Part shown: positions 1 through 64,000 of the stretch, piece after piece | Numbering within the stretch: the stretch's first letter is position 1 | Layout of the letters: every line of letters begins with the position of its first letter | NCBI GenBank assembly: GCA_002304445.1 | Contig: NEVA01000005.1 | Span: forward strand, 62,001-126,000 | Direction of reading: 5' to 3' | Source of the DNA: Opitutia bacterium Tous-C4FEB | GTDB lineage: Bacteria; Verrucomicrobiota; Verrucomicrobiia; Opitutales; Opitutaceae | Length of the DNA stretch: 64,000 nt | Position numbers and translations under genes: made by a program | The notes under the pieces: model-generated | The model's database searches: none | The model's input: the letters and a program-made list of their open reading frames with translations, nothing else | What the model was told of the DNA's origin: nothing

Positions 1-1476
1 ATTTTTCACCTCATTCCGCGCCCAGGCGAAGTCGGCCACGATACCTGGCCGGCTGACGCCTATAAAACCGCCACCGGAGCGATGCCGTGGTCCGGCCAAT
101 CGCTCGACGAGGCCCGTGGAATTGTCTACGTGGCCACGAAAACCGCCGAACCGGATTTTTACGGCGCCGACCGCCTTGGCCAAAATCTCTTCGCCAACTC
201 CCTCGTCGCCCTCGACGCGGCCACCGGAAAACGCCTCTGGCACTATCAAATCGTTCACCACGACCTCCTCGACAAGGACCTGCCGTGCGCCCCGATCCTG
301 CTCACCGTCACGCACCGCGGCAAAAAAATCGACGCCGTCGCCCAAGGCACCAAGCACGGCTACCTCTTTGTTTTCAATCGCGTCACCGGCGAGCCGCTCT
401 GGCCGATCGAGGAAAAACCCGTGCCCGCCTCTACCCTGCGCGGCGAACACGCATGGCCGACCCAGCCGTTCCCCACCAAGCCGGCCCCGCTCACCCGCCA
501 AGCTTACACCGAGGCCGACGTTTCCACGATCTCCCCCGAAGCGCGCGCCCTCACCACCGACCGCATCCGCCTCTCGCCCAATTTCGGCCCTTTTCCCGCG
601 CCCAGCCTTACCGAGACGATTATGTTTCCCGGCTTCGACGGCGGCATGGAGTGGGGCGGCGGTGCCGTCGATCCCGCTGGCGTCTACTACGTCAACGTAA
701 ACGAGATTCCTTGGTTGCTCCAGATGGTGGAGACGCGCCGCCCCGACGGCACCCCGCTCCCGCGCGGCGAGCGCGACTACCTCGTCCACTGCGCCGCCTG
801 CCACGGGATCGACCGCAAGGGCCTCCCCGCCGCCGGATTTCCATCCCTGCTCGACATCGAGAAACGCCGCACGTCCGCCGAGATCGCGCACATCACCCGC
901 AACGGTTTCGGCCGGATGCCCGCCTTCGACAAAATCCCCGAGCCGCAACGCGAAGCGCTCCTCGCTTACGTGCTCGGCCAGCCGGCGGCATCAGCGAGCG
1001 GACGGCCCGACGAAGCGTCCGCGAAAAAATCCAACGACAAAACTCCGCCCTATGCCTTCGGCGGTTTCCGCCGCTGGACCGATCAGGCCGGTTACCCCGC
1101 GATCAATCCGCCGTGGGGCACACTCAACGCCGTCGATCTCAACACCGGCGAGCTCAAGTGGAAAGTGCCGCTCGGCGAATACCGCGAGCTTTCCGCCAAA
1201 GGCATCCCGCCCACCGGCACCGAGAACTACGGCGGCCCCGTCGCGACCGCCGGCGGCCTGCTCTTCATCGCCGCCACGGCCGACGAGACCATCCGCGCCT
1301 TCGACCAGACTACGGGCAAGATTCTCTGGCAGGCGCCGCTCCCGTTCGGCGGCAACGCCACTCCGAGCACCTACGCCGTCGCCGGCCGCCAGTATGTTGT
1401 GATCTCGGCCGGCGGCGGGAAATCCGGCCGCCCCGCCGGCGGCATGATCGTCGCCTTCGCTTTGCCTTCGCCCTGA
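1..1476 (+). CDS. PQQ-dependent dehydrogenase with internal cytochrome c domain (5' truncated)
   Basis: The reading frame is open from the first base of the window, so the true start lies upstream. The protein resembles the membrane glucose/quinate-type pyrroloquinoline-quinone dehydrogenases: FHLIPRPGE and DTWP near the window edge, then ALDAATGKRLWHYQ and GYLFVFNRVTGEPLW, which are beta-propeller blade motifs. A heme c site CAACH is encoded at 790-804, with a candidate Met ligand in GFGRMPAF about 110 bases later. This c-type domain sits inside the propeller, because further propeller sequence (LNTGELKWKVPLG, TGKILWQAPLP) follows it. The expected role is periplasmic oxidation of a sugar or alcohol with electron transfer through the fused heme. 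The substrate cannot be told from sequence. Confidence 0.88.
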   Translation: MFHLIPRPGEVGHDTWPADAYKTATGAMPWSGQSLDEARGIVYVATKTAEPDFYGADRLGQNLFANSLVALDAATGKRLWHYQIVHHDLLDKDLPCAPILLTVTHRGKKIDAVAQGTKHGYLFVFNRVTGEPLWPIEEKPVPASTLRGEHAWPTQPFPTKPAPLTRQAYTEADVSTISPEARALTTDRIRLSPNFGPFPAPSLTETIMFPGFDGGMEWGGGAVDPAGVYYVNVNEIPWLLQMVETRRPDGTPLPRGERDYLVHCAACHGIDRKGLPAAGFPSLLDIEKRRTSAEIAHITRNGFGRMPAFDKIPEPQREALLAYVLGQPAASASGRPDEASAKKSNDKTPPYAFGGFRRWTDQAGYPAINPPWGTLNAVDLNTGELKWKVPLGEYRELSAKGIPPTGTENYGGPVATAGGLLFIAATADETIRAFDQTTGKILWQAPLPFGGNATPSTYAVAGRQYVVISAGGGKSGRPAGGMIVAFALPSP

Positions 1477-1565
1477 TCGAAGCCATTCGCCGGACCAGCC
1501 CGCACCTCCGCCCGCGTCCTTTCCAGTCTCGTCAACTCCTGCGGCATTATCTCATCGTCGTTCCC

Positions 1566-2720
1566 ATGTCCGACGAGCCCACGCCTTCCGCGCCCGACTC
1601 CGCTTTCCTCACCCCGAGCCAACGCCGCACCGTCGGCTTCACCCTCACCCTCGCCGCTGTCTTCGGTGCCATCGCCCTGATCATCAGCGGGGTCATCGTC
1701 CTCGGCCGCATGGTCAGCTACTTCTCCAGCGTCCTCTGGCCTCTCGCCGTTGCCGGCGTCCTCGCCCTCATTCTCCGTCCGATCGTCGATCTGTTTGTCG
1801 GTCGGCTCAAACTTCGCCGGCCCGCTGCGGTCACCTTGCTCTACGGCTTGGCCTCCCTCGTTTTCGCGGTTTTTCTTCTTTTGCTCCTCCCGCCCCTCAT
1901 CGACCAACTACTCACCTTTATCACTTACGTCCCGACGCTCTGGGCCAACGCGGGAAACTACATCGAACGCAACTACCCTGACTGGGGCGCGCTGGCCCAA
2001 CGCCAACTCGCCAACCCCACCGTCCGCCAGCTCGCCGACGCCGCCTTGGTCGAAGCTCGTGGCCTGCTCTCCCACACGCTCCCGTCGCTCAAAGCCGCTG
2101 GCGGTGGTCTGCTCGGCGTCGGAGCTTTTGCCGCCAACATCGCCCTCATTCCCGTTTACCTCTTCTTCTTCCTGCTGTCGTCCGGCGAGCCCACCAGGCA
2201 CCTCCGCAACCAACTCCCGTTTCTCAAATCTTCGCTGCGCGAGGACCTCGTTTTCCTCGTCCGCGAATTCATCGGCATCGTCGAATCGTTTTTCCGGGGC
2301 CAACTGCTCATCGGCCTCATTATGGGCGCCCTGCTCGCCGTGGGCTTCACGCTCATCGGCCTCAAATTCGGCCTTGTCATCGGGCTCTTCGTCGGAGTGC
2401 TCAACATCGTGCCCTACCTCGGCAGCATCATTGGCATCGCGATCACGCTGCCGCTCGCCTTCCTCCAGCCCGCCGGCGGTTGGCAACTCGTCGCCCTCGT
2501 CGTCTTGGTGAAGGTCATCGTGCAGACAATCGAGGGCTGGTTCCTCACCCCAAAAATCATGGGCGAGCGCACCGGCCTACATCCGGTGACCATCATCGTC
2601 GCGATTTTCTTCTGGGGCACCGCCTTCGACGGCATCCTCGGCATGTTGCTCGCCATCCCGCTCACCGCCTTCTTCGTGACCGCTTGGCGCCTCGCAAAGC
2701 ACAAATATCTCCCCTCCTGA
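1566..2720 (+). CDS. AI-2E/PerM-family transporter
   Basis: A 384-residue polytopic membrane protein of the AI-2E transporter (PerM/YdiK/TqsA-type, UPF0118) family. It has hydrophobic segments near residues 18-60, 75-100 and 190-220, and a C-terminal cluster from about 230 to 370. The family-typical GLKFGLVIGLFVGVLNIVPY and the PKIMGERTGLHPVTIIVAI region are both present. The ATG at 1566 is chosen because the residues after it begin the family-like N-terminus, whereas the open frame upstream is arginine-rich shadow sequence of the preceding gene. Members export small solutes or signal molecules, and some act as Na+/H+ antiporters; the cargo here is unknown. Confidence 0.88.
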   Translation: MSDEPTPSAPDSAFLTPSQRRTVGFTLTLAAVFGAIALIISGVIVLGRMVSYFSSVLWPLAVAGVLALILRPIVDLFVGRLKLRRPAAVTLLYGLASLVFAVFLLLLLPPLIDQLLTFITYVPTLWANAGNYIERNYPDWGALAQRQLANPTVRQLADAALVEARGLLSHTLPSLKAAGGGLLGVGAFAANIALIPVYLFFFLLSSGEPTRHLRNQLPFLKSSLREDLVFLVREFIGIVESFFRGQLLIGLIMGALLAVGFTLIGLKFGLVIGLFVGVLNIVPYLGSIIGIAITLPLAFLQPAGGWQLVALVVLVKVIVQTIEGWFLTPKIMGERTGLHPVTIIVAIFFWGTAFDGILGMLLAIPLTAFFVTAWRLAKHKYLPS

Positions 2721-2727
2721 TTTCGGT

Positions 2728-2760
2728 GTCATTGCGAGGAGAGCAGCGACGCGGCAATCC
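2728..2760. repeat. Palindromic interspersed repeat of the GTCATTGCGAG type
   Basis: The 33 bases begin GTCATTGCGAGGAG and end GCGGCAATCC, with ATTGC (2731-2735) able to pair with GCAAT (2754-2758). From memory, this closely matches a short repeat found between genes in many unrelated bacterial genomes. It lies in the 55-base gap between the AI-2E-type permease and the zinc-ribbon gene. No other copy was noticed in this window. Confidence 0.6.
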
Positions 2761-2775
2761 AGCACTCTTATTACC

Positions 2776-3054
2776 ATGCCCCACGACCCCGCGCCTCCAG
2801 CCGAATGCGCCCAGTGTGGCGCGGACATCCCGCCCCGCGCCCACGCCTGCCCCGGCTGCGGCGCCGATGAACGCACCGGCTGGCGCGAGCAGTCGGTCTA
2901 CGACGGGCTCAACCTCCCCGACGAAGACACCGACAACGACCCGCGCTCCGCCGCCCGCAGCTCGCGCCCGCGCGACCGCCTCGCGTGGTATTGGGTTCTC
3001 ACGATTGTTGCCGTCCTGCTGCTCCTGATCGTATCCGCTCTCGGTCTCCGGTGA
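2776..3054 (+). CDS. Small zinc-ribbon protein with C-terminal membrane anchor
   Basis: A 92-residue protein starting MPHDPAPPAE. Two CxxC pairs (CAQC near residue 12 and CPGC near residue 27) form a zinc-ribbon. An acidic linker (DEDTDNDPR) and an arginine-rich stretch follow, then one hydrophobic helix (about residues 73-91, WYWVLTIVAVLLLLIVSAL) that ends the protein. The likely topology is a cytoplasmic zinc-ribbon tethered to the inner membrane. Function is unknown. It follows the permease in the same direction with only a palindromic repeat between them, so cotranscription is possible. Confidence 0.75.
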   Translation: MPHDPAPPAECAQCGADIPPRAHACPGCGADERTGWREQSVYDGLNLPDEDTDNDPRSAARSSRPRDRLAWYWVLTIVAVLLLLIVSALGLR

Positions 3055-3064
3055 CCGCGGTCGG

Positions 3065-3457
3065 TTAGTCAAACCACTCGTCCCTCGGATCGAACGCCGG
3101 CACCGGGATGTTCACGATTCTCATTTTTCCCACCGCGCGATGCCGACACCCCGGCTTGATAAAAATCGATGTCATCGGCTTCACCGGAATCATTTCGCCG
3201 TCGAGTTCCATGAACCCCTCGCCCTCGAGGATCAGATAAATTTCCGTCAGCTGTTTGTGATAATGCGTCCGCGCGTCGCTTTGGATGTCCACGAGGTGGA
3301 TCGTCGCGGTGGTGTTCTCCGGCGTCGCAAACCCCCGCCGGGCGAAACCACAAGGACACGCGACCGCCGGCACCGCATCCAGCTGTGTGATCATATAGTT
3401 CTTTGCACCGGCGTCGGCGGTCGTTGCAGGAGTAACGGAGTTGGCGAGCGTCGACAT
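3065..3457 (-). CDS. Cupin-domain protein
   Basis: A 130-residue single-domain cupin. The first cupin motif is recognisable in THYHKQLTEIYLILEGEG with metal-type histidines and a glutamate, and the second in PGCRHRAVG. A CPCG motif precedes the barrel at about residue 34. The protein ends FDPRDEWFD. Small cupins of this kind bind a metal and act as isomerases, dioxygenases or sugar-binding modules, and the specific activity cannot be assigned. It is convergent with the zinc-ribbon gene (10-base gap) and divergent from the exonuclease-ligase gene, 135 bases away. Confidence 0.8.
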   Translation of the reverse strand: MSTLANSVTPATTADAGAKNYMITQLDAVPAVACPCGFARRGFATPENTTATIHLVDIQSDARTHYHKQLTEIYLILEGEGFMELDGEMIPVKPMTSIFIKPGCRHRAVGKMRIVNIPVPAFDPRDEWFD

Positions 3458-3592
3458 AGTTTTGAAAAACAGATGGGGGGATGCGGCTGAGGGGCATCCA
3501 AGCGAATTTCACCCGCCCGCCTAGCCAAAATTCCGCCGCTCCCGCTTGCACCCGCCGGGAACCTCCCCGTCTTCTTCCCGCTCTGCGAACCT

Positions 3593-6304
3593 ATGTCCTG
3601 GGATGTCCAGTTTCTCTCCGGAAGCCTTTATCTTCCCCAAATCGATTGGTGGCTCGACGCCCACCACCCGGCGCCGCGCTCGTTCGTCTCGCACGCGCAC
3701 TTTGATCACCTCGCGCCTCACCGCGAAATTCTCTGCTCCACCGGCACCGCCCGCCTCATGCGCGCCCGCATGCCCGGCGAGCGCATCGAGCACATCCTCC
3801 CGTTTGAGCACACCGAGCAACTCACGACCGACACCACCGTCACGCTTTACCCCGCCGGCCACATCTACGGCTCCGCTCAATCCCTCTTCACGCACCCCGA
3901 CCACGGCCGGCTTCTTTATACCGGAGATTTTAAACTCCGACCCGGTTTCTCCGCCGAGAAATGCGCCACCCCCCGCGCCGACGTCCTCATCATGGAGACG
4001 ACCTACGGCCTGCCTCACTACGTGCTCCCACCCACGGCCGACGTCCTCGCTGCCATCGTTGCTTTCTGCCGCGAGGCCATCGCCGACGGTGAGACGCCCG
4101 TCCTCTTCGGCTACAGCCTCGGCAAGAGCCAAGAGATGCTCTCCAGTCTCGCCGGCGCGCAACTACCGGTGATGCTTCATCCGCAGACGCTCCGCCTCAC
4201 GCGCGTCTACGAGGAACTCGGCCTCACCTTCCCGCCCTACCGCGAATTCTCCGCCCAAGAAGTCACCGGCCACGTCGTCATCTGCCCGCCACAATCGCGC
4301 ACCTCCGCCTTCCTAAAAAAAATCCCCGCCCGCCGCACCGCCATGATCACCGGTTGGGCCCTCGATCCGGGCGCGATCCATCGTTACCAATGCGACGCCG
4401 CCTTCCCCCTCTCCGATCACGCCGACTACGCGGACCTCCTGCGCTTCGTCGAACTCGTGCAACCCACCCGCGTGCTTACCCTCCACGGCTTCGCCCGCGA
4501 GTTTGCCGCCACCCTCCGCGACCGCGGCCTCGAAGCGTGGGCGCTCACCCACCCCAACCAACTTGAGCTCCCCCTTCCGAAACCGGGGCGCGTTGTCCCT
4601 CACGCGCTTTCTACCCCGCCCGCGACCGCCACCGCCGTCAGCCCCACGGCCTCCGACTCCTTCCACGCCTTCGCTGCCCTCGCCAACAAGCTAAAAGATA
4701 CGCCGGCACGCCTCGATAAAACCGAAAAACTCCGCGCCTTCTTCGTCGCGCTCGGTCCGATCTCAACCGACGCCGCCGCCCTAGCCGCCCTTTACCTCAC
4801 CGCGCGCCCCTTCCCCCAAAACTCCGCGCTCACGCTCAATCTCGGCTGGGCGCTCATCAAGCGCGCTCTCCACGCGCTCTCCGGTCTCAACGAAGCCGAC
4901 TATCGCGCGGCTTACCAACGCTTCCCCGACGCCGGCGATGCCGCCGAGGCCGCGCTGAAAAGCCGCACCACGCCCGCGCCCTTTCCCCTCGTCGCCGCCG
5001 GTGAATTCCTCACCGCGCTCGCCACCACCCGCGGGCCCACCGCGAAACTCAGTCTGCTCCAATCCCGCCTCGGTACCCTCACGCCCGTCGAAGCAAAATT
5101 TTTGATCAAGCTGCTCCTGGGCGATCTCCGCATCGGCCTTAAAGACAGTCTCGTCGAAGACGCCCTCGCCGCCGCTACCGGCCAGCCGGTCGAACTCGTC
5201 CGCGAGGCCCACATGCTCTGCGGCGACCTAGGCACCGTTACCCGTGCCGCTTTTTCCAATTCGCTCACCTCGATTCAACTCCGGGTTTTCCAGCCCGTCC
5301 AGTTCATGCTCGCCAGCCCCGAGCCCTCCGCCGACGCCATCCTCGCCCGCCTTCCCGCCCCCGTCTGGCTCGAAGCAAAATACGACGGCATCCGCTGCCA
5401 GCTCCACAAATCCGGCGACCGCGTCGAACTCTACTCGCGCGACCTCCACCGCATCACCCCGCAGTTCCCCGACCTCGCCCGCGCCGCCCTCAACTTGCCC
5501 GAAGACTGCATCCTCGACGGTGAACTGCTCGCGTGGAAGGACCACCGGGCGCTCCCCTTCGCCGAACTCCAAAAACGCCTCGGCCGCACCGGCGGCGACG
5601 ACTTCTTCCTCGGCGCCGAAATCCCCGTCGCCTTCTCCGCTTACGACCTCCTCTGGCTCAACGGCGCTTCCTTTCTCAAATCCCCCCTCACGTCCCGCCG
5701 CACCGCCCTGGCATCCCTCCTCAATCAAGAATCTGAAATCGAGACTCGAAAATTCCTCCTCGCCCCCACCACCGCCGCCCACACCGCCCTCGACATCGAA
5801 GCCGCCTTCCTCGCCGCCCGCGCCCGCGGCCACGAGGGCCTCATGGCCAAAGACCCCGCCAGCCTCTACACGCCCGGCCGGCGCGGCCTCGCTTGGCTCA
5901 AACTCAAAAAAGCCTACGCCACACTCGACGTCGTCGTGGTCGCCGTCGAATTCGGCCACGGCAAACGTCGCGACGTCCTCAGCGATTACACCTTCGCCAT
6001 CCGCGACGAAACCGAGGGCAACCGCCTGCTCACCGTTGGCAAAGCCTACTCCGGACTCACCGACGCCGAGATCGCCACGCTCACCGCCCACTTCCTCGAA
6101 ACTACCACCGAGCTGAAAGGCCGCCTCCGCCGAGTCATCCCCGACACCGTCCTAGAAATCGCCTTCGACAACATCCAGCCGAGCGCCCGCCACGAAAGCG
6201 GCTTCGCCCTCCGCTTTCCCCGCATCGCCCGTATCCGCCCCGACAAAACCCCCGCCGAAATCGACACCCTCGCAACCTGCCGTCGCCTCGCCGGCGTCCC
6301 GTGA
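3593..6304 (+). CDS. Fused ligase-associated MBL exonuclease and ATP-dependent DNA ligase
   Basis: A 903-residue protein made of two enzymes that are normally separate. Residues 1 to about 335 are a metallo-beta-lactamase/beta-CASP-type nuclease with HAHFDH at 34-39, AGH at 88-90 and YTGDF at 109-113, like the ligase-associated exonuclease (Exo) of the Lhr-Core cluster. Residues about 355-903 are a complete ATP-dependent DNA ligase. The adenylated lysine is K596 in KYDG; DGELLAW, EGLMAKDP and WLKLKK follow as later nucleotidyltransferase motifs, then an OB-fold with DTVLEIAFD. The joint is a Pro/Ala/Thr-rich linker near residues 336-352. No stop or frameshift interrupts the frame. It heads a cluster with lhr, pdeM and a second exonuclease, which suggests a single machine for cutting and resealing damaged ends. 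That role is inference from family knowledge. Confidence 0.93.
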   Translation: MSWDVQFLSGSLYLPQIDWWLDAHHPAPRSFVSHAHFDHLAPHREILCSTGTARLMRARMPGERIEHILPFEHTEQLTTDTTVTLYPAGHIYGSAQSLFTHPDHGRLLYTGDFKLRPGFSAEKCATPRADVLIMETTYGLPHYVLPPTADVLAAIVAFCREAIADGETPVLFGYSLGKSQEMLSSLAGAQLPVMLHPQTLRLTRVYEELGLTFPPYREFSAQEVTGHVVICPPQSRTSAFLKKIPARRTAMITGWALDPGAIHRYQCDAAFPLSDHADYADLLRFVELVQPTRVLTLHGFAREFAATLRDRGLEAWALTHPNQLELPLPKPGRVVPHALSTPPATATAVSPTASDSFHAFAALANKLKDTPARLDKTEKLRAFFVALGPISTDAAALAALYLTARPFPQNSALTLNLGWALIKRALHALSGLNEADYRAAYQRFPDAGDAAEAALKSRTTPAPFPLVAAGEFLTALATTRGPTAKLSLLQSRLGTLTPVEAKFLIKLLLGDLRIGLKDSLVEDALAAATGQPVELVREAHMLCGDLGTVTRAAFSNSLTSIQLRVFQPVQFMLASPEPSADAILARLPAPVWLEAKYDGIRCQLHKSGDRVELYSRDLHRITPQFPDLARAALNLPEDCILDGELLAWKDHRALPFAELQKRLGRTGGDDFFLGAEIPVAFSAYDLLWLNGASFLKSPLTSRRTALASLLNQESEIETRKFLLAPTTAAHTALDIEAAFLAARARGHEGLMAKDPASLYTPGRRGLAWLKLKKAYATLDVVVVAVEFGHGKRRDVLSDYTFAIRDETEGNRLLTVGKAYSGLTDAEIATLTAHFLETTTELKGRLRRVIPDTVLEIAFDNIQPSARHESGFALRFPRIARIRPDKTPAEIDTLATCRRLAGVP

Positions 6305-6325
6305 TTTCGCATCCTCTCCGTAGCC

Positions 6326-6355
6326 CTGTCCACCCGTGTTCATCTTTGGGTAAAC
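6326..6355 (+). repeat. Decamer-periodic GTGTCC-type repeat just before lhr
   Basis: Three imperfect ten-base units in the pattern CTGTCCAC / CCGTGTTCAT / CTTTGGGTAA end one base before the lhr ATG. The same pattern occurs at 40598-40632, overlapping the uvrA start, and at 46700-46740. The sequence supplies most of the untranslated space between the Exo-ligase stop and lhr. Confidence 0.5.
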
Positions 6356-6356
6356 A

Positions 6357-8972
6357 ATGACTGATCACGTCGCCATCACCGCACCCGCGCCCACCGAGCC
6401 CCAGCTCTTCTCTGCTCTGCACCCCGGGCTCGCCGCTTGGTTCGCGCAGCGCTTCACCCACTTCTCCCCTGCCCAACGCGCCGCCGTCCCCGAAATCCTC
6501 GCCGGCCACTCCACGCTTCTCTCCGCTCCCACCGGCAGCGGCAAAACCCTCGCCGCCTTCCTCGGCGTCTTCGACTATCTCGCCAAGCTCCACGCCGCCG
6601 ACGCCCTGCCCAACGGTATCGTCGCCGTCTACATTTCCCCGCTCCGCGCCCTCGCCTACGATCTTCAGAAAAATCTCCAGCAACCGCTCACTGAGCTTGG
6701 CTGGCACTGGCTGCGCATCGGATCGCGCACCGGCGATACTCCCGCCAAAGACCGCGCCGCCCAGAAACGCCGACCGCCCCACATTCTCGTCACCACGCCC
6801 GAGAGCCTGACGCTCCTCGTGAGCCAACCGTCGTGGACGCCCGTCTTTCGCCACACCCGCTTCCTCATCATCGACGAACTCCACGCCCTCGCCGAAAACA
6901 AACGCGGCTCGCTCCTCATGGTCACCGCCGAGCGCCTCGAAGACCTCGTCGCCGGCCCGACTGCCACGGACACCACAGATCGCCCGACTGCCGTCCTCCG
7001 CATCGGCCTCTCCGCCACTGTCGCCCCGCTCCCCACCGTCGCCTCGTTCCTCGTCGGCCCCACGCGCAGCGCGCGCATCGTCGAAATCGCCCAGCGCAAA
7101 CCTGCCCGCATCGAAGTCTTCTCCCCGCTCGACCGCCGTGCCTATCCGGCCGCCGGCCACACCGCCGCCCGCGTCCTGCGCCAACTCGCCACCTTCCTCG
7201 GCCAAACCCGCACGACCCTCATCTTTACCAATACCCGCAGCGCCGCCGAATCCATCGGCCTGCGCCTCAAGCAACTCCTGCCCGAGCTCGCCCCATTGAT
7301 CGAGGTCCACCACGCCTCCATTGATCGCTCCGTGCGCCTGGAGGTGGAGGACCGCCTGAAACACGGCGAGCTCCGCGCCGTCGTCTGCTCCTCGTCTCTC
7401 GAACTCGGCATCGACATCGGCTCCATCGACACCGTTGTCCTTGTTTCCGCGCCCAAAGGCGTTGCCCGCGCCCTCCAACGCATCGGCCGCTCCGGTCACT
7501 CGATGGACGGAACCAGCCACGGCGTGCTCGTCGCCACCAACATCAACGACCTCGCCGAGTGCGCCGTCACCGCCTGCATGATGGACCGCCGCGAGCTCGA
7601 GCCCGTCCGCATCAACGAAAATCCCGTCGACGTCCTCGCGCAGTCCCTCGTCGGTCTTGCCGTCTTCGCCAGTGTCACGCCCGACGAAGCCTTCGCGCTC
7701 GTCCGCCGCACGTTCCCATTTCGCGCCCTCACCCGCGAAACCTTCGACCGGGTCCTCCGCTACCTCGACGGCGGCGGCGTCTCCCTCGAACGCGCGTACC
7801 GCGACACCTTCGGCAAGGTCATCATCAATGCCGAGGGCCACCTCGCCCATCCGCGCACGCGCACCACCCGCGATTACTTTCAAAACATCGGCACGATCTC
7901 CACCGAGAGCATGATCACGGTAAAAGTCGGCCGCCGGAATCTCAATCTCGGCCAACTCGAAGAATCGTTTCTCAAGCGCATGAAGCCCGGCGATGTTTTC
8001 GTGCTCAACGGCCGCGCGCTCCGCCTCGTCTCCACCTCCATCCTCGGCGCCAAGGCGGTCGCCGCCGACGGCTCCCTGCCCACCGTCCCACGTTGGGGCG
8101 CAAAGATGCCGCTCGCCAGCGGCCTCGGCGACGAAGTGATCCGCCTGCGCACCGCCGTCTCCAACCTCCTCGGTAGCTCCCGGACCTCCGGCACCCGCGT
8201 AGCCGCCGCCCACCAATTCCTCCGCGACCACTACGCCCTCACCGACGGCAACGCCACCGCGCTCATGGAGCATTTCTCCCTGCAAGCCGAGGTCTCGGTC
8301 ATCCCCACGTCCGCGTTTTTTCTCATCGAGCTCTACCGCGATCCCCGCTCCGACCTGCTCCATTATTTTTTCCACTCCCTTATCGGCCGCAGCGCCAACG
8401 ACGCCCTCTCCCGCATCGTAGCGCAACGCGTCCAAGCCACCCGCGGCGGCAACGCCCTCGTCACGATCGACGACTACGGCTTCCTCCTCACGTTGAAACC
8501 GTTTCAAGCCCTCGACACCGCCGAGGACTGGCAACCACTCTTCCGCCGCCACGGTGCCGAGGTCGACCTCAGCCTCGCCCTCGCCGAAAGCGAACTGGTA
8601 AAATGGCAGTTCCGCAGCGTCGCCCAAACCGGCCTCATGGTCCCCCGCCGCACCCGCGGCGCCGAGCGCGGCGCACGCACCCTCCAATGGAGCTCCGAAA
8701 TCATTTTTGAAGTTCTCCGCAAATATGAACCCGACCACCCGCTCCTCGCCGAAGCCTACGCCGAGGCCACGCTGCGCTTTCTCGATCTGCCCCGCGCCGT
8801 GCGTTTCTTCGAGGAAGTCGCCGCGCTCCCTTGGCAACTCCGCGTGGTCGAGCGTGTGAGCCCGTTCTCCTTCGGCATCTTTGTGAGCAAGCTCAAGGAA
8901 ACCATGACGCTCGAAGACCCCGAAACCACCATCGAGCGCCTCTACCACGAGATGTATGGAATCGAAAAGTAG
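6357..8972 (+). CDS. Lhr-type DEXH-box helicase (ligase-associated, Lhr-Core)
   Basis: An 871-residue superfamily 2 helicase. Walker A is APTGSGKT (57-64), motif Ib-like TTPESLTLLVS is present, and the DEXH box is DELH near residue 176. The second RecA domain contains FTNTRSAAE, SSLELGIDIG and QRIGRSGHS, which are hallmark Lhr motifs. The length matches the Lhr-Core form (about 800-900 residues), not the 1500-residue Lhr of enterobacteria. The family is a 3'-5' ssDNA-dependent ATPase that unwinds RNA:DNA hybrids. It sits 52 bases after the Exo-ligase fusion and 51 bases before pdeM, the order expected for a ligase-associated DNA-repair cluster. Confidence 0.94.
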   Translation: MTDHVAITAPAPTEPQLFSALHPGLAAWFAQRFTHFSPAQRAAVPEILAGHSTLLSAPTGSGKTLAAFLGVFDYLAKLHAADALPNGIVAVYISPLRALAYDLQKNLQQPLTELGWHWLRIGSRTGDTPAKDRAAQKRRPPHILVTTPESLTLLVSQPSWTPVFRHTRFLIIDELHALAENKRGSLLMVTAERLEDLVAGPTATDTTDRPTAVLRIGLSATVAPLPTVASFLVGPTRSARIVEIAQRKPARIEVFSPLDRRAYPAAGHTAARVLRQLATFLGQTRTTLIFTNTRSAAESIGLRLKQLLPELAPLIEVHHASIDRSVRLEVEDRLKHGELRAVVCSSSLELGIDIGSIDTVVLVSAPKGVARALQRIGRSGHSMDGTSHGVLVATNINDLAECAVTACMMDRRELEPVRINENPVDVLAQSLVGLAVFASVTPDEAFALVRRTFPFRALTRETFDRVLRYLDGGGVSLERAYRDTFGKVIINAEGHLAHPRTRTTRDYFQNIGTISTESMITVKVGRRNLNLGQLEESFLKRMKPGDVFVLNGRALRLVSTSILGAKAVAADGSLPTVPRWGAKMPLASGLGDEVIRLRTAVSNLLGSSRTSGTRVAAAHQFLRDHYALTDGNATALMEHFSLQAEVSVIPTSAFFLIELYRDPRSDLLHYFFHSLIGRSANDALSRIVAQRVQATRGGNALVTIDDYGFLLTLKPFQALDTAEDWQPLFRRHGAEVDLSLALAESELVKWQFRSVAQTGLMVPRRTRGAERGARTLQWSSEIIFEVLRKYEPDHPLLAEAYAEATLRFLDLPRAVRFFEEVAALPWQLRVVERVSPFSFGIFVSKLKETMTLEDPETTIERLYHEMYGIEK

Positions 8973-9023
8973 GGATACACAGTTTCCGATCCGATTGGTA
9001 ATCTTCCGCCTGCTCCCTCCCGC

Positions 9024-9674
9024 ATGATCTCCGCCGAGATTCTCCCCGGCCTGCACCTAGATTCCCGTCGTGCCCTCTGGCTAAGCGGCCCGCGCCTGCT
9101 CGTGGTCGCAGACCTCCACTGGGGTTACGCCGCGAGCCACCGCGCCCGCGGCAATCTCCTCCCCCCGTGGGGCGATGCCGAACTCTCCGCCACGCTCTCC
9201 GCCCTCATCGCCGATTACCGCCCCGCCCAATTTCTCTGGCTCGGAGATGCCCTCCACACGCTCACCGGCCGCGCCCCCGCCGAAGCCTTTCTCGCCGCCA
9301 GTCCCATCCCGATCACCCTCATCGCCGGGAACCACGACGCCCGCTGGCCCGAATCGACCGCGCGCTCGCTCCACCTCGCGCCGTTCTTTTTCCACCACGG
9401 CGATACCGCACCGGCGCTCCCACCCGATGCACTGGAAATCATCGGCCACCACCATCCCGCCTACCTGCACAGCGACGGCGCCGGCACCCGCCTCAAACTC
9501 CCCGCGCTCGTCGCCGGCCCTCGCCGCCTCATTTTACCCGCCTTCTCCCCTTGGGCCGCCGGCACCCCGTGGAACGACCGCCTCCTCCCCCACGAAACGC
9601 TCTGGGCCGCCACGCCCAAACGCGTCTTCGCGCTCCTGCCGACTCGTTCCCTGTCTTCCCGCCCATCCGCCTGA
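9024..9674 (+). CDS. pdeM: Ligase-associated metallophosphoesterase PdeM (MPE)
   Basis: A 216-residue calcineurin-like phosphoesterase. The metal-binding motifs appear in order: DLHWG (30-34), GDALH (74-78), GNHD (102-105) and GHHHP (141-145). Size and motifs fit the DNA endonuclease/phosphodiesterase of the Lhr-ligase-exonuclease cluster. The usual DLHLG and GDLFH spellings vary slightly here, but every metal ligand is kept. The C-terminal tail after about residue 195 is Ser/Pro/Arg-rich. It follows lhr closely in the same direction. Confidence 0.9.
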   Translation: MISAEILPGLHLDSRRALWLSGPRLLVVADLHWGYAASHRARGNLLPPWGDAELSATLSALIADYRPAQFLWLGDALHTLTGRAPAEAFLAASPIPITLIAGNHDARWPESTARSLHLAPFFFHHGDTAPALPPDALEIIGHHHPAYLHSDGAGTRLKLPALVAGPRRLILPAFSPWAAGTPWNDRLLPHETLWAATPKRVFALLPTRSLSSRPSA

Positions 9675-9760
9675 CTTCGCCCATCGGCCTTCCGCCGGAT
9701 CCTGTTCGTCGCCCTTTCTCCTTCCTCTGAGCCTGCCACGCCCTTTGCGTGGGAGCCTTC

Positions 9761-10744
9761 ATGGCTTGGGAAATCAAAACACACCACGGCATCCACCTGC
9801 CCCAAATCGGCTGGTCGCTCGACGCTACCCGCCGCGCTGGGCGCAGTTTCGTTTCCCACGCCCACTCCGATCACATGGCGCGCCACGCCGAGGTCCTCTG
9901 CACCCGCGCCACGGCCCGCCTCATGCGCGCCCGTCTTCCGTCGAAGCAGCGCACCGAGCATATCCTCCCCTTCGGCCACACCGAGCAACTCACCGCCGAC
10001 TGCACCGTCACGCTCCACCCCGCCGGCCACATCTACGGTTCCGCCCAAATCCTCCTCGATCACGCCGAGCACGGCACGCTCCTCTACACCGGCGATTTCA
10101 AACTCCTGCCCAGCCACGCCGCTGAAACCTGCGCCACCCCGCGCGCCGACACGCTCATCATGGAAACGACGTTCGGCCTCCCGCGCTACGTCTTCCCGCC
10201 GGCCACCGAAATCGTCGCCAACCTCATCGGGTTCTGCCGCGACACTCTCGCTGCCGGCGCCACGCCCGTCCTGCTCTGCTACAGCCTCGGCAAGAGCCAG
10301 GAAGTCCTCCGCGCCCTCGCTGCCTCCGGCCTGCCGATCATGCTCCAGTCCGAGACGCATCGCCTCACCCGTATCTGCGCGCAACTCGGCCTCGATTTCC
10401 CGCCGCACGCCGAGTTCGACCCCGCCACCCACGCCGGCCACGTCGTCATCTGCCCGCCCCATTCGCCCGGTCTTCTCAAGCGCATCCCCGCAGCCCGCAC
10501 CGCGGCCGTCACCGGCTGGGCCCTCGACCACCGCTCCTTCCACGGCTCGCACCACGCCGCCAGTTTCCCCCTTTCCGACCACGCCGATTTCCCGTCACTC
10601 CTTCGCTTCGTCGAGCTTGTTCAACCCAAGCGCGTCCTCACGCTTCACGGCTTCGCCAAAGAATTTGCCGCGACACTCCGCGAACGCGGGATTGCCGGGA
10701 CGCCCATCGGCGAGCCGTTACAGTGCGAACTTTCCTTGGGCTGA
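9761..10744 (+). CDS. Second ligase-associated MBL-fold exonuclease (stand-alone)
   Basis: A 327-residue metallo-beta-lactamase-fold nuclease, closely similar along its length to the N-terminal third of the protein encoded at 3593-6304. Matches include HAHSDH (33-38), HPAGHIYGSAQ, YTGDFKLLP and LCYSLGKSQEVL. All metal-ligand positions are intact. The ATG at 9761 is preferred over the in-frame GTG at 9749, because MAWEIKTHHGIHLPQIGW then lines up with the fused copy's MSWDVQFLSGSLYLPQIDW. The two copies differ at many residues, so this is an old duplication, not an assembly artefact. It is 86 bases after pdeM. Confidence 0.9.
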   Translation: MAWEIKTHHGIHLPQIGWSLDATRRAGRSFVSHAHSDHMARHAEVLCTRATARLMRARLPSKQRTEHILPFGHTEQLTADCTVTLHPAGHIYGSAQILLDHAEHGTLLYTGDFKLLPSHAAETCATPRADTLIMETTFGLPRYVFPPATEIVANLIGFCRDTLAAGATPVLLCYSLGKSQEVLRALAASGLPIMLQSETHRLTRICAQLGLDFPPHAEFDPATHAGHVVICPPHSPGLLKRIPAARTAAVTGWALDHRSFHGSHHAASFPLSDHADFPSLLRFVELVQPKRVLTLHGFAKEFAATLRERGIAGTPIGEPLQCELSLG

Positions 10745-10763
10745 CCGGTCTCTTACCGCCTCT

Positions 10764-11540
10764 ATGATCCGTCCTTGGCCCGCCGCAGTTCTCGCCGCCC
10801 TCAACTTGATTTCATCCACCACCGCCCAACCCGCCCTGCTCCCCGGCGAGGCACTCACCTATCGCGTGAGCTGGGGCATTTTTTTCGCGGCCGGCGAAAT
10901 CCGGATCTTCGCCGAGCCGGCCCCGGCCGCCATCCCTTCCGACCGCATCCTCAACGTTACGACCACCGCCACCCGCGGCTTCGCCCGCGCGCTCTACGCC
11001 TTCGACGCCCGCGCCGAGGCCCTCGTCGAGGCCCCGACCGGCCGACTCATTTCCCACGTCGAAACGACCACGACCAAGGAAAAACAAACGCGGCACGTCA
11101 CCACGCTCGACTACGCCAAACGTCTTGCGCGCTACCGCGACGAGATCGAACCCGGACGAAACCTCGATGTGCCGCTCCCGCCCGGAGATCCGCTCGACCT
11201 CATCATGAGCCTCATCACCACCCGCCAATGGGATCTCAAGCCCGGCGAAAAGCGCGATGCACTCGTGCTCTTTGATCAAGATCCCTACGAGCTCACCATC
11301 CACGCGGTCCGCTACGAGGAGATCACGACCCGCCTCGGCACTTTCCAAACCCTCGTCCTCGAGCCGCGCATGGAAAAAACCCCGCCCAAAGGGATGTTCA
11401 AACGCGGGTCCGCCGTCCGCGTCTGGATCGCGCAAAACGACCCGCGCCGCCTCCCGGTGAAATTCGAAGTCGAACTCAAATTCGGCTCCGGCGTCGCAAC
11501 CTTGGTCGGCTACCAACCACCCGCTTCGCCCAAATTGTAA
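10764..11540 (+). CDS. Secreted DUF3108-family protein
   Basis: A 258-residue protein with a signal peptide (MIRPWPAAVLAALNLISS, cleavage likely after TTAQ). Mature-part motifs include GEALTYRVSWGIFFAAGEI, SHVETTTTKEKQTRH, LDLIMSLITTRQW, TFQTLVLEPRM and VWIAQNDPRRLPVKFEV. These fit the DUF3108 family of periplasmic beta-rich proteins of unknown function. The ATG at 10764 is chosen because the signal peptide begins there; the upstream open frame is shadow of the preceding exonuclease gene. Confidence 0.8.
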   Translation: MIRPWPAAVLAALNLISSTTAQPALLPGEALTYRVSWGIFFAAGEIRIFAEPAPAAIPSDRILNVTTTATRGFARALYAFDARAEALVEAPTGRLISHVETTTTKEKQTRHVTTLDYAKRLARYRDEIEPGRNLDVPLPPGDPLDLIMSLITTRQWDLKPGEKRDALVLFDQDPYELTIHAVRYEEITTRLGTFQTLVLEPRMEKTPPKGMFKRGSAVRVWIAQNDPRRLPVKFEVELKFGSGVATLVGYQPPASPKL

Positions 11541-11548
11541 TGCCCCAA

Positions 11549-11620
11549 GGAACCCACGGACTACACGGAAAGAAAACCATTCCGCTCTCCCTCTTCCTTT
11601 CCGTGTAGTCCGTGGGTTCC
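11549..11620. repeat. Perfect 24-bp inverted repeat with 24-base spacer
   Basis: The left arm (11549-11572, beginning GGAACCCACGGACTACACGG) is the exact reverse complement of the right arm (11597-11620, ending GTCCGTGGGTTCC). The right arm contains CCGTGTAGT / CCGTGGGTT / CCGTGG units, which recall the GTGTCC repeats elsewhere in the window. It lies between the DUF3108 gene (stop 11540) and the glycosyltransferase gene (start 11707). There is no T-tract after either arm, so it is unlikely to be a standard terminator. Confidence 0.75.
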
Positions 11621-11706
11621 GTGGGCGCTCCGCCGGTGCCTTCTCCGTCTCTTCCTTTCGTGCATCTCGTGTTTTTCGTTGTGACCACCTCCTCTCCGAT
11701 CGCCCC

Positions 11707-12681
11707 ATGCGCCGCATACTAATTCTCCGCGGCGGCGCCCTCGGCGATTTCATCGTCACACTCCCGGCTCTCGCCGCCCTTCGCTCCGCCTACCCCTCCG
11801 CCCGCATCGAACTCGCCGGCAACGCCCTGGCCGCCACCGTCGCTGTTTCCCGTGGACTGCTCGACGCCGCCCATTCCCAGCACGAATCCCGCTGGACCGC
11901 ACTCTACGTCTCCGCTCCGCTCCCGCCCGCCTTCGCCACGTGGCTCACGTCGTTCGACCTCATCCTCAACTTCTGGCCCGACCCCGACGCTACTCTCGCC
12001 CGTCATTTCCAAAATCTTTCTGCCCCCATTTTTCTGACCGCCTCCGCGCACCCCACCCGCGCCCCCGTCGCCGCCCACTACTGCGAACCTCTCGGCACCC
12101 TCGGCCTCCCAATAACCAATTTCTTCTATCCGTTACTCGCCCGCGCCAACGCCCGCCCACCGAGGGAATCCGATCTCTCAGCGCTCAACTCTCGACGCTT
12201 AGCTTCCCCCACTATCGCTCTCCACCCCGGCAGCGGCTCCGCGAAAAAAAACTGGCCACTTCCCCGCTGGATCGAACTCGCCGCGTGGCTTCACACCACC
12301 CACGCCGCCGACCTGCTGATCATCACCGGCGAAGCCGAACCGCCTGCCACCCGCGCCGCCTTCTCGGCCTTCGGCACGTCAGCCCACAAACTTCCGCTCG
12401 AAGACCTGATCACTCGCCTCACCCGTTGCCGTTTTTTCATCGGCCACGACTCCGGCATCGCCCATCTCGCCGCCGCCTGCGGCGTCCCGAGTCTCCTTCT
12501 TTTCGGCCCCACCGATCCCGCTATCTGGGCTCCGCCCGCACCGCACGTTACCGTCCTCCAACGCGCCCCATCCCTCGACCTCCTCGGCCTCGCCGACGTC
12601 CAAGCCGCCCTCCTCCCTACACTCCAAGGTCCGGGTTTCGACTCGCGCTTTCGCTTTGATTATCCCGGCCACCCCCTTTGA
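11707..12681 (+). CDS. Glycosyltransferase family 9 (heptosyltransferase-like)
   Basis: A 324-residue protein starting MRRILILRGGALGDFIVTLPAL, the classic N-terminus of ADP-heptose:LPS heptosyltransferases (GT9). The C-terminal donor-binding half has ALHPGSGSAKKNWPLPRW, the FIGHDSGIAHLAAACGVPSL motif and LFGPTDPAIWAPP. It probably adds a sugar to lipopolysaccharide core or another cell-surface glycan at the cytoplasmic face of the inner membrane. The stop overlaps the start of the MFS gene (TTGA). Confidence 0.88.
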   Translation: MRRILILRGGALGDFIVTLPALAALRSAYPSARIELAGNALAATVAVSRGLLDAAHSQHESRWTALYVSAPLPPAFATWLTSFDLILNFWPDPDATLARHFQNLSAPIFLTASAHPTRAPVAAHYCEPLGTLGLPITNFFYPLLARANARPPRESDLSALNSRRLASPTIALHPGSGSAKKNWPLPRWIELAAWLHTTHAADLLIITGEAEPPATRAAFSAFGTSAHKLPLEDLITRLTRCRFFIGHDSGIAHLAAACGVPSLLLFGPTDPAIWAPPAPHVTVLQRAPSLDLLGLADVQAALLPTLQGPGFDSRFRFDYPGHPL

Positions 12682-14102
12682 TTGCGCGCCAATCCAACGT
12701 GAACGCAACCACCGCGCGCACCGCCGCCGCCCAACGTAAAGCCGACCTCGCCCGCAGCTTCCGCCTGTGCACGGCCGACGGCCTCGTGGCCATGCCGCTG
12801 GTCACGATGTCGCTCCCGGTAAACGTTTTCATCACCGCCCTCGTCACCAAAGCCTACGTTCTGCCCAAGACCGAAATCGGCGTCCTCACCGCGATGCCGT
12901 TCGTCGCAAACTTTCTTCAAATCTTCGCCGCGCCATTCATCGCCCGCTGGCGTCCGCCCAAAACCGTCACCGTCGTCGCCGCGAGCATTCATCTCGCCCT
13001 CTGGGTCGTGCTCGGCGCGCTCCTGCCGCTCATCCCGCGCGAGAATCCCGTCGCCGCCGCATATTGGCTCATTCTGTGGTTTTTCGTCTCCAGCTGCTTC
13101 GCCGCCATCGCCGGCGTTTCGTGGAACTCCTGGATTCAAGAGTGGGTCCCCGCCCGTCTGAGGGGAAAATACTTCGCCCGCCGTAACGCCTACCTGCAAT
13201 TCTCCACCCTCACATTTCTCTTCGCCGCCGGCTGGGCCCTCGCCCACTGGAACTACGCGATCCCGGCCTTCCAAGCAGTGATCGGCGTCGCCTGCCTCAT
13301 CCGCATCTACTCGCTTTACTGGCAATGGATCTCGCCCACCCAGCCGCTGCCCCAGGCGCAGGCTCCCACCATTTCGTTCGGCGCCCAAGTCGATGTCTTG
13401 TCCCGTTCGCGCTCGTTCCTGCTGTTTGTGCTCTTCGGCTCCGTGTGGTCGTTCGCCGCCAACTGCTTCGGCCCGTTCTACCACGTCTTCATGTTTGAGC
13501 AGCTCAACTTCTCCGCCTTCGACGTCGGCATCCTCTCGACGTTGACCGCACTCGGCGGCGCGCTCGCGTTGCCCGCGTGGGGCCGGCTCTTGGACCGTTT
13601 TGGCAACAAGCCCGTCATGACCTTCGCCCTCATCGTCTGGCAGCTGCAAAATTTCCTCTGGTGTTTCATCACCCCGGATAATCGCAGCCTGCTTTACGGC
13701 ATGTGGGTTTTTGGCGGCCTAACCAGCGCCTGCTTCATCCTCGGCCAGTTCACCCTTCTGCTCCGCCTGCTGCCGGTCGAAGCCAAGAATCTCGCGATCG
13801 GTTTCAACCTCGCCGTCACCTCGCTCGTCGCCGCGATCGCGCCCATCATCGGCGGCGCCGTTCTGCAATGGGCCCTCCCCCGCTGGCAAAACGACCTCGC
13901 CGTTTACCACGTCTGCTTTTTGCTTCAGCCCCTGCTCTCGCTCGTCGCGGCCGGCATCTTGCTTCGCGTCCATGAACCCGCCGCCGGCTCACTCACCATG
14001 GTCTTCGGCGCGATGCGCAACATCCGCACCCTCGGCGGCGTCCTTGGCCTCGATTTCCTCATCAACTACGTTTTCTACCGCGCTCCGTCCAAACGCCCGT
14101 GA
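12678..14102 (+). CDS. Major facilitator superfamily transporter
   Basis: A 474-residue membrane protein with about twelve hydrophobic helices. The first half has GLVAMPLVTMSLPVNVFITAL and RGKYFARRNAYLQ in the loop after TM4. The second half has FLLFVLFGSVWSFAANCFGPF, LTALGGALALPAWGRLLDRFGNKP and IAPIIGGAVLQWA. The TTG at 12678 overlaps the upstream stop as TTGA, implying translational coupling. An in-frame GTG at 12699 is an alternative, and no ATG occurs before the first helix. The substrate is unknown. The gene overlaps its successor by GTGA, so the glycosyltransferase, the transporter and the kinase are a tight operon. Confidence 0.85.
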   Translation: MIARQSNVNATTARTAAAQRKADLARSFRLCTADGLVAMPLVTMSLPVNVFITALVTKAYVLPKTEIGVLTAMPFVANFLQIFAAPFIARWRPPKTVTVVAASIHLALWVVLGALLPLIPRENPVAAAYWLILWFFVSSCFAAIAGVSWNSWIQEWVPARLRGKYFARRNAYLQFSTLTFLFAAGWALAHWNYAIPAFQAVIGVACLIRIYSLYWQWISPTQPLPQAQAPTISFGAQVDVLSRSRSFLLFVLFGSVWSFAANCFGPFYHVFMFEQLNFSAFDVGILSTLTALGGALALPAWGRLLDRFGNKPVMTFALIVWQLQNFLWCFITPDNRSLLYGMWVFGGLTSACFILGQFTLLLRLLPVEAKNLAIGFNLAVTSLVAAIAPIIGGAVLQWALPRWQNDLAVYHVCFLLQPLLSLVAAGILLRVHEPAAGSLTMVFGAMRNIRTLGGVLGLDFLINYVFYRAPSKRP

Positions 14103-15007
14103 CCTCCGCAGCTCCTCACATTTTCACGCTTACGGGTAACCTGCTCGCCGAGCGCACCCTCACCTTCGAATCGTGGGCCCCCGGACGCACCCAACGCGCC
14201 ACCGCCGAATCCTTCCAAGTTGGGGGCAAGGGCATCAACGTGGCGAAAATGCTCGCACGGCTCGGCGCGCCGCACACCGCGCTCTGTTTCACGGGTGGCG
14301 CTGCCGGCGACGAGTGTTTCGCCGCGCTTCATGCCTCGGGCCGGCCGTTTCAAAATTTTCCTTCCACCGCGCCCACCCGCACCGGTACGGTCATCCGCAC
14401 CCCCGGTCAGCCCGAGACGACTTTTCTCGCCCCCGATGCCGCGCCCGATGCCCTCGCGCTCTTCGCCTGCGCCGCCTTTCTTGACGCGCAACCCGACGGA
14501 CAAGTCCTCGCGCTTTGCGGCAGTTTTCCCGGTTGGTCCTCGTCTGCCTACGAGCCGCTCCGTGCCGCCTTGGATCGTTGGCTCACCCGCGGCATCCTCG
14601 TCGCCGATACTTACGGACCGCCGCTCGCTTGGGCGGTCTCGCGGCCCGTCGCTTTGATCAAGATCAACGCCGACGAACTCCGCACCTTCGCCCCCGATCT
14701 CGCCCACCTCCCAACCCACGCCACCGCCCGGCGCTGGATCGTGACCGACGGTCCCCGCCCAATCCAGATCCGCGACGATACCGGCTCCCTCTCCACCGCC
14801 ACACCGCCGCCCATCGACGAAGTCTCCGCTACCGGCTCCGGCGATGTCTTTTTTGCCTGCGTGCTCCAGGCGTGGTTTCACCTCGGTCGCGACCTCGCCG
14901 CCGCTGTCCAGTTTGCCCTGCCGTTCGCCGCCGCCAACGCCGCTCACCCCGGTGTGGCCGACTTTCCGCTGCCTGATGCGGGCTCTTCCGGCAATTTCAC
15001 CAAATAA
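14099..15007 (+). CDS. PfkB-family sugar kinase (1-phosphofructokinase-like)
   Basis: A 302-residue ribokinase/PfkB-fold kinase. The N-terminal signature is [15 protein letters not shown], as in FruK/LacC. The C-terminal signature is [13 protein letters not shown], in which GSGD replaces the usual GAGD; the catalytic aspartate is kept. The start is GTG at 14099, overlapping the transporter stop by four bases (GTGA). It likely phosphorylates a sugar phosphate such as fructose 1-phosphate or tagatose 6-phosphate, and the exact substrate is uncertain. Confidence 0.85.
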
Positions 15008-15027
15008 AGCCTTGCTTTCACTGCGCC

Positions 15028-15050
15028 AAAACCGCTTTTTCACCGGTTTT
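15028..15050 (+). promoter_or_regulatory. Short hairpin between the PfkB-type kinase gene and rplU
   Basis: AAAACCG (15028-15034) can pair with CGGTTTT (15044-15050), and ATTT follows. It ends four bases before the rplU ATG. It could be a weak terminator for the upstream operon or a structured ribosomal-protein leader; sequence alone does not decide. Confidence 0.4.
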
Positions 15051-15054
15051 ATTT

Positions 15055-15369
15055 ATGAAAGCCACCATCAAGACCCAAGGCCAGCAGTTCACTGTCACCG
15101 AGGGCGACGTCCTTTTCGTCAACCGTTACCCGAACACCGAGGCCGGACAGGTCATCGAGATCAAAGAAGTCCTCGCCGCCGGTGAAGGCGCTGACTACAA
15201 GGTCGGACGTCCCACCCTCGCCGGAGCCATTGTTTCGGCTAAGATCCTTGAGAATAAACGCGGCGACAAGGTCATCGTCTTCAAGAAAAAGAAACGCAAA
15301 GGTTACGAGAAGAAGCGCGGCCACCGCCAAGAGCTCTCCGTGATCAAGATCCAGTCCATCACCGTTTAA
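15055..15369 (+). CDS. rplU: 50S ribosomal protein L21
   Basis: A 104-residue protein of full L21 length. It has YAIIKTGGKQ-type N-terminal equivalents ([18 protein letters not shown]), [15 protein letters not shown], and the typical basic C-terminus [16 protein letters not shown]. It binds 23S rRNA in the large subunit. It is followed 15 bases later by rpmA, the conserved bacterial order. Confidence 0.97.
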
Positions 15370-15384
15370 AGGAAACCACCCACC

Positions 15385-15636
15385 ATGGCGCATAAAACAG
15401 GTCAAAGCTCCACGTCCAACGGCCGCTCCAGCAAATCAAAGCGGCTCGGGATCAAACTTTTCGGCGGCGAAGTCGTTCGCGCCGGCGGCATCATCGTCCG
15501 CCAACGCGGCTCCAAGACCCACGCTGGCAAGAATGTCGGCATCGGTCGTGACTGGACCCTCTTCGCGCTGAAGGACGGCGTCGTGAAATACGACAAGCCC
15601 CACCGCAGCGTTGGTGTCGTCGAGCACGCTTCTTGA
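15385..15636 (+). CDS. rpmA: 50S ribosomal protein L27
   Basis: An 83-residue L27: [24 protein letters not shown] matches the conserved N-terminus that reaches the peptidyl-transferase centre, and [23 protein letters not shown] matches the body. A clear ribosome binding site AAAGGA lies at 15368-15373, eleven bases before the ATG; such sites are rare in this window. There is no N-terminal extension requiring Prp-type processing. A strong terminator follows. Confidence 0.97.
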
Positions 15637-15660
15637 GCGGGCCTAACGATTTACCTTCAC

Positions 15661-15690
15661 AACGCAGCCCGAAACGGCTGCGTTTTTTAT
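15661..15690 (+). terminator. Rho-independent terminator of rplU-rpmA
   Basis: The stem AACGCAGCC (15661-15669) pairs with GGCTGCGTT (15676-15684) around CGAAAC, directly followed by further Ts. It lies 24 bases after the rpmA stop. Confidence 0.9.
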
Positions 15691-15697
15691 TGTCCCC

Positions 15698-16039
15698 ATG
15701 GCGCCGCCCGATCGCCTGACCGAACTTCGCCGCCAACGGGCCCTGCTCCAGCAGCACACCAGTTGGCTCGATCGGGAAATCTCCCGAGCCTCGCTCAACG
15801 CTACCCTGGAGGGTTCACCCGCAGTCGCTCCGCCCACTCCTGACCCCAGCGTCACGCTGCGGGCCGCCGAGCCGCTCATCACTGCCGATCCCGACGCAAT
15901 TCTGAGCCAATATCGCAGCGATGAAGGCCGTCTGAAAACCGATGTGCGCAAAGGCTGCCTGCTTTACAGCCTCGGCGCGTTTTCCCTCTTGGGCCTCAGC
16001 CTGCTCATCGTCTACCACCTCCTCACCGGATCAAAGTAG
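15698..16039 (+). CDS. Hypothetical protein with coiled coil and one membrane helix
   Basis: A 113-residue protein. Residues 5-35 (LTELRRQRALLQQHTSWLDREI) have heptad-like spacing suggesting a short coiled coil. A Pro/Ala linker follows, and a single hydrophobic helix lies near residues 90-110 (LYSLGAFSLLGLSLLIVYHLL). The open frame starts eight bases after the rpmA terminator. Not recognised as a known family. It is convergent with pheA. Confidence 0.6.
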   Translation: MAPPDRLTELRRQRALLQQHTSWLDREISRASLNATLEGSPAVAPPTPDPSVTLRAAEPLITADPDAILSQYRSDEGRLKTDVRKGCLLYSLGAFSLLGLSLLIVYHLLTGSK

Positions 16040-16083
16040 CGATGCGCGCGCCGGACGCGTCGCCGCCAAATCCGCGCCACCTC

Positions 16084-17163
16084 TCAATTCGCCGCCGGAT
16101 AACTCCCGAGCCACTTCACCAGCGGACACGTCGCGCGTAGTTCCGCCAGCGCCGCCTTCATCGCCACGTCTTCGTAGTGACCGCTCACATCGAGGAAGAA
16201 ACAGTAGTCCCACGGGCGCTTCTTGCTCGGCCGCGATTCGATCTTGGAAAGATTCACCCCGCGCTCGGCCAGCGGCATCAACATCTTCAAAAGCGCACCG
16301 GAGTGCGACGCCGCCTCATCGCCGAGCGACACCAGCAGGCTCGTCACATCCTTACCGTTGCCCACCGCCCCCGCCGCCTTGCGGCCGAGCACGAAAAACC
16401 GGGTGGTGTTGTCGGCCTTGTCTTGGATATTTTTCGCCTGCACCGGCACGCCGTAGTGCCCCGCCGCCAGTTCGCCCGCGACCGCCGCCGCCGTGGGCTC
16501 GCCTTTGGCGATCTGCACTGCGCGCGACGTGCTGGAAGCATCGACCAGCTGTGCATGCGGCAGATGCCGGTTCAGCCACAGCCGGCACTGCGCCAGCGCC
16601 TGATCCTTCGAATAAACGTGCGTGATCTTGTCCAGCGGCGACTGCGACACCAGCGCATGCGTGATCTCCAGATAAATCTGACCGACAATCTTCAGGTCGC
16701 TCTCGACAAAACTATCCAGGGTTTCGCGCACGCTGCCTTCGGTAGAATTCTCGATCGGGATGACCGCGTGGTCCGCCTCACCCTTCTCCACCGCGGTGAA
16801 GATATCCGCAATGGTCGCCATCGCGTGATAGTCCACGCTTGCACCAAATTTCTTCATCGCCGCCGCGTGGGTGTTGCTCGCCTCGGGCCCGAGGTAGGCG
16901 ATCATCAACGGCTTTTCGAGCGCGATTGCCGCCGACATGATCTCGCGGTAAATTGCCCGCAGCGCGTCGCTCTTGATCGGCCCTTGATTTTGCCCGGAGA
17001 CCTTGCGGAAAACCGCATCTTCTCGCTCCGGCACGTAGATTTCCCCACCCGTGCTGCGTTTGATTTTTCCAATCTCAGCTGCGAGTGCCAGCCGTTGGTT
17101 GATCAACTCGACCAATTGACGGTCGAGCACATCGATCTTTTCGCGAATCGGGCCGAGTTCCAT
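16084..17163 (-). CDS. pheA: Bifunctional chorismate mutase / prephenate dehydratase
   Basis: A 359-residue P-protein. An AroQ-type chorismate mutase domain occupies residues 1 to about 85 (MELGPIREKIDVLDRQLVELINQR). Prephenate dehydratase follows, from about 88 to 275 (IAYLGPEASNTHAA, IPIENSTEGSVRETLD, NTTRFFVLGR). A C-terminal ACT domain has the phenylalanine-binding ESRP motif and DYCFFLDV. It makes phenylpyruvate from chorismate, with feedback by phenylalanine expected from the ACT domain. The ATG at 17163 is chosen because it begins the mutase domain and sits one base after the scpB stop. Confidence 0.96.
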   Translation of the reverse strand: MELGPIREKIDVLDRQLVELINQRLALAAEIGKIKRSTGGEIYVPEREDAVFRKVSGQNQGPIKSDALRAIYREIMSAAIALEKPLMIAYLGPEASNTHAAAMKKFGASVDYHAMATIADIFTAVEKGEADHAVIPIENSTEGSVRETLDSFVESDLKIVGQIYLEITHALVSQSPLDKITHVYSKDQALAQCRLWLNRHLPHAQLVDASSTSRAVQIAKGEPTAAAVAGELAAGHYGVPVQAKNIQDKADNTTRFFVLGRKAAGAVGNGKDVTSLLVSLGDEAASHSGALLKMLMPLAERGVNLSKIESRPSKKRPWDYCFFLDVSGHYEDVAMKAALAELRATCPLVKWLGSYPAAN

Positions 17164-17164
17164 A

Positions 17165-18082
17165 TTAAGCTGTGGGCGCGCGACCGCTGTCGTCCGCATC
17201 CGGGGTTGCCTGCTCCGCCGCCACGTCCACCGGCGCAACCGCCGTCGTTTCGTCCGCAACGACGAATTCCGGCGTGGACGTCACCACGCCTTCCAGTGGC
17301 AGCTGCTCGTCCGCCAGACCCATGTCCGTATCCGTCGGGGTCGGCGCGGTTGTGGCTTTCTGCAACCAGTCGTCGATTTGCCGCGAGCTGAGCACGTCCG
17401 ACGCCGGCAACTCATCCAACGACTTCATGCCGGCGAACTCCAAAAACTTGTCCGTGGTGCCATACTGCAACGGCCGTCCCGGCAAATCCGCCCGGCCCAC
17501 GATGTAGATCAGGTCTCGCTCCAGCAATTTGTTCACCCCCGCCTCCGCCGACACTCCGCGGATCATCTCAATCTCCGTCCGCGTCACGGGTTGCCGGTAG
17601 GAAACCACCGCGAGCGTCTCGAGGGCCGACTGGCTCAGCTTCACCGGCGGCGGCTCCTGCCGCAAAATCCGCAGCCAACGCGCAAACCTCGGGTGCGTCA
17701 TCAATCGGTAGCCGCTCGATCCTTCGATGAGCAAAAGCCCTTCGTCCGACAACCGCAGCTCTGCCGCGATCAGATCCATCGCCTCGCGGATCTGGGTCGC
17801 GGTGATAAGCGACGGCACATCTTGGTAAAGTTCGTTATCCTCCGGCACCTCCGAGATGACTTCCACGGGCTCCTCGGCTGCGGGTGCTTCCGCCGGCGTT
17901 ACCGCCGTCTCCCCTTCCGCGACCGCGTCCACCGGCGACGCGTAATCCGTCACCACGCCCGGCAACGGCAGCGTCATCTGCTCGTGGAACCGCGTAAACA
18001 CTGCTTGGATATCCTTGATCGCGAGCGGCTGGTTGGACGACAGCAACAGAGCCTTGAGAACTTTTTTTAGGTTAAACGCCAT
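17165..18082 (-). CDS. scpB: Segregation and condensation protein B
   Basis: A 305-residue ScpB-type winged-helix protein: MAFNLKKVLKALLLSSNQPLAI at the N-terminus, then SGYRLMTHPRFARWLR, KLSQSALETLAVVSYRQPVTRTEIE and the C-terminal GRPLQYGTTDKFLEF block. ScpB bridges the SMC-ScpA complex in chromosome condensation. An acidic, Ala/Glu/Pro-rich insert (about residues 50-95) and a Thr/Ala/Asp-rich tail after residue 250 extend it beyond the usual roughly 200 residues. The ATG at 18082 begins the conserved part. It is coupled to pheA, with one base between them. scpA is not in the window. Confidence 0.93.
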   Translation of the reverse strand: MAFNLKKVLKALLLSSNQPLAIKDIQAVFTRFHEQMTLPLPGVVTDYASPVDAVAEGETAVTPAEAPAAEEPVEVISEVPEDNELYQDVPSLITATQIREAMDLIAAELRLSDEGLLLIEGSSGYRLMTHPRFARWLRILRQEPPPVKLSQSALETLAVVSYRQPVTRTEIEMIRGVSAEAGVNKLLERDLIYIVGRADLPGRPLQYGTTDKFLEFAGMKSLDELPASDVLSSRQIDDWLQKATTAPTPTDTDMGLADEQLPLEGVVTSTPEFVVADETTAVAPVDVAAEQATPDADDSGRAPTA

Positions 18083-18283
18083 GCGAAGAAGGTCGCCCCC
18101 AGTGAATGCCCCCGCGTTTCCCCTCCGCAACCACGAAAAGCGACTCCCCAATACCCCAGCCAAATTACCCCTGTTCATCACCCCGCAAACACACTTGCCC
18201 GCCCCTCGGCCCCTTGGTTCGCTCCGTTTTCCCGTCTCCCGCAATCCCATCCCCTCTCTTTTATCTTCCACCTTCTATCGCCC

Positions 18284-19999
18284 ATGAGCTCCCCCGCCAA
18301 TCCTCGCACTCACTCCTCTGTTATCGTCGACGGCAACGACCGAGCCCCCGCCCGCTCCATGCTGCGCGCCGTAGGATTCACCGACGAAGACTTCAAGAAA
18401 CCCCAGATCGCCGTCGCTTCGTCCGCGTCCAACATGACGCCCTGTAACGTCCATCTCGGCGAGCTCAGCGAGCACGCCCAAAAGGGCATCAACGCCGCCG
18501 GGGGCAAGGCCGTCTACTTCAACACCATCACCGTTACCGACGGCATCAGCATGGGCACGCAGGGTATGCGCTACTCCCTCGTCTCCCGCGATGTCATCGC
18601 CGACTCCATCGAGACCGCCGTCGCCGCCGAGGGCTTCGACGGCCTCGTCGCCATCGGTGGCTGCGACAAAAACATGCCCGGTTGCATGATCGCCATCGCC
18701 CGCCTCAACCGCCCGGCCGTCTTCATCTACGGCGGCACCATTCTGCCCGGCTTCCTCGCCTCCGACTGCGACAAACAAAAACCCCTCGACATCGTCTCCG
18801 TCTTCGAGGCCGTCGGCAAACACGCCAAGGGCGAACTCAGCGATGCCGGTCTCCGCGATGTCGAGGCCAGCGCCATTCCCGGCCCCGGATCCTGTGGCGG
18901 CATGTATACCGCCAATACCATGGCCTCCGCCATCGAGGCCCTAGGGCTGAGCCTGCCCAACAGCAGTGCCCAGCTCGCCGTCGGCAAAGAGAAGCGCGAC
19001 GACTGCGAGCGCGCCGGTGCCGCCGTCATGGCCATGCTCCAAAAGGGTATCAAACCCCGCGATATCCTCACCCGAAAGGCCTTCGAAAATTGCATCACCG
19101 TCTGCACCGCGCTCGGCGGCTCGACCAATCTCGTCCTCCACCTGCTCGCTATCGCCCATTCCGCGGAAGTCCCGCTCGGGATCGATGACTTCAAGACCAT
19201 CGGTGCCCGCGTCCCGCTCCTTGCCGACGTGAAACCTTTCGGCAAATACGGCATGGCCCATCTCATCCGCATTGGCGGCATTCGCCCGCTCATGAAAATG
19301 CTCCTCGATCGCGGGTTGCTCCACGGCGATTGCCTGACCGTCTCCGGCGAGACCATCGCCGAGTCCCTCAAGAACGTCGCCCCCTACCCGTCCTACCCCG
19401 ACCAGCAGGATGTCATTCGCCCCTTCGACCAACCGATCAAAGCCGATACCCACCTCCGTATCCTCCGCGGCAACCTCGCCCCCGGTGGCGCCGTCGGCAA
19501 GATCACCGGCAAAGAAGGCCTGTATTTCAAAGGCACCGCCAAAGTTTACGAAAGCGAGGAAGGCGCGCTTCAGGGCGTCCTTCGCGGCGACGTCGACAAA
19601 GGCGACGTGGTCGTCATTCGCAACGAGGGTCCCGTCGGCGGCCCCGGGATGAGAGAAATGCTCTCACCCACCAGCGCCATCGCCGGCCGCGGCCTCATCA
19701 AGGATGTCGCGCTCATCACCGACGGCCGCTTCTCCGGCGGCAGCCACGGCTTCGACGTCGGCCATATCACGCCCGAAGCCGCCAAAGGCGGCCCCATCGG
19801 TATTGTGCAAAACGGCGACCTCATCGAAATCGACGCCGTCAAAAACACCCTCAGCCTTCTCATCCCCGAAGCCGACTACGCCGCGCGCCTGGCGGCCTAC
19901 AAGCCCCTCCCGCCAAAAGAAACCCGCGGCGTCCTCGCCAAATACGCCAAACTCGTGAGCACCGCCTCCGAGGGCGCGGTGACGGACAAAAATCTATAA
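18284..19999 (+). CDS. ilvD: Dihydroxy-acid dehydratase
   Basis: A 571-residue IlvD/Edd-family enzyme. It has MTPCNVHLGELSEHAQKGI, the Fe-S cysteine motifs CDKNMPGC and PGSCGGMYTANTM, and GPVGGPGMREML and RFSGGSHGFDVGH near the C-terminus. It converts 2,3-dihydroxy-3-methylbutanoate or -pentanoate to the 2-keto acids of valine and isoleucine synthesis. It is monocistronic by position and overlaps convergent trpF by six bases at their 3' ends. Confidence 0.97.
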   Translation: MSSPANPRTHSSVIVDGNDRAPARSMLRAVGFTDEDFKKPQIAVASSASNMTPCNVHLGELSEHAQKGINAAGGKAVYFNTITVTDGISMGTQGMRYSLVSRDVIADSIETAVAAEGFDGLVAIGGCDKNMPGCMIAIARLNRPAVFIYGGTILPGFLASDCDKQKPLDIVSVFEAVGKHAKGELSDAGLRDVEASAIPGPGSCGGMYTANTMASAIEALGLSLPNSSAQLAVGKEKRDDCERAGAAVMAMLQKGIKPRDILTRKAFENCITVCTALGGSTNLVLHLLAIAHSAEVPLGIDDFKTIGARVPLLADVKPFGKYGMAHLIRIGGIRPLMKMLLDRGLLHGDCLTVSGETIAESLKNVAPYPSYPDQQDVIRPFDQPIKADTHLRILRGNLAPGGAVGKITGKEGLYFKGTAKVYESEEGALQGVLRGDVDKGDVVVIRNEGPVGGPGMREMLSPTSAIAGRGLIKDVALITDGRFSGGSHGFDVGHITPEAAKGGPIGIVQNGDLIEIDAVKNTLSLLIPEADYAARLAAYKPLPPKETRGVLAKYAKLVSTASEGAVTDKNL

Positions 20000-20668
20000 G
20001 GGGGCACTCCCGGTCGCCGGGTTCACCGCCCGCGCCAGGGCGGACGCAAACACTTTCAACTTCTCGGGGTCTTTACGCCCCGGCGCTGCCTCGACTCCGC
20101 TGTTCACATCAACGAATCGCGCGCCCGTCGCGGCGATCGCGTCGCCGATGTTTTCGGCGTTGAGTCCGCCGGCGAGCACCCAGTTCACTTTTTTGAACTG
20201 CGTGCGGTGCCACGCAAACGACTTCCAATCGCCCGTGTGGCCGGATCCGCCGAAGACGTTCGGATGATAAGTGTCGAGCAAAATGGTGGCGGCGAGCGGC
20301 ACGAACGCCAAATCAAAGTCCTTGCCCGGAGGCACGCGCGGGGCGAGCCAGAGCATTTCCGGCGGAATCACATCGAGCCAACGCGCCGCCATGGAAAACG
20401 GCGTTTCGTTGGCAAAGTGCAGCTGCACGTGGTCGAAGCCCGCCGCCTTAATCGCCGTGAGTTCTTCGAGGGAAGGCTCGACTACCACAGCCACTTTTTT
20501 TCGCGGGGGCAGTCGGGGAGCCATCGCCTCGAACTGGGCCAGGCTCACGTAGCGCGGCGATTTGGGGTGGAGAATAAAACCGAGATAATCCGCGCCCACG
20601 GCATCGGCCGCCTCGGCGTCCACCAGCGAGGTCAGCCCGCACACCTTAAATCGTATGCCGGCGATCAT
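19994..20668 (-). CDS. trpF: Phosphoribosylanthranilate isomerase
   Basis: A 224-residue TIM-barrel protein: FKVCGLTSLVDAEAADAVGADYLGFI (catalytic Cys in KVCGLT), HVQLHFANE, FGGSGHTGDW and VLAGGLNAENI, then DVNSGVEAAPGRKDPEKL. These are the TrpF motifs for isomerising phosphoribosylanthranilate in tryptophan synthesis. Loops around residues 95-130 are unusual (PPEMLWLAPRVPPGKDFD). It is last in a minus-strand run with hemC, hemD and a DegT-type gene, three bases after the latter. No other trp gene is in the window. Confidence 0.93.
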   Translation of the reverse strand: MIAGIRFKVCGLTSLVDAEAADAVGADYLGFILHPKSPRYVSLAQFEAMAPRLPPRKKVAVVVEPSLEELTAIKAAGFDHVQLHFANETPFSMAARWLDVIPPEMLWLAPRVPPGKDFDLAFVPLAATILLDTYHPNVFGGSGHTGDWKSFAWHRTQFKKVNWVLAGGLNAENIGDAIAATGARFVDVNSGVEAAPGRKDPEKLKVFASALARAVNPATGSAPL

Positions 20669-20671
20669 CGG

Positions 20672-21766
20672 TCAAAATGAGTTCACCGCGGCGATCACGT
20701 GATCGACCTGCCCATCGGTCAGCTCGGGAAAAATCGGCAGACTCACACACGTGTTCGCCGTGAGTTCGGAAACCGGAAACGATCCGATCCCATAGCCGAG
20801 ACCGGCGTAGCATTTTTGCAGGTGCAACGGCACGGGATAAATCAGATCGGTGCCGACCTCCGCCCGCGTCAGGTGCTCGCGCAGCATGTCACGCCGCGGA
20901 TGACGAATCGTGAACTGATGAAAGACGGACCGACCGTAAGCCGGTTGCTCCGGGAGCTGCACCTCCGCCAGCGTGATCCCGGCGAGGTAACGCGCGGCGA
21001 TCGCCTGGCGGCGCGCCGTCCACCCGGCGAGGTAGGGCAGCTTCACGTTGAGCAGTGCTCCTTGGAAACCATCCATCCGGAAATTCCCGCCGACGATGTC
21101 GTGGTAGTAGCGCCGGTCGGATCCATGAACGCGGATGTGCCGGGCCTTGATGTGCACCCCCTCGTCCTTCGCGACAAACGCCCCGCCCTCGCCACAGCCG
21201 CCGAGATTCTTCGTCGGATAAAAACTGAACGTGCCCACGTCGCCCATCAGACCGACCGGCTTGCCCTTGTAGCTCGCACCGATCGCTTGGGCGCAGTCCT
21301 CGATCACGTAAAGCCCGTGCTTGCGGGCGATGGCGATCAATTCATCCATCCGCGCCGGCTGCCCAAAGAGGTGGACGACGATGATTCCCTTGGTCCGCGG
21401 GGTGATCGCGGCCTCGACCTTCTCCGGGTCGAGGTTGTAGGTGCCCGGCTCGATGTCGGCGAAGACCGGGGTCGCGCCGACGTAGTTGATGCCCCAAGCA
21501 GACGAAATAAACGTGAACGGCGCCGTGATGACTTCATCACCGGGACCAAACCCCGCGATCATGCACGCGACGTGAAGGGGCGACGTGCCGCTGTTCATCG
21601 CGAGCACGCGCGGATACCCGAGCGTCTTCGCGAAGTTTGCCTCGAATTCCTCCACGTCCTTACCGAGGCAGAAACGCGTCGCGTCGTAGGTCGCGGTGAG
21701 CGCGGCAAGCGCGGGCTCGCGCAGAGCGCGGTGTTGGAGGCTCAGATCGAGGAACGGGACTTTCAT
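20672..21766 (-). CDS. DegT/DnrJ/EryC1/StrS-family PLP aminotransferase
   Basis: A 364-residue sugar-nucleotide aminotransferase fold. It starts MKVPFLDLSLQHRALREP, with GKDVEEFEANFAKTLGYPRVLAMNSGTSPLHVAC and VIEDCAQAIGASYKG. The Schiff-base lysine is in SFYPTKNLGGCGEGG. The family transfers an amino group to keto-sugar nucleotides for surface polysaccharides. The substrate is uncertain because the neighbours are heme and tryptophan genes. The start codon overlaps the hemD stop (ATGA), so it is translationally coupled. Confidence 0.9.
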   Translation of the reverse strand: MKVPFLDLSLQHRALREPALAALTATYDATRFCLGKDVEEFEANFAKTLGYPRVLAMNSGTSPLHVACMIAGFGPGDEVITAPFTFISSAWGINYVGATPVFADIEPGTYNLDPEKVEAAITPRTKGIIVVHLFGQPARMDELIAIARKHGLYVIEDCAQAIGASYKGKPVGLMGDVGTFSFYPTKNLGGCGEGGAFVAKDEGVHIKARHIRVHGSDRRYYHDIVGGNFRMDGFQGALLNVKLPYLAGWTARRQAIAARYLAGITLAEVQLPEQPAYGRSVFHQFTIRHPRRDMLREHLTRAEVGTDLIYPVPLHLQKCYAGLGYGIGSFPVSELTANTCVSLPIFPELTDGQVDHVIAAVNSF

Positions 21767-22551
21767 TTGCCGAGTTTTTTAACCAGTGACTCAACCAAGC
21801 TGTCGAGACTGGGCGTCTTGGCGCTGAAACCGACCGGAACTCCCAGCTCCTTCATCGTCGCTCCGGTTTGCGGTCCGATGCTGCCGGCCAGAGGCGAAAT
21901 TGCATCTTTGCCGAGTTTGAGCGCGGCCGCTTGGTCGACGAATGACTGTACTGCCGACGAACTCGCAAAAAGAATCGCATCGGCCCCGCGCGCCCGAAAA
22001 TCGGCGGCGGCGGGCGAGCCGCTGAGATCGGTCTGCTCGGTTTTGTAAACCTGGAGCGTGTCCACGATCGCGCGGGCTGCGGTGAGTTTATCGACGAGAT
22101 CGTCCCGGCTGAGCGAGCCGGCAACGACGAGAATTTTGGCGTGATCGAGGCTGCCCGTTTCGATCAAAGCCTCCGCGAGCGCTTCGGCCGTCGCGACCTT
22201 GGGCTGACACTCGATCTTGAGGTGAAAAGCCCGGATCGCCTCGGCCGTCGCTTCGCCGATGCACGCGAAGCGAATCAGGCCGAGAGAACGGATGTCGTCG
22301 AAAATCCGGCGGATCTCCTCGAAAAAATAGCGCACGCCGTTGGGACTCGTGAAGACGAGCCAATCGTAGCTGCCGAACTCGAGGAAAACATCGGCGAGCG
22401 CGTCATTGGAAACCTCCTTGGTGATGGAGATAAGCGGCAACTCGATCACCTCGGCGCCGAGGGCGGTGAGTTTGACGGCCAGTTCAGGCGCTTGATCGCG
22501 GGCACGCGTCACCGCGATGCGGCGACCGGAGAGAGGGAGAACACTGCTCAT
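21763..22551 (-). CDS. hemD: Uroporphyrinogen-III synthase
   Basis: A 262-residue HemD-like two-lobed protein: PLSGRRIAVTRARDQAPELAVKL at the N-terminus, LVFTSPNGVRYFFEEI, FACIGEATAEAIRAF and LFASSSAVQSFVDQAA. HemD sequences are poorly conserved, so the assignment leans on these motifs plus position directly after hemC, which it overlaps by four bases. It closes and inverts ring D of hydroxymethylbilane. Confidence 0.92.
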   Translation of the reverse strand: MSSVLPLSGRRIAVTRARDQAPELAVKLTALGAEVIELPLISITKEVSNDALADVFLEFGSYDWLVFTSPNGVRYFFEEIRRIFDDIRSLGLIRFACIGEATAEAIRAFHLKIECQPKVATAEALAEALIETGSLDHAKILVVAGSLSRDDLVDKLTAARAIVDTLQVYKTEQTDLSGSPAAADFRARGADAILFASSSAVQSFVDQAAALKLGKDAISPLAGSIGPQTGATMKELGVPVGFSAKTPSLDSLVESLVKKLGK

Positions 22552-23405
22552 AAAATTAAACCCAATTGTTTGAGCACCCGGGCGGCGGTGGCCGCGGGCG
22601 CGGTGAAGTCGTCGGTCGAAAGCGGAAGGCTGCGCACGCCGATGTTTTCGTGGAAAAAATAGAGCGCGTCAGCCGTCGCATGAACGCCGAGCGCCGTTTG
22701 GCAGCCGCCACCAAGGGCCAACTGGAAGGCCCGTTCCAAATTCACGGCGCGGGCGGTCGGTGCGTCGAAAATCGTGGCATACTTGGCTGCATCGGCCACG
22801 CGGCACTGGACGGCGATCGCCCCCTGCCCCACCGCCGGCACCATCTGCGTGTACTCCAGCGTCACAAAGGTGAGCCCGGGCCACGTCCCGATTCCCAAAC
22901 GGGCCAGCCCGGCGGCAGCGAGCACCGTAGCGTCAGCCAGCCCATCGTCCGAGATCTTGCGCAGGCGTGTGTCAACGTTGCCGCGGATGCCGGTGAACTG
23001 AGCCGCGGGATACAACCGCGCGAGCTGGGCGCGGCGACGCGGACTGCCCGTGGCGACGGTCACTGGCGCTGTGATGCCCTGCCGCAGAATCAAAACATCC
23101 CGCGCATCGGCGCGCGGCAGGTAGCCGACGACCGTGAGGCCGGCCGGCATGGCGCCGGGAAGATCTTTCGCGCTGTGGACGGCGAAGTCGGCCTCACCGC
23201 GCAGGAGCGCCGCCTCCAGTTCGCCCGTGAAGAGGCCTTTGCCACCGCGCTGTTCGAGCGACCAATCGGTCTGCCGGTCGCCGGTGGTGACCAGCTTCAA
23301 CAGCTCCGTTTCGCAACCCAGCCTGGCCCGCAGGTGCGCAGCGACAGCCGCGGCTTGGACCAGGGCGAGCGGGCTTTGGCGAGTGGCGAGGACAGGTTTG
23401 AACAC
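22548..23405 (-). CDS. hemC: Hydroxymethylbilane synthase (porphobilinogen deaminase)
   Basis: A 285-residue HemC: ATRQSPLALVQA, GGKGLFTGELEAALL, DFAVHSAKDLP (usually HSLKDLP), GSPRRRAQL and FTGIRGNVDTRLRK. The dipyrromethane cofactor cysteine is C235 in LGGGCQTALGVH. It is shorter than the usual 300-315 residues because the C-terminal domain after the cofactor cysteine is only 50 residues. It makes hydroxymethylbilane for tetrapyrroles. An ilvC terminator hairpin ends just before its ATG, leaving little room for a separate promoter. Confidence 0.95.
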   Translation of the reverse strand: MFKPVLATRQSPLALVQAAAVAAHLRARLGCETELLKLVTTGDRQTDWSLEQRGGKGLFTGELEAALLRGEADFAVHSAKDLPGAMPAGLTVVGYLPRADARDVLILRQGITAPVTVATGSPRRRAQLARLYPAAQFTGIRGNVDTRLRKISDDGLADATVLAAAGLARLGIGTWPGLTFVTLEYTQMVPAVGQGAIAVQCRVADAAKYATIFDAPTARAVNLERAFQLALGGGCQTALGVHATADALYFFHENIGVRSLPLSTDDFTAPAATAARVLKQLGLIL

Positions 23406-23407
23406 GG

Positions 23408-23439
23408 AAAAGAAAAGGGCGCAGACAGTGTCTGCGCCC
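23408..23439 (-). terminator. Terminator hairpin after ilvC, abutting hemC start
   Basis: Read on the minus strand, GGGCGCAGA and TCTGCGCCC (23417-23439) form a nine-pair stem with a five-base loop, followed by TTTTCTTTT. The T-rich end is two bases before the hemC ATG (23405). It may stop ilvNC transcripts or act as an attenuator before the heme genes. Confidence 0.75.
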
Positions 23440-23472
23440 GGAAGGTTTTGGCAACGGTGAGGTGCGCCGCGC

Positions 23473-24498
23473 TCAGTAGCTGGCCTGAACGCCCTTGAGA
23501 TTCTTCTTGGCCATCCACGGCATCATGCTGCGGAGGTAAGCACCGGTCTTCTCGATTTGGTGCTTCTCGCCGGCCTTGAGGAGGGCGTTGTAGTTCTTGA
23601 GACCGCCCTTGTGCTCCTTGACCCACTCTTTGGTGAACTGGCCGGATTGGATCTCCTTAAGGATCTTCCTCATCACGACCTTGGTCTGCTTGTTGATCAC
23701 GCGCGGGCCGCGGGTGATGTCACCGAACTTGGCGGTTTCCGAGATCGAGAAACGCATGCCGGCGATGCCGGATTCATACATCAGATCACAGATAAGCTTC
23801 AGCTCATGGAGACACTCGAAGTAAGCCATCTCGGGTTGGTAACCGGCCTCAACGAGGGTCTCGAAGCCGGCCTGGACGAGAGCGCTGGCGCCTCCGCAGA
23901 GCACGGCCTGCTCGCCGAAGAGATCGGTCTCGGTCTCCTCCTTAAAGGAGGTCTGCAGCACGCCCGCCCGGGTCGAGCCGATGCCCTTGGCCCAAGCGAG
24001 GGCATTTTTCTTGGCGGACTTGGATTTGTCCTGCGCGACGGCAACGAGCGCCGGCATGCCTTTGCCCTCGGCGTAGAGACGACGGACCATGTGGCCCGGG
24101 CCCTTAGGTGCGACCATGATGCAATCGACGTCCTTCGGGAGCTTGATCAAACCGAAGTGAATCGCGAGGCCGTGGCTAAAAAGGAGGGTCTTGCCCTTGG
24201 TGAGATTGGGCAAAATGGAGCTGGCGTAGACGTCGGCCTGCTTCATGTCGGGCAAACCGACCATGATGATGTCGGCCCGGCGAACGGCTTCACCGGTCTC
24301 GACGACCTCGAAGCCGTGCGACTCGGCGACCGCCTTGGATTTCGAGCCCTCATAAAGACCGATGATGACCTTGCAGCCGCTGTCCTTCAGGTTGAGCGCA
24401 TGGGCGTGGCCCTGCGATCCGTAGCCGAGGACGGCGAGCGTTTTGTTTTCAAACACGCCGAGATCGGCGTCTTTGTCGGTATAGACTTTGGCGGGCAT
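23473..24498 (-). CDS. ilvC: Ketol-acid reductoisomerase
   Basis: A 341-residue class I enzyme: [22 protein letters not shown] is the NADPH-binding fold, with [10 protein letters not shown] and [19 protein letters not shown] carrying the Mg2+-binding D/E residues, and [19 protein letters not shown] in the knotted C-terminal domain. It rearranges and reduces acetolactate or acetohydroxybutyrate. It lies 54 bases after ilvN on the same strand. Confidence 0.97.
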
Positions 24499-24552
24499 GG
24501 TGGAAATCGGGTTGGAGTTTTTTGGTTTCGGGTTGCGAGTAAGAAACAGAAA

Positions 24553-25023
24553 TTAGCGCCGGAGGGCGAGTTGGCCGGTGCGGGCAAGCTCGATGATGCC
24601 AAACGGCTCCAGCAGACCGAGGAAGGCGTTGATCTTCGCCTCATCGCCGGTGACTTCGATAATGAGCGAGTCCACGGAGAGATTGACGATCTTGGCGCGG
24701 AAGACGCCGGCGATCTGGAGCAACTCGGCGCGATTGGCCGAGTCGGCCCGAACCTTGATCAAGACCAACTCACGGGCGACCGCTTGGCCATCGCTGAAAT
24801 CGGAGACGTCGACGACGTTGACCAGCTTTCGGAGTTGTTTGGTGCAAAGCCCGAGGGCGGCTTCATCGCCTTTGAGTACGATAGTGATCCGGGAAAGCGA
24901 CGCATCGTGCGTGGGCGCGACGTTGAGGGAGTCGATATTGAAGCCGCGGCCGGAAATCATGCCGGTGACGCGCGCCAAAACGCCGAATGTGTTTTCAACG
25001 AGGACCGAAATCGTGTGTCGCAT
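24553..25023 (-). CDS. ilvN: Acetolactate synthase regulatory (small) subunit
   Basis: A 156-residue small subunit. The N-terminal ACT domain reads HTISVLVENTFGVLARVTGM followed by SGRGFNIDSLNVAPT. The C-terminal IlvN/IlvH domain has ELVLIKVRADSANRAELLQI and FRAKIVNLS. It confers valine feedback on the catalytic subunit IlvB/IlvI, whose gene would normally sit next to it but is absent here. Its start is only 24 bases from the 3' end of tRNA-Val, so the two probably share a transcript. Confidence 0.95.
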   Translation of the reverse strand: MRHTISVLVENTFGVLARVTGMISGRGFNIDSLNVAPTHDASLSRITIVLKGDEAALGLCTKQLRKLVNVVDVSDFSDGQAVARELVLIKVRADSANRAELLQIAGVFRAKIVNLSVDSLIIEVTGDEAKINAFLGLLEPFGIIELARTGQLALRR

Positions 25024-25047
25024 GAAATTTAGGATAAAAAGGTGAAA

Positions 25048-25124
25048 TGGTGGACGCTGAGGGACTCGAACCCCCGACCCTCTCGGTGTAAGCGAGATGC
25101 TCTAACCAACTGAGCTAAGCGTCC
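25048..25124 (-). tRNA. tRNA-Val (anticodon UAC)
   Basis: The reverse complement folds as a complete 77-base cloverleaf including encoded CCA. The acceptor GGACGCT pairs with AGCGTCC, the D-arm contains AGCTCAGTTGGTTAGAGC, the anticodon loop is CTTACAC and the T-arm has GGTTCGAGTCC. Anticodon TAC reads GUA (valine). It lies between asd and ilvN on the same strand. Confidence 0.97.
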
Positions 25125-25210
25125 GAACCGAGGGGAGAGGAAAACGTGCGGGCGGTGGCGATGACAAGGAATTATTCGGGCGCGGCGCCGACCGGCGGTG
25201 CAACGAAAAA

Positions 25211-26251
25211 TCAACGCGCGGTCTTCGGGCGGAGGGTGCCGTCGCGCACCATGAGTTCGGCGTTTTGGAGGGCATTGAGGGCGGCGCCTTTCCAGAGATT
25301 GTCTCCGCTCGCCCAGAGAGAAAGACCGTTGTCGATCGCGGTATCCACGCGGATCCTACCGACGCCGCACTTCACCTGGCGGCTGAAGTCGAGGGGAGTC
25401 GGGTAAAGGCGCTGCTCCGGATCATCAACCAACTGGGCGCCGGCGAACGCCGCGATTGCCTCGCGCGCGGCCGCGACATCGACCGGGCGCTCAAACTCGG
25501 CGCTCACCGCGACTGAGTGAGCCCGCACCACTGGCACGCGCACACAGGTCGCGGAGACTTTTAGGTCGGGCAAGCCCATGATCCGTCGGCTTTCCTCCCG
25601 CATCTTCGTTTCCTCGCCGGTATAACCGTCGGCTCCAAACGAACCAACCTGCGGGATGGCGTTGAACGCGATTTGATAAGGATAAACCTTCTTCGTCATC
25701 GGCGCGCCCGCGACATGCGCTTGAATTTGCGCTTCGAGTTCGTCCACCGCGTCGGCGCCCGTGCCCGAGACCGACTGATAAGTGGCGGCAAAGTAGCGCT
25801 TCAGACCAAACCGGAGATGCAACGGCCAGAGCGCCATCAACGTGACGGCCGTCGAGCAATTGGGATTGGCAATAATTCCCTGATGTGAACGCAGGCCCTC
25901 CGGATTGATCTCGGGAATCACGAGCGGCACCGCCGGGTCCATCCGATACGCAGAACTCTTGTCGATCACGAGACACCCCGCTTTGACCGCGTCGGGTGCG
26001 AGCGCCCGGCTCGTGGCGTCGTCGACGGCGAAGAACGCCACGTCAACATCGCCGAACACGCCCGGCTTCGCCTCTTCAACGGTAAATTTTTGGCCGCCGC
26101 TTTCGATGACTTTACCCACCGACCGCGCCGAGGCAAAAAGCCGTAACCGGGCCAACGGAAAATTTCGCCCGAGCAAAAGCGCGAGCAGCTCTTGACCGAC
26201 GACGCCCGTAGCGCCGACGATTGCGACTGTGAAGGAAGCGGTATTGTCCAT
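25211..26251 (-). CDS. asd: Aspartate-semialdehyde dehydrogenase
   Basis: A 346-residue enzyme: VAIVGATGVVGQELLALL is the NADP fold, DKSSAYRMDPAVPLVIPEIN is typical, the catalytic cysteine is C132 in IIANPNCSTAV, and RVPVVRAHSVAVSAEFE carries substrate-binding residues near the C-terminus. It makes aspartate semialdehyde for lysine, diaminopimelate, threonine and methionine synthesis. Its ATG (on CATG at 26249-26252) overlaps the start codon of the divergent L,D-transpeptidase gene. Confidence 0.97.
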   Translation of the reverse strand: MDNTASFTVAIVGATGVVGQELLALLLGRNFPLARLRLFASARSVGKVIESGGQKFTVEEAKPGVFGDVDVAFFAVDDATSRALAPDAVKAGCLVIDKSSAYRMDPAVPLVIPEINPEGLRSHQGIIANPNCSTAVTLMALWPLHLRFGLKRYFAATYQSVSGTGADAVDELEAQIQAHVAGAPMTKKVYPYQIAFNAIPQVGSFGADGYTGEETKMREESRRIMGLPDLKVSATCVRVPVVRAHSVAVSAEFERPVDVAAAREAIAAFAGAQLVDDPEQRLYPTPLDFSRQVKCGVGRIRVDTAIDNGLSLWASGDNLWKGAALNALQNAELMVRDGTLRPKTAR

Positions 26252-26252
26252 G
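26249..26252. other. CATG shared by two divergent start codons
   Basis: The palindrome CATG holds the asd ATG on the minus strand (26249-26251) and the L,D-transpeptidase ATG on the plus strand (26250-26252). If both starts are right, each gene's promoter and 5' leader lie inside the other's coding region. A GTG at 26229 would extend the plus-strand gene still further into asd. Confidence 0.6.
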
Positions 26253-26786
26253 AAATCTCTCTGGGAGCCTTACAACCAAACCCGCACCGGCCTCGGCATC
26301 AAGCCCGCAGACCGGGTTCTGCTGGTGAGGATATCCTCTTCGACCCTGCAATTCTACCGGGCCGGAAACCTCGTGAAAAGCTGGGGTATTTCCACCTCCA
26401 AGCGCCCGCCATCGAATGTGAAGGACTCTCTTGGCACGCCGCGCGGGCTCCACGAAATCGCCGAGCGCATCGGCGCCGGTCAACCGCCCGGCATGGTTTT
26501 CAAATCCCGCGTGCCGACCGGTCGGCACTATGGCGAACTCCCCGATGCGGCGGTGAACGACAATCTCATCACGAGCCGCATCCTCTGGCTTCGTGGACTC
26601 GAAGCCGGCGTGAATCGCGGCGGCAACGTTGACACCTACGAGCGCTACGTCTACATCCACGGCACGAATCACGAGAGCCGCCTCGGCGAGCCCTTGAGCT
26701 CGGGCTGCGTGCTGATGGGCAATCTCGATATCGTCGAGCTCTACGAAGACGTGCGCACAGGCGACCACGTTTTCATTGCCGACTGA
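26250..26786 (+). CDS. L,D-transpeptidase (YkuD) domain protein
   Basis: A 178-residue protein almost wholly made of a YkuD catalytic domain. It has LVRISSSTLQFYRAGNLVKSW at the start of the fold, GTPRGLHEI, and the active site H137 in YIHGTN and C153 in SSGCVLM. The usual SHGCIRM arginine is replaced by leucine. No signal peptide is visible from either the ATG at 26250 or the GTG at 26229, which is unusual for a peptidoglycan cross-linking or lipoprotein-anchoring enzyme. The ATG is preferred. Confidence 0.85.
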   Translation: MKSLWEPYNQTRTGLGIKPADRVLLVRISSSTLQFYRAGNLVKSWGISTSKRPPSNVKDSLGTPRGLHEIAERIGAGQPPGMVFKSRVPTGRHYGELPDAAVNDNLITSRILWLRGLEAGVNRGGNVDTYERYVYIHGTNHESRLGEPLSSGCVLMGNLDIVELYEDVRTGDHVFIAD

Positions 26787-26813
26787 GCGGGCCGCTTTGG
26801 GCGCCGGGCGTCG

Positions 26814-28610
26814 CTATTTCCCGCGCACCGCAGCGAGCAAGCGCAAGTAATCTTCGTCCAACTGGCTGTTCGGCTCGAATTTCAACGTTTGCCGCGCCCG
26901 AACCAGCGCACGCTCCGCCGCCGGTTTGTTACCCAGCCGAATCAAATGTTGCACGAAGGGGACCACCACGTGGTCAAAAAATCCGATCCCCGCACCGGGC
27001 CCGAAACTCGCCAAGAGCGACTGGTAAGTTCGCTCCTGGGCCGGCACGGAATCGCTCGCCATGCTCCGAAGCAAAATCTCCCGCGCTTGTTGGGCGCTAA
27101 GATCACCTCGCTTTGACCGGTTGCGCCGGGCGATATCCCGCTCCTCGGCGTCGGCCGCGCTGGTTTCACCCCGCGCCCTCAGGCTCGCGCTCACCCGGTT
27201 TGAGAAACCGGCCGCGACATCCGGATACAACTGAAACGCGAGCGCCGCTTCACGCAGCACCGCCTCGATCTGCCGTGGTGTGCGCGGCAACTCGGCCTCG
27301 GCCGCCAATAGCGTTTCCCAAGCCGGGAGATTTCGCCGCTCAAGCGTCACCGCTCTCCGGGCCGCCCGCGCCGCCGCTTCGAAGTCCTTGGTGGCAAAAA
27401 AATCTTCGGCGAATGCACCGTGGCCGGCCGACTGCCGAAAAGTCGGCAACGTACGGAAGCGTTCCGCGAGGAACATAAGTTCATGATCGGAGATTTTTTT
27501 CCACGTCTGCGGGTCCAGCGCGTACCCAGTGACCAAGCGCTGCTTGGCGTAGCGGCCGACATCAAATTTCCATTTTTGGGCGGTATCGAGAAACCCGAAC
27601 CACGCGTGCCTGCCATCGTCGCCCGCGCCGGTAAAAAACAACGTCGGAACGCCCCGCGCCTTTCCGGTCTCCGTCGCGAAATACGCCTGGTCGACGCAGA
27701 TGCCGCCGGCCTTCAAAATGTCGTGGAGCTTGTAGGTCGCGCCGGGCCAGACAGGCGTGTTGTTTGCGATCCGATCCTGCCGATAACGCACCATCGTGTA
27801 AGCGCGGTCCAGATGACTGAGCGGATAGTCGGCCACTTGCTGCGTCCATTTCAGCTCGGCCAAAGGTGCCGCCGCGTCGACGACGAATTTCAAATCGTCG
27901 GCCTGCAAGCGAGAGAGACGGTGGAAGGTTCGACCGGCCACATCCTCCGCGATCCACCAGTCAAAGGCCTCGGACGGGGTATTCATCTTTCTCGGCAGCG
28001 TCTTCGCCGAGACCTGACCGTGCGGCCAATGCGGCGGAGGCGGCACGTCGTGCACGAGCGCGATCGCCAGCGCGAGCGAGGAATACCGGGCGAACTTGAC
28101 CGGATCGCGCCGATGCAAGGCGTTGAGAATTTGAAACGCCGCGGGCAGGTTGTCCTGAGGAGCCAAGAGTGAAAAGAACTCCTCGCCGAACGCCGCGTTG
28201 CCCACGAGCCAGCGCTGCAGATCGGGCGACAGCCAGCGGCCCAAAGGCAGATCCGCGGTGTCGTATCGAGTGGCCATGTTGGGATGGCCAACCCGGGCAC
28301 CCTCGATGGCGTTGATCCACTCCGGAATAAACTCCGCATCTGACTTCGCCAACAACGCCGCCCAACGGGCGACCAAGAGCCACCGATTCGCCGCGTCGTT
28401 GCGCTCCCGCACGTAGGCCGTCCTCGCCGCGGCGCGGAGTATCGGCACGGACGAGCGCCATTGATCCGCCCCTGCTGTTTTGGCCAACTCGGCGAGCCGC
28501 GCGGGAGTCGGCGGCAAAACCGTTTCTGCGTCCGAAATCGGTGCCGGGGCCGGATATCCACCGAGGCCCACCGTCAGACCCAAACCCAACAAAATTGTCC
28601 GCAACGACAT
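26814..28610 (-). CDS. Secreted transglutaminase-like protein
   Basis: A 598-residue protein with a signal peptide (MSLRTILLGLGLTVGLGG). The N-terminal 270 residues are helical. A transglutaminase-like core follows with Cys305 in GGICVDQA, His335 in GRHAW and Asp350 in WKFDVGRY, giving the Cys-His-Asp order of the papain-like transglutaminase superfamily. The C-terminal third looks like TPR-style helical repeats (FEAAARAARRAVTLERRNLPAWETLL). A periplasmic protease, crosslinker or binding role is possible; the substrate is unknown. It is convergent with the L,D-transpeptidase gene and follows clpC on the minus strand. Confidence 0.7.
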   Translation of the reverse strand: MSLRTILLGLGLTVGLGGYPAPAPISDAETVLPPTPARLAELAKTAGADQWRSSVPILRAAARTAYVRERNDAANRWLLVARWAALLAKSDAEFIPEWINAIEGARVGHPNMATRYDTADLPLGRWLSPDLQRWLVGNAAFGEEFFSLLAPQDNLPAAFQILNALHRRDPVKFARYSSLALAIALVHDVPPPPHWPHGQVSAKTLPRKMNTPSEAFDWWIAEDVAGRTFHRLSRLQADDLKFVVDAAAPLAELKWTQQVADYPLSHLDRAYTMVRYRQDRIANNTPVWPGATYKLHDILKAGGICVDQAYFATETGKARGVPTLFFTGAGDDGRHAWFGFLDTAQKWKFDVGRYAKQRLVTGYALDPQTWKKISDHELMFLAERFRTLPTFRQSAGHGAFAEDFFATKDFEAAARAARRAVTLERRNLPAWETLLAAEAELPRTPRQIEAVLREAALAFQLYPDVAAGFSNRVSASLRARGETSAADAEERDIARRNRSKRGDLSAQQAREILLRSMASDSVPAQERTYQSLLASFGPGAGIGFFDHVVVPFVQHLIRLGNKPAAERALVRARQTLKFEPNSQLDEDYLRLLAAVRGK

Positions 28611-28680
28611 GGCTCGATTCAGTCGGGATTCATTACCGGGGCAAACCTGATCGCGCGCCGTCTGACCGCCGGGGTGCCGA

Positions 28681-28725
28681 TGAAAACAAAAACCCCGCTC
28701 ACCGGGTCCTCGGTGGGCGGGGTTT
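28681..28725 (-). terminator. Rho-independent terminator of the mcsA-mcsB-clpC operon
   Basis: On the minus strand AAACCCCGCCCACCG pairs with CGGTGAGCGGGGTTT (one G-T wobble), followed by TTGTTTT. It lies 28 bases after the clpC stop. Confidence 0.88.
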
Positions 28726-28752
28726 CGTTTATCCGGCAGCTGGCCTTTTCGT

Positions 28753-31284
28753 TTAGGGCGTTACACCCGTCGCAGCCGGGGGCGTCTTTTGTTTGAAAGT
28801 GAGATTCTCGCCATCGCGCTCGACGATGACCGCTTCGCCCTCCTTCACGTCCCCGCGCAGGAGCGCCTCGGCGAGCGGATCTTCGACGTAGTGCTCGACC
28901 GCGCGCCGCAGAGGACGTGCGCCATATTTCTCGTCGTAGCCTTTCTCGATCAAGAGCGCCTTGGCCTCGGTCGAAAACTCGAGGGTGATTTTCCGCTCAA
29001 CAAGACGTTTGGCGAACTTGGTAATCTCGATCTCGACGATCTTGATGAGGTCTTTCTTATCCAGCGGCCGGAAGAAAACGATGTCGGAAATGCGGTTGAG
29101 AAACTCTGGTTTGAACACCCGCTTGGCTTCTTCGAGAACCTTCTCGCGCATCTTTTCGGCGTCGTTGAAGGTCGCGGCGGCAGCGGCAAAACCCATGGAG
29201 GTCTGGCGCTGCAAGAGCGCGGCGCCGACGTTGCTCGTCATGATGATAATCGTGTTACGAAAATCCACCGTGCGACCGAGTGAATCCGTCAGACGACCGT
29301 CCTCCAAAATCTGGAGAAGAATTTGCAGAACGTCGGGGTGAGCCTTTTCGACTTCGTCGAAAAGGATGACGGCGTAGGGGCGGCGACGGACGGCTTCGGT
29401 GAGCTGGCCGCCTTCTTCGTAGCCGACGTAGCCGGGAGGCGAGCCCACGAGGCGTGAGACGGCGAATTTTTCCATGTATTCGCTCATGTCGATCTGAATG
29501 AGCGCGTCTTGGTTGCCGAACATCTGCATCGCGAGCTGCTTGGCGGTCTCTGTTTTGCCGACGCCGGTGGGGCCGACGAACATGAACGAGCCGATTGGGC
29601 GACGCGGATCTTTGAGATCGGCGCGCGAGCGGCGGAGGGCCCGGGCGATGACGCTGGCGGCGATTTCTTGGCCGACCACGTTTTTCTGAATCTCGAGTTC
29701 GAGCGTGAGCAATTTCTCGCTCTCCTTCTTCTCCATCCGGGAAAGCGGGATTCCGGTCCAGTCGGCCACGACCTGCATCATGAGCTCTTCGTCGATCTGA
29801 ATCCGTTTTTCGTCGCGGGACTTACGCCACTCCGCCGTGATTTCGTCCTGTTTCGCGCGGAGTTGCTTCTCGGTGTCGCGCTGTTTGGCGGCCTCCTCAA
29901 AGTGCTGGTCGGCGATCGCTTTCTCCTTCGCGGCGCAAACGCTTTCAATTTCCTTGGTCAGGCCATCGATATCGGGCGGGCGCACCAAAGCGGAAATACG
30001 GGCTCGCGAGCCGGCCTCGTCCATGACGTCGATGGCCTTGTCAGGCAGGAAGCGGCCCGTGATATAGCGGTCGGAAAGCTTGGCCGCCGCTTCGAGCGAT
30101 TTGTCGCTGAAGGTGGCCTTGTGATGATCTTCGTATTTGCCCCGGATACCCTTAAGAATCGTAACCGTGTCTTCGACCGAGGGCGGCTCAACTTTCACGC
30201 TCTGGAATCGACGGTCGAGGGCGGAGTCCTTCTCGATGTATTTGCGATACTCGTTGAGCGTGGTCGCGCCAATGCATTGGAGTTCTCCGCGGGAAAGCGC
30301 GGGCTTGAAGATATTGGACGCATCCATCGCGCCCTCGGCAGCGCCCGCGCCGACGATCGTGTGCATCTCGTCGATGAAGATGATGACGTTTTTCGCCCGC
30401 TTCACTTCATCCATGACCGCCTTGATGCGCTCCTCGAACTGACCGCGGTATTTGGTGCCGGCGACCATGAGAGCGAGATCGAGCGTGATGACTTTCTTGT
30501 CGGCAAGAATCTCGGGTACGTTTCCGGACACAATTTCCTGGGCGAGGCCCTCGGCAATTGCCGTCTTGCCCACGCCGGCTTCGCCGATGAGCACCGGATT
30601 GTTTTTGGTGCGGCGGCAAAGAATCTGCACGACGCGGCGAATCTCATTTTTCCGACCGACAACAGGATCCATTTCGCCTTTGCGGGCGAGTTCCGTGAGG
30701 TCGCGACCAAAGGCCTTGAGCGCCGGGGTCTTCACTTCTTTCTTCTCATCGGATGCGCCCGACGTGCGCTGGGGCGATCCCGCGGCGGCTTCTTCGCCGG
30801 GTGCGCCGGGCTCGCCCGAGCCACTGCCAGAAAACTGCGGGTCGAGTTCGCGGAGAATTTCGTTGCGGGTGCGTTCGATATCGATGTCGAGCGACTTGAG
30901 CACGCGCGCGGCCACGCCTTCGCCCTCACGGAGTAATCCGAGCAAAATGTGTTCGGTACCGACGTAAGAATGATTGAGCGTCTTCGCTTCCTTCCCGGCA
31001 AGGGCGAGGACCTTTTTGACCCGCGGGGTGTAGGGAATGCTCCCGGGCGTCTTGGTTTCTTGACCGGTGCCCACTTGTTTCTCAACGGCACCGCGCACCG
31101 TTTCGAGGTCGAGCCCCATTTTTTGCAGCACGCTCACGGCGACGCCTTGGCCGAGTTTGATCAGCCCAAGGAGGATGTGCTCGGTGCCCACGTAGTTGTG
31201 GTGAAACCGGTCAGCTTCTTTCCGGGCGAGCGCGAGCACCTGCTGGGCGCGCGGCGTGAAATTGTTCATTGGTTCTTGGGACAT
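28753..31284 (-). CDS. clpC: ATP-dependent Clp protease ATP-binding subunit ClpC
   Basis: An 843-residue Hsp100 unfoldase. Two N-terminal Clp repeats ([32 protein letters not shown]) are followed by AAA+ module 1 with Walker A GEAGVGKT and [20 protein letters not shown]. The middle region holds the UVR-like segment ([18 protein letters not shown]). AAA+ module 2 has [12 protein letters not shown] and [20 protein letters not shown]. It unfolds substrates for ClpP. The downstream position of mcsA-mcsB-clpC mirrors the Gram-positive arrangement in which arginine-phosphorylated proteins are ClpC substrates. Confidence 0.96.
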
Positions 31285-31305
31285 CGGCGTAAAGTGGAGT
31301 GCGGT

Positions 31306-32397
31306 TTAGTTCATTTCGCTGTTAATGAGAGAGAAATCCGGGCGCACAAAATTGGCAAACTCGGAACGGAGGTGCGCGGCGCGCAGCAAATCGCGTTGGC
31401 CGGGATCAAATTCACCCTTTTGCGCGTGCTGGAGGTGCCCCGGCTGGGCTTCGATAAACAGTCGGTCGATGGTCGAGCGATTGGCGTCCGGAAATGCACC
31501 GAGGTCGATACCGAGCCGGATTAACGACAACAGATTCATGGCCTCACTCGAGTTGAGCAAATGGCTATTTTGCAAAATCCCAAAAGCACGACCGACTTTG
31601 TCGAAGAGTTTACCCGCATCGGCTTCGAGGAGCTTCTCCCGCGCATTGAGCTCATGTTCGATAATTGATTGGAGCACGCTGGTCAGACGTTTCAAAATCG
31701 CTTCCTCGGATTCGCCGAGCGTCGTTTGGTTCGAGATTTGAAAAATACTTCCACTCGCATCGGAGCCTTCGCCAAAAAGGCCGCGCACGACCATGCCGAG
31801 TTGGTTAACCGCGCGGACGACCTTTTCCATCTGGCTGGCAATGACCAACGCGGGCAAGTGCATCATCGCGGAAGCCCTCATGCCCGTGCCTAGGTTCGTC
31901 GGGCAAGCGGTGAGATAGCCGAGCGTCGGTGAGAAGGCGAAGTCCAGGCTGGACTCCAGCGACGTGTCGAGGTCGTTGATGATGTTCCAGCTCTTTTTGA
32001 GCTGAAAACCCGCGCGCAACACTTGGATGCGGAGATGGTCCTCTTCGTTTACCATCACGGACACCGTCTGGTCCTTGCTGATGATGACCGCGCTGCCCTG
32101 CTTGGACCCGCTGAGCTCGCGGCTGATCAAGTGGCGCTCGACCAGAATTTGTTTTTCGAGTTCGCCAAGTTCGCTGACGGACACGCTCAGATTCCGCTTA
32201 ATCGGCAGCGCTGCCGCGACGGCGGCGGAGCAGGTCTCGGCGATTTTAGCGCGTTGGGCTGGAGTCGCCCAGCCTGAGAACGGCCGGCCCGCCAAGTTGC
32301 GCGCAAGGCGGATACGCGTCATCAGCACGATCGCGGTCTTGTTGCTGGCGGCGTCCGTCAGCTCCGAAGGCGTGGCGATGAGCGAGGCGATCGTCAT
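31306..32397 (-). CDS. mcsB: Protein-arginine kinase McsB
   Basis: A 363-residue bacterial guanidino-kinase-fold protein. It has VLMTRIRLARNLAGRPFSGWA, VMVNEEDHLRIQVL, GYLTACPTNLGTGMRASAMMHLPAL and the C-terminal arginine-kinase domain. The ATG at 32397 starts the conserved domain; the longer open frame upstream is mcsA in another frame. McsB phosphorylates arginines to mark proteins for ClpC. It lies seven bases after mcsA and 21 before clpC. Confidence 0.95.
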   Translation of the reverse strand: MTIASLIATPSELTDAASNKTAIVLMTRIRLARNLAGRPFSGWATPAQRAKIAETCSAAVAAALPIKRNLSVSVSELGELEKQILVERHLISRELSGSKQGSAVIISKDQTVSVMVNEEDHLRIQVLRAGFQLKKSWNIINDLDTSLESSLDFAFSPTLGYLTACPTNLGTGMRASAMMHLPALVIASQMEKVVRAVNQLGMVVRGLFGEGSDASGSIFQISNQTTLGESEEAILKRLTSVLQSIIEHELNAREKLLEADAGKLFDKVGRAFGILQNSHLLNSSEAMNLLSLIRLGIDLGAFPDANRSTIDRLFIEAQPGHLQHAQKGEFDPGQRDLLRAAHLRSEFANFVRPDFSLINSEMN

Positions 32398-32404
32398 GGG
32401 AGCA

Positions 32405-32911
32405 TCAGCGCGGCGGCGGCTGGTTGGCGGCTTGTTTGACTTGGCTGATTTCATCGCGGGTGCGGGCGGCTTCTTCGTAACGCTCGGACTTGATGGCGTC
32501 CGTGAGGTCGAGCTCGAGTTTGGAGAGTTTTTCGTGGAGAAATTTGCGGGCAAGGGCCGTTTGCGGGACCTTTCCACTGTGCGTGATTCCTTTGTGCATT
32601 CCGTCCAGCATTGGATCGAGCATCCCCTTAAATGTGTCGTAACACGCCGGGCAACCGAACCGGCCATGCTTCTTGAAATCGAGCTGGGTATAGCCGCATG
32701 ACTCGCAACGCAGCGCTCCGCTGCTGGATTCGGGGGTCAATGATGCTTTAAGCAACAAATCCGAAAGCGAGAATCCGCTCGGATCGGTGACCCCTTTGGC
32801 TTGGGCACACGCCTCGCATAAATCCACCTTGTGGACTTTGCTGCTTACAATCTGCGTGAGATGGACGGTCGCGGGCTTGTCGCAGAGATCGCATTTTAAC
32901 GGGTTGGCCAT
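32405..32911 (-). CDS. mcsA: McsA-like activator with zinc-binding and UVR motifs
   Basis: A 168-residue protein with CxxC pairs CDLC, CEAC, CESC and CPAC (four pairs, two zinc sites) and a C-terminal UVR motif (LSKLELDLTDAIKSERYEEAARTRDEI). This is the McsA layout; McsA activates McsB. The ATG at 32911 (MANPLKCDLCDKPATVHLTQ) is chosen because the zinc module begins there; an upstream ATG at 32983 adds unrelated residues. The repressor gene ctsR, usual partner of this operon in Firmicutes, is not present. Confidence 0.93.
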   Translation of the reverse strand: MANPLKCDLCDKPATVHLTQIVSSKVHKVDLCEACAQAKGVTDPSGFSLSDLLLKASLTPESSSGALRCESCGYTQLDFKKHGRFGCPACYDTFKGMLDPMLDGMHKGITHSGKVPQTALARKFLHEKLSKLELDLTDAIKSERYEEAARTRDEISQVKQAANQPPPR

Positions 32912-33040
32912 GGAGCGTTTTGATTCTGCAGGGAACATGCCATGGCAACCCGCGCTGGCAAGTGCGCGGAACGAAGAATTCAAGCTGAGCCCGATTGGCT
33001 CAACGCGGATCGGACCCTGCGCACATTTGGCCCGCCGGGG

Positions 33041-33910
33041 TCAAATGCGCGTGCCTTCGATCAGCACGCGGCGGCGGAAAGCCTCCAGCACCCGGTGAGT
33101 AATGGGGCCGGGTTTACCGGAGCCGATTACTCGACCGTCCAATTTGACGACCGGAATAACTTCGGCGCCGGAACCGGTGAGAAAACACTCGTCGGCGCAC
33201 CAGATATCGTAACGCGTCATGTCCGACTCCTGCAAGGGCACTCCTAGCTCGGCCGCGATGTCGATGACCGCACCGCGCGTGATACCTTTGAGTGCGCCTT
33301 GCGATGCAGCCGGAGTGATGATGATCCCCTTGTGAACGATGAAGACATTGTCGGCTGTGCACTCGGCCACATAACCCTGCTCGTTGAGCATGATCGCCTC
33401 CAACGCACCAAACAGCTTCGCCTCGATTTTACCCAAGATATTATTGAGATAATTCAACGACTTGATCGCCGGCGGCAAAGACGCGGGCCCGATGCGGCGC
33501 GTAGGTACCGTCACGATCGCGAGGCCGTTGTCGTAGTGCTCCTTCGGATAAAGAGAGATCTTCGACGCGATGATAAAAATCGTCGGTTTTGGGCAAAGCC
33601 ACGGCGCCAAACCCAGATCACCCACCCCGCGCGTGACGACGAGACGGATATAGGCGTCGGTCAGGCCGTTTTGGCGGCAGGTCTCGCAGGTCGCCGCCCG
33701 AATCTCGTCCCGAGTGAGCGGCAGCTCCAACATGATGGCCTTGGCGGAGTATTCGAGCCGCTCCAAATGCTCCTCCAACCGGAAAATATTTCCGCCATAA
33801 AGCCGGATACCTTCGAACACGCCGTCGCCGTAAAGCAGCCCATGGTCGAACACCGACACCTTGGCCTCTGACGAGTCGACGAATTTTCCATCCAAATAGA
33901 TCTTCATCAT
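33041..33910 (-). CDS. ilvE: Class IV PLP aminotransferase (branched-chain aminotransferase-like)
   Basis: A 289-residue fold-type IV enzyme. It has VSVFDHGLLYGDGVFEGIRLYGGNIFRLEEHL, LPPAIKSLNYLNNILGKIEAK with the PLP lysine in IKSLNYLN, ECTADNVFIVHKG, and the C-terminal DECFLTGSGAEVIPV. The motifs match branched-chain-amino-acid transaminase better than D-amino-acid transaminase or aminodeoxychorismate lyase, although these families are easily confused. An ATG three bases downstream (MKIYLDGKF) is also possible. It precedes mcsA by 129 bases on the same strand. Confidence 0.85.
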   Translation of the reverse strand: MMKIYLDGKFVDSSEAKVSVFDHGLLYGDGVFEGIRLYGGNIFRLEEHLERLEYSAKAIMLELPLTRDEIRAATCETCRQNGLTDAYIRLVVTRGVGDLGLAPWLCPKPTIFIIASKISLYPKEHYDNGLAIVTVPTRRIGPASLPPAIKSLNYLNNILGKIEAKLFGALEAIMLNEQGYVAECTADNVFIVHKGIIITPAASQGALKGITRGAVIDIAAELGVPLQESDMTRYDIWCADECFLTGSGAEVIPVVKLDGRVIGSGKPGPITHRVLEAFRRRVLIEGTRI

Positions 33911-34036
33911 TACAACGTAGGCGGGCGCGAAAAGCTTTGTCCAGTCCTCGTCAGCTAGATTCTGCTTGAGGTCCGCGCTGTTCGTCCAAATTTTCAGAGC
34001 GCGGTTCGTTTTCCCGCTTCACCCTCCTCCCCTAAC

Positions 34037-34831
34037 ATGCGCTCCTCTGCCAGAAAAGTCACTGCCGGCTTCACCCTCATTGAATTGCTCACGGTCATCG
34101 CGATCATCGGCATCCTTGCCGCGATCATCATACCCACCGTCGGTACGGTCCGGGAAAAAGCCCAGCGGGCAGTGGATGGAAACAACATCCGGGAGATCCT
34201 GAAGGCCGCGCAGATTTATGCCGGCGACAACCAAGACCGGCTGCCCGACCCTTTTAACATCAGCAACGCCGTCTTGAACTCACCCCAGCTTGCCTGGAAG
34301 TGGCCCGGTATTCTGGCGAAGAACAATATTCTCACCGACCCCAACTTCTATTTTGCGAAAAACGACCCCGCGTTCAATTCCAACACCCCACTCCAGTTCA
34401 TCATCACACCGAGCACGGCCCGAAACACACTCCATCCCAGCTTTACCAACGCCCGCTCGCCTTCTTGGGAGTTTGTCGGAGGGGTCAAAATGAGCGATGC
34501 CGCAACCACGCCCGTTCTTTATACCCGCGGGCTGCAAGCTAACGGCACTTGGAGTCCAACCAGCGGTGTCTATCGGGATACCGGCGGATTCATCGCGTTT
34601 CTCGGCGGCAACATTTCATTTTACCCCAACGTTTCCACCCCGACAACCAGCCCATTCCTGACCAACAACACCACCAGCACCAGCCAGAGTAAACCCATCG
34701 ATATTCGTCAGGCGATCCCCTTTAACACCGTCGCCGCGCGCACCGGCCGGATTTACGGAATACCGCCTCCATCAGGCGCGGGCGGCATGGTCGGATCCGC
34801 CAACGGCACCGTTGCCAGCCGCGGTCCCTGA
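34037..34831 (+). CDS. Type IV pilin-like / type II secretion pseudopilin
   Basis: A 264-residue protein with a prepilin leader and methylation motif: cleavage before F in KVTAG-FTLIELLTVIAIIGILAAI, then a long N-terminal helix (PTVGTVREKAQRAVDGNNIREILKAAQIYA). The globular part is Asn/Thr/Ser/Pro-rich. Such proteins with short basic leaders are numerous in Verrucomicrobia and Planctomycetes. It is processed by a prepilin peptidase and may join a pseudopilus. The pilus motor genes lie at 53241-59043. A terminator follows. Confidence 0.88.
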   Translation: MRSSARKVTAGFTLIELLTVIAIIGILAAIIIPTVGTVREKAQRAVDGNNIREILKAAQIYAGDNQDRLPDPFNISNAVLNSPQLAWKWPGILAKNNILTDPNFYFAKNDPAFNSNTPLQFIITPSTARNTLHPSFTNARSPSWEFVGGVKMSDAATTPVLYTRGLQANGTWSPTSGVYRDTGGFIAFLGGNISFYPNVSTPTTSPFLTNNTTSTSQSKPIDIRQAIPFNTVAARTGRIYGIPPPSGAGGMVGSANGTVASRGP

Positions 34832-34858
34832 CCACCGTTACCGTTCATCGATCATTCG

Positions 34859-34889
34859 CCCGGCCCGCCTCGCGCGCGCCGGGTTTTTT
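34859..34889 (+). terminator. Rho-independent terminator of the pseudopilin gene
   Basis: CCCGGC (34859-34864) pairs with GCCGGG (34878-34883) around a GC-rich 13-base loop, directly followed by TTTTTTATTT. It lies 28 bases after the stop. Confidence 0.85.
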
Positions 34890-34941
34890 ATTTCCCGCTT
34901 CCCCATCTCCGCCCAGCCGATCAACCTGCCTGCATCGCATC

Positions 34942-36684
34942 ATGCTCACTGCCGCTCCCGCGCCCGCCAACCAGACTACCTACGTCATCGGTCACAAAAA
35001 CCCCGACGCCGATTCAATCTGCTCCGCGCTGGCCTACGCTGCATTTAAGAAGGCCCGCGGCGAGACAGGCTACGTCGCCGCCCGTTGCGGCAACTCCAAC
35101 GCCCGCATCGACACCATTCTCGCGCGCTTCAACCAAAGCCTGCCGGTCTACCTCAGCGATGTCTCTCCGCGTGTGCGCGATTTGATGGTTTCGGAGGTCG
35201 TCACCGTCGCGCCCGAGGCCACCTGCGCCGAAGCCTTGGAGCTCATCGATCGCCACAACATCCGCCTGCTTCCGGTAACCACCGCCCAGCGCCACGTCGT
35301 TGGCACCATCTCGCTCCCCCACCTCGGTGGCATCTTCATTCCCCGTCTCAGCGAACCCCGCAGCATGCGACAGGTCAGGTCATCGCTTTCCTATATGGTC
35401 CGCACGCTCAAGGCCACGGCGCTGCACCTCGTCGACGCCGACCGCGTGGATGAGTATTTCATCCGCGTCGGAGCGATGGATGTCGGGACGTTCTGGAAAA
35501 TCTCGGAGCGGGAAAACATCAGAGCCGACAAATCTCTGATCATCGTCGGCGACCGGCGCGACATCCAGGGACGCGCCATAACCCTTGGCGTCAGAGCCTT
35601 GATTATCACGGGTGGCCAACCCGTCGATGATGACATTATCCGCCTCGCCGCCAATGCCGGCGTCAGCGTTATCAGCAGCCCTTGGGATTCCGCGACCACC
35701 GCCCTCTGCGTTCGCACCGCCACCACGATCGAACACATCGTCGAAAAGCAGTTTCTCTCTTTCCATCCCGACGCCCGTATCGCGGACATTCGCAGAAAAT
35801 TTTCCGCGCTCACCGCTCCAGCCGCGATGATTGTGGATGATGACGGCACCTTGGTCGGCGTTCTTTCCAAAAGCGATATTCTTAAGCCCGTCCAGACCCG
35901 CCTCGTGTTGGTCGACCACAACGAAATGACCCAAGCGGTGAACGGCGCCGAAGACGTCACCATCACCGAGATCATCGACCATCACCGGCTCGGCGCGTTG
36001 AACACGGCCCAACCCATCTTGTTCATCAATGAGCCCGTTGGTTCCACCTGCACAATCATCGCCGATCTGTTCCGCCGTGAAGGCCTTCAGCCGTCACCTT
36101 CCATCGCAGGCATCATGATGTCAGGACTCATATCCGACACGCTACACCTCAACGGCCCGACCACGACGCGCAAAGACGCCATTCTCCTCGCCTGGCTGGC
36201 CGAGATCGCCGGCGTAAACTCCAAGCAACTGGCCGACGAGATCTTCAATTCCGGCTCGGTCATCCTCGCCAATCCGCCCGAGCGCGTCGTCCGCTCGGAC
36301 TTCAAGACCTACGACGAGGAGAATTTGCGTTTCTCCGTCTCTCAGGTCGAAGAACTGGGCTTCGGCAATTTCTGGACCCACGCCGAGTCGATCGCCGCAG
36401 CGCTTCAAGGCTTGCGGGACGACGAGCAGCTCGCGTTCGCGGCCTTGTTGGTGACCGATATCAACACGCAGAACTCCCTCCTGCTCGTCAAAGGTGACGA
36501 CGATTTGATTCAACGCATCAATTTCGCCCAAGTGGAACAGGGCGAAATCTTCGATCTGCCTGGTGTCGTCAGCCGCAAGAAGCAGCTTATTCCCTACCTG
36601 ACCAATCTGATCAAGGAAATGGGCGTCGACGGTGCTTCCGGCACCAGAGGCACACCGACGCCGTCCCCGAACAAACGAAGGTAA
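34942..36684 (+). CDS. Family II inorganic pyrophosphatase with CBS and DRTGG domains
   Basis: A 580-residue manganese-type pyrophosphatase. The DHH phosphoesterase domain starts GHKNPDADSICSALAYA. A regulatory insert holds two CBS-like segments (VYLSDVSPRVRDLMVSEVVTVAPEAT and FLSFHPDARIADIRRKFSALTAPAAMIVDDDG) around a DRTGG-like region (NIRADKSLIIVGDRRDIQ). The catalytic core resumes with LVDHNEMTQAV and EIIDHHRLG, and a DHHA2 domain contains SRKKQLIPYL. The CBS insert implies control by adenine nucleotides, as in CBS-PPases. It hydrolyses pyrophosphate in the cytoplasm. It is convergent with lpdA, 12 bases apart. Confidence 0.94.
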   Translation: MLTAAPAPANQTTYVIGHKNPDADSICSALAYAAFKKARGETGYVAARCGNSNARIDTILARFNQSLPVYLSDVSPRVRDLMVSEVVTVAPEATCAEALELIDRHNIRLLPVTTAQRHVVGTISLPHLGGIFIPRLSEPRSMRQVRSSLSYMVRTLKATALHLVDADRVDEYFIRVGAMDVGTFWKISERENIRADKSLIIVGDRRDIQGRAITLGVRALIITGGQPVDDDIIRLAANAGVSVISSPWDSATTALCVRTATTIEHIVEKQFLSFHPDARIADIRRKFSALTAPAAMIVDDDGTLVGVLSKSDILKPVQTRLVLVDHNEMTQAVNGAEDVTITEIIDHHRLGALNTAQPILFINEPVGSTCTIIADLFRREGLQPSPSIAGIMMSGLISDTLHLNGPTTTRKDAILLAWLAEIAGVNSKQLADEIFNSGSVILANPPERVVRSDFKTYDEENLRFSVSQVEELGFGNFWTHAESIAAALQGLRDDEQLAFAALLVTDINTQNSLLLVKGDDDLIQRINFAQVEQGEIFDLPGVVSRKKQLIPYLTNLIKEMGVDGASGTRGTPTPSPNKRR

Positions 36685-36696
36685 CCCGTCGCGGCC

Positions 36697-38094
36697 TCAG
36701 ATGTGCACGGCCTCGCCAAGCAACGCCGCCGCCGCCTCCATGTTGGCTTCGCTCAACGTCGGATGGGCGTGAATCGTGTGGTGGATATCCTCGATCGCCG
36801 CTTCGAGATCCATCGCCAGACCATACTCGGCGATCAACTCGGTCGCATCGGAACCGATGATGTGCGCTCCGTAAATTTCGCCGGTCTTTGCGTCCGCGAT
36901 CACCTTCACAAAACCCTCGCTGTCTGCCGAGGCCACCGCCTTGCCCGAGGCCACAAACGGAAACTTGCCGACCTTGAAATCGAGGCCTTTTTCCTTCGCC
37001 GCTTTCTCCGTCAAGCCCGTGCTTGCAACCTGCGGCTGGCAATAGGTGCAGCCGGGGAAATTTTTCACGCGCTTGGGTTTTCCGTGGCCGAACATTCCGT
37101 TCACCGCGTTGAGCGCCTCAAACGTGGCGACATGCGCCAGCCAAGGCGGCCCGATGATATCGCCCGCACCGTAAACGCCTTTGACGCTGGACTGATAATC
37201 ATCGCCCACCTTGAGGTAATTCCGATCGAGCTCCGGCTTCAGATTCGCCGCAAAAACGCCCTCGATATTGGCCACGACGCCGATGGCCGACAGCAGCACC
37301 TCGGCCTCCACCTCGGTCTTTTTGTCACCGGCAACGAGATCTACTTTGACCGTATTTTTCCCGATGCGGAAGTTCTCGCACTTGGTGTTCGTGTGCAAGG
37401 CCACGCCCTGCTTCTCAAACGATTTCGCCAGTGTCTTGGCCACTTCCTCATCCTCGACCGGCAGGATCTGCGGCAGCATCTCGACCAGCGTCACTTTTGA
37501 ACCGAACGAGTTGTAGAAGTAAGCGAACTCCACGCCGATCGCGCCCGCGCCCACGATGATGATGGACTTTGGCATGACGGTGTTGGCGAGCGCCTCACGC
37601 GAAGTCATCACCCGCACCCCGTCGAACTCCAGTCCCGGGATCCGCCGCATCTTGCAACCGGTCGCGACCAAAATGTTCTTCGCCTTCAAAATCTTTCCCG
37701 CGTGGGCGCCTTCGGTGATCGAGACCATGCCAGGCGCGCTGACCTGAGCCCGACCGACGAAATACTCCACCTTGTTCTTCTTGAAAAGGAACTCGATCCC
37801 CTTGGCCATTTGGCCCGCGACCCCGCGCGAGCGCTCCATCACTTTTGCAAAATCAAACCCCACGTCCTTGACCGTGAGCCCGAACGTTTCCGCTTTTTTA
37901 ATTTTTTGATAAAGCTCGGCGCTCTTCAGCAGCGCCTTGGTGGGAATGCAACCCCAGTTGAGACAGGTTCCGCCGGCGCGTTCCATTTCGACGCAAGCGA
38001 CCTTCTTGCCGAGTTGTCCGGCGCGAATCGCCCCCGCGTAGCCCGCCGGGCCGCCGCCAATTACAACGAGATCGTAATCCGTGATGTCTGCCAT
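36697..38094 (-). CDS. lpdA: Dihydrolipoyl dehydrogenase
   Basis: A 465-residue flavoprotein disulfide reductase. It has YDLVVIGGGPAGYAGAIRAGQLG, the redox disulfide GGTCLNWGCIPTK, an NAD fold at KSIIIVGAGAIGVEFAYFY, VYGAGDIIGPPWLAHVA, and the C-terminal active-site HTIHAHPTLSEANMEAA. The ATG at 38094 (MADITDYDLV) begins the domain; an ATG 24 bases upstream is an alternative. It reoxidises lipoamide in 2-oxo-acid dehydrogenase or glycine-cleavage complexes. No E1 or E2 genes are near. Confidence 0.96.
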   Translation of the reverse strand: MADITDYDLVVIGGGPAGYAGAIRAGQLGKKVACVEMERAGGTCLNWGCIPTKALLKSAELYQKIKKAETFGLTVKDVGFDFAKVMERSRGVAGQMAKGIEFLFKKNKVEYFVGRAQVSAPGMVSITEGAHAGKILKAKNILVATGCKMRRIPGLEFDGVRVMTSREALANTVMPKSIIIVGAGAIGVEFAYFYNSFGSKVTLVEMLPQILPVEDEEVAKTLAKSFEKQGVALHTNTKCENFRIGKNTVKVDLVAGDKKTEVEAEVLLSAIGVVANIEGVFAANLKPELDRNYLKVGDDYQSSVKGVYGAGDIIGPPWLAHVATFEALNAVNGMFGHGKPKRVKNFPGCTYCQPQVASTGLTEKAAKEKGLDFKVGKFPFVASGKAVASADSEGFVKVIADAKTGEIYGAHIIGSDATELIAEYGLAMDLEAAIEDIHHTIHAHPTLSEANMEAAAALLGEAVHI

Positions 38095-38146
38095 GTGGCC
38101 AACGTGCAATCGGCCCAATCTCCGTCAAATGGAAACTCCGTCCGCT

Positions 38147-38581
38147 CTAGATATCGATGACGTCGGTCGGCTTGGCTTGGGCCGGCCGGGTCCCCACCGT
38201 CCCGCCCGGACCGCTCCCCGGACCACGCGGCTTCCGCGTGAAGGCGCTGAGCACCAAATTCGTCACGCCGACTACCACCGCACCCCCTACCGCCGACCAA
38301 AACGAATCGACGTGGAATCCATCGACCAGTCGTCCCACGAGCAGAAACAACAAGGCATTGATTACGACCATGCCCAACCCCAACGTCAGTAAAATGAAGG
38401 GGAGCGTAAACAGCACCATCAGCGGCTTGAGAATCACGTTGAAGAAACTCAGCAACACCACAACCACCAGCAACGTGGTGCCGCTGTCGCACGAAATGCC
38501 GATCCCGAGTTTGGTCGCTAGAGTCACTCCGAGCGCGAGGATCGCCCAACGCAGAAGCAGTTGCAGAAACGCCGAGTTCAT
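38147..38581 (-). CDS. Phage holin family 4 / YvlD-type small membrane protein
   Basis: A 144-residue protein with four hydrophobic segments: LLLRWAILALGVTLATKL, LLVVVVLLSFFNVILKPL, LFTLPFILLTLGLGMVVIN and SFWSAVGGAVVVGVTNLVL. LLSFFNVILKPLMVLFTLPF is a typical mark of the holin-4 superfamily (YvlD/DUF360). Despite the name these are mostly ordinary chromosomal proteins, and nothing else phage-like is nearby. A Gly/Pro/Arg tail ends it. Function is unknown. Confidence 0.8.
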   Translation of the reverse strand: MNSAFLQLLLRWAILALGVTLATKLGIGISCDSGTTLLVVVVLLSFFNVILKPLMVLFTLPFILLTLGLGMVVINALLFLLVGRLVDGFHVDSFWSAVGGAVVVGVTNLVLSAFTRKPRGPGSGPGGTVGTRPAQAKPTDVIDI

Positions 38582-38616
38582 CGCCGTGCACTCTCCGACC
38601 TGCTGATAGCCCTGCA

Positions 38617-39702
38617 ATGAAAATTCTCATCGTCCAAGACTATCTCCGCAGCGGCGGCACCGAGCGCCAATCCCTTTTGCTCACCCGGGCGTTCACCGCC
38701 GGCGGACATCCCACGACTCTCCTCACCTTCCGCCCCGGCGGAGCGCTGGCCCACCTCGGCGAGGACTTGGATCACCGCTCGCTCCAGCCCTTTGACCTCC
38801 ATCTCGACTGGTTTGCTCCAGGACTGAGTGCCGCCGCAACCCGGCTCCAACCCGAGGTGGTCCTTTGCATGGGGCGAATGGCCAATTGCTACGCCGGCAA
38901 CCTCCAACACCACCTCCCCCGCAGCCCGGTGGTGACCACATTGCGCACCGGCAAAGCGCTCCCGTTCCTCTTCCGTCGTTCACTTCACACCGTGCGCCAC
39001 ATCGTGGCCAACAGCCACGAGGCCCGCGCCGGTTTGATCTCAAACCAGCACCTTCCCCCGGAGAAAATCTCCGTCATTCACAACTCCTTGGTTTTCCCGG
39101 CTCCGAGCGCTGCCGGCCGCAACGACGCACTTCGCGCTCACTTCGGTGCCACCCCGGAAACCAACGTTTTGCTCAACGTCGCGATGTTCCGCCCGGAAAA
39201 AAATCAACGCGCGCTTGTCCAAATCGTTGCGGGGCTGCCGGCGACCGCCGATTGGCAACTCTGGTTAGCCGGCGATGGTCCCGCCCGCGCCGCCTGCGAG
39301 CGACTCGCCGCCGCACTCGGACTGAGCCGCCGCGTCCGGTTCCTCGGCTTCCACCGCGACCCCGCTCCACTTTATGCCGCCGCCGACGTCGCCGTTCACG
39401 CCTCTACGAGCGAATCTCTCTCCAACTTTCTCATCGAGGCCCAAGCCCACGGCCTCCCCGCCGTGGCTTACGCTGCCCAGGGTATCGGGGAATGCTTTGT
39501 CCCGGATCGCACCGGTTGGATGATTCCACCCGCGGATCGCCCGGCGTTTATCGCGGCACTCGCGCCTCTTTTTCAACGCTCCCCCCTCGCCCGAGCGGCC
39601 CTAGCCGACGAAGCCCGCGCCTTCGCCCGCACCACGTTCGACCCCGCCCGCCAAGTCGGTGCCTACCTCGAACTGTTTGCCCGCCTTTCTGCCGGTACCT
39701 AA
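38617..39702 (+). CDS. Glycosyltransferase family 4 / family 1-type
   Basis: A 361-residue GT-B fold enzyme: MKILIVQDYLRSGGTERQSLLLTRAF at the N-terminus, IVANSHEARAGL and ISVIHNSL in the linker, and NVAMFRPEKNQRALVQIV, RVRFLGFHRDPAPLYAAADVAVHAS and SESLSNFLIEAQAHGLPAVAY in the donor-binding half with its E-x7-E motif. It likely builds a surface polysaccharide or glycolipid. It is divergent from the holin-4 gene and 22 bases upstream of the DeoR gene. Confidence 0.9.
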   Translation: MKILIVQDYLRSGGTERQSLLLTRAFTAGGHPTTLLTFRPGGALAHLGEDLDHRSLQPFDLHLDWFAPGLSAAATRLQPEVVLCMGRMANCYAGNLQHHLPRSPVVTTLRTGKALPFLFRRSLHTVRHIVANSHEARAGLISNQHLPPEKISVIHNSLVFPAPSAAGRNDALRAHFGATPETNVLLNVAMFRPEKNQRALVQIVAGLPATADWQLWLAGDGPARAACERLAAALGLSRRVRFLGFHRDPAPLYAAADVAVHASTSESLSNFLIEAQAHGLPAVAYAAQGIGECFVPDRTGWMIPPADRPAFIAALAPLFQRSPLARAALADEARAFARTTFDPARQVGAYLELFARLSAGT

Positions 39703-39724
39703 TTCTTGCCGCGCGTCCCAACCC

Positions 39725-40489
39725 ATGACCAACCAGCAGCGCACCGACTCGATCGAACGCCACTTGCGCGAGCACAAATACGCCGATCTTCACACGCTCG
39801 CCACTCGCTTCGGCGGCTCGCTTTCCACCGTGCGCCGGGTGCTCGATACGCTCGAAGCTCGCGGCGTCGCCCGGCGCCACCACGGCGGCGCATCGCTCAT
39901 CGAGACCGATGTGTTCGCGCAGGAATACGATTTCATCGCCCGCAACCAGCGACACCCCGATGAGAAATTCGCCATCGCCCGCCTCGTGGCCGAGCAGGTT
40001 CAGCCCGGCATGACCATCATTCTTGATGGCGGCAGCACCACTTACGCCGTCGCCCGACTGCTCGCCGACAAACACCTCCAGGTGATTACAAACTCGCTTC
40101 CCATCGCCTCGCTATTCGGCGAGATCGGCAGCGTCGAGACGATTGTCACCGGCGGCAGTATTTACAGCCGACTCGGGGTTCTGGTTGGCCCGCTTTGCGA
40201 GCAATCCTTCGAACAGACTCACGCCGATCTCGCGATCCTCGGCGGTGCCGGCATCACCGAAAACGGCATATGGAATCACAACGCGCTCATTGTCGCCGCC
40301 CAACGCAAAATGATCGCGGCCGCCGAGCACACGATCTTCGCGCTCGATAAGTCCAAATTCGGCCGAAAGGCCCTCAGCTTGACGACGCCGTTTCAGCCCA
40401 AATTCACCATCGTCACCGATACGCGCCCCACCCCCGCTGTTTCCCGCGCAATCAACACCTCCGGCGCTAAACTCACCTTGACCAAGTAG
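39725..40489 (+). CDS. DeoR-family transcriptional regulator
   Basis: A 254-residue DeoR/GlpR-type regulator. The N-terminal helix-turn-helix covers residues about 1-57 (ERHLREHKYADLHTLATRFGGSLSTVRRVLDTLEARG). The DeoRC sugar-phosphate sensor domain has ILDGGSTTYAVARLLAD, VITNSLPIASLF, LAILGGAGITENGIWN and ALDKSKFGRKAL. It probably represses a sugar-catabolism operon and is released by a phosphosugar; the target is unknown. The ATG at 39725 starts the HTH. Confidence 0.92.
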   Translation: MTNQQRTDSIERHLREHKYADLHTLATRFGGSLSTVRRVLDTLEARGVARRHHGGASLIETDVFAQEYDFIARNQRHPDEKFAIARLVAEQVQPGMTIILDGGSTTYAVARLLADKHLQVITNSLPIASLFGEIGSVETIVTGGSIYSRLGVLVGPLCEQSFEQTHADLAILGGAGITENGIWNHNALIVAAQRKMIAAAEHTIFALDKSKFGRKALSLTTPFQPKFTIVTDTRPTPAVSRAINTSGAKLTLTK

Positions 40490-40597
40490 TATCGCATCGG
40501 GCGCACCTGACTGCTCGCGCGATCACCTCGTTTCCGCCTGCCCCCCCCTGTTGTCAGCCTTTATGCGGGCGGGCGCTTCCGCATTTGCCTTCTTTGA

Positions 40598-40632
40598 CTC
40601 TGTGTCCATCCGTGCCGACCTGTGGTTAAAAA
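40598..40632 (+). repeat. Decamer-periodic GTGTCC-type repeat overlapping the uvrA start
   Basis: Units CTGTGTCCAT / CCGTGCCGAC / CTGTGGTTAA share a ten-base period and sequence with the arrays at 6326-6355 and 46700-46740. The GTG used as uvrA start (40622) lies inside the third unit. Confidence 0.55.
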
Positions 40633-43600
40633 AGTCGCTAGTTCCATTCCTTCTTCCGCTCGCCCAACCGCCTCCGCACCGGAGTGCATTCGCCTTCGTG
40701 GCGTCCGCCAAAACAACCTCAAGGGCTTCGATCTCGATCTGCCCATCGGTCGCTACGTCGTCGTCACCGGACTCAGCGGCGCCGGCAAATCCTCCCTCGT
40801 CTTCGACACGCTCCACGCCGAGGGCCAACGCCGCTACGTCGAGACTTTCTCGGCCTACACCCGCCAGTTTCTCGACCTGCTCGATAAACCCAAAGTCGAC
40901 TCCATCGAAAACATCCGCTCGTCCATCGCCATCGAGCAGACGAATACCGTAAAGACCTCTCGTTCCACCGTCGGCACCATGACGGAGTTGACCGATTTCT
41001 TCAAAGTCTGGTTCGCCCAAGTCGCCACGTGCTACGATCCCGTCACCGGCGAACCCGTCGAAGATGATACGCCCCAAACGATTTGGGCCAAGGTCTTCGC
41101 CGCCCATGCCCAGCGCACGACGCTCATCACGTTCAAGGTCGAGAAACCCGCCAACCTCACCTGGACCGAGATTCTCACGAGCCTTAAGAATCAAGGTTAC
41201 GTCCGCGTCCTGATCGGGGGAGCCGCGCAAAAGATCGAAGACCTTTTGGCCGGCTCCGCTTTCCCCGCTTCGCCCGTCTCACCTGCTCTGTTCGTCGTGC
41301 AAGATCGCCTCGCGATTCAAACGGCGAACCAGTCCCGCTTCCTCGAAGCGGCCGAATCGGCGATGCACTTTGGCCACGGCCAAGTCTATCTTTTCACCGC
41401 CTCCGATCCTTCGACTTCACCGGCCGAACTTAAACTGATCCCGGCAGGGCACTTTTCCCGCGGTCTGCACTCGCCCACGACCGGCCGCACGTTCCGCGCC
41501 GCATCGCCGGCTCTGTTCTCCTTCAACTCCCCCCTGGGCGCTTGCCCCAAATGCCGCGGCTTCGGTCGCGTCATCGACATCGACTACCGCCTCGCTTTGC
41601 CGGATCAGTCGCTCTCGATCAACGGCGGCGCGCTCAAATGCTGGGAAGGCGAAGTCTACCGCGCTTCCCTCGACGACCTCCGCGTCTTCGCGAAAAAGAA
41701 AAAAATTCCCTGCGACGTGCCCTTCGCCTCGCTCACCGAGGAACAAAAATCTTTCATCATCGACGGCGAACCCGGCTACGGCGAAGACAACGACAAGACT
41801 TGGCCCAAGTATTGGTATGGCGTGAAGGGATTCTTCAAGTGGCTCGAAAAGACCACGTATAAGATGCACGTCCGCGTCTTTCTTTCCCGCTACCGCGCCT
41901 ACAATCCCTGCCCTGACTGCGGCGGCCAACGTCTCCAACCCGAGTCTCTTTGCTGGCAATGGCAGGGCCGCACGCTCCCGCAACTTTACCAACTCCCCGT
42001 CAGCACCCTGCTGGACTTGGTCTCACGAGCTCAGATTTCCACGCCCAAATCTGAAACCTCTTCCGGCCCGGACCACGCGCTTATTTCCATCCTCACCCGT
42101 CTTCGTTACCTCGAACAAGTCGGCCTCGGCTACCTCACGCTCGACCGTCAGTCGAAAACCCTTTCCGGCGGCGAAGTCCAACGCGTCAACCTCACCAGCT
42201 GTCTCGGCACTTCGCTCGTCGACACGCTCTTCGTCCTCGACGAACCCAGCGTCGGCCTGCACCCGCGCGACATCGACCGACTCATCGCGATCATCCGCAC
42301 CCTGACCGATTCCGGCAACACCGTCGTCGTCGTCGAGCACGACGAAGCGATGATCCGCGCCGCCGACCACGTCGTTGAGATAGGACCCGAGCCCGGTGCC
42401 CGCGGTGGTCACGTTGTCTTCCAAGGCGACATTCCCGCCCTGCTTGCGTCTCCTGTCAGCATCACGGGAAGCTACCTTTCCGGCCGACAATCCATCGCTG
42501 TCCCCGAGCGACGCCGTCCGGTGCCGGTTAACCACCCCTCCGTCCGTTTCACCAACGCCACGAAGCATAATCTCCGTCGCCTCTCGTTCCGCCTCCCGTT
42601 GCAACGTTTGGTCTGCCTGAGCGGCGTCTCCGGCTCCGGCAAATCCACTTTGCTTGATCACGTCATCTATCAGGGGCTACTCGCCCAGCGCCTCCAACTC
42701 ACCGACGACCCCGCCGCCATCGAAGCTATCGCGAGCGATCTCACGTTCTCCGAGATCGTCCTCGTCGACCAATCTCCACTCTCCCGCACTCCACGCTCCA
42801 ACCCCGCTCTTTACACCGAAGCATGGGAGCTCATCCGCGAACTCTACGCCGAAACCCCCGCGGCCTTGGCCGCCGGCTTCAACGCTTCGTCGTTTTCCTT
42901 CAATTCCGGCGAAGGTCGCTGCGATCACTGCCAAGGACTCGGCTACGAACGCATCGAAATGCAGTTCCTCTCCGACGTCTTTGTGCCATGCCCCGTGTGC
43001 GAGGGTCGTCGCTTTAAACCGGAAGTCCTCGCCGTCCAATGGCAGGAAAAGTCCGTCGCCGATCTCCTCGCGACCAGTATCACCGACGCCCTCCCGCTCT
43101 TCAATCCGACCGCCGCTCCTGTTTCTCGCCGCGACGCCGCCGCCCTCGCGACGATTCACCAGCGTCTCTCCACCCTCGAGTCGGTCGGTCTCGGCTACCT
43201 TACACTCGGCCAGCCGCTCAACACGCTCAGCGGCGGCGAATCCCAGCGCCTGAAACTCGTTCGCTACCTCGGAGCCTTCGCCGGCTCGGTGGGCCCTCAA
43301 GTTTCGGATCCCAACTCTCAGGTCGCGCCTTCAACCGGCGCTCTCCTGTTGCTCGACGAACCCACCACCGGCCTCCATCGCCACGACGTCAAACGTCTCC
43401 TGCTGGCCCTCCACGCCCTCGTCGACGCCGGCCACAGCGTCGTCGTGATTGAGCACAACTTGGATGTGCTAAAATCCGCCGATTGGATTCTCGAGGTCGG
43501 CCCCGAGGCCGGAGCGGCCGGCGGCCAGATCGTCGCAGAAGGCCCGCCCGAGCATCACCTCCGCACCGTCACCGCGACCACGCCGTTCCTTGCTGCCGCT

Positions 43601-46396
43601 CTCGCGCCCCACGAGCCCGTGGCCATCGCCGCCGAAACGCAGTCGGGCTACTCGACCACGCCGCTCTCCGCTCTCCGCACCCCGGAATTGGTCATCTCCG
43701 GCGCCCGCGAAAACAACCTCAAGAATCTCTCTCTCTGCATCCCGCATCGCCAACTCTCCGTCGTCACCGGCGTCTCGGGTTCCGGCAAAAGCACTCTCGC
43801 CTTCGACATCGTCTTCGCCGAGGGCCAGCGCCGCTTTATGGAGTCGATGTCGCCCTACGCGCGCCAGTTCGTCGAACAGCTCCCGCGCCCCGACGTCGAC
43901 CGTCTGACCGGCATCCCGCCCACCGTCGCCATCGAGCAGCGCATCACCCGTGGCTCCCGCAAATCCACCGTCGCCACCATCACTGAGGTCGCCCAATACC
44001 TCCGCCTCCTCTACGCCCGCCTCGGCGTCCAACATCATCCCGATTCGGACAAACCCGTTACTCCGCTCTCACCCGGCGCGTTGAAAAAACTTCTCGCGCG
44101 GGTCATCGACACTCCCGCCGCCCGCCGGGCCAAGCACCTCTATCTTTGTGCTCCGCTCATCCGCGGCCGCAAAGGCCACCATCAGCCGATCGCGACCTGG
44201 ATCGCCAATCAAGGCTACGACCTCATGCGCGCAGACGGGAAACTCACCCGCGTCGACGCCTTCCAAAAACTCGACCGCTATATCGAGCACGACATCGAGG
44301 TCGTCGTCGCCGATCTCAAGCATCCGAAAACGGAAACCCGAAAATCAAAAACCGAAACCGACCACCTCACCGAGGCCCTCCGCCTTGGCAAAGGCTCCTG
44401 TTTTCTCCTGACCCCCGACGGCACCATCCTCAGTTGGTTTTCAACCACACGCACCGACATCGACACCGGCGAGAGTTTTCCGGAGCTCGACCCAAAACAT
44501 TTTTCCTTCAATTCGCCTCGCGGTTGGTGCCCGTCCTGTCGAGGCCACGGTCGCATTTTCCCTTGGATGCTCGAGGCGAAAGACGACGCTGAAAAAGACG
44601 ACTCCGCCGCACGCCTCCGAGAGTTCGGAATCGACGACGCCGAAGAGGTTGCCGACGACGGGCAACCTTGCCCCGAGTGCCACGGTGCCCGCCTCAACCG
44701 CACCGCCCGCGCGGTAAAACTCCACTTCCAGAGCAAACAACTCCCGCTCTCTTTACCCGCCCTCCTCCGCGCCACTCCCGCGGAACTCATCACGCACCTC
44801 CGCGCCCTCGCGCTCGACGACCGAGGCAAGCTCATCACTCAAGACATCGTCCCGCAGATCGCCGAGCGCCTCAAATTTCTCGACCACGTCGGCCTCGGCT
44901 ACCTCTCCCTCGACCGACCGACCGACACCCTTTCCGGCGGCGAAGCCCAACGCATCCGCTTGGCCGCCCAACTCGGCACCAATCTGGCCGGCGTCCTTTA
45001 CGTTCTCGACGAGCCCTCCATCGGCCTGCACGCCCGCGACAACGACCGACTCATCGAAACCCTCCTCGCGCTCCGCGACAAAGGCAACACCCTGCTCGTC
45101 GTCGAGCACGACGACGAATTGATGGCGCGCGCCGACCGGATCATCGATCTCGGCCCCGGCGCCGGCGTTCATGGCGGTGCCCTGCTCGCCGAAGGCACGC
45201 CCGCGGAAATTCGCGCCAGTAAGCACTCCCTCACCGGCGTTTTTCTCGCCAAAGGCATCACTCATCCCCTCCGCGGCGATTACCGCCTTCTGCCCGCCGC
45301 CCGCGCAAAATCCGCGTGGCTTGAGCTCACCCAAGTCCGGTTCCGCAATCTGAAGAACGTCAGCCTTCGCCTCCCACTCGGCCGCCTCATCATGGTGGCC
45401 GGACCCAGTGGAGCGGGCAAATCCACTCTGTTCCGAGATGTGCTCCATCCCGCCGTCAGCCACGCGATCAAGACCAAAGCCGCCAAACTTACCGGCCGCG
45501 AATTCGCGCATGCCACGGGCTTCGCCAATGAAGGCGCAACCGCTCCGTTCGCCGCCCTCACCGGCGCGGATATTTTTCGCACGGTGGTCGAGGTGGACCA
45601 AAGCCCCATCGGCAAGACTCCGCGCTCAACGCCCGCGACCTATCTGGGTATCTTCGATCTCATCCGCCAATTTTTCGCGTCGCTCCCCGAGGCGAAAATC
45701 CGCGGCTATTCCGCCGCCCGGTTTTCCTTCAACACCAACGGTGGCCGCTGTCCCACCTGCGAGGGCGCCGGCCGCATCAAATTCGAGATGGCGTTCATGC
45801 CGACGACCTATCTCCCATGCGACGATTGTCGCGGCCTCCGTTACGGTCCCGACCTGGCGGACATTCTTTGGAAAGGAAAGTCTATCGGCCAAGTCCTTCA
45901 GCTCACGTTCGAGGAAGCCGCTGCATTCTTCGACTTTCACTCCCAGCTCTCACAAGTGTGCCAGCTCATGGTCGATTGCGGGTTGGGCTACCTCACGCTC
46001 GGCCAATCGTCGCCGACACTTTCCGGCGGTGAAGCCCAACGGCTCAAGCTCGTCACCGAACTTTCCACCGGCCTTGCCAGCTACCGCGAACGCTCCCGCG
46101 GCACGCCACCGCGAAATCTCTACCTCCTCGAAGAACCGACCATCGGCCTGCATCTGAGCGATTGCGAAAAACTCATCCGTGTCCTACATTCGCTCGTCGA
46201 CCAAGGGCATACGGTGGTCGTGATCGAGCATCACCTAGATTTGCTCGCTGAGGCCGACTACATCCTCGAACTCGGGCCCGTCGGGGGTCCCGACGGCGGC
46301 GAACTGCTTTACCAAGGTGACCTCGCCGGCCTGCTCAAAACCAAAGGCAGCCCAACCGCCCCCTATCTCAACGCCCGACTCGCCCCCTCCGCTTGA
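40622..46396 (+). CDS. uvrA: Double-length excinuclease ABC subunit A (tandem UvrA)
   Basis: A 1924-residue protein equal to two fused UvrA proteins with four ABC ATPase modules. Walker A sites occur near residues 50 (GLSGAGKSS), 668 (GVSGSGKST), 1049 (GVSGSGKST) and 1594 (GPSGAGKST). Signature motifs occur near 515 (LSGGEVQR), 870 (LSGGESQR), 1437 (LSGGEAQR) and 1800 (LSGGEAQR). Paired zinc-finger cysteines (CPKC/CPDC, CDHC/CPVC, CPSC/CPEC, CPTC/CDDC) recur in each half. UvrA recognises bulky DNA damage and loads UvrB. Chlamydial UvrA is known to have this double form. The start is the GTG at 40622, since no ATG lies before the first conserved block ([19 protein letters not shown]). Confidence 0.95.
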
Positions 46397-46498
46397 ACCT
46401 TGAATCCGCCGCAGCCCAACCCTCGTAGCTTTTTGCCCGCGAATGGACACGAACGGACACGAATTCACCCGGATAAAGCCGAGGAAACGGCCTCCGGG

Positions 46499-46572
46499 GT
46501 AGGAGCCCGCTCGCGGGCGATGTGCCGAGGGCGAACGTCGCAGCCTCAAATCGCCCGCAAGCGGGCTCCTAC
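46499..46572. repeat. REP-like pair, family 1 (GTAGGAGCCCGC type)
   Basis: 46499-46521 begins GTAGGAGCCCGCTCGCGGGC. 46550-46572 is its inverted copy with one mismatch in 23. Each copy can form a CCCGC/GCGGG hairpin, and both carry the GTAG head typical of RAYT-associated REPs. The pair is arranged head-outward with a 28-base spacer. Confidence 0.8.
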
Positions 46573-46584
46573 GCGCGCATTTTT

Positions 46585-46665
46585 GTAGGGCCCGACCTCG
46601 TGTCGGGCCGTTCAGGGTGGCGGGCGCCGCAGAGGGAAACGGCCTCACGCAAGGTGAGGCCCTAC
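46585..46665. repeat. REP-like pair, family 2 (GTAGGGCC type) with covarying stems
   Basis: 46585-46609 contains GGCCCGAC and GTCGGGCC arms. The inverted copy at 46641-46665, read on the minus strand, contains GGCCTCAC and GTGAGGCC arms. Where the two differ inside the stem, both sides change together, so the hairpin is kept. Both have the GTAG head. Confidence 0.8.
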
Positions 46666-46699
46666 AATTAACCAATCGCAAACGCCCATCGGTTTGGGA

Positions 46700-46740
46700 T
46701 TCGTGTCCATTCGTGTCCGTTCGTGTCCATCCGTGGTTCA
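46700..46740 (+). repeat. Decamer array TCGTGTCCAT / TCGTGTCCGT / TCGTGTCCAT / CCGTGGTTCA
   Basis: Four consecutive ten-base units, three nearly identical. The same pattern is found at 6326 and 40598, and an inverted partial copy lies at 46441-46463. Confidence 0.75.
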
Positions 46741-46859
46741 ACTGCCGTTTTTACACCCATGACGTTTGATTTTTAGACGGCAGGTTCCGAGGAGCCGATG
46801 AACTCAATCAAGTCAAATCCCCTTCGGGGTGGAACGGGGTTTCATCGCCTTTTATCTGA

Positions 46860-48215
<1,356 letters not shown>

Positions 48216-48258
48216 GCCTCGGGCACGCGGCCGCTCCCGGCCGCATCTTCTGTTACGA

Positions 48259-48286
48259 GACCGGGCCCGTGCCCGGTCTTTTTTTT
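48259..48286 (+). terminator. Rho-independent terminator of eno
   Basis: GACCGGGC (48259-48266) pairs with GCCCGGTC (48271-48278) around a four-base loop, followed by eight Ts. Confidence 0.92.
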
Positions 48287-48328
48287 CCTCGGAACCGCAC
48301 CCCCCCATTCGCAGGCTCTTACCTCAAC

Positions 48329-48982
48329 ATGAATGCGCCCACCTTTTCCGTCGCCTGGCTCACCGTCGCCCTCACCGCCTCGCTGACCGCCGCCGAGCCC
48401 GCGACCCCGCCCACGACCAAGGCTCCGGAGCAGAGCTCATCGGATTCGGCTGCGCCTGCCCCATCGGCAAACGTGACCGAAGCCATGATCCGCGCGCGCC
48501 AAGCCGAGCGAATCAAGGCCAAGACCGCGACGAAACCGGCCGCAGCGCCCGCGAGCGGCAAATCCGAGACCGGCGCCCCCGCCCACCTGCCCGCGCCCAC
48601 CGGCGCCGAGCTCGCCAAATCAAAAGCCGAAACGCCGGAGATTTTGCCCAAAGTCGAAGTTCGCCGCTCCCGCGCGACCGAAATCGAGCTCGAAGTATTC
48701 AAGCAGGAAAAGGAGATCGAGCGAGAGAGAGCGAAGATCAAGTCCACTGACACCGACCGGGCCCTGAACCAGACTTCCAGCAAGAGCCTCTCAATTTTTG
48801 GCGGCCAAACGACTACTCAACGCGAATCCGTCGCGAAGGAGCGCGTCAGCCTCATGGAGTCGGAGCGCGACCTGATGGAGGCCATCGCCTACGCCAAAAC
48901 TAAGGAAGAAAAAGAGGCGCTCCGCAAAGAGCTCAACGAGATCAAGGCATTGCGCCGCGATCTCGAAAGCGCCCTGCGTTGA
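48329..48982 (+). CDS. Secreted coiled-coil protein of unknown function
   Basis: A 217-residue protein with a signal peptide (MNAPTFSVAWLTVALTASLTAAEP). An Ala/Pro/Ser/Lys-rich, probably disordered region follows to about residue 115. The C-terminal part is strongly charged and helical (EIELEVFKQEKEIERERAKI, ERDLMEAIAYAKTKEEKEAL) with coiled-coil spacing. The ATG at 48329 is chosen for the signal peptide; the upstream frame runs into the eno terminator. No recognised family. Confidence 0.65.
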   Translation: MNAPTFSVAWLTVALTASLTAAEPATPPTTKAPEQSSSDSAAPAPSANVTEAMIRARQAERIKAKTATKPAAAPASGKSETGAPAHLPAPTGAELAKSKAETPEILPKVEVRRSRATEIELEVFKQEKEIERERAKIKSTDTDRALNQTSSKSLSIFGGQTTTQRESVAKERVSLMESERDLMEAIAYAKTKEEKEALRKELNEIKALRRDLESALR

Positions 48983-48991
48983 CGGAATCCC

Positions 48992-49136
48992 GATCACCCT
49001 GCGGGTGATCAATGCGCTTTTGAGTTCGATCGGCGCCAACTCCTGAACCAACGCTGCTGACGAAAAATCGTCGATCCCCGGTTCACTTAACACCAATTCG
49101 AGCAACACACTCACCGCGATTCGTCATCCGCGGTGA
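48992..49136. other. Two perfect small palindromes in the gap before the RlmI-type gene
   Basis: GATCACCC (48992-48999) pairs with GGGTGATC (49003-49010) across three bases. TCACCGCG (49111-49118) pairs with CGCGGTGA (49129-49136) across ten bases, with TTTTT at 49142-49146. The genes on either side converge here, so these may serve as terminators, although the T-tracts are weak. Confidence 0.4.
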
Positions 49137-49170
49137 ACGCATTTTTGGGGCGAGTCGCGGCGAGCGCACC

Positions 49171-50397
49171 TCACTCCACCCGCAACACGTAGCCACGCAA
49201 GTATTCGCTTTCCGGCATGGTCAACAGCACCGGATGGTCGGTCGGCTGGTGGCAAAACTCCAGCACCTGCACCCGTCGACGCGCATCCGCCGCCGCTTCG
49301 GCCAACACGCCGCGCAGCTCCGCGTCCTGCATGTGATGGGAACATGTATAAGTCGCCAAAACTCCGCCTGGAGCGAGCGCCTTTAGGGCCCGCAGGTTCA
49401 GCTCCTTATAGCCGCGCAGCGCTCCATCGAGCGCGCTCTTCGATTTCGCAAAGGGCGGCGGATCCAAAACGATGACATCCCATGCCGCTTCGGTCCCGCG
49501 CGCTTCGTCATTGAACCAGTCGAAGACATTGACCCCTTGGAAAACCGCGCGCACCGCATTGCGCTCCGCGTTGCGTCGCGCCGCCGCGATCGCTTCCGCG
49601 GAGCTATCCAGCCCGAGCACTTCGCTCGCTCCCGCCCGCGCGGCGTGCAAAGCAAACGGACCTTGATTGCAAAAGGCATCGAGCACCCGTTTACCCGCGC
49701 AGTACTTCGCCACCAGCGGGTGCTGGGCGCGTTGGTCGAGGTAAAACCCGGTCTTCTGACCACCCTCCAGATCCAACCAATAATCCATCCCTTCGATGGT
49801 TACCCAACGTGGCAGCCAAGGTTGCCCCGACCGCGTATGGGTCTCCAACGGCAACCCTTCAAGTCGCCGGATGTTCGCGTCGTTGCGGAAGATGATCTCC
49901 GCCGGCTGCAAAAGCTCGGCCAACAGATCGCTGATCACCGCCGTCATCCGGTCCAGCGCCAAGGTCTGGATCTGCACCACGAGGGCGTCGCCAAATTGAT
50001 CCACAACGAGGCCCGGCAATTCGTCCGATTCCGACCACACCAACCGTCGTGCCGTCCCCGGCGCCCGGCGTCCGATCGCCCGAACCAACGCCGCCCGAAT
50101 CCACGCTGCGTCCAGCGTCATCCGATTCCGGCTCAACCGCCGCCAGACGATCTGCGACTTGCTGTTGTAGATTCCCGTGCCGATAAACCGCCCGGTGCGA
50201 TCCCGACATTCGATCGCCGTGCCATCATGAATCGCCGGGATGAGCGCCTCGATTTCATTTACAAAAACCCAAGGGTGCCCCTGCACCACGCGGGGCTTGA
50301 TGTTGGCCTTGAGTTTGAGAAAGGGTACTGCCGCCGGGGCCGAAACCGGAACAGAAGCAGGAATGACGGGCGCAGGGACGGACTCGGGCGTGATCAT
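49171..50397 (-). CDS. Class I SAM-dependent rRNA methyltransferase, RlmI family
   Basis: A 408-residue protein. An N-terminal PUA domain (LKLKANIKPRVVQGHPWVFVNEIEAL) is followed by a central EEHEE-type region with SDELPGLVVDQFGDALVVQI, and a Rossmann methyltransferase with KTGFYLDQRAQHPLV, VLDAFCNQGPFALHAARAGA and the catalytic-site DVIVLDPPPFAKSKSAL. This matches RlmI (23S rRNA m5C1962) and its relatives. The first 25 residues are Pro/Val/Ala-rich and poorly conserved. Its start overlaps the preceding gene's stop by ATGA. Confidence 0.9.
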   Translation of the reverse strand: MITPESVPAPVIPASVPVSAPAAVPFLKLKANIKPRVVQGHPWVFVNEIEALIPAIHDGTAIECRDRTGRFIGTGIYNSKSQIVWRRLSRNRMTLDAAWIRAALVRAIGRRAPGTARRLVWSESDELPGLVVDQFGDALVVQIQTLALDRMTAVISDLLAELLQPAEIIFRNDANIRRLEGLPLETHTRSGQPWLPRWVTIEGMDYWLDLEGGQKTGFYLDQRAQHPLVAKYCAGKRVLDAFCNQGPFALHAARAGASEVLGLDSSAEAIAAARRNAERNAVRAVFQGVNVFDWFNDEARGTEAAWDVIVLDPPPFAKSKSALDGALRGYKELNLRALKALAPGGVLATYTCSHHMQDAELRGVLAEAAADARRRVQVLEFCHQPTDHPVLLTMPESEYLRGYVLRVE

Positions 50398-50954
50398 GGG
50401 GTCACCACCGTCTGGGCTTCCGCCGTCGAGGCAATGGCAACCGTCGTCGCCTTCGACTTTGGTTCCCCCACCAAAACACTCAACTGCGCCTGCACACTCA
50501 CGAAAAATTCGGGGGTCAACTCACCCTTGGGCACCGCATACAGCACCTTGGTCTTGGCGTGTTCATAGATATCTTTCGTCCCGTCGGCGCTGCGCCCTTT
50601 TGGTCGGAGCAGTTTTTTCCGCTCCAACATAAACGCCAGAAACTGCACGAGGCGGGTGTTCTCCGGACTCGGCTCCGTCGCCGGATCAGCGAGCGCCAAG
50701 AAAAGCGTCTCCGCATTCAACTTCAGCGTGCGTTCGGAGTTCTCGCCCGCCTTCCGCATCTTGTAGGGATGCACCCAACTGCAGGCGACGAACCCCGCCG
50801 GGACAAACGCCGCCACTTGGGTCGCAAGCACGTCGTGCCGGATGATCTCCAGATTTGCCGTGCGCACGAGATAGCTCGCCACGGCGTCGCCCTCGGCAAA
50901 GGCTTGACCCGAAACCAAGCACGCGGTCGCCAGCGGCTGCAGATTCATTTCCAT
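50394..50954 (-). CDS. Conserved hypothetical protein with N-terminal Cys motif
   Basis: A 186-residue cytoplasmic protein. It has CLVSGQAFAEGDAVASYLVR near the N-terminus, ACSWVHPYKMR, LFLALADPATEPSPENTRLVQFLAFMLERKKLL and VLYAVPKGELTPEFFVSVQAQL. The pattern C-x2-[ST]-G-x3-x2-G(D/E), then Trp, then an RKKLL segment, recalls small uncharacterised proteins I know from Planctomycetes and Verrucomicrobia; this is recollection, not a search. It is coupled to the RlmI-type gene by a four-base overlap, hinting at a link to RNA modification. Confidence 0.6.
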   Translation of the reverse strand: MEMNLQPLATACLVSGQAFAEGDAVASYLVRTANLEIIRHDVLATQVAAFVPAGFVACSWVHPYKMRKAGENSERTLKLNAETLFLALADPATEPSPENTRLVQFLAFMLERKKLLRPKGRSADGTKDIYEHAKTKVLYAVPKGELTPEFFVSVQAQLSVLVGEPKSKATTVAIASTAEAQTVVTP

Positions 50955-51006
50955 AGCCTTTAGTGTTTACTCCCGCGGAGGGCGGACGCTAGCACTTTCC
51001 CAACGC

Positions 51007-51666
51007 ATGAACGGACGCCTCATCGCCATCGGCGACATCCACGGCTGCCACGAAGAATTCTCCGAATTGCTCCGTCTCATCGACCTCCAGCCCGATGATC
51101 GCCTGGTCCTCCTGGGCGATCTGGTAAACCGCGGTCCCAACACCCCGCGGGTCCTCGAATTGGCCCGCGTGCACCGGGCGATTTCACTCCTTGGAAACCA
51201 CGAGCTCCGGCTGCTGAACTATCGCCGCACTCGTGACCTAAAGTTTGTCAAAGAAAACGACCTCGAGACGTTCGACCAACTCACGGCCGAGGACTGGACC
51301 TACTTGGAAAATATGCTGCTCACCTACGAGGATCCCGACCTCAATCTCGTCTGCGTCCACGGCGGGTTCTTGCCGGACATCCCTTGGAGCAAACAACCGG
51401 CCGAGATCATCACCCGCATCCAAGTCGTCGACGCCGCGGGCCAGCCCTGCAAACGCGCCGACGCCCCCGAGGCCCCGTCGTGGGCGGATCTTTGGAACGG
51501 CCCTCCGTTCGTCGTCTACGGCCACACTCCCCGTGCCGAGATCTACAAACGCAAATGGTCTGTGGGCATCGATACGGCCTGCGCCATGGGCGGACACCTC
51601 ACCGCCTTCATTTTGCCGGAAAAGCGTTTCGTCCAAGTGAAGGCTCGTCGCCCTTATTTCTCGTGA
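51007..51666 (+). CDS. PP1/ApaH-type metallophosphatase (serine/threonine phosphatase-like)
   Basis: A 219-residue calcineurin-like phosphatase: GDIHGCHEE, GDLVNRGPNTP, LGNHELRLLN, CVHGGFLPD and VVYGHTP give the complete metal-site set of bacterial PrpA/PrpE or Ap4A-hydrolase-like enzymes. It could dephosphorylate proteins or cleave dinucleoside polyphosphates. Its stop overlaps the next gene's start as GTGA, and that gene overlaps the one after it. Confidence 0.88.
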   Translation: MNGRLIAIGDIHGCHEEFSELLRLIDLQPDDRLVLLGDLVNRGPNTPRVLELARVHRAISLLGNHELRLLNYRRTRDLKFVKENDLETFDQLTAEDWTYLENMLLTYEDPDLNLVCVHGGFLPDIPWSKQPAEIITRIQVVDAAGQPCKRADAPEAPSWADLWNGPPFVVYGHTPRAEIYKRKWSVGIDTACAMGGHLTAFILPEKRFVQVKARRPYFS

Positions 51667-52223
51667 ATCCGACTCCACTTGACCCGACCTCCGCCAGCAT
51701 CGCCGTCCTCTGCATCGACGTGCAGCCGGTCTTCCTCCGCGCTGTGACCGACGGAGATCGTCTCTTGCGCCGGTGCCAGTTCGTTGTCGCCGCCGCCCAT
51801 GGCCTCGGCCTGCGCGTGGTCTTCACCGAACAAGTTCCGGCCAAACTGGGTGGCACCGCGCCCGAGCTTCTCTCGGCCGCTCCGGGTGCAATGGCCTTCG
51901 GCAAAGATACGTTTTCGGCGCTCGCCGACGACACCATCCGCCACGCCCTCGCCCCGGCCGAACACCTTTTGGTGTGCGGCCTTGAGACGCCGGTTTGCGT
52001 CTATCAGACCGCACTAGATGCGCTGCACGCCGGGCTTCATGTGACGCTCCTCAGCGATGCCGTTGGCGCCCGACGGCCCGATGACGCCACGGCCTGTCTC
52101 GCCGCGCTCGCCCGTGCCGGCGCCCATGTCTTGCCGAGTGAGTCAGTCTTCTACGCGCTGCTCGGCCACGTGCGCCATCCTTTCTTCAAGACCTACACCC
52201 AACTCGTAAAATCCCATGGCTGA
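51663..52223 (+). CDS. Isochorismatase-family cysteine hydrolase
   Basis: A 186-residue protein: IAVLCIDVQPVFLRAV with the catalytic Asp, VVFTEQVPAKLGGTAPEL with a likely catalytic Lys, and LLVCGLETPVCVYQTALDALHAGL with the nucleophilic Cys and the family's cis-peptide region. The start is GTG at 51663, overlapping the phosphatase stop; there is no ATG until after the catalytic Asp. The family hydrolyses amides such as nicotinamide or acts on isochorismate; the substrate is unknown. Confidence 0.87.
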   Translation: MNPTPLDPTSASIAVLCIDVQPVFLRAVTDGDRLLRRCQFVVAAAHGLGLRVVFTEQVPAKLGGTAPELLSAAPGAMAFGKDTFSALADDTIRHALAPAEHLLVCGLETPVCVYQTALDALHAGLHVTLLSDAVGARRPDDATACLAALARAGAHVLPSESVFYALLGHVRHPFFKTYTQLVKSHG

Positions 52224-53208
52224 CGACCCTCTCCCTTTCTCATCTGTCCGCGAGCTCAAGGGTCTCGACGCCGGCGGCAAAGCCCCTTTTGCAGCGATGC
52301 TCGTGATCAAAAAGCTGGCCGTGAAGGCCGCCTCCAACGGCAATCCTTTCCTGAGCCTCGACCTTGGCGACCGCTCCGGCTCATTCGGCTGCACGGTCTT
52401 CGGTGACAATCCCGGCTTCGACGCCCTGCGGCTCGCCGGCGAAGGCGCCGTCATCCGCGTCGAAGGCAAGATCGAGTATTACCAAGGTCGGCTCTCGCCC
52501 AAACTCTCGCGCCTGACAGTCGTCCCCGAAAGCGAGCTGACCGATTCGGCGATGTTGGAGAACCTCATCGAGGTCGCACCCGAGGACGGCGCCGCGCTCT
52601 GGACCGAGTTCCAAGGCTTCATCGCCGGCATCGTTCATCCCGAGTTGCGCGCCACCGTGCAGGCCGTCTTCGACGAGATCGGCGACCAGTTTCGTTGGTC
52701 ACCCGCCGCCGTCGCGATGCACCACGCCTATCGTCACGGCCTGCTCGAACACACGACCCACATGGCGCGCGCCTGCAGAGCCCTGCTCCCGCTCTATCCC
52801 GAAGTCGACGCCGACCTCGCGATGGCCGGCATCCTCGTGCACGACACGGGAAAAACCATCGAATACGAGGGCACCCTCGCGACCAAGCGCAGCCGCCGCG
52901 GTATTCTCCAAGGCCACGTCGTGCTCGGCTACCAACTCGTCCGCAAAGCCGGTCTGCGCGCCAAGCTCGATCCCGAGCGCCTCGAACGGCTCGAACACAT
53001 CGTGCTCAGCCATCAGGGCGAACCCGAGTGGGGTGCCGCCGTCTATGCCGCCGCCCCCGAGGCCGTCTTCGTTTCGATGATCGACAATCTCGATGCAAAA
53101 ATGGGCATGGTCCAACGCGCTCTGCGGCAGGCCAACGAGACCGACGAATTTTCCGAACGCCTGCCAGGGTTGAGTTCGCCTCTGCTCACGCGGAAAGTCC
53201 CAAACTAG
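52216..53208 (+). CDS. YhaM-like 3'-5' exoribonuclease (OB-fold plus HD domain)
   Basis: A 330-residue protein. An OB-fold nucleic-acid-binding domain spans about residues 20-115 (NGNPFLSLDLGDRSGSFGCTVFGDNP, EGAVIRVEGKIEYYQGRLSPKL). An HD-superfamily phosphohydrolase domain follows with MHHAYRHGLLEHTTHMA, AGILVHDTGKTIEY (the HD pair), LQGHVVLGYQLV, LSHQGEPEWG and MIDNLDAKMG. This is the YhaM/CBF1 architecture, a Mn2+-dependent exonuclease acting on RNA and ssDNA. It overlaps the upstream isochorismatase gene by eight bases. Confidence 0.9.
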   Translation: MADDPLPFSSVRELKGLDAGGKAPFAAMLVIKKLAVKAASNGNPFLSLDLGDRSGSFGCTVFGDNPGFDALRLAGEGAVIRVEGKIEYYQGRLSPKLSRLTVVPESELTDSAMLENLIEVAPEDGAALWTEFQGFIAGIVHPELRATVQAVFDEIGDQFRWSPAAVAMHHAYRHGLLEHTTHMARACRALLPLYPEVDADLAMAGILVHDTGKTIEYEGTLATKRSRRGILQGHVVLGYQLVRKAGLRAKLDPERLERLEHIVLSHQGEPEWGAAVYAAAPEAVFVSMIDNLDAKMGMVQRALRQANETDEFSERLPGLSSPLLTRKVPN

Positions 53209-53240
53209 CCGCACTCAGGCCAGCCGGCGGTTGCCCGACC

Positions 53241-54422
53241 TTACTTTAGGCTCTCGATGATGCTCACCAGCGGGAGGAACAGCGCGATGACGATCGTGCC
53301 GACGACCACCGCCATGAACACGATCATGATCGGCTCAATCACTGAGGTAAGCCCGGCGACCGCGTTATCCACCTCTTCGTCGTAACTGTCGGCGATACGC
53401 GTGAGCATGTCGGGCAGCGAGCCCGTCTCTTCGCCGACCTCAATCATGCTCGTGACCATGCCGGGGAAAATCGCTGTCGCCTCTAGGGGCTTGGCCACGT
53501 TGTCGCCCTCTTTCACCCGATCGTGAACGAGATTCAGGGCGTTGGCGACATGCACGTTGCCGCTCGTGTCCCGCGTGATGATCAGCGCCTGCAGGATTGG
53601 CACCCCGCTGGAAAGCAACGTGCCAAACGTGCGCGTGAATCGGGCAATCGTCGCTTTTAACATCAGGTCACCGATCACCGGAGCATGGATGAGGAGCCAG
53701 TCGATCACCCGCGCGCCCGGCTTCGTTCTCTTGAAAAGACCAAAGCCAAAATAAATTCCCGCCACCGCCGCCGCCGTGAGCAAAAAGTTGTCGCGCATGA
53801 AAAAACTGACGGAAAGCAACAACTGAGTCAGCGCTGGCAGGGGCTGCCCCTTGAGCATACCCGTAAAAATGGCTTGGAACTGGGGCACGACCACGACCAT
53901 GAGAATCGAAACGATCGCAACGGCCACGCTTGAAATGATGGCCGGGTAGATCATGGCCGACTTCACCTTGCCCTTGATGCGCTCCGACTTCTCGTTGAAC
54001 ACCGAAAGCCGTTCCAACACGGTCGAAAGCACACCGCCCGCCTCACCCGCGCGGACCATGTTTACATAGAGCCGGTCAAAAAGCTTTGGATGGGCCGCCA
54101 GTCCCTCGGAAAAGTTGCCACCCGAGCGGATCGTGTCGGCGATTTCTTCCAGCACGATTTTGAATCCCGCGCGCTTTTCCTGGCGGGCCAACACCTCGAT
54201 GCTCCGTAAAATCGGCATGCCGGCTTTGACGAGTGTGGCCAACTGCCGGGTGAAAATCGTGAGTCCCTTACTGTTCAGCACGCGACCAAAGGTCATCGGC
54301 CGGGATTTTTTCTTCGCCGCTGCCGCCCGCAGCGCGACCCCGGCCGCAGCCGGTTTCGGCACGGGATTATCCCGGGGCGGAGGGACGGCTGGGCGCAGAG
54401 CGAGTTTGGGGGCGGTGCTCAT
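53241..54422 (-). CDS. pilC: Type IV pilus / type II secretion inner-membrane platform protein PilC/GspF
   Basis: A 393-residue T2SSF protein with two repeated halves: [26 protein letters not shown] and [24 protein letters not shown]. Membrane helices include [38 protein letters not shown] and [24 protein letters not shown]. It forms the membrane base that couples the cytoplasmic ATPases to the pilus or pseudopilus. The N-terminal 40 residues are Pro/Ala/Lys-rich. It overlaps the upstream ATPase gene by ATGA. Confidence 0.92.
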
Positions 54423-56110
54423 GTGTATTTGACGACTTCTTCGATCGTCGTGTGACCATCAAAAATTGCCCGCAACCCGTCGTCGCGGAGCGTTCTCATG
54501 CCCTGCTCAAGGGCTTTCTGGCGTATCTGGAGCGTCGGCGCCCGTTGCACGACGAGGTCGCGGACCGCCTCGGACATCCGGAGCCACTCATAAATTCCAA
54601 GGCGGCCTTTGTAACCGGTCTGATTGCAGACGGCGCAACCCCGGCCGAAGGAGAAATGTCGGTCGCCGATGCTCTCGCGCGTGATCCCAAGCGGCTTGAG
54701 CAACGAATCCGGCGGCTCGTAGGTCGTCTTGCAATGCGGACAGATGCGGCGAACCAGCCGCTGCGCCAAAACCGCCTCGACGGTCGAGGCGATCAGGAAG
54801 GGCTCGACGCCCATGTCGATGAGGCGGGTCACCGCACCGGCAGCGTCGTTGGTGTGCAGGGTCGACAGCACCAGATGCCCGGTGAGCGATGCTTGGATGG
54901 AAATTTGGGCCGTCTCCAAATCGCGAATCTCGCCCACCATAATGATGTCGGGATCTTGCCGCAAAAACGACCGCAGCGCCGACGCAAAGGTCAGCCCGAC
55001 GAGCGGATTCACCGGCACCTGCATGAGGCCCTCGATCTCGTATTCTACCGGGTCCTCGGCCGTAAGGATTTTGAGATCGGGCGTATTCACGACCCGCAGA
55101 CCGCTGTAGAGCGTGGTCGTTTTCCCCGATCCCGTGGGCCCGGTGACGATGAAAATGCCGTTCGGCCGGCGGATGATGTCATTGATGCCGTTGAAGACAT
55201 CTTCGGGCATTCCGAGTTGGGACAACTCGAGTTGCACCGCCGACTGGTCGAGGACGCGCAGCACGATGCTTTCGCCGAACTGCGTCGGCAGGGTCGAGAC
55301 GCGCAAGTCAACCTGTCGTCCGCCCAACGTGATCTTGATGCGCCCGTCCTGCGGGATGCGGCGCTCGGCGATATTGAGGTTGGCGAGCACCTTCAACCGC
55401 GAGGTGATCGGCAGCGCCAGCGATCGGGGCGGCGGCGCCATTTCGTAGAGCGCACCATCGATGCGGTAGCGGATCTTGAACTCGTGCTCAAACGGCTCGA
55501 AGTGGATGTCCGAAGCCTTGTCGCGGATGGCCTGGCCAATCACGAGATTTACAAACCGGATGATCGGCGTCTGTTCCGCCATCGTCTCGATGTCGTGGGC
55601 GGAGAGTTTGCTTTCGTCCTGCGTGAATTCGCCCGTGCTAATTTCCTCCAACAGGTCCGCGATGCTGGCATCGTCTTCGCCGTAATGCTGGCGAATCTGG
55701 ACGTCGATTTTCTCCGGGTCGGACAGAAACAGACGAACGCTTCGGCCCAAGGCAAAAGTCAGGTCGTCCACCGCGTGGCCGTTGAAAGGATCGGCCGCCA
55801 GCAGATCGATGCTAAAACTATCCACTCGGATCGGCATGACCGCATAGTCCCGGGCCAGCTTTCCAGTCAGAGCCGCGATCGCATCGCCGGGAAATTGGGT
55901 CGGCATATCCGGCAAGTAGTCGTAGCCCAGATGCGCGGCGATTCGTTGGAGCAACGCAGGTTTTTCGATCAGCCCGAGATCCACGACGACATCGGCCAGC
56001 GGTTTACCGGTGGCTTTATGCTCCGCGTTGAGTTCGTCGAGCTGCGCAGGCTCGACGAGTTTTTGGTCTCGCAGAAACTCGTAAACCGCGGGGCTGTGCG
56101 TGGAAAACAT
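54419..56110 (-). CDS. PilB/GspE-type assembly ATPase (second copy)
   Basis: A 563-residue secretion ATPase. An N-terminal GspE-N domain ([29 protein letters not shown]) is followed by [15 protein letters not shown], Walker [16 protein letters not shown] near residue 327, the Asp box [20 protein letters not shown], Walker [18 protein letters not shown] and the tetracysteine zinc site CPHC ... CAVC. It powers pilus or pseudopilus extension. It differs clearly from the other copy at 57262-59043. It starts 27 bases after pilT and is coupled to pilC. Confidence 0.9.
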
Positions 56111-56137
56111 TTTGGGGTAATGGACGGGTGACGATGG

Positions 56138-57259
56138 TCAGAGAGAACGCAACTGCGCACCGCTTTGCACTAATTTTTCCCGCATGATCAAGGGTTCTTG
56201 GGCTTTTTCGAGCGCCTCGTCGGGCGAAACCAAATCTCGATTCACGAGGCTCAGGAGATGCGTGTCCAGCGTGATCATGCCTAAGTTGGACCCGGTCTGA
56301 ATGTCTGAGGAAATCCGGAAGGTTTTGTTTTCCCGGATGAGGGAAGCAATCGAAGTGTTGTTAACCATAATTTCGAAAGCGGCCACGCGCCCCCCGCCGA
56401 TTTTTTTGCAAAGCACCTGGGAGATAACCGCCACGAGGGACGAAGCCAGTTGGGTGCGAATCATTTCTTTCACGCTGGCCGGGAAGGCATCGACGATGCG
56501 GTCGACCGTCTTCGCGGCGCTGTTGGTGTGGAGCGTGGCGAAGACCAAATGCCCGGTTTCGGCCGCGGTGAGCGCGGCCTCGATCGTTTCGAGATCGCGC
56601 ATCTCGCCCACCAAAATAACGTCGGGGTCCTGCCGGAGCGCGCGGCGTATAGCCTCAGAGAAACTCGGTACGTCAGCGTGCACTTCGCGTTGGGTGACCA
56701 CACACCGTTTGTGCGCATGCAAATACTCGATCGGATCTTCGATCGTGATGATATGTCCGTCGCGGTTCTCATTCACGTAGTTTATCATCGACGCCAGCGT
56801 CGTGGACTTGCCGGATCCGGTCGGGCCGGTGACCAAGATCAAACCGCGCGGCCGATAAAGCAGTTCGCGGATTTTATCCGGCAGACCGAGTTCTCGCAGG
56901 CCAAATAGTTTATTGGGAATTTGCCGCAGCACCATCCCGTAGCAGCCCTTGGAACGGAGGACCGAGACGCGGAAACGCGCCTTTTCCCCAAACGCAAAAC
57001 CGAAGTCGGTTCCGCCGTTGAGCTGCACGTTGCTCAGGTGGCTTTCGGGCGTGACCGCTCGCATGAGCCTCTCGGTATCGCCGGGCGTGAGCGCTGGTCC
57101 GTCGATCGGCAACATGCTGCCACTGAGCCGCAACGTCGGCGGCTGGCCGACTTGGAGGTGAAGGTCGGAGGCATTCTGGTCCACCACGAGTTCGAGCAGC
57201 TCGTTCAGTTCGTAATGCATCACATGGGACGGTGCGGCCGCGGTCGGAAACGAAGTCAT
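56138..57259 (-). CDS. pilT: Twitching motility retraction ATPase PilT
   Basis: A 373-residue Pil[33 protein letters not shown] at the N-terminus, Walker [16 protein letters not shown] near residue 148, [12 protein letters not shown], Walker [33 protein letters not shown] near the C-terminus, and ASLIREN matching the AIRNLIRE motif of retraction ATPases. It lacks the zinc tetracysteine of PilB. Its presence argues that the locus builds a retractable type IV pilus rather than only a secretion system. It lies two bases after the upstream ATPase gene. Confidence 0.94.
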
Positions 57260-57261
57260 CG

Positions 57262-59043
57262 TTAGCTGGCGTCGCCGACGGTGATCGAAACGACTTCGTC
57301 GATCGTGGTCAGACCGGCCGTCACTTTGCGCAAGCCATCTTCGCGCATCGTGCGCATGCCGAAGCTCCGGGCTTTGTCCCGCAGTCTCGCGGAACCGGTA
57401 TTTTCATAAATCAACCGCTGCACGTCCTCGTTGATCAGAAACAGCTCGACGATCACCAGCCGGCCGCGGAATCCAGTGCCGTTGCAATTGGCGCAACCGG
57501 TGCCCTTGGCAAAATTCGCCGCCGAGGCCATCGCCGGGGAGATGTTGAGCGAGCGCAGCTCGGCGGCGGTCGGCTGGTAGGGCTGCGTGCACTTGGGGCA
57601 GATCTTGCGCACCAGTCGCTGAGCGAGCACCGCTCGCAACGAGGTCGAAACCAAGAATGGTTTCACGCCGATATCGATTAAGCGCGTCACGGCGCTGGGC
57701 GCATCGTTGGTGTGCAACGTCGAGAACACCATGTGGCCGGTAAGAGATGCGTTGATCGCGATCTCGGCCGTTTCGAGATCTCGAATCTCGCCGATCATAA
57801 CGATGTTGGGCGCCTGCCGGAGCATGGATCGCAGCGCCGAAGCAAAGGTCATCCCCACGTCCGCCCGCACCGGCACTTGGTTGATGCCGTTGAGCTGATA
57901 CTCGACCGGGTCCTCCACCGTGATGATCTTGCGGTCGGGTTTGTTGATGTGGTGCAGGCAGGAATAAAGCGTCGTCGTTTTGCCCGAGCCGGTCGGTCCG
58001 GTCACCAGCACGATCCCATCGGGCATCGCGATGAGCCGTTCCATCTCCTTCTGGTCATCGCTGAAAAAACCGAGCTGCGGCAAACCGAGTTGCAGGCCTT
58101 CCTTGTCGAGAATGCGCATCACAATGCTCTCGCCGTGCGCCGTCGGGAGCGACGAAACGCGCAGGTCGAGTTGCCGGCCGTTAACCATAATCTGAATGCG
58201 TCCATCCTGCGGAATCCGTTTCTCCGCAATGCTGATGTTGGCCATAATTTTCAGCCGGGAAACAATTGAAAGCTGTAACCGCTTGGGCGGATTCTCCACT
58301 TCGAGGAGCACGCCATCGATCCGGTAGCGCACCCGGAAACGTTTCTCCAGCGGCTCCATGTGGATATCCGAAGCCCGCCGCTGAATCGCTTCCAGAATGA
58401 TGCTGTGCACCAATTTCACGACGGGAGCATCGGCGTCGGTATCGCTCACGTTGCCGAGTCCACTGGCCTCGGTCGAAGCAACGGCGGAATCCCCGTTACC
58501 GGGGGCCGAGAGATTGCTCAACAACTGGTCCAGCGAGCCCGCATCCTTGCCGTAGAATCGATCGATGGCCGCGGCGATATCGTCGGCCGTCGCCACGTGC
58601 GGCTCGATCGTGAGCTTCAACATGTGGCCCAAATTATCGACCGCTTCAGTGTCGATCGGGTCGGAAATCGCCAGCTTGAGCACCCTGCCCTCATGGGCAA
58701 ACGGGAGAATTTTATAGCGCGCCGCAAACTCCCGCGGCACCATTCCCAGGACCTCGCCCGAGACTCGCACCACCCCCAGATCAGGCGCCAGCGGCAGACC
58801 GAAATCGACCGCCAAAAACTCCGCCACGCGCCGGAGATCCAAACCGGCGTCGGCCACCAGCAAGGCCAGCAGTCGCGGGGCCGGCGTCACCAAATCCGCG
58901 TGCTCGGCGATCTGCCGGCGGGCGCGCTCGACCGCCGCCGGAGCAACCAAGGTCCGCTCCAAGGCCAACTGCACGATAAACTCATCCGCCCCCGGCGTCA
59001 GAGCGACCGAAGACACGGAACCGGCGGAGGCGAAATCGCTCAT
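57262..59043 (-). CDS. pilB: PilB/GspE-type assembly ATPase (first copy)
   Basis: A 593-residue secretion ATPase. GspE-N-like domains cover residues 1-170, then [23 protein letters not shown], Walker [20 protein letters not shown] near residue 352, [36 protein letters not shown], and zinc cysteines CPKC ... CANC. It drives pilus extension; the pilB symbol rests on adjacency to pilT and pilC. It is nine bases after rho on the same strand. Confidence 0.9.
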
Positions 59044-59052
59044 GATGGGTGA

Positions 59053-61038
59053 TTATTGACGGCTAAGACTGAGCAAGAACTCGGCGTTCGATTTGGTCTT
59101 CTTTAGCCGCGTGATCAGCATCTCCATCGATTCGATCGGCCCAAGGCCCTGCATCGCCCGACGCAAACCATAGATGCGTTGGAGTTCCTCAGGATGGTAG
59201 ATAAGCTCCTCTTTACGCGTGCCCGAGCGATCGATGTTGATGGCCGGGAAAATCCGGCGTTCGACGAGACCGCGGTCCAGATGAATCTCGCTGTTGCCGG
59301 TGCCTTTGAACTCCTCGAAAATGATCTCGTCCATCCGGCTACCGGTGTCGACCAGCGCGGTGGCGATGATCGTGAGACTGCCGGCACCTTCGATGTTTCT
59401 GGCGGCACCGAAGAAGCGCTTGGGTTTCTGCAACGCATTCGATTCCAAGCCGCCCGACATCGTCTTCCCCCCGTTGCCGGAGAGCGCGTTGTAGGCCCGG
59501 GCGAGACGGGTAATCGAATCCAGCAGAATGACGACGTGTTGCCCTTGCTCGACCAAGCGCCGGGCCTTCTCACCCACCATCTCGGCGCAGTGGACGTGAC
59601 TCTCGGGCGTCTCATCAAACGTGGACGAAACCACTTCACCCTTGGTGTGCCGGCGGAAATCCGTGACCTCCTCGGGGCGCTCGTCGATCAAAAGCAAAAT
59701 CAACTTCACCTCAGGACTGTTCGCCGAAATCGAGTTGGCGATGTTTTGCATGAGCACCGTCTTGCCGGTGCGCGGAGGGGCCACAATCAGGCCGCGTTGG
59801 CCAAAACCGATCGGAGTCAAAATGTCGACGGCCCGCATGGACACGTCTTTCGCGACCTCTTCGGACTCCAGCAAAATACGCTTCAGCGGATAGTAGGGCG
59901 TCAGCTCCTCAAACGGCGTTACGTTGGCAATGGCCTCGGGCGCGAGCCCCATGACTTTGTCAACCCGCACGACGGCCGGACAACGATCACCGGGCTGCGG
60001 CGCTTGCACCAGCACCTCCACGTGATGGCCGCGCTTCAAACCATAGCGGGTCACCAAACTTTCCGGCAGATAGGCATCGTCAGGGTAGAGCCGATAATTG
60101 CCCTGTGCGTGCACGATAAACGCGCCGCGGTCCGTCATATCGATATAGCCGCGGTCCAATATCGGCCGCTTGGCCGTCGCCGCCGCCGAAAAAATCTGCG
60201 CCTGCAGCGTCCGCCGGTTAGGCGCACCTTCGAACGTGATCCCCTCGCGTCGGGCAAACGCAGTGAGTTCGGCCAACGTTAGCGTGTAGAGATCGTCCAA
60301 CACCAACGGCTCGCCTCCCCCCGACGAAATTTCGGCCGCCAAAGTATCGAGGGTGGAGACATTGGTAAATCGGGCGGGATTCGGCAAATCCCCAAAAACC
60401 TGCGGCGCGCTCGGCGGTAGGGGCTGCGGTGGAAAGGCGGGCGCTGGCCCACCACCACCGCCGCCGAATCCACCGCCGCCCGGGCCGCCGGGCTGCCACG
60501 GTCCAGCACCGTGGCGTCCGCGCTTCCGTTTATTGCGTTTCCAAGCGTCACGGCCTTGCCACTCGCCGCGTCCGACACCGCCGCCACCGGGGTGCCCGTT
60601 ACCGCCGTTGCCGCTAAAACCCTGCGGCTCGCCCGGTCCACCGCCGCCCGGTCCGGAACCCTGCTCCGAAGCCGGCGCAGCATTGAAGTCGCCACCCTCA
60701 TTACCGCCGAAATCGTGGCCGGAAGCTTGAGCCGAAGGCCTTTCCGACGGTTCCGGTGAGGGCGAACGGTCAGGAACAAAAATCGCGGCGGGCGGCGTCG
60801 AAACCGGGGCAGGCGTCGGCACAAAAATCGGTTGGGGTGACGGTGCCGACGTTTCGCAATTCGTGGCCGCCGGGCCCTCAAAAGACAATTCGGCCTCGGA
60901 AGATTTCCCCTTGGCATTGGCTTTCGCTTTAGGCTTAACCGCCCGCGGATTGGCCGGCCGTTTGGCTTTTTTGGACGCAGTCGCTGCGGGTTTGGCGGAA
61001 GACGAAGATTCGCCGTCGGATTTAGGAGAAAGGGCCAT
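59053..61038 (-). CDS. rho: Transcription termination factor Rho with long disordered N-terminal extension
   Basis: A 661-residue Rho against about 420 in E. coli. Residues 1-240 are low complexity: Lys/Ala-rich, then Pro-rich, then Gly/Asn-rich with a basic core ([14 protein letters not shown]). The canonical protein follows: an N-terminal helix bundle, the RNA-binding OB-fold ([22 protein letters not shown]), Walker A PPRTGKT near residue 415-422, [21 protein letters not shown] and [22 protein letters not shown]. The ATG at 61038 ([12 protein letters not shown]) is chosen; an ATG further upstream runs into coaE. It acts on untranslated transcripts genome-wide. Confidence 0.95.
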
Positions 61039-61091
61039 GATAGAAAAGTGCTTAACGCCCGACTCTTGGTGGGCAGAATGAGCTGAAGAAA

Positions 61092-61670
61092 TTAGTTGGG
61101 TAATGAACCGACGAGCGTGTCGATCTGAGCGTGGAGAAATGAAAGGGTCCCGTCGTTCCACAGGACCTTGTCGGCAAGTTCAACTTTGCGCGCCAGAGGG
61201 AGTTGCTTCGCAATCCGTTTTTCGGCGAGACCTCGCGACAGACCGCGTTGCTCCAGACGAACGATTTGCTGGTCGAAAGAACACGCCACGCAGACCGTGA
61301 AATCAAACCAATTCTCCAATCTCTGCTCAAAGAGCAGCGGCACCTCAAAAACCCACCGTCTTACCGAAGCCAACGCCAACTCTTCCCTCCAAATGCCAAA
61401 AAGGATCGGGTGCGTAAGTGCCTCAAGCCAGACCCGTTCGCGATCATCACCAAACACCCGTGCCGCCAAAACCGACCGGTCCACCCGGCTGTCGGTCATC
61501 AAGATTGCATCGCCATAGCGCGCACAGATCTCCCGCGTCACGGCCGGGTCTTGGAGCACTCGGTTTCGGATCAGAGCATCCGAATCAACGAGATGAAAGC
61601 CCAACGCGACGAATTTTTGAGCCGCCGCCGATTTCCCGCACCCAATCCCCCCGGTCAGTCCTAAGATCAT
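61092..61670 (-). CDS. coaE: Dephospho-CoA kinase
   Basis: A 192-residue P-loop kinase: MILGLTGGIGCGKSAAAQKF with Walker A, DSDALIRNRVL, FEVPLLFEQRLENWFDFTVCVACS, and Q-rich RLEQRGLSRGLAEKRIAKQLPL near the lid. It performs the last step of coenzyme A synthesis. The ATG at 61670 starts the P-loop domain; an ATG 90 bases upstream adds basic unrelated residues. It precedes rho by 53 bases. Confidence 0.95.
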   Translation of the reverse strand: MILGLTGGIGCGKSAAAQKFVALGFHLVDSDALIRNRVLQDPAVTREICARYGDAILMTDSRVDRSVLAARVFGDDRERVWLEALTHPILFGIWREELALASVRRWVFEVPLLFEQRLENWFDFTVCVACSFDQQIVRLEQRGLSRGLAEKRIAKQLPLARKVELADKVLWNDGTLSFLHAQIDTLVGSLPN

Positions 61671-61790
61671 GACGCAGCGGCGTTCATCGCCAGCTTTAGG
61701 CTTGCGCCTTTTTTCCGCAAATTCCTTATCATTTTTAGAAATTTTCGCCAAGCGCCCCACGAGGCAACGCGATTTTCAATTCGTTTACCT

Positions 61791-62195
61791 ATGCCCCGGA
61801 CCATCGATACCAAGTCTGGGCAAGCCGTAGCCCAGTTTGTCCATCAAGTGTTTCAGCGACTATTGCTAGGCGTATCAGATCCCTGGATCGCCCGGATCTT
61901 CACCGACGTCGCAGCACTTTTTTTAGTTCGCCATCCCGATTATTCGGCGATCGGCCTGCGCGACCATACCCTCGTACCCACCTTGCCAGCGTCCGCACGC
62001 TTGGTCGAGCTCTTCGCCGGCACTCACCGCGCCGAGATCGAGCCCATGGCGAGTTGCCGACAACTTGAACGCACGAAAATATTGGGCCTTCCCGACTCGA
62101 GGGTGATTCCGAAGGCCTCTGGCATTTTTTGGCAGAGGCCTTCCCGCGTGGGCTCAAACCTTACCCCGTTGCCGGCAAGCAAAACATTCCGATGA
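61791..62195 (+). CDS. Uncertain 134-residue ORF
   Basis: The open frame begins MPRTIDTKSGQAVAQFVHQVFQRLL. The first 60 or so codons have plausible codon use for this genome. The last third does not: it has mixed third positions and contains an 11-base-pair perfect hairpin at 62112-62144. No family is recognised. It could be a real small gene, a degraded gene, or chance. It lies between divergent coaE and comM. Confidence 0.35.
   Translation: MPRTIDTKSGQAVAQFVHQVFQRLLLGVSDPWIARIFTDVAALFLVRHPDYSAIGLRDHTLVPTLPASARLVELFAGTHRAEIEPMASCRQLERTKILGLPDSRVIPKASGIFWQRPSRVGSNLTPLPASKTFR
62112..62144. other. Perfect 11-bp hairpin inside the uncertain ORF
   Basis: GAAGGCCTCTG (62112-62122) pairs exactly with CAGAGGCCTTC (62134-62144) around the loop GCATTTTTTGG. 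No T-tract follows on either strand, so it is not a standard terminator. It lies about 100 bases before the comM start. Confidence 0.5.
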
Positions 62196-62246
62196 TCTGC
62201 ACACGTCTTTTTGCAGCAACGACCTGACTCCGCCCCATCCCGGTTC

Positions 62247-63791
62247 ATGCTCGCTACGATCTCATCCGCCGCCCTCCAAGGCATCGACGCGGAGCCCGTC
62301 CACGTCGAGGTAAACGCAGGCGAGGTCGGCGAACCCCGCATCTATCTCGTCGGCTTGCCCGATGCGGCCGTCAAGGAGTCCGAAGACCGCGTCTTCTCCG
62401 CGCTGGGCAACAGCGGCTTTCGCCCGCCGCGCACGCGCACCACGATCAATCTCGCCCCCGGCCACCTCCGCAAGGAAGGGCCGATTTACGATCTGCCCAT
62501 TGCTCTGGGTATTCTCGTCGCGACCAAGCAGCTCATCGCGCCTGCGCTCGACGATTTTCTCATCGCCGGCGAACTCAGTCTCTCCGGCGCCACCCGCCCC
62601 GTGCGCGGAGCTTTGGCCATGGCTCGCTTGGCCCGCTCCTTGGGTAAACGCGGCGTGCTCCTCCCCGCCCTCTCGGCCGAGGAGGCCTCGCTCGTCGAAG
62701 GCGTCGCCGTCTATCGCGTCACCTCGCTCGACGAAGCGTTCCGTTTTCTCAGCGGTGAAAAACCTCTGACCCCGCTCGACCCGCTGCTCGCGCGCTCTCG
62801 TCCCGCGAGCGCTCAAGTCACCGAGGGTCTTGGCGATTTTTCCGAGATCAAGGGCCAACACGCCCTTCGCCGTGCTGTCGAGGTTGCCGTCAGCGGCAGT
62901 CACAATCTCCTGATTATCGGCCCGCCCGGCGCCGGCAAATCGATGGTCGCGAAACGGCTGCCGACGATCATGCCGCCGCCCACCCTCGACGAACACCTGG
63001 AGATTCTCAGCATCCATTCCGCCGCCGGCCGCACGATTTCAGGTGAGACCTCCTGGGGCACCCGGCCCTTTCGTTCGCCCCACCACACGGTCTCCGACAT
63101 CGCCCTGCTCGGCGGCGGCACCATTCCTGGGCCCGGTGAAATCTCCCTCGCGCACCACGGCGTGCTATTCCTCGACGAACTCCCCGAGTTCAAACGCTCC
63201 GCCCTCGAAGTCCTCCGCCAGCCTCTTGAAGATTGCAACGTCACCATCTCGCGCAGCGCGGGAAAAGTCACCCTACCCTGCGCTTTCATGCTGGTCGCGG
63301 CGATGAACCCCTGCCCCTGCGGCTACCTCGGCGACACGAAGCACGAATGCCGTTGCACGCCCTCGCAGGTCCAGCGTTACCGCGCCCGCATCAGCGGTCC
63401 TCTCCTTGACCGCATCGACCTTCACATCGAGGCCCCGGCCTTGGCTATCGGCGATCTTCGCTCGGAAAAGCCCGGCGAATCTTCGGCGGTGATTCGGGCG
63501 CGGGTTCACACCGCCCGCACGGTTCAACACAACCGTTTCTCCGGTTCCAAGACCACCGCCAACGCCCGCATGACGCACGCGCAGATCCGCAAAAACTGCG
63601 GGATCGATTCCACGCTCGGTGACCTGCTCCAGCAGGCGATGGAACAACTTTCCCTCTCCGCCCGCGCCTATGACCGCATTTTGAAGGTCGCCCGCACCAT
63701 CGCTGACCTCGCCGGCGCCGAACGCATCGAGTCCCCCCATTTGCTCGAGGCCATCCAATACCGCAGTCTCGACCGCGCGGTCTTCTACTGA
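62247..63791 (+). CDS. comM: ComM/YifB-type Mg-chelatase-like AAA+ ATPase
   Basis: A 514-residue ATPase. The N-terminal Lon-like domain has [51 protein letters not shown] and [19 protein letters not shown]+ Walker A is [17 protein letters not shown], followed by [54 protein letters not shown] and the C-terminal Mg-chelatase helical region. ComM/YifB is a branch-migration helicase that widens integration tracts during natural transformation. The ATG at 62247 ([13 protein letters not shown]) starts the conserved protein. Confidence 0.95.
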
Positions 63792-63881
63792 CGCCGGATC
63801 GGGTCGGCCTTCTCGCCAGGAAGCCAAAAAACTCGCGCTTGACGCATCGCACAAAATCCAAAGCTTTTCGCCTCCTTCATC

Positions 63882-63956
63882 GCCCCCATCGTCTATCGGC
63901 TAGGACGGGTGGTTCTCATCCACCAAAGCGGAGTTCGACTCTCCGTGGGGGCACCA
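63882..63956 (+). tRNA. tRNA-Glu (anticodon CUC)
   Basis: A full cloverleaf of 75 bases with encoded CCA. The acceptor GCCCCCA pairs with TGGGGGC. The anticodon stem GGTGG/CCACC encloses TTCTCAT, giving anticodon CTC for GAG (glutamate). The T-loop is GTTCGACTC. Confidence 0.96.
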
Positions 63957-63970
63957 ATTTAAGACCAAAA

Positions 63971-64000
63971 AAAACCCGCGCCTTAGATGGCGCGGGTTTT
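63971..64000 (+). terminator. Rho-independent terminator after tRNA-Glu
   Basis: AAAACCCGCGCC (63971-63982) pairs with GGCGCGGGTTTT (63989-64000) around TTAGAT. The T-tract runs to the window edge. Confidence 0.88.

Follow-up and report, generated by a model that had tools for sequence, protein, structure and literature searches.

The uvrA–eno gap in an environmental genome of the Opitutaceae, probably from fresh water (G000; 3.76 Mb in 39 contigs, assembly 96% complete), contains inverted repeats, and the locus raises the question of whether these form one mobile unit or several elements placed one inside the other. The window analyzed here is the whole stretch of 64,000 nucleotides G000:C35:62001-126000, and positions given without a contig name refer to it. 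Comparisons were made within a set of 38 genomes that includes G000.

Anatomy of the island and its REP families

The initial annotation described an island composed of an inverted repeat and two inverted pairs of GTAG-headed palindromes at this place, and this was confirmed in the sequence. The island (46437–46741) consists of an imperfect inverted repeat, referred to here as the bracket, around two HH dimers of GTAG-type REPs belonging to families U1 and U2 (Table 1). The HH naming follows the convention of Di Nocera et al. (2013; PMC3733652), with the GTAG ends lying outside. A perfect inverted repeat of 21 bases had been reported; the perfect core is present, though it measures 22 nt (46443–46464 pairing with 46709–46730) and lies within 38-nt arms that are 84% complementary. 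The stems of the two U2 copies are as originally given. The U1 pattern (GTAGGAGCNNGCTNGCNNGCGA, up to 2 mismatches) was found at 80 places in G000 and the reversed pattern at one, and the island folded as single-stranded DNA gave z = -12.1, with none of 100 shuffles being equally stable; because of these two results, the island cannot be regarded as a product of chance.

Table 1. Positions of the island components, the neighboring genes and a second bracket-style repeat within the window.
Feature	Position	Strand	Remarks
uvrA	40622..46396	+	1924-aa UvrA, intact, upstream of island
Left bracket arm	46437..46474	.	inverted repeat, ~10-bp periodic: CGAATGGACACGAACGGACACGAAT
Spacer module S3	46483..46498	-	found again next to U1 in other G000 islands
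REP U1, HH dimer half 1	46499..46521	+	GTAGGAGC..GC
Spacer module S2	46530..46551	-	separates the two U1 copies; found again in other islands
REP U1, HH dimer half 2	46550..46572	-	
REP U2	~46583..46612	+	stem GGCCCGAC/GTCGGGCC
Spacer module S4	46612..46633	-	separates the two U2 copies; found again in other islands
REP U2	~46638..46667	-	stem GGCCTCAC/GTGAGGCC
Right bracket arm	46699..46736	.	bracket sequence in common extends to ~46748
eno (enolase)	46938..48215	+	intact, downstream of island
Second bracket-style inverted repeat	11544..11625	.	gene-less, CACGGA-unit arms, flanked by co-directional frames

When the whole window was scanned for inverted pairs (seed 11, length of at least 20, distance of at most 700), five pairs were obtained, two of which are in the island (the bracket and U1), with another being the second bracket-style pair listed in Table 1. 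The arms of the latter carry CCCACGGACTACACGGAAAG around an 18-nt gap, directly past a stop codon, with more 10-bp-like repeats downstream, ahead of the next start. Searching 45500–48500 against Rfam returned no family at the gathering score and four weak matches that were judged to be chance. The open frame that crosses the bracket has no Pfam match, leaving the bracket as inverted ends without a gene inside. The neighboring UvrA has three matched UvrA stretches and could represent a double UvrA resembling the 1809-position model NF001885, for which it scores below the cut-off; a degenerate bracket-style stretch (TCTGTGTCCATCCGTG...CTGTGGTTAAAAAA) is also found at the start of the uvrA frame (40599–40634).

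U1 is a textbook GTAG REP with a cognate RAYT in the genome. Compensatory changes in the REP stems, as initially proposed, were found throughout this family, with both free stem pairs being Watson-Crick in 42 of 47 mismatch-free copies, a number reached in none of 5000 shuffles of the right halves (mean 24.1, maximum 34). With 1 mismatch allowed, U1 was found in 13 of the 38 genomes, G000 included, with at least 26 matches each in G000, G001, G007, G010 and G022. Five genes of the RAYT-like family PF01797 are present in G000. One of these (G000:C2:102886-103401, L035, 172 aa) passes NF047646, the model of REP-associated tyrosine transposases, at 90 bits (cut-off 80), while scoring slightly below the Pfam cut-off (22.5 vs. 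23 bits), and has U1 copies on both flanks, with both orientations present. On this linkage of gene and repeat, U1 would likely be served in trans by the C2 RAYT, a step that forms part of the overall explanation given below. Single-strand recognition and cutting by a RAYT have been reported for the Escherichia coli system (PMC3733652). In G000 it is the U1/RAYT linkage that is shown, and the C2 RAYT may act on U1 in the same way.

The four other RAYT-like genes of G000 include two that pass NF047646, one that falls narrowly short and one well below. Two of the four each have their own kind of palindrome on the flanks (GTAGCCGGGGTCGC.. and GTGGAGCCCGATGTC..), and the remaining two had no flanking palindromes in the flank search, which targeted GTRG hairpins. 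Across G000 and its relatives, matching GTRG hairpins were found on both sides in 30 of 52 RAYT rows (30 of 51 genes, one gene being listed both as L158 and as L378), and in 0 of 290 control windows taken from eno loci. The relatives are rich in RAYTs (L138, L145, L156 and other loci), in many cases with a GTRG palindrome particular to the gene, and these represent a good set for studying RAYT/REP co-evolution.

The second family, U2, has the GTAG head, the palindrome and several copies, and the two units can thus be assigned, as had been proposed, to two families of GTAG REPs. A strict U2 pattern matched at 4 places in G000 and at none in the control, and a loose pattern was noisy, with 35 places vs. 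27 in the control, approximately 11 of which (0–2 mismatches) are credible by eye. Further copies of both units therefore exist, a genome-wide count having been set beforehand as a check. Neither of the outcomes named in advance as refuting the proposal, a lack of additional copies or of any RAYT/Y1 transposase in the genome, was obtained. The expectation of a RAYT flanked by the same palindromes held for U1 and failed for U2, as none of the five RAYT-like genes in the 96% complete assembly of G000 is flanked by it. The nearest design noticed was a REP (GTAGGGGCGCACCTTGCGTGCGCCC) beside a RAYT of G014 (L145). U2 is probably the legacy of a RAYT that is absent from, or was lost in, G000.

Bracket-style repeats and GxxExxY genes

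The bracket pattern ACCNCGNATGGACNCGNAT (1 mismatch) was found in 27 of the 38 genomes, G000 included, with 4 control matches overall. Among the places listed, convergent pairs 60–220 bp apart are frequent, and the flanks of 20 places that were fetched are unrelated to one another. An exact 28-mer (CCRCGAATGGACRCGAATGGACRCGAAT) was located on at least 112 stretches of genome contigs, many of them from MAGs, whose record titles name Verrucomicrobiota, Planctomycetota, Kiritimatiellae, Victivallales, Hydrogenedentota, Acidobacteria, Anaerolineales, Gammaproteobacteria, Nitrosomonas and Desulforhopalus. For 58 of 120 exact 28-mer sites a convergent partner lay no more than 500 bp away. Among random positions of these loci the figure was 158 of 2120, a control that is inflated because the loci themselves hold the element.

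Four loci (L261, L320, L357, and L370) have an open frame with a G-x-x-E-x-x-Y motif enclosed by bracket arms, with an in-frame ATG inside the left arm in L320 and L370. The proteins of L320 and L261 match TIGR04256, and that of L320 also matches PF13366 (PDDEXK_3). At a further locus, L311, only the start and the end of a GxxExxY gene are kept between the arms, which reads by eye as a putative internal deletion of such an element. Searching with TIGR04256 gave 97 matches in 24 of the 38 genomes, one of them in G000, and none above the cut-off in 14 control genomes; 90 of these loci were fetched and 79 were scored, the remaining 11 of the 90 being impossible to score. An inverted repeat scoring at least 14 frames the gene in 52 of the 79 scored loci, which are from Opitutaceae and relatives. 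The same threshold was reached by 8 of 395 mismatched pairings of left and right flanks (highest score 22) and by 0 of 145 control frames (highest 12), and 632 single-base shuffles of the GxxExxY loci never scored above 13. The other 27 of the 79 genes score below 14, so the frame is either not universal or has decayed. As an observation on their distribution, L412 and L424 are two closely similar GxxExxY elements approximately 2.3 kb apart on one contig (G031:C92), and a single 6-kb contig of Desulforhopalus vacuolatus (L350), from outside the PVC group, holds three GxxExxY-like fragments together with the bracket 28-mer.

The arms of these elements have a characteristic composition. They typically comprise three direct copies of a 7-mer, often of the form C-R-C-N-R-A-N, which are mirrored in the other arm. 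In 32 of the 52 framed elements one 7-mer (at most 1 mismatch) is present at least 6 times across both arms, vs. 1 of 52 when shuffled arms were paired with their own mirror, and the spacing of the copies is 8–10 bp in 161 of 174 cases. The 7-mer differs between elements (CACGGAT, CGCGAAT, CACAGAG, CGCTAAT, CACAAAA and others) and yet is mirrored within each, which means that both arms change together. The single GxxExxY gene of G000 (L414) has CGCGAAT arms and a score of 14, exactly at the threshold. Arms closely like those of the bracket frame GxxExxY genes in L261/L452, L320 and L370, with no element matching the bracket over its full length. Arm similarity follows protein identity weakly (rho 0.18), and at 70% identity or above one third of 12 pairs share arms.

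Conservation across the 79 protein rows is high for columns D (93%), E (77%), K (92%), Q (84%) and Y (87%); the 100% found at G, E and Y of the motif that gives the family its name is due to the selection of rows by that motif. The Q and Y columns are what we take to be the QxxxY motif of RecB/Cas4-like PD-(D/E)XK members, and the pattern as a whole is in line with a predicted active PD-(D/E)XK nuclease of that type. No sequence match to GxxExxY protein P0001 was found among solved structures at E ≤ 1, and an AlphaFold2 model from a 3-row alignment was too poor to use (mean pLDDT 45). In the literature searched, which left most subscription journals and preprints outside, neither a paper on GxxExxY genes as mobile elements nor a description of the role of the family was found. 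The GxxExxY-related passage of PMC8934634 concerns a gene beside a reverse transcriptase, and no mobile element is mentioned in it.

From these data a complete element consists of a left arm, the GxxExxY gene and a right arm that starts at or near the stop codon, over mostly ~425–480 bp. The GxxExxY protein may recognize the repeats of its own arms and assist in the insertion or replacement of elements at fixed junctions between genes, with internally deleted copies retaining the arms. In such a scheme the bracket would be an old gene-less (MITE-like) member of this small inverted-repeat class. Both a mobility driven by GxxExxY and the descent of the bracket from such an element are steps that we infer.

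An alternative is that the bracket belongs to an independent class of horizontally spread, 10-bp-periodic repeats with a mover other than GxxExxY, the GxxExxY genes being frequent passengers. This would suit the cross-phylum loci, where 10 GxxExxY stretches were found in 112 and only 6 of the 112 have one within 300 bp of the 28-mer, so that most bracket copies are without a GxxExxY gene nearby and could have another origin; it would also suit the other content that is found between arms at some loci. The geometry of the 45 elements scoring at least 17 speaks against it. In 34 of these the total length is 423–480 bp, in 38 the end of the left arm is 69–113 bases ahead of the motif, and in 35 the start of the right arm falls between 28 bases before and 18 bases after the stop codon. 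The positions of the two arms are too regular for a chance passenger, and we consider this alternative the less probable one, though a serious rival.

Occupied and empty gene junctions

A joined-flank query in the 38 genomes, followed by reading of the sequences, identified three sites (A, B, and D) at which the orthologous junction is empty in part of the relatives and carries differing inserts in others. Site A lies between co-directional frames, an aldehyde dehydrogenase-like gene and its neighbor (named by eye), and was read in 13 genomes. It holds a complete 436-bp element in G007 and inserts of 100 bp in G000, 109 bp in G010, 119 bp in G006, 104 bp in G004 and 257 bp in G011. It is empty in the other seven, with a spacer of 11 bp in G001, G002, G003, G005, G009 and G012 and of 6 bp in G019; G018, in which the flanks are 1585 bp apart, is outside the 13 genomes counted. 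The inserts of G000 and G010 are inverted repeats of very different sequences (0 of 200 shuffles as good for each), and those of G006 (4 of 200), G004 (122 of 200) and G011 (96 of 200) fail this simple inverted-repeat test. Site D, read in 7 genomes, has a shared short element in G000, G007 and G010, a different inverted repeat in G006 and 8–13 bp in G008, G009 and G012.

Site B is located between an ABC ATPase and a permease gene (named by eye), again co-directional, and was compared in 17 genomes. GxxExxY elements occupy it in G000, G007, G010, G006, G004, G015 and G001, the spacing in G001 being invalid as the contig ends and the left flank is missing. In G011 it holds a 217-bp inverted repeat without a gene, which passes the inverted-repeat shuffle test. 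Nothing is present in G002, G003, G005, G008, G009 and G012 (6 of 17), and spacers of 20–39 bp are found in G016, G018 and G019, giving 9 of 17 empty if these are counted, with G016 and G019 resting on weak flank matches. The elements are of three arm kinds: CGCGAAT (G000 and G015), CACGGAA (G010, G001, and G004) and CACGAAA (G007 and G006). G000, G007 and G010 are mutually closest (eno 95–96%), but G000 has the arm kind of G015 (eno 78%) and G007 that of G006 (eno 86%). The flanks of the site are 92–97% identical among G000, G007 and G010, and their GxxExxY proteins differ at many positions. The tree of the 79 proteins is based on few columns in relation to its number of rows, one of which (L485) is very long. 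In this tree 2 changes are required to account for the seven site-B proteins, both forced by well-supported branches; the junction was therefore colonized on two or more occasions, or one occupant took the place of another. Such swapping of alleles could be explained by replacement through homologous recombination in the flanks. Inspection of sites A, B and D by eye revealed no target-site duplication, the flanks being too diverged to exclude a short one.

These junctions also bear on the view that the repeats serve an RNA function, with transcribed hairpins selected as terminators, RNase III sites or mRNA stabilizers between co-directional genes. Selected RNA pairing would explain why both arms change together, and the strong fold of the island and the placement of sites A and B and of the 11544 element between co-directional frames agree with it. 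However, 7 of the 13 genomes at site A manage with a spacer of 6–11 bp, and at site B 6 of the 17 have nothing and three more only the short spacers. Pairing alone also leaves the direct 7-mer repeats of each arm and the nuclease-like gene inside unexplained, and a role in RNA as the main explanation is improbable.

A GxxExxY element class is supported by the regular framing of the gene, by arms that change together and by the junctions that are occupied in some genomes and empty in others. Caution is needed because no target duplication was recognized, arm similarity follows protein identity so weakly, the hairpin of the G010 bracket (see below) is poor and there are many gene-less copies. 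With these points weighed, we tentatively propose, at a little under even confidence, that GxxExxY genes and their mirrored 7-mer arms constitute an undescribed mobile-element class of ~450 bp. This class would be widespread in the PVC group and also occur beyond it, and would insert at fixed intergenic places by means of a PD-(D/E)XK nuclease instead of a transposase. Both of its arms would be rewritten or swapped together, and gene-less copies would be left behind, in which REP dimers could land as in the window.

Nesting at the uvrA–eno gap and relation to known systems

The same intergenic region was compared in relatives, as had been suggested at the outset. Among the genomes read, only G007 and G010 have uvrA adjoining eno, and the bracket is present in both, without any REP inside in G010 and with a U2 dimer and a truncated U1 in G007, where G000 has U1 and U2 dimers. 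As simple hairpins, neither the G010 bracket (equaled by 25 of 200 shuffles) nor the best repeat of the G007 uvrA–eno stretch (16 of 200) exceeded chance. The sequence ahead of eno is unlike that of uvrA in six further members of the genus and one member of the family that were read, so these seven genomes offer no empty uvrA–eno gap for comparison. The initial annotation had the insertion leaving both genes intact; the UvrA and enolase frames are indeed whole, and as no bracket-free uvrA–eno gap was found among the genomes read, the insertion itself is one that we infer rather than demonstrate.

Elsewhere in G000 the modules recur in differing order (C37:108.7k, C37:111.0k, and C15:52.2k), in one case without the bracket (C1:431.9k), and REP-free copies of the bracket occur at C12:9895 and C16:13410. 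From the REP-free brackets and the differing order of the modules it follows that bracket and REPs are separate systems, one inside the other. Two inverted-repeat elements of G017 (L247 and L250) enclose another inverted repeat, different from their own but similar in style, and nesting is thus not limited to REPs. We regard it as likely, taking the explanation as a whole, that two unrelated element systems lie nested in the island. The inner system would be two REPINs (HH dimers) from two GTAG-type REP families, U1 being served by its RAYT, and these dimers would have settled later within an older gene-less inverted repeat, itself a derivative of a GxxExxY element.

The initial annotation's view of one composite, with the bracket and both REP dimers copied whole by a RAYT, would be in keeping with the joint occurrence of bracket, spacers and REPs at G000:C37:111037-111323 and C15:52243-52476 and of bracket, U1 and U2 in one MAG (L312) and bracket and U2 in another (L264), but it is quite improbable given the REP-free bracket of G010 at the same site, the other content of G007, the REP-free copies in G000, the varying module order, bracket matches in genomes without a U1 match (27 of 38 genomes vs. 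13 of 38, with G000 counted in both) and the association of the bracket's inverted-repeat style with GxxExxY genes. A single RAYT-moved unit was rejected as the main reading because of the brackets without REPs.

With the island read as REP dimers nested in a gene-less inverted repeat, its two parts can be compared separately to known systems. The REP part of the island is ordinary; its REPs, RAYT and HH dimers are of known kinds, and Nunvar et al. (2010; PMC2817692) had earlier noted complementary changes in REP stems. O. terrae, which we take to be of the same family as the source genome, has been reported to be highly enriched in GTAG repeats (PMC2817692; PMC3733652). With the known GTAG REP/REPIN/RAYT–REPtron systems (PMC2817692; PMC3733652) the island shares the GTAG head, the GC-rich palindrome whose stem changes are complementary, HH dimers at distances of mostly 20–100 bp, copy numbers in the tens and a RAYT that has its cognate REP on its flanks. 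It differs in that two families adjoin within an inverted-repeat element, and in that one of them, U2, is without a visible RAYT in G000. The closest parallel to REP dimers within a longer palindrome is given by the GTAG-15 dimers of Anabaena variabilis, which are inserted in long palindromes (PMC3733652). According to that account no REP-free target palindromes were found in A. variabilis, whereas here they are common in the family, with one at the same site in G010.

The bracket links a repeat style of many environmental bacteria (CGAATGGACACGAAT and variants) to a conserved family of small nuclease-like genes. MITEs are short, gene-less, dispersed inverted-repeat elements. The bracket class resembles these and the TIRtrons described in PMC3733652 in having short, gene-less and dispersed inverted repeats, together with a fuller form that has a gene between the repeats. 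It differs from both in that the gene is GxxExxY, of the PD-(D/E)XK superfamily, and not a DDE or Y1 transposase, in that the arms are built of iterated, element-specific 7-mers, and in that no target duplication was recognized. If the proposed class is real, it would add a minimal kind of mobile element whose sole gene is a nuclease, and short hypothetical frames, among them the MNHGWTRTDTNGHE frame of this locus, would be accounted for as translated repeat arms; the occupied and empty orthologous junctions allow direct tests of mobility. Homing endonuclease genes and the intervening sequences of 23S rRNA genes are small genes at a precise site with a patchy occurrence in relatives, the latter with hairpin-forming ends. 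We know of no homing activity for GxxExxY elements. They are like these two groups in being small, precisely sited and present or absent among relatives, and unlike them in that their sites lie between genes and not inside conserved genes or rRNA.
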